44,968 bases of DNA from Polaromonas sp. (GTDB lineage Bacteria; Pseudomonadota; Gammaproteobacteria; Burkholderiales; Burkholderiaceae_C), in assembly GCA_025363315.1 (NCBI GenBank), contig JANYED010000269.1:1-44968 (forward strand), given 5' to 3'. The notes beneath the pieces were generated by a model, which saw nothing but the letters and a program-made list of their open reading frames with translations, made no database searches and was not told the origin of the DNA. Made by a program: the position numbers and the translations under genes. Below are positions 1 to 44,968 of this stretch, one piece after another; the first letter of the stretch is position 1, and each line of letters opens with the position of its first letter.

Positions 1-247
1 AAATATTGCCCTGCGCGAGATAGCGCACCCCGCCATGCACCAGCTTGGTCGCGCGCGACGACGTGCCCTTGGCAAAGTCGTGCGACTCGACCAACACAAC
101 TGAAAACCCGCGCGCAGCAGCGTCCAGCGCCACACCCAGCCCCGTCGCGCCGCCGCCTATGACAGCCACGTCGTAGACCGTGTTAACGGCCAAGCGCGCC
201 ATTAAGTCGCTTCTATCCGTCGGCAAAACTGACGTCACACCATTCAT
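1..247 (-). CDS. glpD: FAD-dependent glycerol-3-phosphate dehydrogenase, N-terminal part (runs off the window)
   Basis: Manual reverse-strand translation gives MNGVTSVLPTDRSDLMARLAVNTVYDVAVIGGGATGLGVALDAAARGFSVVLVESHDFAKGTSSRATKLVHGGVRYLAQGNI: GxGxxG FAD motif and GlpD-like TSSRATKLVHGGVRYL. The start could instead be the internal Met at 202. Confidence 0.9.
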   Translation of the reverse strand, partial: MNGVTSVLPTDRSDLMARLAVNTVYDVAVIGGGATGLGVALDAAARGFSVVLVESHDFAKGTSSRATKLVHGGVRYLAQGNI

Positions 248-364
248 TTGAAAAAATATCTGTTTATCGTTCGCTATAAGCTGAGCAACTGACTACCAAC
301 ACTGCTCTGGTCATCCGCCGATCGCGCGGCAGACAACCTAAATGCCAGACCACCAACCAAATCC

Positions 365-390
365 GGCTTGAACCCCGCAGGGCTCAAGCC
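365..390 (-). terminator. Hairpin between glpV and glpD (attenuator or mRNA 3'-end stabiliser; no strong U tract)
   Basis: GGCTTGA-a-CCC-cgca-GGG-c-TCAAGCC: perfect 7-bp outer stem plus 3-bp inner stem, about 13 nt downstream of the glpV stop. Confidence 0.55.
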
Positions 391-402
391 GAGCCACTCT
401 TT

Positions 403-2133
403 TCAACGCACCTTACCGTTTTTCCAGGCGTTCAACAGGGTCTCATACGCAATGGTTTCGCCTTTTGGCTTTTCATTCGCCAACTTTTTCCAGGGCGCGC
501 CCTTGTCGCTCAAGTACTTGTTCGGGTCACCCTTGGGATTGAGCTTGGGCGCGCAATTTGCCATGCCCGAACGTTCCAAACGCGCCATGACCTGGTCCAT
601 CTCTTCGGCCAGGTTGTCCATAGCTGCTTGAGGTGTTTTTTCACCCGTCACCGCAACAGCCACGTTTTTCCACCACAGCTGCGCCAATTTTGGATAGTCT
701 GGCACGTTGGTACCAGTTGGTGTCCAAGCCACGCGCGCCGGACTGCGGTAAAACTCAATCAGGCCGCCATACTTGTTGGCGTTTTGGGTGAAGAAGTCGT
801 GCCGGATGTCGCTGTCCCGAATAAAGGTCAGCCCGGTAATGGATTTTTTCAGCGACACAGTCTTGCTGGTCACAAACTGTGCATACAGCCAAGCTGCCGC
901 CACTTTGTCAGGATTGTGGTCTTTGAAAAATGTCCATGATCCAACGTCCTGATAGCCGTTTTGCATGCCTTGTTTCCAGTACGGGCCGTTGGGGCCAGGA
1001 GCCATGCGCCATTTGGGTGTGCCGTCATCGTTCACGACCGGCAGCCCCTTTTTCACCATGTCTGCAGTGAAAGCGGTGTACCAAAAGATTTGCTGCGCAA
1101 TTTGCCCTTGCGCAGGCACAGGGCCAGCTTCGCCAAACGTCATTCCGGTAGCTTCTTTGGGCGCGTACTTTTTCATCCAGTCGATGTACTTGGTCAGCGC
1201 ATACACAGCGGCTGGCGAGTTGGTGGCACCACCGCGCGACACTGAAGCGCCTTGCGGATGGCAACCCTCTGCATCCGCCCGAATGCCCCACTCGTCAACC
1301 GGCCTGCCGTTAGGAATACCAATGTCTGCAGTGCCCGCCATCGACAGCCACGCATCGGTAAAGCGCCAGCCAAGTGACGGGTCTTTTTTACCGTAATCCA
1401 TGTGTCCGTAAATCGGCTTGCCGTCAATCGTCTTCACGTCGTTGCTGAAGAATTCGGCAATGTCTTCATACGCGCTCCAGTTTTGCGGTACGCCCAGGTC
1501 ATAGCCGTACTTGGCTTTGAATTTGTCCTGCAAGTCTTTTCTGGCAAACAGATCAGCGCGAAACCAGTACAGATTCGCAAACTGTTGGTCAGGCAGTTGG
1601 TACAGCTTTTTGTCTGGCGCGGTGGTAAAACTGGTGCCAATAAAGTCTTTCAGATCAAGGCCAGGATTGGTGAACTCCTTCCCTTTGCCAATCATGTAAT
1701 CGGACAGCGCCAGAATTTTGCCGTAGCGGTAGTGGGTACCAATCAGGTCCGAGTCTGATATCCAGCCGTCATAAATGCTCTTTCCCGACTGCATGGAGGT
1801 TTGCAGTTTTTCCACCACATCGCCTTCCTGGATGATGTCGTGCTTGACTTTGATGCCTGTGATCTCTTCAAACGCTTTGGCCAGGGTTTTGGACTCGTAC
1901 TCGTGCGTGGTCAGCGTTTCAGACACCACAGAAATTTCTTTCACGCCCTTGGCCTGCAGCTTTTTGGCAGCGTCGATAAACCACTTCATTTCAGCAGTTT
2001 GTTTATCCTTGGACAGCGTCGACGGTTGAAACTCGCTGTCGATCCATTTTTTGGCTGCGGCTTCGTCTGCCCAGCCATGGCTGGCCATGGAACAAGCAAT
2101 AACGACAGCCGATATTGAATATCGCAACTTCAT
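403..2133 (-). CDS. glpV: Glycerol ABC transporter substrate-binding protein (GlpV-like)
   Basis: Solute-binding protein with signal peptide MKLRYSISAVVIACSMASHGWA; start trimmed from 2205 to the ATG at 2133, preceded by GGAG. Context matches the glpSTPQUV glycerol importer described in Rhizobium leguminosarum. Confidence 0.88.
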   Translation of the reverse strand: MKLRYSISAVVIACSMASHGWADEAAAKKWIDSEFQPSTLSKDKQTAEMKWFIDAAKKLQAKGVKEISVVSETLTTHEYESKTLAKAFEEITGIKVKHDIIQEGDVVEKLQTSMQSGKSIYDGWISDSDLIGTHYRYGKILALSDYMIGKGKEFTNPGLDLKDFIGTSFTTAPDKKLYQLPDQQFANLYWFRADLFARKDLQDKFKAKYGYDLGVPQNWSAYEDIAEFFSNDVKTIDGKPIYGHMDYGKKDPSLGWRFTDAWLSMAGTADIGIPNGRPVDEWGIRADAEGCHPQGASVSRGGATNSPAAVYALTKYIDWMKKYAPKEATGMTFGEAGPVPAQGQIAQQIFWYTAFTADMVKKGLPVVNDDGTPKWRMAPGPNGPYWKQGMQNGYQDVGSWTFFKDHNPDKVAAAWLYAQFVTSKTVSLKKSITGLTFIRDSDIRHDFFTQNANKYGGLIEFYRSPARVAWTPTGTNVPDYPKLAQLWWKNVAVAVTGEKTPQAAMDNLAEEMDQVMARLERSGMANCAPKLNPKGDPNKYLSDKGAPWKKLANEKPKGETIAYETLLNAWKNGKVR

Positions 2134-2221
2134 GATTTGTCTCCAAAAGTTATACCCCCTGAACAAAGGTTGCAACGGCTCCAGGGGCGCAAGCCGTTCC
2201 TTCAAAACTTTAGGCTCGCCG

Positions 2222-2530
2222 CTAACCCCGGCGCATCACCACCGTCAAAATGCCGAGTGACAACATGAAGCTGATCCAAATCGACGGCTCAGCTTCAAGC
2301 CCCAGCCAAACGACAAACTTTGCGCTCAGGCCGACAAAGGCCAGGTTGATATAAGCCATGGTGAGGAGCCCGATAAAAAGCCGGTCACCGCGTGTCGTTG
2401 CGATAGGCAAAAAGCCCTTGCGCAACGCCGTAGGTGACTTGAGTTCCCACACCGTCATCCCGGCCAACAAAATTGCAATCCCAACAAAAAACACGGCAAC
2501 GGGCAGTGTCCAGGCCATCCAGTCAAACAT
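2222..2530 (-). CDS. glpU: Small membrane protein of the glycerol ABC transporter (DUF2160-like, GlpU)
   Basis: 102-aa hydrophobic protein (MFDWMAWTLPVAVFFVGIAILLAGMTVWE...) between permease and binding-protein genes. Confidence 0.8.
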   Translation of the reverse strand: MFDWMAWTLPVAVFFVGIAILLAGMTVWELKSPTALRKGFLPIATTRGDRLFIGLLTMAYINLAFVGLSAKFVVWLGLEAEPSIWISFMLSLGILTVVMRRG

Positions 2531-2542
2531 GAGGGGCTCCTT

Positions 2543-3355
2543 TCATACGCGGCCCATCGCAAAACCTTTGGCGATGTAATTGCGCACAAACCAGATCACC
2601 ACTGCGCCAGGCAAGATCGTCAGCACGCCAGCCGCCGCAAGGGTTGCCCAGTCCATGCCCGAGGCAGACACCGTCCGCGTCATGGTCGCCACAATCGGTT
2701 TGGCGTTGACACTGGTCAGCGTGCGCGCCAGCAGCAGCTCAACCCAGCTGAACATGAAGCAGAAAAAAGCCGCCACGCCCACACCAGCCTTGATCAACGG
2801 CAAAAATATAGTGATAAAAAATCGCGGCAACGAATAACCATCGATGTACGCAGTTTCATCAATTTCGCGCGGAATGCCGCTCATAAACCCTTCCAGAATC
2901 CACACCGCCAGCGGCACGTTGAACAGCAGATGCGCCAGCGCCACGGCAAGGTGCGTGTCCATCAAGCCTACCGTGGTGTACAGCTGAAAAAACGGTAATA
3001 AAAACACGGCAGGCGGCGTCATGCGGTTGGTCAATAACCAGAAGAAAACATGCTTGTCGCCCAAAAAGCTGTAGCGCGAAAACGCATACGCTGCGGGCAA
3101 GGCCACCGTCAGTGAAATCACCGTGTTGATCGCTACATAAATCAGGCTGTTGATGTAGCCTGAATACCAAGACGGGTCGGTCAAAATTGTTTTGTAGTTG
3201 TCCCAGGTAAAGTTTTTCGGAAACAAGGTGAAACTGGCCAATATTTCGCCGTTCGTTTTGAACGACATGTTGACCATCCAGTAGATGGGCAACAATGCAA
3301 AAACGATGTACAGCGCCAAAAACACCGAGCGCTTTTGAAAGCCTGGCTTATTCAT
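2543..3355 (-). CDS. glpQ: ABC transporter permease (GlpQ-like)
   Basis: MalG-type permease with EAA-loop-like segment (EIDETAYIDGYSLPRFFITIFLPLIKAG). Start MNKPGFQKRS with upstream GGAAG, trimmed from 3382. Confidence 0.87.
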   Translation of the reverse strand: MNKPGFQKRSVFLALYIVFALLPIYWMVNMSFKTNGEILASFTLFPKNFTWDNYKTILTDPSWYSGYINSLIYVAINTVISLTVALPAAYAFSRYSFLGDKHVFFWLLTNRMTPPAVFLLPFFQLYTTVGLMDTHLAVALAHLLFNVPLAVWILEGFMSGIPREIDETAYIDGYSLPRFFITIFLPLIKAGVGVAAFFCFMFSWVELLLARTLTSVNAKPIVATMTRTVSASGMDWATLAAAGVLTILPGAVVIWFVRNYIAKGFAMGRV

Positions 3356-4241
3356 GGGCTGCTTCCTTTTGCTGGGTACCAACGCGCTGCATCCAGTTGT
3401 ACAAAATAAAACACAGCAGCAAAATGATCAGAAAATAAATCAACGAGAACGCAGCCGCCGGCCCCAAGTCAAATTGACCCACCGCCTTCTGTGTCAGAAA
3501 CTGCGACAAGAACGTCGTGGAGTTGCCCGGGCCGCCGCCCGTCAGCACAAACGGCTCGGTATAAATCATGAAGCTGTCCATGAAGCGAAGCAGCACGGCG
3601 ATCATTAACACACCACGCATTTTGGGCAGCTGCACATAACGGAACACGGCAACCTTTGAGGCGCCATCAATGCTGGCTGCTTGGTAATAGGCATCGGGAA
3701 TCGACCTGAGCCCTGCATACCCGAGCAGCGCCACCAGCGGCGTCCAGTGCCATACGTCCATCAGCAACACCGTCGCCCAGGCGTGCGCAGCATTGCCGGT
3801 GTAGCTGTAGTCAATGCCCAGGCCTTGCAGGGCAGCGCCCATCAGACCAATGTCAGTACGGCCAAAAATCTGCCAAATGGTACCGACCACATTCCACGGA
3901 ATCAGAAGCGAGAGCGCCACAATCACCAATGTCGCTGAGGCCTTCCAGCCCGTTGCAGGCATCGACAAGGCCAGCAAAATACCTAGAGGTAATTCAACTG
4001 CCAGCACCGCCAAAGAAAAAGTTAACTGCCTGAGCAAGGCTCCTTGCAATTCCTCATCGCGCATCACCGCAGTAAACCATTCTGTCCCGACAAAGACTTT
4101 TCGCTCGGGCGAAATGATGTCCTGCACCGAATAGTTGACCACCGTCATCAAAGGCAAGATGGCCGAAAAAGCAACGCAGATCAGCACCGGCAGAACCAAA
4201 AACCAGGCTTTTTGATTGACAGGTTTGGTGGTGGTGCTCAT
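3348..4241 (-). CDS. glpP: ABC transporter permease (GlpP-like)
   Basis: MalF-type permease with EAA-loop-like segment (IPDAYYQAASIDGASKVAVFRYVQLPKMRG). Confidence 0.87.
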   Translation of the reverse strand: MSTTTKPVNQKAWFLVLPVLICVAFSAILPLMTVVNYSVQDIISPERKVFVGTEWFTAVMRDEELQGALLRQLTFSLAVLAVELPLGILLALSMPATGWKASATLVIVALSLLIPWNVVGTIWQIFGRTDIGLMGAALQGLGIDYSYTGNAAHAWATVLLMDVWHWTPLVALLGYAGLRSIPDAYYQAASIDGASKVAVFRYVQLPKMRGVLMIAVLLRFMDSFMIYTEPFVLTGGGPGNSTTFLSQFLTQKAVGQFDLGPAAAFSLIYFLIILLLCFILYNWMQRVGTQQKEAAHE

Positions 4242-5314
4242 GGCAGAATTTCCTCGTTTTTATAAAAGCAGGTGTGCTCGTTCATGGCGTTTAGCCAGAC
4301 CTTATCGCCTTTTGTCCACCCTGTCATACCGGACAAAAGCCGCGCCTTCAAGGTCTGCCCGCCCAGCGTGGCGCTCAAGATCGTGTGCGTGCCCACGTCT
4401 TGCAGTTGCAACACGGTCGCGGGCAGCGCGCCGGACGAGTTGGCTTGCACAGGCTTTAAATACTCAGGCCGAATACCCAGCTTGATGGGGCCGTCGGGCA
4501 GCTGGCGGCCGGGCGGTATGTCCAATGTCAAGCCCGCGACTTCAACTCTGTCAAATTTAGCCTCGCCTGCTATGAAATTCATACCAGGCGAGCCAATGAA
4601 ATGGCCGACAAAGGTATGCCTAGGCCGTTCAAACAAATCAACCGCAGTGCCGACCTGCACCGCCCGGCCACGCGTCATCACCATCACCTGGTCAGCAAAA
4701 GTCAAAGCTTCAATCTGGTCATGTGTCACGTAAATCAGGGTCAGTTTGAGCTCATGGTGGATTTGCTTGAGCTTGCGGCGCAGTTGCCATTTCAGGTGCG
4801 GGTCAATCACCGTCAAAGGTTCGTCAAACAGCACGGCCGATACATCTGGCCTGACCAAGCCGCGGCCCAGCGATATTTTTTGTTTGGCGTCTGCCGCCAG
4901 CCCCGCAGCACGCTGGTTCAGCTGACTACTGAGCTCCAGCATTTCCGCAATTTCGCCCACGCGCTTGTTGATTTGCGCCATGGGCGCTTTGCGGTTGCGG
5001 AGCGGAAAAGCCAAATTCTCAAATACGGTCATCGTGTCATAGATGACGGGAAACTGAAACACCTGCGCGATGTTGCGCGCCTGTGGGGTGGCCCGCGTCA
5101 TGTCAATGCCGTCAAAGGTCACGCTGCCGGTTGAGGGCGTCACCAAGCCCGACATGATGTTAAGCATGGTGGTTTTGCCGCAGCCCGAAGGGCCTAGCAA
5201 AGCATAGGCGCCGCCATCTTCAAACGTCATTTTTAACGGCAGCAACGCGTAGTCGCTGTCTTGCTTCGGATTGGCGGTGTAGGCGTGGGCCAAATCAAGT
5301 TCTATACGCGCCAT
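4238..5314 (-). CDS. glpT: ABC transporter ATP-binding protein (GlpT-like)
   Basis: Walker A GPSGCGKTT, Walker B-like VLFDEPL, C-terminal TOBE-like region; signature region degenerate (KQKISLGRGL). Start taken at MARIELDLAH. Confidence 0.87.
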   Translation of the reverse strand: MARIELDLAHAYTANPKQDSDYALLPLKMTFEDGGAYALLGPSGCGKTTMLNIMSGLVTPSTGSVTFDGIDMTRATPQARNIAQVFQFPVIYDTMTVFENLAFPLRNRKAPMAQINKRVGEIAEMLELSSQLNQRAAGLAADAKQKISLGRGLVRPDVSAVLFDEPLTVIDPHLKWQLRRKLKQIHHELKLTLIYVTHDQIEALTFADQVMVMTRGRAVQVGTAVDLFERPRHTFVGHFIGSPGMNFIAGEAKFDRVEVAGLTLDIPPGRQLPDGPIKLGIRPEYLKPVQANSSGALPATVLQLQDVGTHTILSATLGGQTLKARLLSGMTGWTKGDKVWLNAMNEHTCFYKNEEILP

Positions 5315-5315
5315 G

Positions 5316-6389
5316 TCAATGCACCCCCGCCATTGAGGGTGCATGTGTCAGGTGGCCATCGCTGTCAAACAGATACACCTGCGCTGGGTCTACATACAGT
5401 GTTGTAGGCTCGCGCAATTCAAACCGGTGCACGCCTGTTAGCTGCGCCACCATTTCACCGGCTGCCGTGCTGACGTGCAAGTAGGTGTCAGACCCGGATA
5501 TTTCGGCCAGCTCGACATGGCCTGGCAAATGCACCAATCCATCCCCCGGATGTACCCGCAAGGCGCTGGCGCGAATGCCGACGGTCAGGCGCTCACCCAA
5601 CCGCGCTGAGCTGGCCACCGGTAGCTCTAGCCAGCCGGCCAGTCGCACGCCTGAGCTCTCGGCACTGGCCGGTATCAAATTCATTGGCGGGTCACTGAAA
5701 GCTCTGGCCACGCGCAGCGATTGGGGCCGATGAAACACCTCGGCCGTGGGCCCGTATTGCAGCAGCTCGCCAGCATCCATCACGGCGGTGTAGCCGCCCA
5801 GCAAAAGCGCCTCGCCTGGCTCGGTGGTGGCGTAAATCACGGTCGAATTACCAGATGCAAACAGCGCAGTAAGCTCGTCGCGCAGTTCCTCGCGCAGTTT
5901 GTAGTCCAGGTTGACCAGCGGCTCATCCAGCAGCATCAGGGGCGCGCCTTTGGCCAGTGCTCTTGCCAGCGCCACACGTTGTTGCTGCCCACCCGACAAC
6001 TCTGCTGGCAAGCGGTCTAGAAAAACCTCGATGTGCAGCTTTTCTGCCAGCTCAAGAACGCGCGCAGTAACGTTTTTTTCGCCACGCAGCCTCAAAGGCG
6101 ACGCGATGTTGTCCCGCACGGTAAAAGATGGGTAGTTGATGAACTGCTGGTACACCATGGCCACATTGCGCTCGCGCACCGGCATGCCCACCGCGTCTTG
6201 CCCCTCCACCAAAACGCGGCCGCTGGTCGGCACATCCAGCCCCGCCATGATGCGCATTAAGCTGGTCTTGCCAGCCTGAGTCGCGCCCAGCAGCACCGTG
6301 ACCGCGCCACTGCGCGGTGAGATGTCCAGGCTGTGCAGCCAGGTTTCGGTCCCCACTTTTTTAACAATCCGCTCCAGACTCAACTGCAT
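5316..6389 (-). CDS. glpS: ABC transporter ATP-binding protein (GlpS-like)
   Basis: Walker A-like GATQAGKTS, signature LSGGQQQRVALARAL, Walker B LMLLDEPL; first gene of the operon, divergent from glpR. Confidence 0.88.
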   Translation of the reverse strand: MQLSLERIVKKVGTETWLHSLDISPRSGAVTVLLGATQAGKTSLMRIMAGLDVPTSGRVLVEGQDAVGMPVRERNVAMVYQQFINYPSFTVRDNIASPLRLRGEKNVTARVLELAEKLHIEVFLDRLPAELSGGQQQRVALARALAKGAPLMLLDEPLVNLDYKLREELRDELTALFASGNSTVIYATTEPGEALLLGGYTAVMDAGELLQYGPTAEVFHRPQSLRVARAFSDPPMNLIPASAESSGVRLAGWLELPVASSARLGERLTVGIRASALRVHPGDGLVHLPGHVELAEISGSDTYLHVSTAAGEMVAQLTGVHRFELREPTTLYVDPAQVYLFDSDGHLTHAPSMAGVH

Positions 6390-6454
6390 GACACGCCTTT
6401 AAAACGACCGCCAGAAACAACGCTTGAGAGCTTCAAGCTTTTTGTCAGATGAAA

Positions 6455-6520
6455 ATTATTGTTCGATATTGTTCCTTTGTTATCAGGATTTACCCGTTAA
6501 TTGTTTTTTTCTGTTCGTTT
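6455..6520. promoter_or_regulatory. Divergent glpS/glpR promoter region with candidate GlpR half-sites
   Basis: TGTTCG occurs twice (attattgttcgatattgttcc and ttttctgttcgttta); ATTGTTCGAT resembles the E. coli GlpR half-operator WATKYTCGWW. Confidence 0.45.
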
Positions 6521-6558
6521 AAAGATTTAAATGTGAGGTTTCGATTCAAAATAAGGGC

Positions 6559-7326
6559 ATGCATCCAAATCCAAGGCAGCTGACATTAATGACCGTAGTG
6601 CACGCTCAGGGTTCAGCGACGGTTGAGCACTTGGCCGACCAGCTGGGCGTGACCCTGCAAACAGTGCGACGCGACGTACAACGCCTAGCCGATGAAGGGT
6701 TGCTGGCGCGCTTTCACGGGGGTGTGCGGGTACCGGGCTCGACGGTGGAAAACATTGCCCACAAGCAGCGCGAAAGCTTGAACGCGGCTGGCAAAGCGCG
6801 CATTGCACGAGCGGTGGCGTCGGCGGTGCCCGATGGCTGTTCGCTGATTTTGAACATTGGCACCACCACAGAGGCAATTGCCAAAGAGCTGCGCCAGCAC
6901 AGCGGCCTGAGGGTGATCACCAACAACTTGAACGTAGCCCACATCTTGAGCACCAATACCAAAAGCGAAGTCATTGTGGTCGGCGGCGTGGTACGCGGCC
7001 GCGACTTAGGCATCGTCGGCGAGGCTGCAGTTGACTTCATTCGCCAGTTCAAGGTGGACATCGGGTTGATCGGTATTTCAGGCATTGAGGCTGACGGCTC
7101 GCTGCGCGACTACGACTACCGCGAGGTCAAGGTGTCGCAAACCATTATTGCCCATGCGCGTGAAGTTTGGGTCGCAGCGGATGTCAGCAAGTTTAACCGC
7201 CCGGCCATGGTCGAGGTGGCCAATCTGAGCCAGATTGACCGCCTCTTTACTGACGCTGAACCGCCTGAGCCCTTCCCCGCCCTGCTGGCGCAAGCCCAGG
7301 TGCGCTACGAGATTGCGCTGCATTGA
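6559..7326 (+). CDS. glpR: DeoR/GlpR family transcriptional regulator
   Basis: N-terminal HTH (QGSATVEHLADQLGVTLQTVRRDVQRLADEGLLARFHGG) and sugar-phosphate effector domain; adjacent to glp genes. Confidence 0.93.
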   Translation: MHPNPRQLTLMTVVHAQGSATVEHLADQLGVTLQTVRRDVQRLADEGLLARFHGGVRVPGSTVENIAHKQRESLNAAGKARIARAVASAVPDGCSLILNIGTTTEAIAKELRQHSGLRVITNNLNVAHILSTNTKSEVIVVGGVVRGRDLGIVGEAAVDFIRQFKVDIGLIGISGIEADGSLRDYDYREVKVSQTIIAHAREVWVAADVSKFNRPAMVEVANLSQIDRLFTDAEPPEPFPALLAQAQVRYEIALH

Positions 7327-7359
7327 CATCGCAGCCAGGCCATTTTTTACATAAACGCC

Positions 7360-8853
7360 ATGACCTACCTCCTTGCTCTTGACCAAGGCACCTCCAGCTC
7401 GCGCAGCATTGTGTTTGATGCGCAAGGCCGCATCGTGGCGATGGCGCAGCTTGAGCTGCCCCAGATTTACCCCCGGCCCGGCTGGGTCGAACATGACCCG
7501 ATGCAGATCTGGCGCGGCCAGCTGGCCACGGCGCAAGAGGTGCTGCGCAAGGCAGGCATCAAAGCCAGCCAGCTCAGCGCCATTGGCATTACCAACCAGC
7601 GCGAGACCACCGTGGTCTGGTCACGCACCACTGGCCAGCCGATTGCCAACGCCATCGTCTGGCAAGACCGCCGCGCCGAGGCCACCTGCGCCCAGCTGCG
7701 CGCTGATGGCCATGCCGAGCAGATTCAAAGTAAAACCGGCTTGCTGATTGACGCGTATTTTTCAGGGACCAAGCTCAAATGGCTGCTCGACAATGTGCCT
7801 AGCGCGCGCCAGCAAGCCGAGCGCGGCGAGCTGGCTTTTGGCACCATCGACAGCTGGCTGATCTGGCAACTCACAGGCGGTGCGGTACATGCAACCGATG
7901 TCAGCAACGCCAGCCGCACCCTGCTGTTTAACGTGCGCACCAACCAGTGGGACGCAGAGCTGCTAGAGCTCTTGAACATACCGGCATCGCTGCTGCCCGA
8001 GGTGTTGCCGTCCAGCGCCCACTATGGCCAGGTGCTGCCCGCGCTGCTGGGCCATGCGGTCACGATTGGCGGCGTGGCGGGCGACCAGCAAAGCGCCCTG
8101 TTTGGCCAGGCCTGCTTTGCCGCTGGCATGGCCAAAAACACTTACGGCACCGGCTGCTTTATGTTGATGCACACCGGCCAGCAATTTCAAACCACGGCCA
8201 ACGGCCTGCTAACCACCCGGGCAGCGCAAGCCGGCGCACTGCCTGAATTTGCGGTGGAAGGCAGTGTGTTTGTGGGGGGCGCGGTGGTGCAGTGGCTGCG
8301 CGACGGGCTGGGTGCGATTGAAGGCAGCAGCCAGGTGCAAGCCCTGGCCGAAAGCGTGCCCGACGCAGGCGGCGTGATGATGGTGCCCGCCTTTACCGGC
8401 CTAGGCGCGCCCTACTGGAAGCCCAACGCACGCGGCACCATTACCGGGCTGACGCGCGGCACCAACCTAGGCCACATTGCCAGAGCCGCGCTGGAAAGCA
8501 TCGCCTACCAAAGCGCCGCCCTGCTGCAAGCCATGAGCCGCGACGCCGTCAAAAATGGCGCCAGCCCAGTGAATGAACTGCGGGTAGACGGCGGCGCCTG
8601 TATTAACAACCTGTTGATGCAGTTCCAGGCCGATCTGCTGGGCCTACCCGTGGTGCGCCCCGCCGTGACCGAAACCACCGCGCTGGGCGCCGCCTACTTG
8701 GCCGGCCTGCAATGCGGCATTTACAGCAGCACCGCCGAGCTGGCTCATTTGTGGAAGGCTGAGCGCACCTTCATCCCCACCTTAAGCGCCGACCGCGCCA
8801 GCGAGCTGATGGCGCAGTGGGAGCATGCGGTGCGGCAGACTGTGGCGGTTTAG
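7360..8853 (+). CDS. glpK: Glycerol kinase
   Basis: [73 protein letters not shown]. Confidence 0.97.
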
Positions 8854-8888
8854 GATAAGTCTACGCAGTCAACCGCTATTAAATGAGG

Positions 8889-8929
8889 AGCTGCTTGCGC
8901 CCGTATTGATTGGTTTACAGGCTGATTTA
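8889..8929 (+). repeat. Family-1 dispersed repeat core, copy A
   Basis: AGCTGCTTGCGCCCGTATTGATTGGTTTACAGGCTGATTTA; aligns without gaps to copies B-F. Confidence 0.82.
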
Positions 8930-9034
8930 CCACTTTTTAAGCCATTTTTAGCGACTTTCCGCAGAGCTGTCCAGCTGGATCACGTCGTGCTTAACCGAAA
9001 CCGAGCCAAGCCCGGTCCAGCTAACATTCTGCCC

Positions 9035-10177
9035 ATGCCGATGCGCGTCCCCACCTGCGATTCAAACCGCCGCCGGTTTTTGGCCAGCTCTGGCGTGTCG
9101 GCACTCGCGGCACTGACCGCCTGTGCAGCAACGCAAGCGGCCACGCCCGCAACTCCACCTCGGCTGCGGCTGATCGGCGAGGCGCGCTTGCCGTACCGGC
9201 TGCAGTTTCAAAATACCGTCGTCGGCGGCTTGTCGGGCATTGATTTTGACCCTGCCAGCGGCGTGTATTACCTGCTCAGTGATGACGGCGGCAGCCAGAG
9301 CCCGCCGCGTTTTTACACAGCGCGAATGGCGTTTACGGCAGATGCGCTGGGAGCCGTTGAACTCACGGGGGTGACGTCTCTACAAGGCTTGAACCGGCCC
9401 GATCCCGAAGCCATTCGCTGGCATGCACCCAGCCAAAGCCTGCTGTGGACCAGTGAGGGCAACGCTTTGCTGGGCGCAGCACCAAGCTTGCAGCAGGCGC
9501 GGCTTGATGGATCACTCATGCACACGTTCGCCCTGCCCGCCATGTTGGATTTTGGTCTGGCGAGCGGCGCACGTATCAACAAAACCCTGGAAGGGCTGGC
9601 CATCACGCCCGATGGGCGCCATGCCTGGCTGGCAATGGAAGCGGCGCTACGCCAAGACGGGCCAGAGCCGACGGTGCAAGCGCCCGGCGGGCCGTGTCGC
9701 TTCACGCAGATTGACATCGCCAGCGGCCAGGCCGTGCGGCAAATTGGGTACGTGCCCGACGCCATACCGCAAGCGCCAGCCCCAACTGGGGCCGATGCAG
9801 ACAACGGTGTCGTCGAAGTGCTGATGCTGGACGCAGACCGCATGCTGGTACTGGAGCGGGCCTACATGACGGGGCTGGGTGACAAAACCCGCAACTCGAT
9901 GCGACTGTATTTAATTGACACACGTCAGGCCACCGATACATTGAACGTCGCTGCGCTGAAACCTGACAACCACACACCCACTCCCAAAACGCTGGTCTCA
10001 AGCTTTTCGAGCTTTGCGGCTTTGACCAGACTGGACAACACCGAGGGCATGTGCTGGGGGCCAAATTTGCCAGACAGCCATGGCAAGCCCGGCAATCGCA
10101 CGCTGCTGTTCGTCAGTGACGACAACTTCAGCGCCCGGCAAATCACGCAGTTTCTGGCTTTTGAATTTTTAGAATAA
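9035..10177 (+). CDS. Esterase-like activity of phytase family protein, exported
   Basis: Start trimmed from 8825 to MPMRVPTCDSNRRRFLASSGVSALAALTACAA (Tat/lipoprotein-like signal); phytase-like motifs FQNTVVGGLSGIDFDPASGVYYLLSDDGG and NKTLEGLAITPDGRHAWLAME. Confidence 0.8.
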   Translation: MPMRVPTCDSNRRRFLASSGVSALAALTACAATQAATPATPPRLRLIGEARLPYRLQFQNTVVGGLSGIDFDPASGVYYLLSDDGGSQSPPRFYTARMAFTADALGAVELTGVTSLQGLNRPDPEAIRWHAPSQSLLWTSEGNALLGAAPSLQQARLDGSLMHTFALPAMLDFGLASGARINKTLEGLAITPDGRHAWLAMEAALRQDGPEPTVQAPGGPCRFTQIDIASGQAVRQIGYVPDAIPQAPAPTGADADNGVVEVLMLDADRMLVLERAYMTGLGDKTRNSMRLYLIDTRQATDTLNVAALKPDNHTPTPKTLVSSFSSFAALTRLDNTEGMCWGPNLPDSHGKPGNRTLLFVSDDNFSARQITQFLAFEFLE

Positions 10178-10213
10178 ATAAAATACACACAACGAAAGAT
10201 ACAAAGGGGCGAC

Positions 10214-11041
10214 ATGGCGAGCACTCATCACGACGACATCGCTTTCATCGGCGGCGGCAACATGGCCAGCGCCATCATTGGCGGGCTGCTCAAGCGCGGC
10301 GCGCCCGCGGCCAGTATTCAGGTCGTCGAACCGTTTGAAGCGCAGCGCGTCAAGCTGCAAGCGCAATTTGGTGTGCAGGCGCACGCAGCACCGAACGCCC
10401 AGCTGGGCAGCGCCGCGCTGGTGGTGTGGGCGGTCAAGCCGCAAACGTTCAAGGAAGCCGCCCTGACGACCCGCTTTCACACCAAAACCGCGCTGCACCT
10501 AAGTGTGGCGGCGGGCATCACGTCTGACAGCATTGCGCACTGGTTAGACACCGACCACGTTGTGCGCGCCATGCCCAACACCCCGGCGCTGGTCGGTAAG
10601 GGAATGACGGCGCTGTTTGCGCGGCCCGCCGTGTCAAGCGCAGGCCGCGCCATGGTCGACAAGGTCATCAAAACCACGGGCGAGCGGCTGTGGCTGGACG
10701 AAGAAGCCCAGCTGGACGCCGTGACCGCCTTGTCAGGCTCGGGGCCAGCGTACGTGTTTTACTTTATTGAAGCGATGATTGAAGCGGGTGTGAGCATGGG
10801 CCTGACGCGCAAGCAGGCCCACAAGCTGGCGGTGGGCACGTTTGTTGGCTCCAGCGCGCTGGCCAAGGCATCAACCGAGCCGGTTGAAATTTTGCGCTCC
10901 CGCGTCACATCCAAAGGCGGCACCACCTATGCGGCCATCACATCGATGGAGCAAGACAACGTGAAAGCCTTGTTCATGCACGCGATGCAGGCGGCCCGCC
11001 AGCGCGCGCAAGAAATGGGCGACGAGTTGGGCAAGGCTTAA
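10214..11041 (+). CDS. proC: Pyrroline-5-carboxylate reductase
   Basis: IAFIGGGNMASAIIGGLLKRG, VRAMPNTPALVGKGMTALFA, VTALSGSGPAYVFYFIEAMIEAGV, LRSRVTSKGGTTYAAI. Confidence 0.96.
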   Translation: MASTHHDDIAFIGGGNMASAIIGGLLKRGAPAASIQVVEPFEAQRVKLQAQFGVQAHAAPNAQLGSAALVVWAVKPQTFKEAALTTRFHTKTALHLSVAAGITSDSIAHWLDTDHVVRAMPNTPALVGKGMTALFARPAVSSAGRAMVDKVIKTTGERLWLDEEAQLDAVTALSGSGPAYVFYFIEAMIEAGVSMGLTRKQAHKLAVGTFVGSSALAKASTEPVEILRSRVTSKGGTTYAAITSMEQDNVKALFMHAMQAARQRAQEMGDELGKA

Positions 11042-11067
11042 ACCACGCCAAGTGCAGAACCTGGGAT

Positions 11068-11937
11068 TTAAAGCTGCGCTGCGTAACTGGCAGCAATGCC
11101 CGCAAACACGGTGAACCCGAGCCAATGGTTCAGCCTGAACGCCTTGAAGCAGTCGTCTCGCTGGCGCTGCCGGATCAGCCAGACATGCCAGGCAGCTTGC
11201 ACCGCCGCAAGGCCAATTGCTCCTAAATAAATAGCTGTTTGCGCCCGATTTAATTGGGCTGCAAGCACATTTAGCCATACAAACAGGTATAAAACATAGC
11301 TTAGCAACACTGCGGCCACGTCAAACCGGCCAAAGGTGATGGCCGAGGTTTTCATACCGATTTTCAAGTCGTCGTCGCGGTCGACCATCGCGTATTCAGT
11401 GTCGTACGCGATCACCCAGAACAGATTGCCAAGCAGCAATACCCAGGCGATAGCTGGCACGCGCGACTGCACGGCAGCAAATGCCATGGGTATGCCAAAG
11501 CTGAAGGCCACACCCAGCACCGCCTGCGGCATGGCCACATAACGCTTGGCAAACGGGTAAATGATGGCAACGGCCAAAGCGGCAAATGACCAGCCAATGG
11601 CGGTGCTGTTGGTGGTCAGCACCAGGCCAAAAGCAATGAGTGCCAGCACCGCACCCACGGCCAGCGCCTCTTTGGCTGGCAGCTTGCCGCTAGTCACCGG
11701 CCGCTGGGCTGTACGCTTGACGTGCCGGTCAAAGTCACGATCGGCCACGTCGTTCAGGCAGCAGCCTGCGCTGCGCATCAGGAAAGTACCCAAGGTAAAA
11801 ACAACCAGCAAATGCCAGCCAGGAAATCCGTGCGACGCCAGCCACAGCGCCGACAGCGTGGGCCACAACAGCAGCAGCCAACCCGCTGGGCGGCTCCAGC
11901 GGATAAGCTGGAGGTAAAGGGTCAGTCTGCTTTTCAC
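11068..11937 (-). CDS. ubiA: 4-hydroxybenzoate octaprenyltransferase
   Basis: [32 protein letters not shown] and [24 protein letters not shown] match UbiA motifs. GTG start overlaps the yhaV stop (GTGA). Confidence 0.96.
11233..11273 (+). repeat. Family-1 dispersed repeat core, copy B, inside the ubiA coding sequence
   Basis: AGCTGTTTGCGCCCGATTTAATTGGGCTGCAAGCACATTTA; 33/41 identical to copy D by hand count. Confidence 0.78.
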
Positions 11938-12389
11938 TCTGCTTGATTTAGCAACTCGTCAATCGACTGGGGCACTGTGCCTTTGGAGAGCATGCGTTTG
12001 AAGGTTTCGTAAACGTCGGTTTTTGCACCTGCTTTGCGCAACGTGTCCTCGTCGTTGAACCAGACATACACAATCACCTTGATGGGGCAGGAGGCAAAGC
12101 GAAAGAACAGGCGGTAGCTATCCGGCAAACCTTTTTTAAGGCGCCGCCAGTGTGTGTTGGCTGTGGTGGCGGTGCCAAGAGTCTTGCCAAGGCGAAACTC
12201 TGGTGAGTCAGGATTGGCGGGCACCTGCATCGTAACGGCTTGGTACACCGAGGCTAACAGTTTGGTTTTGGGGTGAACCTTGTAACCAGAAGGATCGCGC
12301 TGGGCAAGTTGGGCAACGGCGCTTTCTAGTTCGTCAAGTGCGGCTTTGAACACTTTGAAATAAAAAAGCTGCCATCCGTTGGCGACCAT
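11934..12389 (-). CDS. yhaV: Type II toxin-antitoxin system YhaV family toxin
   Basis: [17 protein letters not shown]...[43 protein letters not shown] resembles YhaV; immediately downstream of a PrlF-like antitoxin. Confidence 0.88.
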
Positions 12390-12394
12390 CGCGC

Positions 12395-12715
12395 CTAGTC
12401 CGCCTTGACACCAGCGACCAGCGCACCAATGTGGCGAAGTTGCGCAGCATCAGCGGGAACAATCTGCTCGGGATGGGTGGTCATTTGTACTTCCAGAAAG
12501 CTCAAAAAACTGTCCATGATGGGGTCAGTCTCGGGCTTGGTGGCTTTTCGTTTGGTAGCGGGCTGGGCAGAAATAAGCACCTGCCCATCCGCCACAAAAG
12601 TCGCGCGCACTTTACCGCTGAACTCAGGGTGGGCATTGAAAAACCCCGCAGGCAGGCGCATACCGCGGCTGTTTCCAACCTGGACGACGGTGCCTTCGTA
12701 TTGTGTGGTGGGCAT
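12395..12715 (-). CDS. prlF: PrlF-like (AbrB-fold) antitoxin
   Basis: QVGNSRGMRLPAGFF AbrB-like N terminus; C terminus PIMDSFLSFLEVQMTTHPEQI resembles PrlF/SohA; 5 nt upstream of yhaV. Confidence 0.85.
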   Translation of the reverse strand: MPTTQYEGTVVQVGNSRGMRLPAGFFNAHPEFSGKVRATFVADGQVLISAQPATKRKATKPETDPIMDSFLSFLEVQMTTHPEQIVPADAAQLRHIGALVAGVKAD

Positions 12716-12748
12716 GGTGATTTAAATCTGGCAAGCGTTTTAACATGA

Positions 12749-12760
12749 CTACATATGTAG
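12749..12760. promoter_or_regulatory. Candidate antitoxin operator
   Basis: CTACATATGTAG is a perfect 12-bp palindrome just upstream of the antitoxin start, followed by ccacatat. Confidence 0.5.
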
Positions 12761-12795
12761 CCACATATCCTATGCCATGGCGGCCAGTATGTGGA

Positions 12796-13302
12796 TTACT
12801 CTTCAAGCAGCGACCTGAGCATCCACGCCGTTTGCTCATGCACCGTCAGCCGCTGGGTCAGCAAATCGGCGGTGGGTTCGTCGCTGGCTTTGTCCGCCAG
12901 CGGGAACAACTGGCGTGCCGTGCGCGCCACGGCTTCGTGGCCGGTGACCAATATGCGCACCATTTCCAGCGCCTTGGGTGGCACGCTGGGTGCATCGGGC
13001 ACGGAGGCCAGCTTGCCAAACTGCGCATACGAGCCGGGTGCCGGGTGGCCCAGCGCCCGAATCCGCTCGGCCACCGGGTCTACCGCCGCCCACAGCTCGG
13101 TGTACTGCACCATGAACATCTGGTGCAGAGTGTTGAACATGGGGCCGGTAACGTTCCAGTGGAAGTTGTGCGTCGTCAGGTATAGCGTGTAGGTGTCGGC
13201 CAGCAAGTGGCTTAACCCTTTGGCTATTGCCGCGCGGTCTTTTTCATGTATTCCAATATTGATGCCAATGTTGACAGCGGGTTTGGATGCAGTTTTGGCC
13301 AT
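12796..13302 (-). CDS. dps: Dps-family DNA starvation/ferritin-like protein
   Basis: [52 protein letters not shown]. Confidence 0.94.
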
Positions 13303-13363
13303 GGTTTTCCTTACAAAAAATGTACTTTACAAAATATTGAATACACCCGCAGACCCAGGCGTT

Positions 13364-14332
13364 TCAGGACAGTCGCGTCACACCTGGCAGTTCACACGCA
13401 TAAATCGCATTGCGCAGCGCAGCGATGGCCTCATACCGGGTAAAGCTGCGCCGCCATGCCAGTACCACGCGGCGACTGGGGATGTGGCCCTCAAACGGCA
13501 GGTACTTGATAAACGACGGCTGCTCGGCCGCACGCTTTGATTTTTTGCCCTTTTCCGGTGCCAGCAACGCCTCTTTCGGCACGCCCAGGCGCGGTACCAG
13601 CGTGATGCCCATGCCCGCAGCCACCATGTGTTTGATCGTCTCCAGCGATGAGCCTTCAAAGCTTTTTTGAATACCGCCCGAATTGCTCGAGAACCTCGCA
13701 AATTCAGGGCACACCTCCAGAACGTGGTCCCTGAAGCAATGCCCGTTGCCCAGCAGCAGCATGGTTTCCTTTTTGATCTCTTGTGCGGTGATGCTGCTGC
13801 GCGCCGCCAGCGGGTGGTTGCTGGGCACGGCCGCCATAAACGGTTCGTCATACAGCGGGGCAATAGCCAGATTGGTGTCGGGGAAGGGCTCAGCCAGAAT
13901 GGCGCAGTCGATCTCGCCGGTGCGCAGGTCTTCCAGCAGTTTGACAGTGAAGTTTTCTTGCAGCGTCAACGGCATTTGCGGCAACGCGCCAATCATTTGC
14001 CGCACCAGATCGGGCAACAAATAAGGGCCAATGGTGTAGATCACGCCCAGGCGCAGGCCGCCGGCCAGCGGGTCTTTGCCGCGCCTGGCAATGTCTTTGA
14101 TCTGTTCGGCCTGCTCGAGCACGCTTTGCGCCTGGCGGATGATCTCCTGCCCCAGCGGCGTGACAGTGATCTCGCTGGCGTTGCGCTCAAAGAGTTTCAC
14201 GTCAAGCTCTTCTTCAAGCTTTTTGATCGCCACACTCAGTGTGGGCTGCGACACATGACAGGCGTCCGCGCCTTTGCCAAAGTGTCTTTCACGCGCAACA
14301 GCAACGATGTATTTGAGTTCGGTCAGCGTCAT
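13364..14332 (-). CDS. oxyR: Hydrogen peroxide-sensing LysR family regulator
   Basis: LysR HTH (HFGKGADACHVSQPTLSVAIKKLEEELDVKLFER) and OxyR redox-cysteine region LLLGNGHCFRDHVLEVCPE; next to dps. Confidence 0.94.
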   Translation of the reverse strand: MTLTELKYIVAVARERHFGKGADACHVSQPTLSVAIKKLEEELDVKLFERNASEITVTPLGQEIIRQAQSVLEQAEQIKDIARRGKDPLAGGLRLGVIYTIGPYLLPDLVRQMIGALPQMPLTLQENFTVKLLEDLRTGEIDCAILAEPFPDTNLAIAPLYDEPFMAAVPSNHPLAARSSITAQEIKKETMLLLGNGHCFRDHVLEVCPEFARFSSNSGGIQKSFEGSSLETIKHMVAAGMGITLVPRLGVPKEALLAPEKGKKSKRAAEQPSFIKYLPFEGHIPSRRVVLAWRRSFTRYEAIAALRNAIYACELPGVTRLS

Positions 14333-14377
14333 GCACTGATTGTCTGCTTTTTGCCAGATGCCGCCTGACGCGAACGC

Positions 14378-15148
14378 TTACAAGCCGGTGAACTTGCGAA
14401 TGACCGGAAAGTACGCTGCGGCGGGCAGTAGCGCCAGTGCTTTCATCAGCAACGTGAAGCGCTTGGGGAAATGAATTTCAAACTCGCCTTTGGCCCAGCC
14501 GCGCAAAATTTCTTCAGCCGCCTGTTCGGGCTTGATCAGGCCGGGCATGGCAAATTTATTTTGGGCAGTGAGCTGCGTTTCAACAAAACCTGGACAGATC
14601 AGGCTGACGCCGATGTGGCTGTCTTGCAGGTCAACATACAGTGTTTCAGCCAGGTTGATCAATGCCGCCTTGGTGGGCCCATAAGCCAGGCTTTGCGGCA
14701 GGCCGCGGTAACCCGCCACGCTGCTGACCAGGCTGATGTGCCCTGCCTTGCGCGCCAGAAAGTGCGGCAGCACAGCCGACAGCACATACAGCGCGCCAAC
14801 ATAGTTCACCTGGTTGTGGCGCAGCATGTTGTCCAGGTCAAACTCGGTGGCGCGTTGCTCTTTGTAGTAACCCGCGCAGTAGAGCACCAGGTCAAGCGAA
14901 CCCGCGCCAAGGACGGTTTGCGCGGCGGCCTCGACAGACGAGGCGTCAGACGCGTCCATGGCCAGCACGGTGGCGCCTGGGTGTTCGGCCGCGAAGGTGC
15001 TTAGTGCCTGCTGGCTGCGCGCCGAGACAATGACTTTTGCACCGCGCGCGTGCAGTGCGTGCGCGGTGGCGCGGCCAATGCCGCTGGACGCGCCGACCAG
15101 CCAGACCGTTTTGCCGTGCCAGTCGTTGATGGGAAGGTTGAAGGCCAT
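14378..15148 (-). CDS. Short-chain dehydrogenase/reductase
   Basis: VWLVGASSGIGRATAHALHARGAKVIVSAR and catalytic S-Y-x-x-x-K (AYGPTKAAL). Confidence 0.9.
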   Translation of the reverse strand: MAFNLPINDWHGKTVWLVGASSGIGRATAHALHARGAKVIVSARSQQALSTFAAEHPGATVLAMDASDASSVEAAAQTVLGAGSLDLVLYCAGYYKEQRATEFDLDNMLRHNQVNYVGALYVLSAVLPHFLARKAGHISLVSSVAGYRGLPQSLAYGPTKAALINLAETLYVDLQDSHIGVSLICPGFVETQLTAQNKFAMPGLIKPEQAAEEILRGWAKGEFEIHFPKRFTLLMKALALLPAAAYFPVIRKFTGL

Positions 15149-15179
15149 GAGACAGATTTCTAGTTACTATTGATTTTAT

Positions 15180-15220
15180 AGCTGCTTACGCCCGTATTTA
15201 TTGGGCTAGAGGCCAATTTA
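15180..15220 (+). repeat. Family-1 dispersed repeat core, copy C
   Basis: AGCTGCTTACGCCCGTATTTATTGGGCTAGAGGCCAATTTA, between the SDR and DUF3833 genes. Confidence 0.85.
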
Positions 15221-15260
15221 ATATCTGAAATGGGCAAAATGACCCGGAACAGCCTGTTTT

Positions 15261-15821
15261 TCAGCGTTTAACAAACGACAGGGTCACCTCGCCCAGCTTG
15301 AAGCCGAACTTGCTCATGGTGGCTTTGTTGAGCATCACCTTGTTGCTCATGAGGTACATCCAGTCGTCAAACTGGACTTCAATGACTTTGCCGTCCACCG
15401 GCAGTTTAAGCGTGTAGCCCCAACGAAAGGCGTTGCCCTTTTCCTCGCCGTTGGCCTCGCCGAGCACATCGTCGGCAGTACCAGTGTATTTGCCGTCCAC
15501 GCCGCGCTTGAGCGCCCACACCCGGCGGTCTTTGGTGCCGTCGGAATAGGTGAAATTTTCATCCAGCACGCCAACTTCCTGGCCGGGTGCGCCCGTCCAC
15601 TTGCAGTCCATTACCACGGTAAAGCGTTTGACAACCTTGCCTGAACGGTCGGTAAAAACGCCGTAGGCGTCGATCGTGCCGCTGAAATACTGGCGCATGT
15701 CCAGCACTGGTTTTTCGCTAGCGTACTCGGTGATTTGCGGCGAGGCGCAGCCTGTCAACAAGGCGGCAGCTGTTGCCACAGCCACCAAAAATCCTCGGGC
15801 AGATAAATTGAATCGTGTCAT
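15261..15821 (-). CDS. DUF3833 domain lipoprotein
   Basis: Start trimmed to MTRFNLSARGFLVAVATAAALLTGCASP (lipobox); ATGA overlap with the upstream MFS stop. Body LDMRQYFSGTIDAYGVFTDRSGKVVKRFTVVM is DUF3833-like. Confidence 0.85.
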   Translation of the reverse strand: MTRFNLSARGFLVAVATAAALLTGCASPQITEYASEKPVLDMRQYFSGTIDAYGVFTDRSGKVVKRFTVVMDCKWTGAPGQEVGVLDENFTYSDGTKDRRVWALKRGVDGKYTGTADDVLGEANGEEKGNAFRWGYTLKLPVDGKVIEVQFDDWMYLMSNKVMLNKATMSKFGFKLGEVTLSFVKR

Positions 15822-17089
15822 GTCGCTACTTTCAATGTGTGACGGTCGGGCTGGATGATGAAAAAATACAAAGCGCCACCGGCTGCCAGCTTGAGCACGC
15901 ACGGCAGCACGCAATAGGCAATGACCAACGCCTGAAGCGCCTCCGGGTTTTGCGCACCGGGTGCGTAACCAAACAGCCCCAACAGCGGCAGCGCCAAGCC
16001 AGCGGCCAGTGCCAGGTTGAGCTTGATGGCGAAGTTCCACCAGCCAAAGTACGCGCCTTCAGCCTTGCCAGAATCGCCATTGCTTTGAATCACGCCCGCC
16101 AGCAGCGCACCTGGCAGTGCCAGGTCAGTGCCCAGTGCCACGCCCGACAGGGATGTGATGAATAAAAAGGCCGTACTTTGCCCTGCACCGACTTGCGTAG
16201 CCCAGGCAAACACGGCTATCGCCAAAGCCATGCCGCACAACCAGGCCTTGGACAAGCCAATACGTTTGACCACTGCTAGCCACAGCGGAATCGACAGCGC
16301 AGCGGTTAAAAAATAGCTACCCAAAAACAGCGGCTCCATGGAAGCCGGGGCCTGCAGACGGTCCTGGATAAAAAACAGCACCAGCGTGGCGGGCACGGCG
16401 CTGGCAATGCCGTTGAGCATGAACACCAGCAGCAGCCGCTTAAAGTTGGCGTGCTTGAAAGGCAGCCAGATGGCGCCTGGCAGCAAGGTATGGTCGACTT
16501 TGGCGACCGGCTGCACTGCACGCGTCCAGGCCAGCCAACCCATGGACAGGGCTATAAAAAAGATAACGGTTGTGGCAGGCAAACCCAGCGCCACGGGTGT
16601 GACCGATGCCAGCACCACACCAACCAGGCCCAGCGCCTCGCGCCAGGCCACGATACGGCTGCGCTCGGCCTCGTTGCCGCCCAACATCGCGCCCCATGAC
16701 TGGTGCGACACACTTAGAAAGCTGTAGGCCGCGTAAGTCACCATCAGCATCACACTGACCCACACGATCAATGCACCGGGCGTTGTGACCTGCGGGAAAA
16801 ACAGCAGCGCAAACCCGATGGCCAGCACCACCGCTGCCAACAGACCCGCCTGAAGAACTGATGCCGCTGAGCGCGCAAACAGCCGGTCGCTCAAGCGGCC
16901 CAGCAAAGGGTCAATGAACGCATCAAACAGCCGCGCGCCCAACAAAATGGCGCCCAGCGTAGCCAGTGATAGGCCGTAAGTTTTGGCGTAATAGTTCGGC
17001 AAGATCACGTAGAGCGGCAAAGCAACAAACGCCAGCGGCAAACCCAGCAAGCCATAGGCCAGGCCGTTGCGCTTGCCGAAAGCCTGCAT
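15818..17089 (-). CDS. MFS transporter, GPH sugar:cation symporter type
   Basis: Polytopic protein beginning LAYGLLGLPLAFVALPLYVILPNYYAKTYGLSLATLGAILLGARLFDAFIDPLLGRLSDR. Confidence 0.87.
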   Translation of the reverse strand: MQAFGKRNGLAYGLLGLPLAFVALPLYVILPNYYAKTYGLSLATLGAILLGARLFDAFIDPLLGRLSDRLFARSAASVLQAGLLAAVVLAIGFALLFFPQVTTPGALIVWVSVMLMVTYAAYSFLSVSHQSWGAMLGGNEAERSRIVAWREALGLVGVVLASVTPVALGLPATTVIFFIALSMGWLAWTRAVQPVAKVDHTLLPGAIWLPFKHANFKRLLLVFMLNGIASAVPATLVLFFIQDRLQAPASMEPLFLGSYFLTAALSIPLWLAVVKRIGLSKAWLCGMALAIAVFAWATQVGAGQSTAFLFITSLSGVALGTDLALPGALLAGVIQSNGDSGKAEGAYFGWWNFAIKLNLALAAGLALPLLGLFGYAPGAQNPEALQALVIAYCVLPCVLKLAAGGALYFFIIQPDRHTLKVAT

Positions 17090-17091
17090 GC

Positions 17092-17652
17092 TTAAGCGGC
17101 CCCGGCCAGCAGCGCAGCGCGCAGCTTGGGTTCTGATGTTTTGGGCGACAACCAGATACCAAAAAACAGGCGGGCGAATTCAAGGTCACGAATTTCGCCC
17201 GACGCTTTGCCGTTAACCAGAAATTGTGCGCCTGCACCGGGCCGGTTGATACCCATGATGCGGTCACCTTTTTTGATGTCGGGTATGACTCGCAGCATGT
17301 CCGTTATCCAGGCATTGGCCTGTTCTTCGCTGATCGTTGCCGCGCGCCGCATTTCTTTGATAGAGCGCTCTGCGGTGTCCTTGCCGCTGAAGTCGCGCAG
17401 GTAGGCCAGCTCAAGTCCAAATGGCTGGGCGGCCAGGTTGTCAGGTTTAAAGCCTGGCAAAGCCCACAGCCGTGCGTCATACACCTGAAAACCCCACACA
17501 GTTAGCCGGCCTTTGCCAATCAGGCGGTTCTGCGGCAGCACTGCATTGAGTTCGGCCCGGACGTCATCTGCGCTGGGGGTGGTTTCCGCCCAGCCTGGAC
17601 GAGCCAGAGCGGCACACAGCAGGCCGGTCATCCATGTGCGCCGCGCAATCAT
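17092..17652 (-). CDS. Chalcone isomerase-like family protein, exported
   Basis: Start trimmed to MIARRTWMTGLLCAALARPGWAE; body LTVWGFQVYDARLWALPGF..LELAYLRDFSGKDTAERSIKEMRR. ATGA overlap with the upstream methyltransferase stop. Confidence 0.82.
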   Translation of the reverse strand: MIARRTWMTGLLCAALARPGWAETTPSADDVRAELNAVLPQNRLIGKGRLTVWGFQVYDARLWALPGFKPDNLAAQPFGLELAYLRDFSGKDTAERSIKEMRRAATISEEQANAWITDMLRVIPDIKKGDRIMGINRPGAGAQFLVNGKASGEIRDLEFARLFFGIWLSPKTSEPKLRAALLAGAA

Positions 17653-18971
17653 GCGGGCTTTCTCAAGGTGTACTGCACGACGTCGGTGTTGGCTTCTAAA
17701 AACGCCGCTTCGCAATAGCTCAGATAAAACTCCCAGATGCGAATGAACCGTTCGTCGAACCCGAGCTGCAGCACATGCGCCTTTTGCGCTGCAAACTGTT
17801 CGTGCCACAGTTGCAGGGTGCGGGCATAGTCCTGGCCAAAAGAAAACTCGTCCACCACCTGCAACCCGGCCTTGGCGGCTTGCGCGCGGAATTCTTTCGG
17901 GCAAGGCAGACAACCACCGGGGAAGACATATTGCTGAATGAAGTCAGTCGATGTGAGGTAGCGCTCAAACAGTTCGTCAGCAATCACAATGCTTTGAATG
18001 CAGGCGAGGCCGCCGGGCTTGAGCAAACGCGCAACCGTTTGAAAATACTCGGGCCAGTATTCACGGCCCACGGCTTCGACCATTTCAATCGAGCAAATGG
18101 CGTCAAAGGGTTCGTCGGCAGTTGTTTTGCCGATGTCGCGGTAGTCCTGCAAGCGCAAATCACAAATTGGTGCCCCCACGCTTGTCGCTTCGCGTACTGC
18201 GCTGCCCCCCGAGAGGGCTGTCGCGTCTAGGGGCGGCCCGTCGCCGCGCTTCAGCACACCTTCGCGCTGCATCCGCTTGTTCGCCCATTCGAGCTGCTCT
18301 GTGCTGAGCGTCACACCCACAACATTGGCACCAAATTCCTGGGTGGCTTTTTCAGCCAGCGCGCCCCAGCCGCAGCCAATCTCGAGCACACGGTCGCCGG
18401 GCTTGACTTGCGTCATGCGCAGCGCACGCCGCACCTTGGCGTGCTGGGCGTCCTTCATCGAGGTCTCAGGCGTTTCAAAAATGGCTGATGAGTAGTTCAT
18501 CGTGCCATCCAGCCAGAGTTCATAAAACGCGTTGCCCAAGTCGTAATGCGCGTGGATGTTTTTCTGGCTGTTGGCCTTGGTGTTGCGATTGAGCAAATGC
18601 TTAATACGGTAGGCAAACCGGCCCAGCCAGGTGCCGTAAATCACGTCTTCGACTTCTTTGCGGTTGACGATGAGGACCTGCAGCAAGTCTGTCAAATGCG
18701 GTGTGGTCCAGTCGCCCGCAATATAGCTTTCAGCAAAGCCGATATCGCCTGACTTCAAGGCGGCGCTGCACACATTCCAGTTCAGCAAGTGCAAGCTGGC
18801 CTGCGGTGTTTGTCCATTGCCGAATCGCTGCACTGAACCATCTGGAAGCTTGAGCGTGAGCGTGCCATGCTTTAAGCGCAGCAGCAGCTTGAGCGTGGCG
18901 CGCGCGGCGGATGGCGCACCGGCGGGCAATGGAAAAGCGGGGTTGTTGGTGGTGGTGTTGCTGGTGGTCAT
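17649..18971 (-). CDS. Cyclopropane-fatty-acid-synthase-family SAM-dependent methyltransferase with an extra in-frame segment
   Basis: NAFYELWLDGTMNYSSAIFE, VLEIGCGWGALAEKATQEFGANVVGVTLSTEQLEWA, LQDYRD, SIEMVEAVGREYWPEYF; extra segment LKRGDGPPLDATALSGGSAVREATSVGAPI. Confidence 0.92.
   Translation of the reverse strand: MTTSNTTTNNPAFPLPAGAPSAARATLKLLLRLKHGTLTLKLPDGSVQRFGNGQTPQASLHLLNWNVCSAALKSGDIGFAESYIAGDWTTPHLTDLLQVLIVNRKEVEDVIYGTWLGRFAYRIKHLLNRNTKANSQKNIHAHYDLGNAFYELWLDGTMNYSSAIFETPETSMKDAQHAKVRRALRMTQVKPGDRVLEIGCGWGALAEKATQEFGANVVGVTLSTEQLEWANKRMQREGVLKRGDGPPLDATALSGGSAVREATSVGAPICDLRLQDYRDIGKTTADEPFDAICSIEMVEAVGREYWPEYFQTVARLLKPGGLACIQSIVIADELFERYLTSTDFIQQYVFPGGCLPCPKEFRAQAAKAGLQVVDEFSFGQDYARTLQLWHEQFAAQKAHVLQLGFDERFIRIWEFYLSYCEAAFLEANTDVVQYTLRKPA
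18171..18243 (+). repeat. Family-2 GC-rich dispersed repeat, copy 1, inside the CFA-like methyltransferase CDS
   Basis: tgcccccacgcttgtcgcttcgcgtactgcgctgccccccgagagggctgtcgcgtctaggggcggcccgtcg; aligns with 33206-33279 and contains a GCCC..GGGC hairpin. Confidence 0.72.
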
Positions 18972-19726
18972 CGCGTTACAAAAATCTCAGGTGGCTTGGG
19001 TTTGGGAATAAACGGCACATGCTTGCGCCAAAGTTTGAAAGCTTGCCAATGGATGCGCAGCACCACGCCAAAGGTCATGGCCGGGTAGCGCCACAGCGCT
19101 TTGCGCAAGGCAGCATTCGTGACGGGTTCGAGCGTTCCGCTGACGCTGGTTTCTATCAGGGGGCCTGTCGCGTCGTCATAGTCAATGCGGGCCACGGTTT
19201 TTTCAATGCCGTTGTGGCTGCTGCGCATAAAGCGAAAACGGTAATTGCCTTCAAGGGTGCAAAACGGCGAGACGTGAAAAACCTTGTCAGCTGTCAGTTC
19301 ATGCCCATACTGCGGCCTGTCGAGCAGGTAGCAATGGCGTTCGCCAAAGGTGTTGTTAACCTCGACCACAATAGCGCGAAGCGTGCCATCGTCAGCATGG
19401 CAGTACCAAAAGCTGACCGGCTTGAAGGTGTAGCCGAGCACGCGCGGGTAAGTGTGCAGCCAGATTTCGCCTGTGGCATCTTCGACACCTTCGCGTCGCA
19501 ACATCTCGTCAAGCCAGGCGAGCGAATTATCACGACCGTCTCCGTGGTCACGGTCAAAAAAGCTCAGCAGTCCGCTGCGATTGTGGGCCAGCGCATGGGT
19601 CTTGCTGGCCTGCATGGCGCGCATCGGCAACATTAAAAAATAGGTGGGGTAAGCGAAGGCGTTTTTCGCAGGTTTCAACCGCGTGTGACGTACCTCCCCA
19701 AAGCCAAGAAGTGGCTGGCCGGTCAT
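18968..19726 (-). CDS. DUF1365 family protein
   Basis: GEVRHTRLKPAKNAFAYPTYFLMLPM...VLGYTFKPVSFWYCHADDGTLRAIVVEVNNTFGERHCYLL. Confidence 0.9.
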   Translation of the reverse strand: MTGQPLLGFGEVRHTRLKPAKNAFAYPTYFLMLPMRAMQASKTHALAHNRSGLLSFFDRDHGDGRDNSLAWLDEMLRREGVEDATGEIWLHTYPRVLGYTFKPVSFWYCHADDGTLRAIVVEVNNTFGERHCYLLDRPQYGHELTADKVFHVSPFCTLEGNYRFRFMRSSHNGIEKTVARIDYDDATGPLIETSVSGTLEPVTNAALRKALWRYPAMTFGVVLRIHWQAFKLWRKHVPFIPKPKPPEIFVTR

Positions 19727-21039
19727 GCTGCAACCTCTTGACGCTTCAAGATATGTTCAGCTACTTTCAGACCAGACTTCAAACCGTCTTCGTGAAAGCC
19801 ATAGCCCGTCCAGGCACCGCAAAAGTAGGTGTTCTGCTGGCCCTGCAAAGCCGCGACTTCGCCTTGCGCCCGGATGGCTGTCAAGTCAAATACCGGATGT
19901 GCATAGTCAAATTCACCCGTGATGTGTTTACGTGCAATGTCCTTGAGTGGATTCAGTGACACAACGACGCTTTGCGTAAATGGCAGCGGTTGCAGCATGT
20001 TCAAAAGGTAATGCAAGCACACCTGTGACGATTCACGGTCTGTTTGCTGGGCGCGCTCGTAGTTCCAGGCGGCCCAGGCGATTTTGTTTTTCGGCAGCAC
20101 CGATGTGTCGGTATGCAGCACGGCGCGGTTGGGCTGGTAGCGGATGGCGCTCAAGGCGCTTTGCTCCGCTGGACTGGGCGCTTGCAGCATGGCCAATGAC
20201 TGGTCCGAGTGGGTGGCCAGCACCACTTTGTCGAACAATTCAGTCCCTACATCAGTACTGACAAGCACGCCAGCGGCATCACGCGCGATGCGTCTGACAG
20301 GGGTGTTCAAACGTTTGTCAGAAATGTTGGCGATGATTTTTTCAACATAGTGCTTGGCGCCGCCTTTGACCGTCCACCACTGCGGCCTGTTGGTGACCTG
20401 AATCAGGCCGTGGTTGTAGCAAAACCGGATCATGGTGGCGACGGGGAATTGCAGCATCTGATCGGTCGGGCAAGACCAGATGCAGCCCATCATTGGCAAA
20501 AAATACCAGTCGCGAAACTCATTAGAGAATTTTTGGTCTTTCAAAAAATCTCCCAGCGGCTGCATCATGGCCGCTTCAGCCTGGGCATTGGCGAGTGCCG
20601 TGGTGACCTTGTTGAAACGCATGATGTCTTTAAGCATGCGCAAAAAGCTGATGTTCACCAGGTTTTTTCTCTGCGCAAACACGCTGCTCAGTGACGAGCC
20701 GCTCCACTCGAGTTGCTGGCCATCCGCTTGCGGCACCTGCACTGAAAACGACATGTCTGACTTGGCGGTTTCAACCTTTAAATCGGCGAACAGTTTGATC
20801 AGGTGTGAATAGGTGCGCTCGTTAAACACCAGAAAACCCGTGTCAACCCCGTGAGTCACAGAACCAGCAGCACCGGGCAGTGTGACATCAACCGTGTGGG
20901 TGTGACCACCAAAGTAGTCAGCCGCCTCAAACAGCGTGATGGCTGCCTGGCCTTGCAGCGCATGGGCCGCCGCAAGACCGGAGATGCCGGAGCCAACGAT
21001 GGCAATACGCTGGGTTGGGGGGTGCCCGCGGGTGTTCAT
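19723..21039 (-). CDS. NAD(P)/FAD-dependent oxidoreductase (amine oxidase-like)
   Basis: RIAIVGSGISGLAAAHALQGQAAITLFEAADYFGGHTHTVDV; C-terminal CGAWTGYGFHEDGLKSGLKVAEHIL. ATGA overlap with DUF1365. Confidence 0.92.
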   Translation of the reverse strand: MNTRGHPPTQRIAIVGSGISGLAAAHALQGQAAITLFEAADYFGGHTHTVDVTLPGAAGSVTHGVDTGFLVFNERTYSHLIKLFADLKVETAKSDMSFSVQVPQADGQQLEWSGSSLSSVFAQRKNLVNISFLRMLKDIMRFNKVTTALANAQAEAAMMQPLGDFLKDQKFSNEFRDWYFLPMMGCIWSCPTDQMLQFPVATMIRFCYNHGLIQVTNRPQWWTVKGGAKHYVEKIIANISDKRLNTPVRRIARDAAGVLVSTDVGTELFDKVVLATHSDQSLAMLQAPSPAEQSALSAIRYQPNRAVLHTDTSVLPKNKIAWAAWNYERAQQTDRESSQVCLHYLLNMLQPLPFTQSVVVSLNPLKDIARKHITGEFDYAHPVFDLTAIRAQGEVAALQGQQNTYFCGAWTGYGFHEDGLKSGLKVAEHILKRQEVAA

Positions 21040-21060
21040 CAGCGAGCAGAAGATAAAAAT

Positions 21061-21156
21061 GTTGCGAAGCGCCCCGACGCGAACAAGGGAGGGAGGGAGG
21101 AGGAGAACCGCTCCGGGATTTCATCTGAGACCCAATGGCTCAGAAGGCTTCGCAAC
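21061..21156. repeat. Nested inverted repeats upstream of the FAD oxidoreductase gene
   Basis: GTTGCGAAGC (21061-21070) and GCTTCGCAAC (21147-21156); inside them TCTGAG-N9-CTCAGA (about 21124-21144) and a GGGAGGGAGGGAGG run. Confidence 0.6.
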
Positions 21157-21237
21157 AATGAAACTTGCATGCCTTTGCGAGCAACAGCAGTGAATGGTAG
21201 GAGGACAGAAGCACCGGCAAAGTTCCTCGGATGACAC

Positions 21238-21271
21238 ACGTCAAGAGGGTAAATTTTTGTGAACTTGACGT
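21238..21271. promoter_or_regulatory. Inverted repeat, candidate regulator site
   Basis: ACGTCAAG-N18-CTTGACGT, perfect 8-bp arms, upstream of the FAD/DUF1365/CFA operon. Confidence 0.4.
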
Positions 21272-21392
21272 AAAACATAGTGCAGCATAAAGTAAAAATA
21301 CCGTCTAGTCAAATAATGACTGATTGGTATTTAATGAATGAAATAGGACAAGTGACGTCATGCCCAACCGTATTTTTACAAGGTCTGAAGAC

Positions 21393-21974
21393 CTATTTGC
21401 TGGCCAACTGCTTTTCAATTTCCCGCATAAAAGACTTGGCTTTAGGGTCGGTCATGGAATTGAAGCTCTCGACATTCTGGCCATTGCGGCTGATCACGTA
21501 TTTGTAGAAATTCCACTTCGGTGTTGTGCCCGTCTTGGCACTGAGCTGCTTGAAAAGCGGGCTGGCGTCTTTGCCGGTCACGCTAGTTTTGGTGAACATC
21601 GGGAACTTCACACCAAAGGTGTTTTCACAAAAATCTGCAATCTGTTTGTTGCTACCGGTTTCTTGCGAGAAGTCGTTTGACGGGAAGCCCAATACCACGA
21701 GGCCCTGGTCTTTGTATTTGGCATGTAGTGCTTCCAGGCCCTCGTACTGTGGGGTAAAACCGCAAAAGCTGGCGGTATTGACCACCACCACAACCTTGCC
21801 AGCGTATTGGCACAGCGATTGCGGCTTTTCGTCTTGCAGGCGCAGCACATTTTGCTGCAGCAAGGCCGGACAGGCAGAGTCTGCGGGCGTGGCCGCATGC
21901 GCCCACGAGACGCTAAAAAGCCCTACAGACAGAGCAGCGGATGTGAGGGAGGATTTGAGGGAAAAAGAGCGCAT
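21393..21974 (-). CDS. Glutathione peroxidase, exported
   Basis: Signal peptide MRSFSLKSSLTSAALSVGLFSVSWAHA; VVVVNTASFCGFTPQYEGLEALHAKYKDQGLVVLGFPSNDF; KWNFYKYVISRNG. Confidence 0.93.
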   Translation of the reverse strand: MRSFSLKSSLTSAALSVGLFSVSWAHAATPADSACPALLQQNVLRLQDEKPQSLCQYAGKVVVVVNTASFCGFTPQYEGLEALHAKYKDQGLVVLGFPSNDFSQETGSNKQIADFCENTFGVKFPMFTKTSVTGKDASPLFKQLSAKTGTTPKWNFYKYVISRNGQNVESFNSMTDPKAKSFMREIEKQLASK

Positions 21975-22196
21975 GATGGCCTCAATGTGTCAAAAAATGA
22001 ACGGAAAATGCCGAAGTTGTTGTGATTTATACGCCTGTTTTTAGCCATCAGATTCAAGGCGGCTGGCTTGCAATACCCCTTTGTGGGGCCATTTGACACA
22101 CAAGCCACCTAAAATTGTGACAGCATCCAAGGCGGCAGGTCCTGCGTAATACACCAGATGCTTCAAATAATATGAAGACAGTACGAAGGAGTTCAT

Positions 22197-23078
22197 ATGC
22201 TTTATCCCGAATTGTTCAAACAGCTTGAGTCTGTCCGCTGGGACATGGACAAGGACATCCCGTGGGACAGTTTTGATGCGTCTCAGCTGTCGGATGAGCA
22301 GGCCCAGACTATCAAGATGAATGCGATTACCGAGTGGTCAGCACTGCCTGCGACTGAAATGTTTTTGCGCGACAACAAAAACGACAGCGACTTTTCAGCC
22401 TTCATGTCGATCTGGTTTTTTGAGGAACAAAAGCACTCGCTGGTGCTGATGGAATACTTGCGGCGCTTCAGGCCAGACCTGGCACCGACTGAAAAAGAGC
22501 TGCATGAAGTGCGCTTTGAATTTGAACCCGCACCGCCACTTGAAACGCTAATGCTGCATTTTTGCGGTGAAATCCGCCTGAACCATTGGTACCGCCGCGC
22601 CAGCGAATGGCATACCGAGCCGGTCATCAAGAAAATCTACACCCAACTGAGCCAGGACGAGGCGCGCCACGGCGGCGCTTACCTGCGCTACATGAAGCGG
22701 GCCATCAACAATGTGGGTAACGACGCGCGGGCGGCATTTACCAAGGTCGGTGTGCTGATGGCCAGCGCTCGTCGCACGGCCCAGGCGCTGCACCCGACCA
22801 ATTTGCATGTGAACAAAAACCTGTTCCCGCGTGACACCATTCAGTCGCGCCTGCCCAACCCCGAGTGGCTGGAGCACTGGCTGGACAAGCAAATCAATTT
22901 TGATGCGGCGTGGGAAGGCAAGGTGGTCGAGCGGATCTTGCACAACCTGAGTTTGCTCATGAACCAGAGTTTTAAAACGGTGCAGGAACTGAACCGCTAC
23001 CGAAAAGAACTGGGCCGGGAAATTGCAGGTGCCATCGCTTCAGCGCCGGCATCCGACATCAAGCCCAAGGCAGCGTGA
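22197..23078 (+). CDS. Ferritin-like / acyl-ACP-desaturase-like diiron protein
   Basis: FFEEQKHS and QDEARHGG carry two ExxH motifs on predicted helices, with CGEIRLNHWYRRASE between them; RBS aaggag upstream. Confidence 0.75.
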   Translation: MLYPELFKQLESVRWDMDKDIPWDSFDASQLSDEQAQTIKMNAITEWSALPATEMFLRDNKNDSDFSAFMSIWFFEEQKHSLVLMEYLRRFRPDLAPTEKELHEVRFEFEPAPPLETLMLHFCGEIRLNHWYRRASEWHTEPVIKKIYTQLSQDEARHGGAYLRYMKRAINNVGNDARAAFTKVGVLMASARRTAQALHPTNLHVNKNLFPRDTIQSRLPNPEWLEHWLDKQINFDAAWEGKVVERILHNLSLLMNQSFKTVQELNRYRKELGREIAGAIASAPASDIKPKAA

Positions 23079-23560
23079 GCGCGTCTGGTTTTTTAAACAA
23101 GCTGGCCTCGCGTAGCGAGGCGCTGGCCTGCATCGCAGACCTGCACAAGCCTGTGGTGTTTACCAACGGCGTTTTTGATGTGCTGCACCGGGGCCATGTG
23201 ACTTACCTGGAACAGGCAAAGGCTTTGGGCGGCAGCCTGGTGGTGGCGCTGAATACCGATGCCTCAGCCAAGCGGCTGGGTAAAGGCGACGACAGGCCTC
23301 TGAATAGCGAGATGGATCGCGCATTTGTGATGGCCGCGCTCGAATCAGTCAGTCTGGTCACATGGTTTGACGAGGACACTCCTCTAGAGTTGATCAGCCA
23401 GCTGAAACCCGATGTGCTGGTCAAGGGCGGCGACTACGACATGCACAAACTGGCTGAAACGGCGGTGGTGGAAAGCTATGGCGGCAAAGCTGTGGCGATT
23501 GCGTTTGTGGACGGTTACTCGACTACCGCGCTGGTCAAGAAAATCAGAAATACGCCCTGA
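23075..23560 (+). CDS. rfaE2: D-glycero-beta-D-manno-heptose 1-phosphate adenylyltransferase
   Basis: GTG start; VVFTNGVFDVLHRGHVTYLEQAKALGGSLVVALNTDASAKRLGKGDDRPLN nucleotidyltransferase signature. Confidence 0.93.
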   Translation: MSASGFLNKLASRSEALACIADLHKPVVFTNGVFDVLHRGHVTYLEQAKALGGSLVVALNTDASAKRLGKGDDRPLNSEMDRAFVMAALESVSLVTWFDEDTPLELISQLKPDVLVKGGDYDMHKLAETAVVESYGGKAVAIAFVDGYSTTALVKKIRNTP

Positions 23561-23565
23561 GCCGA

Positions 23566-24801
23566 CTACACGCCCTTGGCAATCAGCACCGCGTTGGAGC
23601 CGCCAAAAGCAAACGAGTTGGACATCACGGCGTGCAAGTTTTTGACTTGTCTGGCCTCCAGCGGAATGTAGTCCAGGTCGCAGCGCTCATCCGGCGTTTG
23701 CAAAAAAGCAGTCGGTACCAGTTGCCCAGAACGCAGGCTCATCACACTCGCGGCAAATTCCATGGCACCTGCAGCGCCCATGGCATGGCCATGCACAGCT
23801 TTGGTTGAGCTGATCGGCAGGCGTTGGGCCTGGCCTTTGAAAACAAGTTTGATGGCGTTGGTTTCCACCACATCGCCCACATCGGTGGCCGTGCCGTGCG
23901 CGTTCAGGTAGCCAATGTCGCCGGCGTCAAGACCCGCGTCCTTCAAAGCCATTGACATGGCACGGGCTTGACCCTGCGCTTCGGGCTGCGTCAGATGGTG
24001 CGCGTCGGTGCTTGACGCATAACCCGCCAGTTCGGCCAGGATGTTGGCCCCGCGCTTTTTCGCGGTGTCCCAGTCCTCCAGTACCAGCATGGCGGCACCT
24101 TCAGACAGCACCAGTCCTGAGCGGTCTTTAGAAAACGGCCTGCATGAGGTCTCTGCCCCGTCTGCATGCACCTTGGCCAGCGTGTGCATGGCTTGCCAGG
24201 CTTTGATGGTGCCTTTAGTCAGCAGCGCGTCTGAGCCACCCACCAGCATCGCATCAGCGTAGCCGTGGCGTATCTGGCGAAATGCGTCGCCAATTGCTGT
24301 GGCCGACGAGGCACAGGCATTGGACACCGTGCTGCTTGGGCCTTTCAGGCCGAACTCCATCGACAAATGTGCAGCTATCGCGTTGTGCATGGCCAATACC
24401 ACTGTCATGGGGCGCAAGCGGGCAACTTTTTGTTCCAGCAGCGCGTAGTAGGCAGCTTCCAGAGAGCTCGCCCCGCCACTGCCGGTGCCCACCGACACGC
24501 CAAAGCGATCGGCCTGCAACCCAGTCAGTTCGCTGCCCAAACCCGCCTGAGCCATAGCCTCCCGCGCCGCAACCAGGGCCAATTGGCTGATGCGGTCCAT
24601 GGTCAGCAGTTTGGCTTTGGCAAAGTGTTCCTCGGGGTCAAAGTCGATGCTGCCCATCAGCACCGGTTCAGGTCCCGTGGGAAAGTCGACATCAATGGCG
24701 CGTATGCCCGACCGCGCGCACAGCAACGACTCGAAAAACGCATTACTTTGCAGGCCTACCGTTGAGATAACGCCTAAGCCGGTGATTGCAACGCGGCGCA
24801 T
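23566..24801 (-). CDS. Beta-ketoacyl-ACP synthase family protein
   Basis: RRVAITGLGVISTVG; active-site SNACASSATAIGDAFRQI; histidine motifs LNAHGTATDVGD and KAVHGHAMGAAGAMEF. Confidence 0.92.
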   Translation of the reverse strand: MRRVAITGLGVISTVGLQSNAFFESLLCARSGIRAIDVDFPTGPEPVLMGSIDFDPEEHFAKAKLLTMDRISQLALVAAREAMAQAGLGSELTGLQADRFGVSVGTGSGGASSLEAAYYALLEQKVARLRPMTVVLAMHNAIAAHLSMEFGLKGPSSTVSNACASSATAIGDAFRQIRHGYADAMLVGGSDALLTKGTIKAWQAMHTLAKVHADGAETSCRPFSKDRSGLVLSEGAAMLVLEDWDTAKKRGANILAELAGYASSTDAHHLTQPEAQGQARAMSMALKDAGLDAGDIGYLNAHGTATDVGDVVETNAIKLVFKGQAQRLPISSTKAVHGHAMGAAGAMEFAASVMSLRSGQLVPTAFLQTPDERCDLDYIPLEARQVKNLHAVMSNSFAFGGSNAVLIAKGV

Positions 24802-24813
24802 GCGGTGAGGTCT

Positions 24814-25068
24814 TCAGGCGGGGGACCCAGCGCTGCCAAAAGGAGCTTTCGGCATCAAGGGATCGATCAGCTGGATCATCTCATCGAGCGTGCGGGGCGG
24901 GCTGGCCTGGTCCGGAATCTGAATATTGAACTGGTCTTCAATCTGAAACAGAAATTCAATCACCGCCAGTGAGTCAAGCCCAAGACTTTCCAGCGTCGCG
25001 GCTGGCAGCAACTCATCTTCGGCAATCCCGAAAGTTTCAGCGAAAAGTTTAATCAGATCAGCATTCAT
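24814..25068 (-). CDS. Acyl carrier protein
   Basis: 84 aa with phosphopantetheine attachment motif LGLDSLAVIEFLFQIEDQFNI. Confidence 0.92.
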   Translation of the reverse strand: MNADLIKLFAETFGIAEDELLPAATLESLGLDSLAVIEFLFQIEDQFNIQIPDQASPPRTLDEMIQLIDPLMPKAPFGSAGSPA

Positions 25069-25162
25069 CCATATTACCTAGTGCGCCCTTACCGAGGCCG
25101 CTTGACCAACCTCAAAGCTTAACATTTCTTTACATACACCTGATGACAAATCCATTTGCTCA

Positions 25163-26209
25163 TCAAGGTGTGTACATTTGCCTGACCGCATCGGACAAAC
25201 TGAAGGTACCCAACATGTCGCTGAGATAACTGGTAGGAGTCGGTGCAACGGCCGAGGTTCCGATTTCACCACGTAAACGGGCATTACTGAACACCGCGTC
25301 GGCTGTCAAAAAGGGTAAGTACGGTTGCAACGCTGCAAACATCCAACGCTGGCGTGCAAAACTTGGCACCGGAACATAGTCACGACCGCGCATGGTCAAC
25401 TTTTTGATACCTGGCATGGACGGCACCAAGGCATCGGCCAAGGCTTGTACTGTCAGCGACGCTTCACCGGTTGAAACGTGATAGCAGTCATGTTTGAAAT
25501 CATCTTTCAAGAGCATTTCAGCGAAGGCAGAGGCGATGAAGTCCACTGGCGCCACATCCAGCCGGGCCGTTGGCTCCAGCGGCACATCGCCCAACTCAGC
25601 CATCACAGGAATCGCCCACAACATGTTTCTGGACAACTTAACGTCATCAATACCCCGCGCCAGAACAATGCCGGGCCGCAGGCTGACAAACGGTGAACCG
25701 GTGGCGCGCAGCAGCGTTTCGGCGTCACGCTTGGAGCGAATGTAATCGTTGGCGTAGCCTGCAAACGGCATGTCCTCGGTGATCACACCGCTCGGCTCCA
25801 TCGTCACCGCTGCCGTGCCAACGAAAAAGCCGCGCTGCGACGGCGACAGGTTTTTCAACATGCCTGCAAAGTTGGTCGCTGCCTTGATGTTGACCGGATA
25901 CACCCCTGCATCAAGCTTGAAAGACGTGCTGGCTGCAGAATGCAAAATTACATCGGCCGCCTGCAACACGCTGGCGTTCAGGCCAAAGTCAGGCGCTTCA
26001 ATGTCACCCGCAACAGCTGCGACAAATTCAGCGAATTCGGGTCGCCACAGCACGCTTTTTTTCAGCCTGTCCAGCAGGCGGGCTCTGGCGCCAGCCGCAT
26101 CAGGCGCACGAACGACGGCGGTGCTGCATATGCCTTTGGCCGCCAGGATCAGCATCAACTCGCCGCCAATCAGGCCCGTTGCGCCCGAAAGCAGAATCCG
26201 TTTTTGCAT
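25163..26209 (-). CDS. NAD(P)-dependent SDR / thioester-reductase-like protein
   Basis: Start trimmed to MQKRILLSGATGLIGGELMLILAAKG; VILHSAASTSFKLDAGVYPVNIKAATNF and YIRSKRDAETLL resemble extended SDR/NAD_binding_4 domains. Confidence 0.82.
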   Translation of the reverse strand: MQKRILLSGATGLIGGELMLILAAKGICSTAVVRAPDAAGARARLLDRLKKSVLWRPEFAEFVAAVAGDIEAPDFGLNASVLQAADVILHSAASTSFKLDAGVYPVNIKAATNFAGMLKNLSPSQRGFFVGTAAVTMEPSGVITEDMPFAGYANDYIRSKRDAETLLRATGSPFVSLRPGIVLARGIDDVKLSRNMLWAIPVMAELGDVPLEPTARLDVAPVDFIASAFAEMLLKDDFKHDCYHVSTGEASLTVQALADALVPSMPGIKKLTMRGRDYVPVPSFARQRWMFAALQPYLPFLTADAVFSNARLRGEIGTSAVAPTPTSYLSDMLGTFSLSDAVRQMYTP

Positions 26210-26237
26210 GGGTATCCGGTAATAAAAAGAGTCGGAA

Positions 26238-29200
26238 TTATAAAGCCCGCTCGTTGGGCAAAGGCTGGGGCGACTCGACACGCGCCCCGGGACGGCGGCG
26301 AACCAAGCGCCTCAGCGCTTGCTCCAGATCATCGATGTAGGTAAATACTGCGGGCACAACCAGCAAACTGAGCACGGTTGACGTGATCAGCCCGCCAATC
26401 ACGGCCACCGCCATCGGGCTGCGAAAACTGCCATCGGCCGCGCCCCAGCTAAAGGCAATTGGCACCATGCCAGCGCCCATGGCGATGGTGGTCATGACAA
26501 TCGGGCGGGCGCGCTTATGGCAGGCGTCAAGCAGTGCATCAAGCCGTGACATGCCGGTCACAGCGGCTTGTCCGTCCGCACCGTCATTGCCGCGCCGCGC
26601 CACGATCGCATATTCAACCAGCAAAATCGAGTTTTTGGTGGCGATGCCCATCAGCATGATCAGGCCAATCAATGACGGCATCGAAAAACTCTTGCCCGCC
26701 AGCAGCAGCGCCACAAAAGCCCCGCCAAGTGACAGCGGCAGCGCCACCAGAATCGTCACCGGATGCAAAAAATCCTTGAACAACAGCACCAGCACGATGT
26801 AGATGCACAGCACCGCTGTCAGCATGGCAAGGCCAAAACTGGCAAACAGCTCGCCAAACAGTTCAGCATCGCCAATCGTCACACGCTTGACGTCAAACGG
26901 CAAATTGACCATCGCCGGCAGCTTGTCGACGCGGGCGGTGACGTCGCCCAGCGGCTGGCCTGACAGCTCGATGTCAAACTTCACGTCGCGCGAGCGGTTA
27001 AAGCGGTCAATGATGGCCGGGCCGCCGGACAATTCCAGCTTGGCGACCTGCCCCAGCATCACCGGCCCACGGCTGCCGGGCACCAGCAGGCGCTCGAGCG
27101 TGGCGATGTCGGCTTTGGCATCGTCTGCCAGGCGTACGACGATCGGCACCTGGCGCGACGACAGGTTCAGTTTTGGCAGCGCAGCGTTGTAGTCGCCTAC
27201 GGTGGCAATACGCAGCGTCTCGCCGATGGCGCTGCTGGTCACGCCCTGGTCGGCCATGCGGGCAAAGTCGGGTCGCACCGTCAGCTCGGGTTGCACCAGC
27301 GATGCGCTGGACGCAATGGAGCCCAGGCCGGGAATGGTGCGCAAGTCTTTTTCAAGCGCGGCGGCAGCGGCTGCCAGTGCTGCCGGGTTGTCGCTCGTCA
27401 GCGCCAGCACAAGGCCTTCACCAGACCCGCCGAGGCCGACTTTGCTGCGCACGCCGGGCAGCTCTTGCAGGGCCGCGCGGATGTTGTTTTCAACGACCTG
27501 TTTGCGAGGGCGGCTGCCGCGTTCAGACATCAAGATGGTCAGCGTGGCCTTGCGCGCCTCAGCTGCGCCACCCGGAGCAAACGGGTCACTGCCCGCGCTG
27601 CCGCCGCCGACCGTGGTGTAAACCGACTTGATGTGCTCGACTTTCATCAGCATCTGGCGCGCAGCCTCTGCCGCCTGCCGGGTGTCTGCCAGCTTGGTGC
27701 CTGGCGTCAATTCGAGGTACACCTGCGTCTGGTTGTTGTCATCTGGTGGAATAAAGCCCGTCGGCAACAGCGGAATCAGCAACAGCGAGGCGACAAAGAA
27801 CCCGGCAGCCCCCAGGGCGGTGATCCAGCGGTGCTCCAGCGCCCAGCGGCTGGCGCGCATGTACCAGCGCATCACTGCGCCGTCTTTCTCTACGTAATCA
27901 ACAATCGGCTTGAGCAGATAAGCCGACATCATGGGCGTGAGCATGCGCGCCACTACCAGCGACGCAAATACCGCCAGCGACGCCGTCCAGCCAAATTGCT
28001 TAAAGAACTTGCCCACAATGCCGCTCATGAAAGCAGTCGGCAAAAACACCGCAATCAGCGTGAAGGTGGTGGCAATCACCGCCAGGCCAATCTCGTCGGC
28101 CGCCTCCATGGCGGCCTGGTAAGGCGTTTTGCCCATGCGCAGGTGGCGCACAATATTTTCGACCTCCACAATCGCGTCGTCGACCAAAATACCCACCACC
28201 AGGCTGAGCGCCAGCAGCGTGACCACGTTGATGGAAAAGCCCAGGTAATTCATGCCGATAAACGCCGGCACGACCGACAGCGGCAGCGCTACTGCCGTGA
28301 TGAACGTGGCACGCCAGTCGCGCAAAAACAGCCACACCACCAGCACCGCCAGCAGCGCACCTTCGATCAGCAGCGTCAGCGAGGCCTTGTACTCTTCCTC
28401 CACCGGGGTCACAAAGTCAAAGGCCTCGACAAGGGTCATATCCGGATGGGTGACTTTGAGCTGCGCCAACGCCGCGCGCACGCCGCGCCCGACATCCACC
28501 TCGCTCGCACCTTTGGCTCTAGACACCTCAAAACCCACCACGGGCACACCATTGAGAAGAGCTGCCGAGCGCTGTTCGGCTGTGGTGTCCTGCACATCCG
28601 CCAGCTGGTTGAGGCGGGCTTTGCGGATGCCGCCTTTGCCGTCGTCAAAGCTAAGCTCCAGATTGGCCAGTTCAGCAGCCGAACGAACGGTGGCCAGCGT
28701 GCGCAGCGGCTGCTCGCTGGTGCCCAGATCTGCCCGACCGCCCGCGGTGTCCATTTGCACCTGGCGCAGCTGGTGCGACACCGTCGTCGCGCTAACCCCC
28801 AGCGACTGCATTTTGGCGCTGTTCAGCGCGATGCGCACCTCGCGCGTCACGCCGCCGACCCGATTGACTGCGCCTACACCGCGCACCGCGAGCAGGCTTT
28901 TGGTCAGCGTGTCGTCGACAAACCAGCTCAAGGCTTCGTCGTCCAGCGCGCTGCTTTTGATGGTGTAGGCCAGCACTGGCGCACCGGCCACGTTGATTTT
29001 GCTGATCACCGGGTCGCGCAGGTCTGACGGCATGTCGGCACGCACCTGCTGCACCGCCGAGCGGGTTTCGTCCAGTGCCTCCTGCGTGGGTTTTTCAATC
29101 CGGAACTCAGCCGTGATGGTGACCACGCCGTCCTGCACCTTGGTGTAAATATTTTTCAGGCCCTGCAGCGCGGCGATCGCGTTTTCAATCTTGCGCGCCA

Positions 29201-29387
29201 CTTCGGTCTCGAGCTGGGCGGGCGAGCCGCCAGGCAAGCTGGCGCTGATGACGATGTTGGGCACGTCCAAATCAGGAAAGTTTTGCACTTTCATGTTTTG
29301 ATAACCGAGCACGCCCGCAAAGCAGAGCATGACAAAAAACATGATGGCGGCAATCGGGTTTTTAATGCACCAGGCGGAAACGTTCAT
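26238..29387 (-). CDS. RND-type efflux transporter permease subunit
   Basis: 1049 aa; VSAWCIKNPIAAIMFFVMLCFAGVLGY, GILVDDAIVEVENIVRHL and MLMGIATKNSILLVEYAI. Confidence 0.96.
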   Translation of the reverse strand: MNVSAWCIKNPIAAIMFFVMLCFAGVLGYQNMKVQNFPDLDVPNIVISASLPGGSPAQLETEVARKIENAIAALQGLKNIYTKVQDGVVTITAEFRIEKPTQEALDETRSAVQQVRADMPSDLRDPVISKINVAGAPVLAYTIKSSALDDEALSWFVDDTLTKSLLAVRGVGAVNRVGGVTREVRIALNSAKMQSLGVSATTVSHQLRQVQMDTAGGRADLGTSEQPLRTLATVRSAAELANLELSFDDGKGGIRKARLNQLADVQDTTAEQRSAALLNGVPVVGFEVSRAKGASEVDVGRGVRAALAQLKVTHPDMTLVEAFDFVTPVEEEYKASLTLLIEGALLAVLVVWLFLRDWRATFITAVALPLSVVPAFIGMNYLGFSINVVTLLALSLVVGILVDDAIVEVENIVRHLRMGKTPYQAAMEAADEIGLAVIATTFTLIAVFLPTAFMSGIVGKFFKQFGWTASLAVFASLVVARMLTPMMSAYLLKPIVDYVEKDGAVMRWYMRASRWALEHRWITALGAAGFFVASLLLIPLLPTGFIPPDDNNQTQVYLELTPGTKLADTRQAAEAARQMLMKVEHIKSVYTTVGGGSAGSDPFAPGGAAEARKATLTILMSERGSRPRKQVVENNIRAALQELPGVRSKVGLGGSGEGLVLALTSDNPAALAAAAAALEKDLRTIPGLGSIASSASLVQPELTVRPDFARMADQGVTSSAIGETLRIATVGDYNAALPKLNLSSRQVPIVVRLADDAKADIATLERLLVPGSRGPVMLGQVAKLELSGGPAIIDRFNRSRDVKFDIELSGQPLGDVTARVDKLPAMVNLPFDVKRVTIGDAELFGELFASFGLAMLTAVLCIYIVLVLLFKDFLHPVTILVALPLSLGGAFVALLLAGKSFSMPSLIGLIMLMGIATKNSILLVEYAIVARRGNDGADGQAAVTGMSRLDALLDACHKRARPIVMTTIAMGAGMVPIAFSWGAADGSFRSPMAVAVIGGLITSTVLSLLVVPAVFTYIDDLEQALRRLVRRRPGARVESPQPLPNERAL

Positions 29388-29419
29388 AAAAGTGATTTCC
29401 TATACGCTATGTAATTAGT

Positions 29420-29460
29420 AGCTGCTCGCGCCCGAATTCATTGGGCTACAGGCTTATTTA
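29420..29460 (+). repeat. Family-1 dispersed repeat core, copy D
   Basis: AGCTGCTCGCGCCCGAATTCATTGGGCTACAGGCTTATTTA, between the RND permease and membrane-fusion genes. Confidence 0.85.
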
Positions 29461-29511
29461 ATAGGTAAAAGCGGTCTCCGGGAGGTTTGGCGGCTGTTGG
29501 CGTGTTCCGCG

Positions 29512-30678
29512 CTATTTCGGGGTTTGCGGCGCACTCGCAGCGCTGGCGGCCGCCACCACCACCACCTTCACGCTGTCGCCATCGGTCAGAAAAGCAGCGC
29601 CACTGGCCACAAACTGCTCACCCGGCTTGGCCCCCTGCAGGATTTCGACCACATCGCCGACGCGCCGCCCGGTTTGCAGCTTGATCTGGCTGATTTTGTT
29701 GCCGGGCGCAAGCCGCATGGCGTAAGTAAAGCCGTCGCGCAGCACCAGTGCCTGCTGCGGCAGGCTCAGCACATTGCTGGCACCGCCGTCAAACTCACCC
29801 CGGGCAAACATGCCGGCCTTGATGTTGGCGTTGGCTGGCAGGTCGACGTAAATCAACGCGTTGCGTGTCACGCTGTCAACCGTCGGGGCAATCATGCGCA
29901 CCTTGCCCACCACCTGCGCGCCGCTGGCCGCCGTAACGGTGGCCAGCGCGCCGGGTTTAATGCCGACCAGCTCAGTGCTGGTGACTTCAGCCCGCCATTC
30001 CAGCCTGCCAGCACGAATCATTTTGAACAGTTCTGTGCCACTGCCCACCACCGCGCCAAGCGTGGCGCTGCGGCTGGAGATCACGCCGGCGTCGGGCGCC
30101 AACACCGCGGTTTGCTTCAGGCGCACCTGCTGCACGGCCAGCGCGGCTTTGGCCACCTCGAGCCGGGCCTTGGCGGTTTTGTCCTGCGTCAGGTACTGGG
30201 CGATTTGCTGGTCGCTCAACGCGCCGCTGGCTTGTAGCGTGCGCGCTTTGTCCGCGTTCACGGCGGCATCCAGGGCGTTGGCCTGGGCCTCTGAAAAGCT
30301 GGCCCGGGCCTGCGCGACTTCAGCACTGACCTGCTCGGTGCTGAAGGTGGCCAGCACCTGGCCTTTAGCCACCCGGTCACCGACATTGACTTTGACATCC
30401 ACCAGCCGCAGGCCACTGGCTTCGCTGCCGATGATGGCCTCCTGCCAGGCGCTGATGCTGCCGTTGGCGGCCAGCCTGATGAGCAGGCTGGTCATTTGCG
30501 GCATGACGGTGGTGACCGTCAGCGCAGGTTTGGTTGCTACCGGCTTTTTTTCGTCTGCAGCCCTCGATTGAGAAGCAAAAAGACCTGCAGTCCAATAAAA
30601 CAGGGCGCAAGCAGCTACTAACATAATAGCGTAGAGAGCGGTAAGACCCGAGCGGCGTGAGCGTTGAAAAGGGTTCAT
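29512..30678 (-). CDS. RND efflux periplasmic adaptor (membrane-fusion protein)
   Basis: GLRLVDVKVNVGDRVAKGQVLATFSTEQVSAEVAQARASFSEAQ lipoyl/hairpin region; upstream of the RND permease. Confidence 0.94.
   Translation of the reverse strand: MNPFQRSRRSGLTALYAIMLVAACALFYWTAGLFASQSRAADEKKPVATKPALTVTTVMPQMTSLLIRLAANGSISAWQEAIIGSEASGLRLVDVKVNVGDRVAKGQVLATFSTEQVSAEVAQARASFSEAQANALDAAVNADKARTLQASGALSDQQIAQYLTQDKTAKARLEVAKAALAVQQVRLKQTAVLAPDAGVISSRSATLGAVVGSGTELFKMIRAGRLEWRAEVTSTELVGIKPGALATVTAASGAQVVGKVRMIAPTVDSVTRNALIYVDLPANANIKAGMFARGEFDGGASNVLSLPQQALVLRDGFTYAMRLAPGNKISQIKLQTGRRVGDVVEILQGAKPGEQFVASGAAFLTDGDSVKVVVVAAASAASAPQTPK
30576..30616 (-). repeat. Family-1 dispersed repeat core, copy E, inside the membrane-fusion protein CDS
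   Basis: Reverse strand AGCTGCTTGCGCCCTGTTTTATTGGACTGCAGGTCTTTTTG; 30/41 identical to copy D by hand count, and the upstream flanks ACGCTAT-N4-TTAGT also match D without gaps. Confidence 0.7.
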
Positions 30679-30714
30679 GGATCGTTCTAAAAAGTCGTGC
30701 GGCGGCTGGCTAAC

Positions 30715-32340
30715 TTACCAGTCGGGTAAAAACGCTTCGGGAATGCCAAACACCATCGGCGTGGCGGGCGGCGCCGCCGTGCTCCAGCCGCCACCGAGCG
30801 CGCGGTACAGGGCAATCCAGGCGCTGCGGCGTTCGCGCTCCAGGCTCACCAATGCACTTTGCGCTGCGAGCAGCACGCGCCGGGCGTCTTCGAGTTCAAC
30901 CAGACTGGCCAAGCCGGCTTTGTAACGCGCCTCGGTCCCTGAAAACGACGCGCTATAGCCCAGGGTGGCCACTAGCGTGTCATCACCCCGGTCCGCCGTG
31001 CTTTGCAGATTAACCAGGGCTTCTTCGACCTCGCGCACCGCCTGCCTGACGATGCCGCGATAGATGCCTGCGGCTTCTTCGTACCGGGCCTTGGCGGCGT
31101 CAACGTTGGCATCAGCAGCGCCGCCGTCGAACAGCGGCACCGTCAGGGAAATCGGACCAAAAGACCACGTGTCGTAGTTTTGGGTAAACCCGCGAGAACT
31201 GACCTTGTTGCGGACAATCGAGCCGCCAATGTTCAGGCGCGGGTAGCGCTGGGCGCGTGCACTGCCGACTTCAAAACTGGCGGCGGTCAGTTCCCGCGCC
31301 GCGTTGTACACATCGGGCCGCTGGCCCAGCACCTCGGCCGGCACGCTGGAAATATCGGCAATGCCCTGCTGCAAGCCGGCCGGCGCGGCCTGCGCCAGTT
31401 TTTGCCGCAGCTCGGGCTCGGCCAGCGCCGTCAGCGCAGTCATGATCTTGATGCTCAGCTCGCATTCGGCGCGCTGCTGTGTCAGGCGGCTGTTGCCTTC
31501 TGCGGCGGTGGCGCGCGCAAGGCCGGCCGTGGCTGGCGCGGCAAAACCAGCCCGGGCCAACCGCTCGGTCAGGCGGCTGGTTTGCAGCCTGGAACGTGCA
31601 TCCGCGTCGGCCACCAGCAACTGCTTTTCACAGGAGCGAAAGCTGTAGTACTGGTTGGCTATTTCAGCGGCGACCAGCACCCGCGCTTCGTGCCAGCGGG
31701 CCTGGGCGCCTAAAAACCGCTCTTTGTCAGCGTTCAGGCTGGCTTCGTTTTGGCCGAACAGATCCACCTCCCAATTGGTTTGCAGGCCAAGCTGGGCCGC
31801 ATTGACAGGAAAGGCGGGCGTGATGCGGTTCAGCGGCGCATTGCGGCTGCGGCTGATGCCGCCAATCCCATCCAGCGTGGGCAGCAACGCCGCTTCAGAC
31901 ACGCTGCGTGTGGCCTGCGCCTGCTGAATGTTGGACCGGGCGGTGATGACCGACGGGCTAGCCAATTGCGCCGCGTCGATCAACTCAACTAACAGCGGGT
32001 CGTTTTGCTGCTGCCACCACTGCGACAAGCTGGTCAAGCTGCCGTTGTGCGGCAAACTGCTGGTGGCGCTGGTGGCGCTGGCGGCCAGCGACGAGGGCAT
32101 GGGCATGGGCATGGCCGTGGCGGGCGGCAAGGGCGCGTACCACTGCGGCGGTGCGGCTACTGCCACGGTGGCGGGCGGGGCTGTGGCGGCGCAGCCGCCT
32201 AAAGCCAAAACCGTCAGTGCTGACAGCACGGCCAGCGCTGCACAAGCGCCGCGCCGCTGGCCCGCAAAATAGGCAAAAAAACCAGCAGCAACATCAGCTT
32301 TGCAAAAGCCGACGAGAGTTGGTGTGTATGAATGGCGCAT
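30715..32340 (-). CDS. RND efflux outer-membrane lipoprotein (NodT/OprM family)
   Basis: Lipobox-like ALGGCAATAP; SQWWQQQNDPLLVELIDAAQLASPSVITARSNIQQAQA; start trimmed to MRHSYTPTLV. Confidence 0.92.
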   Translation of the reverse strand: MRHSYTPTLVGFCKADVAAGFFAYFAGQRRGACAALAVLSALTVLALGGCAATAPPATVAVAAPPQWYAPLPPATAMPMPMPSSLAASATSATSSLPHNGSLTSLSQWWQQQNDPLLVELIDAAQLASPSVITARSNIQQAQATRSVSEAALLPTLDGIGGISRSRNAPLNRITPAFPVNAAQLGLQTNWEVDLFGQNEASLNADKERFLGAQARWHEARVLVAAEIANQYYSFRSCEKQLLVADADARSRLQTSRLTERLARAGFAAPATAGLARATAAEGNSRLTQQRAECELSIKIMTALTALAEPELRQKLAQAAPAGLQQGIADISSVPAEVLGQRPDVYNAARELTAASFEVGSARAQRYPRLNIGGSIVRNKVSSRGFTQNYDTWSFGPISLTVPLFDGGAADANVDAAKARYEEAAGIYRGIVRQAVREVEEALVNLQSTADRGDDTLVATLGYSASFSGTEARYKAGLASLVELEDARRVLLAAQSALVSLERERRSAWIALYRALGGGWSTAAPPATPMVFGIPEAFLPDW

Positions 32341-32423
32341 AGCCAAGTATTTTGCTGGCTTATCGGCGTAATCTGCCGAATTAACCCGAAAACAATAAGG
32401 CTTAGCGTTTTGCAATGCCGCAA

Positions 32424-35279
32424 TCAGTGCCGAAAAACCGCCGTCCACAGCGCGGTAATGGCATCACGCTCTGCCGCCAGCACATCGGGTGCAACTTGGG
32501 TGGGCGCTTCGTTCAAGCGCGCCTGATGCTGCACCCGGCGTAGTGCGCGGTAAGCCATCGCAGCGGCCTGACCAACGCCAGGCGGCAGCAAGCCCACGGC
32601 TTCAGCGCGTTGCAGCAAGGCAATATTGCCAACGTTGGCCATCAGCTCAGGGTGCGCCGCTGACTGGGCCAGCACCAGATATTGCACGGCAAATTCGGCG
32701 TCGACCATGCCGCCCACGCTGTGCTTGACGTCAAATACCGCGCCTTTGATGGGGTGTGCGGCCCGCACCTTGCCCCGCATGGCGACGATCTCCGTGCGCA
32801 GCAGCGCGGCATCGCGTGGCGCGGTGATAACGCCTTCACGGATTTTTTCGAATTGCTGGCGCAGCGGCTCGACACCCAACACAAATCTTGCTCTGGTCAT
32901 GGCCTGGTGCTCCCAGGTCCAGGCGGTGTTGCTGCCGCGCTGCTGCTGGTATTTTGCGTATGCCTCAAAACTCGTGACCAGCAAACCCGAATTTCCGTTC
33001 GGGCGCAAAGCGGTGTCAATCTCAAATAAATCACCCTCGCTGGTCTTGACGGTCAACCAGTTGATGAGCTTGCGCACCAGCGCGGCATACACCTCGGCGG
33101 CCTGTTCGTGCTCGTCTTCGTACACAAACACAATGTCCAGGTCACTGCCATAACCCAACTCTTTGCCGCCCAATTTGCCATACGCAATGATGGCCAAAAG
33201 GGGCTGGCCTCCACGTTCGTTCCCTTCGCATAACTCTTTGCCCCCTGAGGGGGCTAATTTTTCTGCGGGCAGCCCGTCGAAAAATTGCCCTTCCCCTTCG
33301 GGTATGTGTTTGTTTTTAAGCCGCTGCCAGCACCAGTCGAGCGTGATGGCCAGCGTGCTTTCAGCCAGGGCACTCAGGTCGTCAGCCACCTGCTCGACGC
33401 TCAGCACGCCTTCTACGTCGCGCGCCAGAGTGCGAAACACCTCGGCGTGGTGCGCGCGGCGCAGCAAGTTAAGGCAGGTTTCTTCGTCGTCCTCGCCGGT
33501 GTGCCTGAGCGACGCGAGCCGCAGTTTGAGCTCTTGCGCAAAGCTAACCGGATCAAAGCGCTCGTGCAACATCTGCTCACTGGCCAGCTCGTCGATCACG
33601 CCAGGATGCTGCAAGAGGTAGCGCGCGGGCCATTTGGCAGCGCCCAGCAGCCGCAGCAGCCGCAGGTGGACCTGCGGGCGCTCCAGCAACAAGGCCAGGT
33701 AGCTTTCGCGCCTGAGCAGCGGCTCTATCCAGTCCATGATGCGCAGGGCGGCGTCCTCGCTCACGCTGCCGCCCTCCAACCACTGCGCGGTGCGCTGCAC
33801 GAGCTGGCTCAGTCGTGCGCGCGCGTCGTCCCGCAGCCCCAGCACCTTGGGGTGGGTGCGCCACTGTTGTAAACGGAGCCGAAACTGCCCCGGCCACTGC
33901 TGGGCCAAATGGTCCAACAGCGTGTCCAGTGGTTCAATGCCCATCGGAGTCTTGCCGCAGCCCTTGCAGTCGGGCTTGCTGCCCAGCAATTTGTCAAACT
34001 CCTGGGCCACCAGCTCGCGGTGGGTGTCCAGATCATGCAAAAACGGACGGCAGTCCGGGTAGCCTAAGGTGTGTGCAATCCAGGCCAGGTCATCGTCGCG
34101 GGTTGGCAACGCGTGGGTTTGTTGGTCGTCCAGGTACTGGATGCGGTGCTCCACACGGCGCAAAAAATCATACGCCGCAGCCATCGCGTCGGCTGTTGTT
34201 TGCGGCATCAGCCCCGCCTTGGCCAGACGCTGCAGAGCATCGACCGTGCGGCGCGTGCGCAGCTCAGGGAACTGCCCGCCGCGCACCACCTGCAGCAACT
34301 GCACGGTAAATTCAATTTCACGAATGCCGCCGCGCGACATCTTCACGTCGTTGGCGCGCTCCGGTCGGCCAGCGCTGCGCCGAGCGGCGTGCTCACGGAT
34401 CTGCCGGTGCAACACACGCAGCGCATCAAAGACGCTGTAGTCCAAATAGCGCCTGAAGACAAATGGCAACACCACACTGCGCAACGCCAGCGCCGAGCCG
34501 TTTTGAACGCACACCTGCGGCGCCACCACCCGGCTTTTTAGCCACGCAAAGCGCTCCCACTCGCGGCCCTGGGCCTGAAAGTAATCCTCCAGCGCCGACA
34601 GCGACATCGCCGCCGGCCCCGAGCCGCCATGCGGCCGGAGCGCCAGGTCGAGGCGAAACACAAACCCATGCTCGGTGGTTTCGCCAATCAGCGCGTAAAT
34701 CGCCTTGACCTGTTGCGCAAAATATTCGTGGTTTGAAATCGCGTTACGCCGGACAGTTCCGTCATCCACCCGACCTGCGGTTTGCCCGTCATGGTCGTAA
34801 ACGTAAATCAAATCGATGTCGCTGGACACGTTCAACTCGCGCGCACCCAGCTTGCCCATGCCAACCACCCACATCTGCGCGCGCGAGCCGTCGGGTGTCA
34901 TCGGCTGGCCATAAGCGGCATCCAGCCCGATTTGTGATTCGCACATCGCCACGTCGAGCGCCAGCTCAGCCAGCTCGGTCATGGCCTGGGTTATGACTGA
35001 CAGCGCGGCCTGTTCGGCTGGCACCCCGTCGCAGTCAAGCACCACCAGACGCTCCAGCACCAGCTGACGCAGCACGCGCAAAGCCGCACTGGTGTCCAGG
35101 CCAGTGCGCCGCAATGCCTGCAAAGCCGCCTGCATGTTGGCTCGCAAGGGTGCACCCGGCGCAAGCAGCGGCAGTTGCGCCGCATAGCGACGGCGGATCC
35201 GCTGCACATACCGCGAATAGTCCGGCGGGGCCACGGTTTCGGCCCGAGCGTCATCAGAAATTTCTGGCGTCAACGGCAT
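32424..35279 (-). CDS. glnE: Bifunctional glutamine synthetase adenylyltransferase/deadenylyltransferase with an extra in-frame segment
   Basis: VVGMGKLGARELNVSSDIDLIYVY (N domain), IIAYGKLGGKELGYGSDLDIVFVYEDE (C domain); extra segment between WCWQRL and the C-domain motif. Confidence 0.95.
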   Translation of the reverse strand: MPLTPEISDDARAETVAPPDYSRYVQRIRRRYAAQLPLLAPGAPLRANMQAALQALRRTGLDTSAALRVLRQLVLERLVVLDCDGVPAEQAALSVITQAMTELAELALDVAMCESQIGLDAAYGQPMTPDGSRAQMWVVGMGKLGARELNVSSDIDLIYVYDHDGQTAGRVDDGTVRRNAISNHEYFAQQVKAIYALIGETTEHGFVFRLDLALRPHGGSGPAAMSLSALEDYFQAQGREWERFAWLKSRVVAPQVCVQNGSALALRSVVLPFVFRRYLDYSVFDALRVLHRQIREHAARRSAGRPERANDVKMSRGGIREIEFTVQLLQVVRGGQFPELRTRRTVDALQRLAKAGLMPQTTADAMAAAYDFLRRVEHRIQYLDDQQTHALPTRDDDLAWIAHTLGYPDCRPFLHDLDTHRELVAQEFDKLLGSKPDCKGCGKTPMGIEPLDTLLDHLAQQWPGQFRLRLQQWRTHPKVLGLRDDARARLSQLVQRTAQWLEGGSVSEDAALRIMDWIEPLLRRESYLALLLERPQVHLRLLRLLGAAKWPARYLLQHPGVIDELASEQMLHERFDPVSFAQELKLRLASLRHTGEDDEETCLNLLRRAHHAEVFRTLARDVEGVLSVEQVADDLSALAESTLAITLDWCWQRLKNKHIPEGEGQFFDGLPAEKLAPSGGKELCEGNERGGQPLLAIIAYGKLGGKELGYGSDLDIVFVYEDEHEQAAEVYAALVRKLINWLTVKTSEGDLFEIDTALRPNGNSGLLVTSFEAYAKYQQQRGSNTAWTWEHQAMTRARFVLGVEPLRQQFEKIREGVITAPRDAALLRTEIVAMRGKVRAAHPIKGAVFDVKHSVGGMVDAEFAVQYLVLAQSAAHPELMANVGNIALLQRAEAVGLLPPGVGQAAAMAYRALRRVQHQARLNEAPTQVAPDVLAAERDAITALWTAVFRH
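33206..33279 (+). repeat. Family-2 GC-rich dispersed repeat, copy 2, inside the glnE CDS
   Basis: ggcctccacgttcgttcccttcgcataactctttgccccctgagggggctaatttttctgcgggcagcccgtcg; perfect hairpin GCCCCC-TGA-GGGGGC at 33240-33254. Confidence 0.7.
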
Positions 35280-35433
35280 GACTCGGATTTATGAAAAGCA
35301 GCTTGTGACGGCGGCACGCCAGGTTTGCCGTGGTGTAGCGCAAAGCACCGTGCGGTCAAACCATAAGCCCAGCGAATTCGAGCCCTCAGCCCAAGAACCA
35401 TTTACAACCCAGACAGTCATAATTCTCCTGACA

Positions 35434-38400
35434 ATGACGCAAACATCGCCGCCCCTGCTGACCCCTGCATCGCCGCGCTCTCGGTTGGCTGCAGCGGCCG
35501 CACGCATCGCGATGTGGCTGCTGGTCACCATCTGGCTGGTGCTGGGTGTCAGTTGGGGGGTACTGCACGGCTGGATTGTGCCGCGTATTGAAGAGTTTCG
35601 CCCGCGCCTGGAAGCGGCCGCAAGCAACGCGCTGGGTGTACCCGTGCGAATCGGGCAGATCACCGCACAATCACAAGGGCTGATTCCGTCGTTTGAACTG
35701 CGCGACGTGACACTGCAAGACGCCGCGGGCAGGCAGGCGCTGCTGCTGCCGCGCGTGCTGGCAGCCATATCCAGCACGTCGCTTTTAAGCGGTGGCTTTG
35801 AGCAATTGGTGATTGACCAGCCCGTGCTGGACATTCGCCGCGGCGTAGACGGCAAAATCGTGGTCGGCGGCATCGACACATCGAGCGGTAGCGCGTCCGG
35901 CAACGCGGCAGCAGACTGGTTTTTCTCGCAAACCGAATTTGCCATCAAAAACGGAACCATACGCTGGACCGATGAACTGGCAAATCTTTCAAAACCGGCC
36001 CCACCGCTTGAGCTGCGCCAGGTCGACGCGGTGATGCGCAACAGCGCGCGGGGCCACGCCTTTCGCATGGATGCCACACCGCCGCCGGCGTGGGGCGACC
36101 GTTTTAATCTGCGCGGCCAATTCAGGCAGCCGCTGCTGACGCGCGGCGCAGGCCAGTGGGACGACTGGTCGGGCCAGATGTATGCGGAGCTCAGCCGTGT
36201 CGGCGATGTGTCACAGATCAAGCAATATGTGTCCAACACCTTCAACATTGACCCGCGCGCTGGCAGCGGCAGTCTGCGCGGCTGGGCTGACATCGACAAT
36301 GGAAAGCTGAGCGGGGTCACGCTGGACGCTGCCATGCGGGACGTGAATGTACAGCTTGGCAAAACGCTGCAGCCGCTGGCTTTTAGTGCCGTATCGGGCC
36401 GTTTTTCTGGCCAGTTGCTGGCCGACAGCTTTGCATTTGCCACGCAAAATTTGCGCTTTGACACCCCCGATGGCCTGCAATGGCAGGGGGGAAACATAGC
36501 CGTTAGCAGCACCGGGGGCGACGGCAAAACACAGCAGCAAACCAGCTTGAGGGCCGACCGACTTGACCTGGCGGCGGTTGCACAGATTGCCAGTCGCTTG
36601 CCGCTGGGCACCACCACACACACACTGATTGCTTCGCTTGCGCCAAAGGGACTCGTTCAATCGCTGGACGCGCGCTGGCAAGTTCCGGTGGCAACAACCG
36701 CTCAAGGCTCCCCAACTAGCGCAGCCCGCGGTGCGCACCCAACGATCATTTACAGCGCCAAAGGCCGCGTCACGGGGCTGGAAGTCGCCGCTTTGCCGAG
36801 CGCTGTTTTGCGCAGCCACGTTTCACAAGCCACCGGCTTGCCAGGCGTGCCGCATCAACAACCTGGCAGGCCTGGCATCAGTGGCGCTACGGCTGAGTTT
36901 GACGTGACGCAGGCAGGCGGAAAGGCGCTGGTCAGCATCCGCCAGGGGCATCTCGACTTACCTGGCGTGTTTGAAGACCCGCGCGTTCTGTTTGACAAGT
37001 TGTCAATGGACACCCAATGGGCATGGGCCTCCGGCAAGCTGGACATCGCATTTAAAAATGTCCGCTTTAGCGGCCTAGATGCCGAGGGCGCGCTTGACGC
37101 CAACTGGCGTTCTGGCGACAGCAAGCCGGGAGCAAAAGACGACACGGCGCTGGGCATTTTGGATTTGAAAGGCTCGCTCAGTCGCGGCAACGGCGCACGC
37201 GTTCACCGCTATATGCCGCTGGTGCTGCTGGAGCCGGTGCGCCACTATGTGCGCGACGCGGTGGTGCAAGGAGATGTCAGTGACGTGAAATTTTCAGTCA
37301 AAGGGCCGGTCGATTTCATCCCGTTTGCTGACCCAGCCAAAGGCGAATTCAAAATATCGGCCAAAGTTAAAAATGGCCAGTTTGACTACGCGCCCAAACT
37401 GATTCAACCCCAAGATGCCGCACCGTGGCCTGGGCTGCGCGACGTTAGCGGCGAGCTGGTGTTTAACCGGGCGGCACTCAGCATCAACAACGCCTCGGCG
37501 CGCATCGCGGACCTGCCCGGCTTGCAGCTGGTCAAAGCGGATGCAAACATTGCCGACCTGACGCGCTCGGCTACCCTGGAACTCAGCGCCAAACTAAAAG
37601 GCCCGCTCAACGAGGCGCTGCGTTTCGTTAACCTGTCGCCGATTGGAGGCATGACCAGCAACGCGCTTTTAAAAGCGAAAGCCATTGGCGCTGCCGACTA
37701 TGCGCTGCAACTGAGCCTGCCTTTGAACGCGGTGGACAAAACGCGCGTCCAGGGAAGCGTGACGCTGCCAGGCAACGATGTGCAGTTCTCTCCCGATACA
37801 CCATTGCTAGCGCGTCTCAAAGGCATGGCCACCTTCACGGAAACAGGCTTTACAGTGCCGAGTGCGCAGGCCAAGCTGCTGGGCGGCGATGTGCGCTTTG
37901 AAGGCGGCATGCGGCCGGCCAAAGGCAAAATCGCCGCTGGCGAGCTCGACAGCAATCTGGTCTTCAAAGCCCAGGGCAATGTGACGGCCGAAGGCCTGCG
38001 CCAGGGCGGCAACCTGGGGGCAGTGTCGCGGCTGGCGCAAAGTGCCAGCGGCGGTGCCAGCTACACCGCCGCACTGGGCTTTACCCGTGGTGCGGCAGAA
38101 ATCATCGTGACCAGCGACCTGCAAGGCATGGCCTTGAACTTGCCTGCACCCTTGAACAAAACGATCGAAGCAGTCTTGCCGCTGCGCTTTGAAAACACGC
38201 TGCTGCGCGAGTCGATGGCACCCGGCCAAAAACTGCAAGACCAGCTGTCTTTGAGCCTGGGCCGGCTGGCATCGGTGGCCTATGTGCGCGATGTCAGCGC
38301 AGAGCCGGCGCGGGTGGTTCGCGGCAGCATCGCGGTGGGACTGGAGCCGGGCGAATCGACACCCACGCCAGACAACGGCGTTGCGGCCAATATCAATTTG

Positions 38401-39693
38401 GGCAACCTGAATCTGGACGCGTGGGACAAGGTGTTTTCAAGTACTCTGGGCACCAGCGCGGCGACCATTGCCGCCAGCACGGCAACGACAGCAGCAGCGC
38501 CGGTGGCTGTTTCAGCTGGAAGCGCGTCGCAAGCTCAAAGCTACTTGCCGAACCAGCTTGCGATACGCGCCAAAGAACTCACCATCACAGGCCGCAAACT
38601 GAACAACGTGGTGGTGGGCGGCACTCGCGAAGGCCAAAATTGGCGCGCCAACATCGCGGCCGACGAGCTCAACGGCTACCTTGAGTTCAGGCAGCCCGGC
38701 ACGCCAGCAGGCCGGGTGATTGCACGGCTGTCACGCCTGAGCGTGGCGGCCAGCACCGCCAATGACGTCGAGAACCTCCTGGACGAGCAACCCATCAACA
38801 TCCCAGCGCTTGACATTGTGGTCAACGACATGGAGCTACGCGGCAAAAAACTCGGGCGGATTGAAATCGACGCGATCAATCGCAGCGCGAACGCAGTTGC
38901 ACGCGAGGGCGGCGTACGCGAGTGGCGCTTGAACAAATTTAACGTCATCACGCCTGAAGCGGTGTTTGCGGCAAGCGGCAATTGGGCGCCCGTAAATGCG
39001 CAGGCATCTGGGGGTACGCCCACCGCCGGGTCGCGCGCAACGCGTGCGCCCGGCGACAGACGGCGCACGGTGATGACTTTTAAGCTCGATATTCTTGACT
39101 CGGGCGAGCTGCTCAAGCGCTTTGGCATGGCTGATGTGATCCGCCGCGGCAAAGGCAAGATGGAAGGTCAGATCGCGTGGTTAGGCTCGCCCCTGAGCCT
39201 GGACTACCCAAGCATGAGCGGGCAGTTCAATGTCAACATCGAGTCGGGCCAGTTTTTAAAGGCCGACCCCGGCATTGCCAAACTGCTGGGCGTGCTGAGC
39301 CTGCAGTCGCTGCCGCGCCGCCTGGCGCTGGACTTTAGGGATGTTTTCTCGGAAGGTTTTGCATTTGACTTTGTGCGTGGCGACGTCGGTATCAACCAAG
39401 GCATTGCCGCGACCAACAATTTGCAGATGAAGGGCGTCAACGCCGCCGTCTTGATGGAAGGCAGCGCCGACATTGCCAAAGAAACGCAAGACCTCAGAGT
39501 GGTGGTGGTGCCCGAAATCAATGCCGGAACGGCGTCGCTGATCACCGCAGCGATTAACCCGGTGATTGGCCTGGGCACCTTTTTAGCCCAATACTTTTTG
39601 CGCCAGCCACTTATCAAGGCCAACACCCAGGAGTTTCTTATCGACGGCAGCTGGGCTGACCCGAAAATTACCAAGGTCGACAAAAAACCATGA
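35434..39693 (+). CDS. yhdP: YhdP family protein (AsmA-like, DUF3971)
   Basis: N-terminal TM MWLLVTIWLVLGVSWGVLHGWIVPRIEEFRPRLEAAASNALGVPVRIGQI; C-terminal LLGVLSLQSLPRRLALDFRDVFSEGFAFDFVRGDV and INPVIGLGTFLAQYFLRQPL. Start trimmed from 35278. Confidence 0.92.
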   Translation: MTQTSPPLLTPASPRSRLAAAAARIAMWLLVTIWLVLGVSWGVLHGWIVPRIEEFRPRLEAAASNALGVPVRIGQITAQSQGLIPSFELRDVTLQDAAGRQALLLPRVLAAISSTSLLSGGFEQLVIDQPVLDIRRGVDGKIVVGGIDTSSGSASGNAAADWFFSQTEFAIKNGTIRWTDELANLSKPAPPLELRQVDAVMRNSARGHAFRMDATPPPAWGDRFNLRGQFRQPLLTRGAGQWDDWSGQMYAELSRVGDVSQIKQYVSNTFNIDPRAGSGSLRGWADIDNGKLSGVTLDAAMRDVNVQLGKTLQPLAFSAVSGRFSGQLLADSFAFATQNLRFDTPDGLQWQGGNIAVSSTGGDGKTQQQTSLRADRLDLAAVAQIASRLPLGTTTHTLIASLAPKGLVQSLDARWQVPVATTAQGSPTSAARGAHPTIIYSAKGRVTGLEVAALPSAVLRSHVSQATGLPGVPHQQPGRPGISGATAEFDVTQAGGKALVSIRQGHLDLPGVFEDPRVLFDKLSMDTQWAWASGKLDIAFKNVRFSGLDAEGALDANWRSGDSKPGAKDDTALGILDLKGSLSRGNGARVHRYMPLVLLEPVRHYVRDAVVQGDVSDVKFSVKGPVDFIPFADPAKGEFKISAKVKNGQFDYAPKLIQPQDAAPWPGLRDVSGELVFNRAALSINNASARIADLPGLQLVKADANIADLTRSATLELSAKLKGPLNEALRFVNLSPIGGMTSNALLKAKAIGAADYALQLSLPLNAVDKTRVQGSVTLPGNDVQFSPDTPLLARLKGMATFTETGFTVPSAQAKLLGGDVRFEGGMRPAKGKIAAGELDSNLVFKAQGNVTAEGLRQGGNLGAVSRLAQSASGGASYTAALGFTRGAAEIIVTSDLQGMALNLPAPLNKTIEAVLPLRFENTLLRESMAPGQKLQDQLSLSLGRLASVAYVRDVSAEPARVVRGSIAVGLEPGESTPTPDNGVAANINLGNLNLDAWDKVFSSTLGTSAATIAASTATTAAAPVAVSAGSASQAQSYLPNQLAIRAKELTITGRKLNNVVVGGTREGQNWRANIAADELNGYLEFRQPGTPAGRVIARLSRLSVAASTANDVENLLDEQPINIPALDIVVNDMELRGKKLGRIEIDAINRSANAVAREGGVREWRLNKFNVITPEAVFAASGNWAPVNAQASGGTPTAGSRATRAPGDRRRTVMTFKLDILDSGELLKRFGMADVIRRGKGKMEGQIAWLGSPLSLDYPSMSGQFNVNIESGQFLKADPGIAKLLGVLSLQSLPRRLALDFRDVFSEGFAFDFVRGDVGINQGIAATNNLQMKGVNAAVLMEGSADIAKETQDLRVVVVPEINAGTASLITAAINPVIGLGTFLAQYFLRQPLIKANTQEFLIDGSWADPKITKVDKKP

Positions 39694-40505
39694 AAGTTGC
39701 AGCGATTCAAATGGTGTCGACACCCGACGTCCGAACCAATCTTGAAGTGGCCCGGCAACTGTTAAAACAAGCCGCAGCAGCGGGTGCAGAACTGGCAGTG
39801 TTGCCTGAATATTTTTGCCTGCTGGGGCGCAAAGACACCGACAAGCTGGCCTTTGCAGAACAGCCCGGCCATGGCCCGCTGCAGGATTTTTTAAGCCAGT
39901 GCGCGCAGGACTTCAAGCTGTGGACCGCTGGCGGCACCATCCCTATAAGCAGCAATCAGCCAGGCAAGGTTTACAACACCACGCTGGTATTTAGCCCGCT
40001 CGGCCAGTGCGCGGCACGCTACGACAAGATGCATCTGTTCTGTTTTGACAACGGCTCCGAGAGCTATGACGAATCACGCGTTTTAACGCCCGGCAAAACG
40101 CCCACAACGTTTGATTTGCCATCCAGCGACGGCCACATCTGGCGCGTCGGTTTGAGCATTTGCTACGACCTGCGGTTTCCCGAGCTGTACCGCGCGCTGG
40201 CAAAAGCTGGCGCCGACCTGCTGCTGGTGCCCAGCGCCTTTACCCACACCACAGGGCAGGCCCATTGGGAGGTGCTGCTGCGCGCCCGCGCGATTGAGAA
40301 CCTGGCCTGTGTGCTGGCTGCGGCGCAAGGCGGGCTGCACGAGAACGGCCGCCGCACCTGGGGGCAATCGATGGTGGTTGATGGCTGGGGCCGGGTGCTG
40401 TCCCAACAGGCCGATGGCCCGGGCGTGGTGCTGGCCGACATTGACAAGGCGCAGCTCTCCGCCCAGCGCCAGCAACTGCCCACCCTGGGCCACCGCATCC
40501 TGTGA
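39690..40505 (+). CDS. Carbon-nitrogen hydrolase (nitrilase superfamily)
   Basis: Glu-Lys-Cys catalytic context LPEYFCLLG, YDKMHLFCFD, VGLSICYDLRFPELYRAL. Confidence 0.94.
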   Translation: MKVAAIQMVSTPDVRTNLEVARQLLKQAAAAGAELAVLPEYFCLLGRKDTDKLAFAEQPGHGPLQDFLSQCAQDFKLWTAGGTIPISSNQPGKVYNTTLVFSPLGQCAARYDKMHLFCFDNGSESYDESRVLTPGKTPTTFDLPSSDGHIWRVGLSICYDLRFPELYRALAKAGADLLLVPSAFTHTTGQAHWEVLLRARAIENLACVLAAAQGGLHENGRRTWGQSMVVDGWGRVLSQQADGPGVVLADIDKAQLSAQRQQLPTLGHRIL

Positions 40506-40521
40506 GGCTGGGGTGAGCTTT

Positions 40522-42543
40522 ATGCGCCGTTTGCTCGCGCCCGTGCTGCGCATCCGGCGCGCGGTGTTGTGGGCGCTGCTGGTGGCATTGGTGCTCAGCC
40601 TGCTGGTGACGCTGGTGTGGCTGGCGGGCCGCTACGAAAGCAGCGCCATTGAAACCCGCCTCGAACGCGATGCCGCCGAATCCGTGCTGGACATCCGCAC
40701 CGGGCTGACGCGCAACATTCAAAGCTTCCAGGCCATGCAGTCTGGCGGCCCCAGCGTTGATGCCTGGCAACTGGCCGCAACGGAGCTGCTACGCGAGCAC
40801 CGCGAGATCATGCAGCTGGAGTGGCGGGGCGATACGCTGGCTGTACTAAAAGCGGCCAACACACCTTACCGCGCCCCGATTTTTGAGCGCTTTGGCCGCA
40901 GCAGCGCCGAAGCCGATGTGGCATCCGCCTGCAGCGCAGCCAAGCGCATCAGCGGCGCGGCGTATTCGCTCAGTTACTTTGTGCCCCTGCCTGATGGCTT
41001 GGGCATGGAGGTGGTCGACGTCTGCCTGCCAATCGTCACCGCCGGTCGGTTGACGGGCTACACGGTGGGCACCTACGCGCTGCCGGATGTGCTGGGCGAG
41101 CTGGTCAGCAAGCAACTGGCGCGCGGGCAAAACCTGTCTTTCACCGAGGCCGACGGCACACGCCTGGCGCTGCTTGGGAGCAGCACGCGCGGCAGCCGGG
41201 TGTTTGTGGCGCGCCAGTTGCTGGACCTGCCGGGCAACACGCTGGTGCTGCGGCTGGAAAGCCGTATGGGGCTGCCGGGGTTGTTCCCGAATGTGCTGAC
41301 TGCCCTGCTCACCGCCATGTCGCTGGCGCTGATGACGGTGCTGTTTTTACTGGCGCGTGACACGCGGCGGCGCTTGTTGGTCGAGCATGACCTGGGCGAG
41401 GCGCTTGCCTTTCGCAAGGCGATGGAGGACTCACTCGTCACCGGGCTGCGCGCGCGTGATTTGTCAGGCCGCATCACGTACGTCAACCCGGCTTTTTGCC
41501 AAATGGTCGGCATTGCTGCGAAAGACCTGCTCCATCAGAGCTTTCCGTCCCCGTACTGGCCGCCCGAGCTGGCCGACACCTACCAGCAGCGGCAAACCAT
41601 TCGGCTGGCCGGTAACAATTTGCCGCGCGAAGGCCATGAATCGCTTTTTATCCGGCCGGACGGCACGCGTTTTCCGGTGCTGATCATGGAAGCGCCGCTG
41701 ATCAACGCGGTGGGCAAACATACCGGCTGGATGAGCGCAATTCTGGATGTGTCCGAGCAGCGCAGGGTGGAAGAACTCTCCCGCGCCAGTCAGGACCGCC
41801 TGCAGGCTACCGCACGGCTGGCGATGGTGGGGGAGATGGCATCTCTGCTCAGCCATGAGCTGAACCAGCCCCTGGCGGCGATTTCAAGTTACGCCGTTGG
41901 GTCATTGAACCTGCTTAACAACACGGCAAACGAGTCGCGCACACCGTTGTCAGAAGATCTACAGCTGGCTGTTAGCCGCATCGCCGAGCAGGCCGAGCGC
42001 GCGGGCAAGGTGATCAAAAGCGTGCACGACTTTGTGCGCCGTCGCGACCAGGCACGTGAACCGGTGGCGCCCGCTGCGCTGATCGACGCTGTGATGCCGC
42101 TGGTCAGCCTGCAAGCGCGCAAGCTCGGCGTGACGATTTGCGTCGACGTCGACCCGGCCTGCAGCGCCGTGCTGTGCGACCGCACCATGGTCGAGCAGGT
42201 GCTGCTGAACCTGGCGCGCAACGGCATGCAGGCCATGCAGCACGCGGGCACCGCCGCCAGCCGCGTACTCACGCTGCGGGTGCGGCCCGCTGCGTCCAAG
42301 GGCACCAACCGCTGGGTCGAGTTTGCGGTCATGGACCGGGGCGACGGCATTGCGCCCGACGTGGCCAGCCAGCTGTTCACGCCGTTTTTCACCACCCGGG
42401 TCGAAGGCATGGGCCTTGGCCTGAGCCTGTGCCGCACCGTCATTGAGCAGCACGGCGGCGTGCTGGCGTTTGCCGCCGCGCAGCCCAAGGGTACGATCTT
42501 CAGCTTTACTTTGCCCGCCGACACGGCTGGCTTGCCCACCTGA
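40522..42543 (+). CDS. PAS-domain sensor histidine kinase with two TM segments
   Basis: H-box SLLSHELNQPLAAISSYAVGSLNLL, N-box LLNLARNGMQAM, G-boxes DRGDGIAPD and GMGLGLSLCRTVIEQHGG. Start trimmed from 40294. Confidence 0.93.
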   Translation: MRRLLAPVLRIRRAVLWALLVALVLSLLVTLVWLAGRYESSAIETRLERDAAESVLDIRTGLTRNIQSFQAMQSGGPSVDAWQLAATELLREHREIMQLEWRGDTLAVLKAANTPYRAPIFERFGRSSAEADVASACSAAKRISGAAYSLSYFVPLPDGLGMEVVDVCLPIVTAGRLTGYTVGTYALPDVLGELVSKQLARGQNLSFTEADGTRLALLGSSTRGSRVFVARQLLDLPGNTLVLRLESRMGLPGLFPNVLTALLTAMSLALMTVLFLLARDTRRRLLVEHDLGEALAFRKAMEDSLVTGLRARDLSGRITYVNPAFCQMVGIAAKDLLHQSFPSPYWPPELADTYQQRQTIRLAGNNLPREGHESLFIRPDGTRFPVLIMEAPLINAVGKHTGWMSAILDVSEQRRVEELSRASQDRLQATARLAMVGEMASLLSHELNQPLAAISSYAVGSLNLLNNTANESRTPLSEDLQLAVSRIAEQAERAGKVIKSVHDFVRRRDQAREPVAPAALIDAVMPLVSLQARKLGVTICVDVDPACSAVLCDRTMVEQVLLNLARNGMQAMQHAGTAASRVLTLRVRPAASKGTNRWVEFAVMDRGDGIAPDVASQLFTPFFTTRVEGMGLGLSLCRTVIEQHGGVLAFAAAQPKGTIFSFTLPADTAGLPT

Positions 42544-42555
42544 CCAGAACCGACC

Positions 42556-43188
42556 ATGGAACCGATACAAGACGCAACTGTTTACATCGTTGACGACGAC
42601 ATCGGCGTGCGCCAGGCGCTGGCCTGGCTGCTGCGTTCGCGGCGCTTGCTGAGCCAGGCGTTTGACAGCGCCGAAGCGTTTGACGCGCACCTGCTGGCCG
42701 GCTTTGTCGTGCACACCCCGTCGTGCGTGCTGCTGGACGTGCGCATGACCGGCCTGAGCGGCTTGGGGATGTTTGAAAAGCTGATCAGCTACGGCCTGCT
42801 GCCCACGCTGCCGGTGATTTTTTTAACCGGCCATGCCGACGTCCCCACCGCGGTGGCGGCCGTCAAACAAGGCGCGTTTGATTTTTGCGAAAAACCGTTT
42901 TCTGACAACGCGCTGGTAGACCGCATCGAGCAAGCGCTGGCGCTTTCAAAAACCGCACTGGCCCAGCGCAACGCCAGCAGCAGCACCCAAGCCCGCCTGG
43001 CCAGCCTGACCGAACGCGAAAAAGCCGTGATGCAACTGGTCATCAACGGCCTGCCCAACAAACTCGTGGCCGACCAGCTCGACATCAGCGTGCGCACGGT
43101 TGAAGTTCACCGCGCCAAGGTGTTTGAAAAAATGGGCGTCAAGTCGGCGGTCGAGCTGACCAACTTTTTGCGCGACGCCAGCAAATAG
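42556..43188 (+). CDS. Response regulator, FixJ/LuxR family
   Basis: Receiver VYIVDDDIGVRQAL..SCVLLDVRMTGLSGLGMFEKL..VIFLTGHADV; HTH LTEREKAVMQLVINGLPNKLVADQLDISVRTVEVHRAKVFEKMGV. Confidence 0.95.
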   Translation: MEPIQDATVYIVDDDIGVRQALAWLLRSRRLLSQAFDSAEAFDAHLLAGFVVHTPSCVLLDVRMTGLSGLGMFEKLISYGLLPTLPVIFLTGHADVPTAVAAVKQGAFDFCEKPFSDNALVDRIEQALALSKTALAQRNASSSTQARLASLTEREKAVMQLVINGLPNKLVADQLDISVRTVEVHRAKVFEKMGVKSAVELTNFLRDASK

Positions 43189-43218
43189 TTGGCTGGTTTT
43201 ATTTGCTATATATTTATG

Positions 43219-43259
43219 AGCTGCTAGCGCCCGTATTCATTGGGCTACAGCCTTATATA
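43219..43259 (+). repeat. Family-1 dispersed repeat core, copy F
   Basis: AGCTGCTAGCGCCCGTATTCATTGGGCTACAGCCTTATATA, in the convergent intergenic gap after the response regulator. Confidence 0.85.
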
Positions 43260-43277
43260 ACTCCTACAAGCGTTTTT

Positions 43278-43421
43278 TCAGGGCTTGTCAGACTGGCTTT
43301 TGTCTTTTTCACCGCTACGATCTTTTAATTCACCATTTTTGCGGCCCGAGAACATCGTCCACCAAACAATGAACACCAGCATCAGCAGCGCACCCAGCGC
43401 TTCGAGCAACAATAAAGACAT
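43278..43421 (-). CDS. 47-aa predicted single-pass membrane protein (not in the supplied ORF track)
   Basis: Manual translation MSLLLLEALGALLMLVFIVWWTMFSGRKNGELKDRSGEKDKSQSDKP*: one TM helix and charged tail; AAAGG about 8 nt upstream of the ATG. Confidence 0.68.
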   Translation of the reverse strand: MSLLLLEALGALLMLVFIVWWTMFSGRKNGELKDRSGEKDKSQSDKP

Positions 43422-44622
43422 GGCACACCTTTACAAATGGCACACTGACAATTGGAAGAGATCAGCCGCGATTATCGCCAGCATGCTCTGTCTGGCCTCT
43501 TGCGCGGTGCGCCAGCAGCCGCTGCCGACCATTCCAGGTGCTACAGGCTCTGGCACTTTTCCAGCGCCTGGGGTTAGCCAGCCCTTTCCCACCAGCCGTG
43601 GCGACGACAACGGCTCACTGCCCGGCATCATCACGCAGGCCAAAAGCCGCTGGGTGCCGGTGCGATGGGCCGAGCTGCCCGGCTTTGAGGACGACGCCCT
43701 GTTTGAAGCCTGGAACGCCTGGCTGAAGAGCTGCGAGCGCCCCGGCCCCAAGTTTGCGCCGCTGTGCAGCGACGCGCGGCGGCTCAGCATTGCGTCTAGC
43801 GCCGAGCAGCGTGCCTGGATGGTGGCGCGCCTGCAGCCCTACCGGGTCGAATCATTGCAGGGCGTGGCCGATGGGGTGCTGACCAGTTATTTTGAGCCCC
43901 TGCTCAAAGCCAGTCGCCAGCCGGGCAACGGCTATGAGCACCCGCTGTACAAAGCGCCCGCCAGCCTGGGCCAGCGCAAGCCTTGGTACACCCGGCAAGA
44001 AATGGACACCCTGCCCGAAGCGCAAGCCGCCTTGAAAGGACGCGAAATCGCCTACCTGGCCGACCCGATTGACGCGCTGCTGCTGCACATTCAGGGCTCA
44101 GGCCGCCTGAGCATGACCGAGGCTAATGGGGCTCAGCGCACGTTTCGCGTGGCCTTTGCGGGCACCAACGACCAGCCGTATCGCAGTGTGAACCAGTGGC
44201 TGCTGGCCCAGGGCGTGACCAAAATCAACCCCTGGCCGGACGCCACCAAAGCTTGGGCCGCGCAGAACCCGCAGCGCGTGCAGCAGCTGCTGTGGAGCAA
44301 TCCGCGTTACGTGTTTTTTAAGGAGGAGCCGCTCAGTGACATGGACGCCGCCTTCGGCCCCAAAGGCGCACAGGGCGTGACGCTCACGCCTGGCCGGTCA
44401 ATTGCGGTGGACCCAGGCAGCATGCCGTATGGCACGCCGGTGTGGCTGGCCACACGCGGGCCAGCTGGCAGCCTGCAGCGCCTGGTGTTTGCGCAAGACA
44501 CGGGGAGCGCCATCGTCGGCGCGGTGCGGGCCGATTACTTTGCTGGTACCGGCCCCGAGGCGGGCGAGTTTGCAGCCAAAGTCAACCAGCCGCTGCGCCT
44601 GTGGGTGCTGTGGCCCAAATAG
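43420..44622 (+). CDS. mltA: Membrane-bound lytic murein transglycosylase A
   Basis: Lipobox MLCLASCAV; VADGVLTSYFEPLLKASR, DALLLHIQGSGRL, GRSIAVDPGSMPYGTPVWL, FAQDTGSAIVGAVRADYFAGTG. Start trimmed from 43285. Confidence 0.94.
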   Translation: MAHLYKWHTDNWKRSAAIIASMLCLASCAVRQQPLPTIPGATGSGTFPAPGVSQPFPTSRGDDNGSLPGIITQAKSRWVPVRWAELPGFEDDALFEAWNAWLKSCERPGPKFAPLCSDARRLSIASSAEQRAWMVARLQPYRVESLQGVADGVLTSYFEPLLKASRQPGNGYEHPLYKAPASLGQRKPWYTRQEMDTLPEAQAALKGREIAYLADPIDALLLHIQGSGRLSMTEANGAQRTFRVAFAGTNDQPYRSVNQWLLAQGVTKINPWPDATKAWAAQNPQRVQQLLWSNPRYVFFKEEPLSDMDAAFGPKGAQGVTLTPGRSIAVDPGSMPYGTPVWLATRGPAGSLQRLVFAQDTGSAIVGAVRADYFAGTGPEAGEFAAKVNQPLRLWVLWPK

Positions 44623-44632
44623 GTAAAAACCC

Positions 44633-44968
44633 ATGAAAATGATGATCAACACCCTGGTTTGCGCAGCGCTGTGCGCTTGCGCCTCGGACGCAAGCCTTTT
44701 GAGAACGCCCGAAGCCGCCCTGTATCGCTGCCAGACTGACGGTAAAGACGACGTCGGGTTCACCGTGCGGTTTGCCAACGACAGCGCCACCATCAACAGC
44801 AACCGCGGCTACGAGGTGCTTTACCGCACGGCAGGCGGGCTGACCCCCAGCCAAACGGTGTACGGCAACCCGCGCATGCGCGCAGAGTTTGGCCTGGGCG
44901 CAACCGGTAACGAAGCCATTTTGCGCTACCTCCTGCAGCCCGTGGCACTGCGCTGTGTGCGTGACTGA
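44633..44968 (+). CDS. Small secreted protein of unknown function
   Basis: 111 aa, short signal-like N terminus MKMMINTLVCAALCACASD; body YRCQTDGKDDVGFTVRFANDSATINS...; complete, with its stop at the window end. Confidence 0.7.
   Translation: MKMMINTLVCAALCACASDASLLRTPEAALYRCQTDGKDDVGFTVRFANDSATINSNRGYEVLYRTAGGLTPSQTVYGNPRMRAEFGLGATGNEAILRYLLQPVALRCVRD

Follow-up and report, generated by a model that had tools for sequence, protein, structure and literature searches.

A structured DNA repeat lies in frame within a CFA-family methyltransferase gene and unrelated genes of Polaromonas

The Betaproteobacterial Repeat Element (BRE) is described, in the available portion of Hot et al. 2011 (PMC3110155), as a high-GC repeat of ~90 bp (75-91 bp) that occurs in Polaromonas, Rhodoferax, Acidovorax, and Azoarcus, with Polaromonas JS666 the richest (29 copies), forms tandem arrays, and has some copies wholly within coding sequences. 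Rickettsia palindromic elements (RPEs) are small structured repeats found in frame in unrelated genes (reviewed in PMC2229807 and PMC10969869), and GTAG/CGTC-tagged REPs are palindromic repeats of 20-40 bp with a terminal tag, some of them inside genes (PMC3733652). With respect to Polaromonas MITEs, a review cites the Polaromonas JS666 genome paper, where the element analyzed here may have been described earlier.

The present repeat was studied in a window of 44,968 nucleotides (i.e., the whole stretch of DNA that was analyzed) from Polaromonas sp., which holds the following features:

17649..18971, minus strand: gene for a CFA/CMAS-family SAM-dependent methyltransferase (440 aa), the host of the insertion
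18169..18252, minus strand: copy of the structured repeat, type A, 84 positions (covariance model R1, E 5e-13 in its own genome; one of the 12 copies from which R1 was built)
18165..18254, minus strand: insert peptide LKRGDGPPLDATALSGGSAVREATSVGAPI, residues 240-269 (orthologue alignment and DNA)
33204..33288, minus strand: second copy in the window (R1, E 2.6e-6), in frame in glnE (GlnE adenylyltransferase; open frame and Pfam)

The element is very probably a BRE, matched by description and not letter by letter. It shares with BRE, as that source describes it, its length, high GC, taxa, tandem arrays, and presence in coding sequences: the 84-position model fits a GC-rich repeat of ~75-91 bp in Betaproteobacteria, and tandem arrays with periods of 84 and 81 nt occur in genome G005. 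In contrast, the available portion of PMC3110155 describes BRE without reference to a structure, to reading frames, to empty sites, or to recurrence; within the literature searched, these aspects (a conserved structure, the evidence on frame, sites that are empty in relatives, and repeated use of a single loop) appear to be new. Compared by description, the element resembles RPEs in lying in frame in unrelated protein genes and being absent from orthologues (13 genes in its own genome; eight empty sites and one scar), and differs from them in its host group, which does not consist of intracellular symbionts, and in its use of several frames and both strands; since the latter is incompatible with a conserved element-encoded peptide, membership in the RPEs was rejected. 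It likewise resembles REPs in being palindromic and within some genes, but it was not classed with them, as it is ~84 nt long, multi-hairpin, and two-domain, with consensus ends that carry no tag. By analogy, it is best read as behaving in an RPE-like manner in Burkholderiales.

Structure and distribution of the repeat

The original prediction placed a repeat at 18171-18243 and called it a GC-rich hairpin element recurrent in Comamonadaceae intergenic DNA. Its location was right and its extent slightly short of the covariance-model match (18169-18252). The CFA copy, of type A, consists of a variable-stem 5' hairpin around GGGCCGCCCC, followed by a GCCCCC...GGGGGC stem that encloses a ACGCGAAGCG hairpin, and the GC fraction of 78 copies ranges from 0.57 to 0.78. 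Across these copies, 96.6% of the cells at 23 model pairs are paired, compared with 83.9% in shuffles and at most 62% in slid-partner controls, and 221 cells are changed on both sides (60 in shuffles), figures that come from an alignment fitted to the covariance model and hence biased towards the model pairs. Both-sided changes affect each of the seven 5'-stem pairs and three of the five inner-hairpin pairs. An alignment of 12 copies made without regard to structure already contained 12 pairs with such changes. The structure of the element is thus kept across the 78 copies by strong compensatory change. Folded alone, the CFA copy was no better than its shuffles (z 0.27 as RNA and 0.10 as DNA). 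We therefore retain the hairpin because of covariation between copies and drop the claim of stability for this single copy. The element matches no Rfam family. Frames free of stops are about as frequent in the element as in shuffles, so that this openness looks like an effect of GC content rather than anything peculiar to the element.

BLASTN of the region against its own genome (an assembly of 386 contigs) revealed 21 other copies at E<1e-4, and the covariance model found 33 at E<1e-3; for comparison, a 20-base piece with 3 mismatches allowed is expected 0.01 times per window. At E<=0.1, the model found at least 87 to 151 copies in each of five related genomes, and at least one copy is present in 83 of the 87 genomes of the genus. 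Matches were also obtained in Variovorax, Acidovorax, Rhodoferax, Azoarcus, Burkholderia, and Paraburkholderia, and none in the phages and E. coli searched. Recurrence was accordingly borne out, and "Comamonadaceae intergenic DNA" proved too narrow, given the matches in Burkholderia, Paraburkholderia, and Azoarcus and the share of copies within genes (see below). A divergent copy underlies a Fic family protein encoded on a plasmid of Rhodoferax antarcticus (L277, 2501-2580). The window also hosts a different repeat family of ~73 nt, with direct copies at 8870-8942, 11214-11286, 15161-15233, 29401-29473, and 43200-43272 and one inverted copy at 30577-30636.

Copies within genes and their empty sites

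In the genome itself, 13 of the 30 copies with loci lie in frame within genes recognizable by an open frame and a Pfam match, a combination that replaced codon usage, which was too noisy to classify copies as genic or intergenic. The host genes encode a biotin carboxylase, the CFA enzyme, AMP nucleosidase, M16 and M20 peptidases, HrpA, an N6 DNA methylase, an alpha/beta hydrolase, HemW, PrmA, an APH-family protein, a MoCF-domain protein, and GlnE. Because these copies were found via open frames, frame-breaking ones could be under-counted. Nine are in sense and four in antisense orientation relative to the element. In other genomes, copies were found in genes for CobQ, a phosphomannomutase-family protein, MoeA, PriA, GcvP, GlnD, an Edd-family dehydratase, AroA, and ThrC, some of these names being taken from sequence within the Pfam families found. 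Since different genes read the element in several frames and on both strands, it is the DNA and not the peptide that is conserved. In two genomes, the element occupies what is apparently one and the same glnD site (L235 and L257), one glnD contains three tandem units, and two genomes share an apparently identical site in an edd-type gene (L238 and L263).

A comparison with the sister genome (G006) was possible for 12 of the 13 sites, the N6 methylase giving no usable match. Eight sites are empty in the sister, including that in CFA; three are shared (AMP nucleosidase, HemW, and APH, with a difference of 22 nt between the two genomes in the APH gene); and the M16 gene retains a 24-nt scar, with a net difference of 54 nt. 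At the eight empty sites, the net insertion measures 72, 81, 81, 81, 84, 87, 90, and 93 nt, all multiples of three, with glnE accounting for the 93 nt. No clear target-site duplication, which together with terminal inverted repeats would define a MITE, was seen in the eight pairs, whose flanks have diverged, and our searches returned no transposase, target-site duplication, or excised intermediate for the element.

Repeated occupation of the CFA loop

The product of 17649-18971 is a lipid-modifying methyltransferase of the CFA/CMAS family. Pfam CMAS (PF02353) matches it at E 4e-82, in a match split at the insert, and its PDB relatives are CFA synthases both by sequence and by fold (best folds 5z9o, 7qos, and 6bqc). 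The Pfam and PDB matches leave a gap at approximately residues 236-272, between the helix that follows the SAM-binding motif and the LQDYRD strand. As originally described, the repeat forms an extra peptide here, and peptide and DNA both agree with that description. The expected surplus of about 30 residues over E. coli Cfa is +31 aa in the 6bqc alignment (36 residues between query positions 235 and 272, compared with 5 between chain positions 212 and 218); relative to the nearest relatives, which have no insert, the net gain is ~27 aa. The closest named orthologue (L031) reads GVAEQADLRLQDYRD, without the insert, which is also absent from the close relatives G079 and G091. The peptide is lacking in distant CFA homologues as well. 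The AF2 model places it in a loop between helix 224-236 and strand 269-274, with pLDDT below 50 for residues 245-264, a low confidence that partly reflects the few aligned insert sequences. The insert is best read as a tolerated, probably disordered surface loop whose DNA is a structured mobile element.

The element occurs in at least nine CFA orthologues, at one site and in one orientation and frame, and all nine inserts are stop-free with lengths that are multiples of three. Two of them (L074 and L055) are degenerate, and two others (L033 and G077) are nearly identical and may represent one event. The strong structure of the element could suggest that the insert is transcribed and then removed or skipped, by self-processing or ribosome bypassing, leaving a protein of normal length. 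Skipping would relax both the stop-free multiples of three in the nine inserts and the multiples of three at the eight empty sites, and we regard it as extremely improbable.

A tree of 81 orthologues, from which the insert columns were excluded, requires 8 state changes for the 8 inserts among the nine that it took in, 7 of them forced by starred branches, and rejects a single clade of carriers (p 4e-12), although it cannot tell gain from loss. On a careful tree, the seven inserts of the Polaromonas part need 7 changes. In addition, six of the nine CFA inserts have a non-CFA copy as their nearest match. Taken together, the 8 changes and the proximity of most inserts to copies elsewhere indicate that the same loop was hit repeatedly. 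The insert could instead be ancestral in the CFA subfamily and have been deleted many times: trees count changes without direction, and partial deletions do occur, as in the M16 scar of the sister and the 5'-arm remnant of the element in a Curvibacter CFA gene (L096). However, a single short GV-xxxx-DLRLQDY junction is common to the empty orthologues throughout Polaromonas and Acidovorax, and numerous independent deletions would not recreate it precisely; moreover, the CFA inserts belong to different element subtypes, mostly resembling copies elsewhere. We favor repeated gain over repeated loss for these reasons and consider an ancestral insert quite improbable. Shorter CFA expansions that are not recognizably the element occupy the same site in a separate clade (L048, L056-L059, L063, and L075).

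The uniform orientation and frame of the nine CFA inserts, along with those unrelated expansions, would also be expected if selection had retained the peptide as a functional module (e.g., a regulatory or partner-binding loop of the enzyme). We find this improbable: other frames and the other strand are used in unrelated genes, most orthologues do without the insert, and the model assigns the loop the low confidence that disordered loops receive.

The data show the identity of the repeat, the conservation of its structure, its absence from sisters, recurrent state changes on the tree, and in-frame lengths, from which we infer transposition, translation, and a near-neutral effect on the enzyme. 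In our assessment, it is highly probable that the insert derives from a non-autonomous structured repeat of ~84 nt that is, or recently was, mobile and is filtered by frame and loop tolerance, and that the CFA loop has captured this repeat several times. The element would copy itself to new genomic places, where intergenic copies would survive freely and in-gene copies would survive if their net length is a multiple of three, they contain no stop, and they fall in a tolerant, probably surface, loop. Surviving in-gene copies would be translated as low-complexity, probably disordered loops, and the CFA loop may be permissive enough to have captured the element on independent occasions. A target preference of the element for core-gene sites, in DNA or in the nascent transcript, by which identical loops, in CFA and apparently also in GlnD and Edd, would be re-hit across genera, is conceivable but doubtful; if true, it would amount to an ongoing natural experiment on the insertion of loops.

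With occupied and empty sites available in close relatives, the mechanism of mobility and the cost of insertion become directly testable. The findings also serve as a warning that proteins annotated in these genera include loops derived from repeats. More broadly, our data indicate that colonization of housekeeping genes in frame by a small structured repeat, most familiar from Rickettsia, is common in environmental Burkholderiales too.
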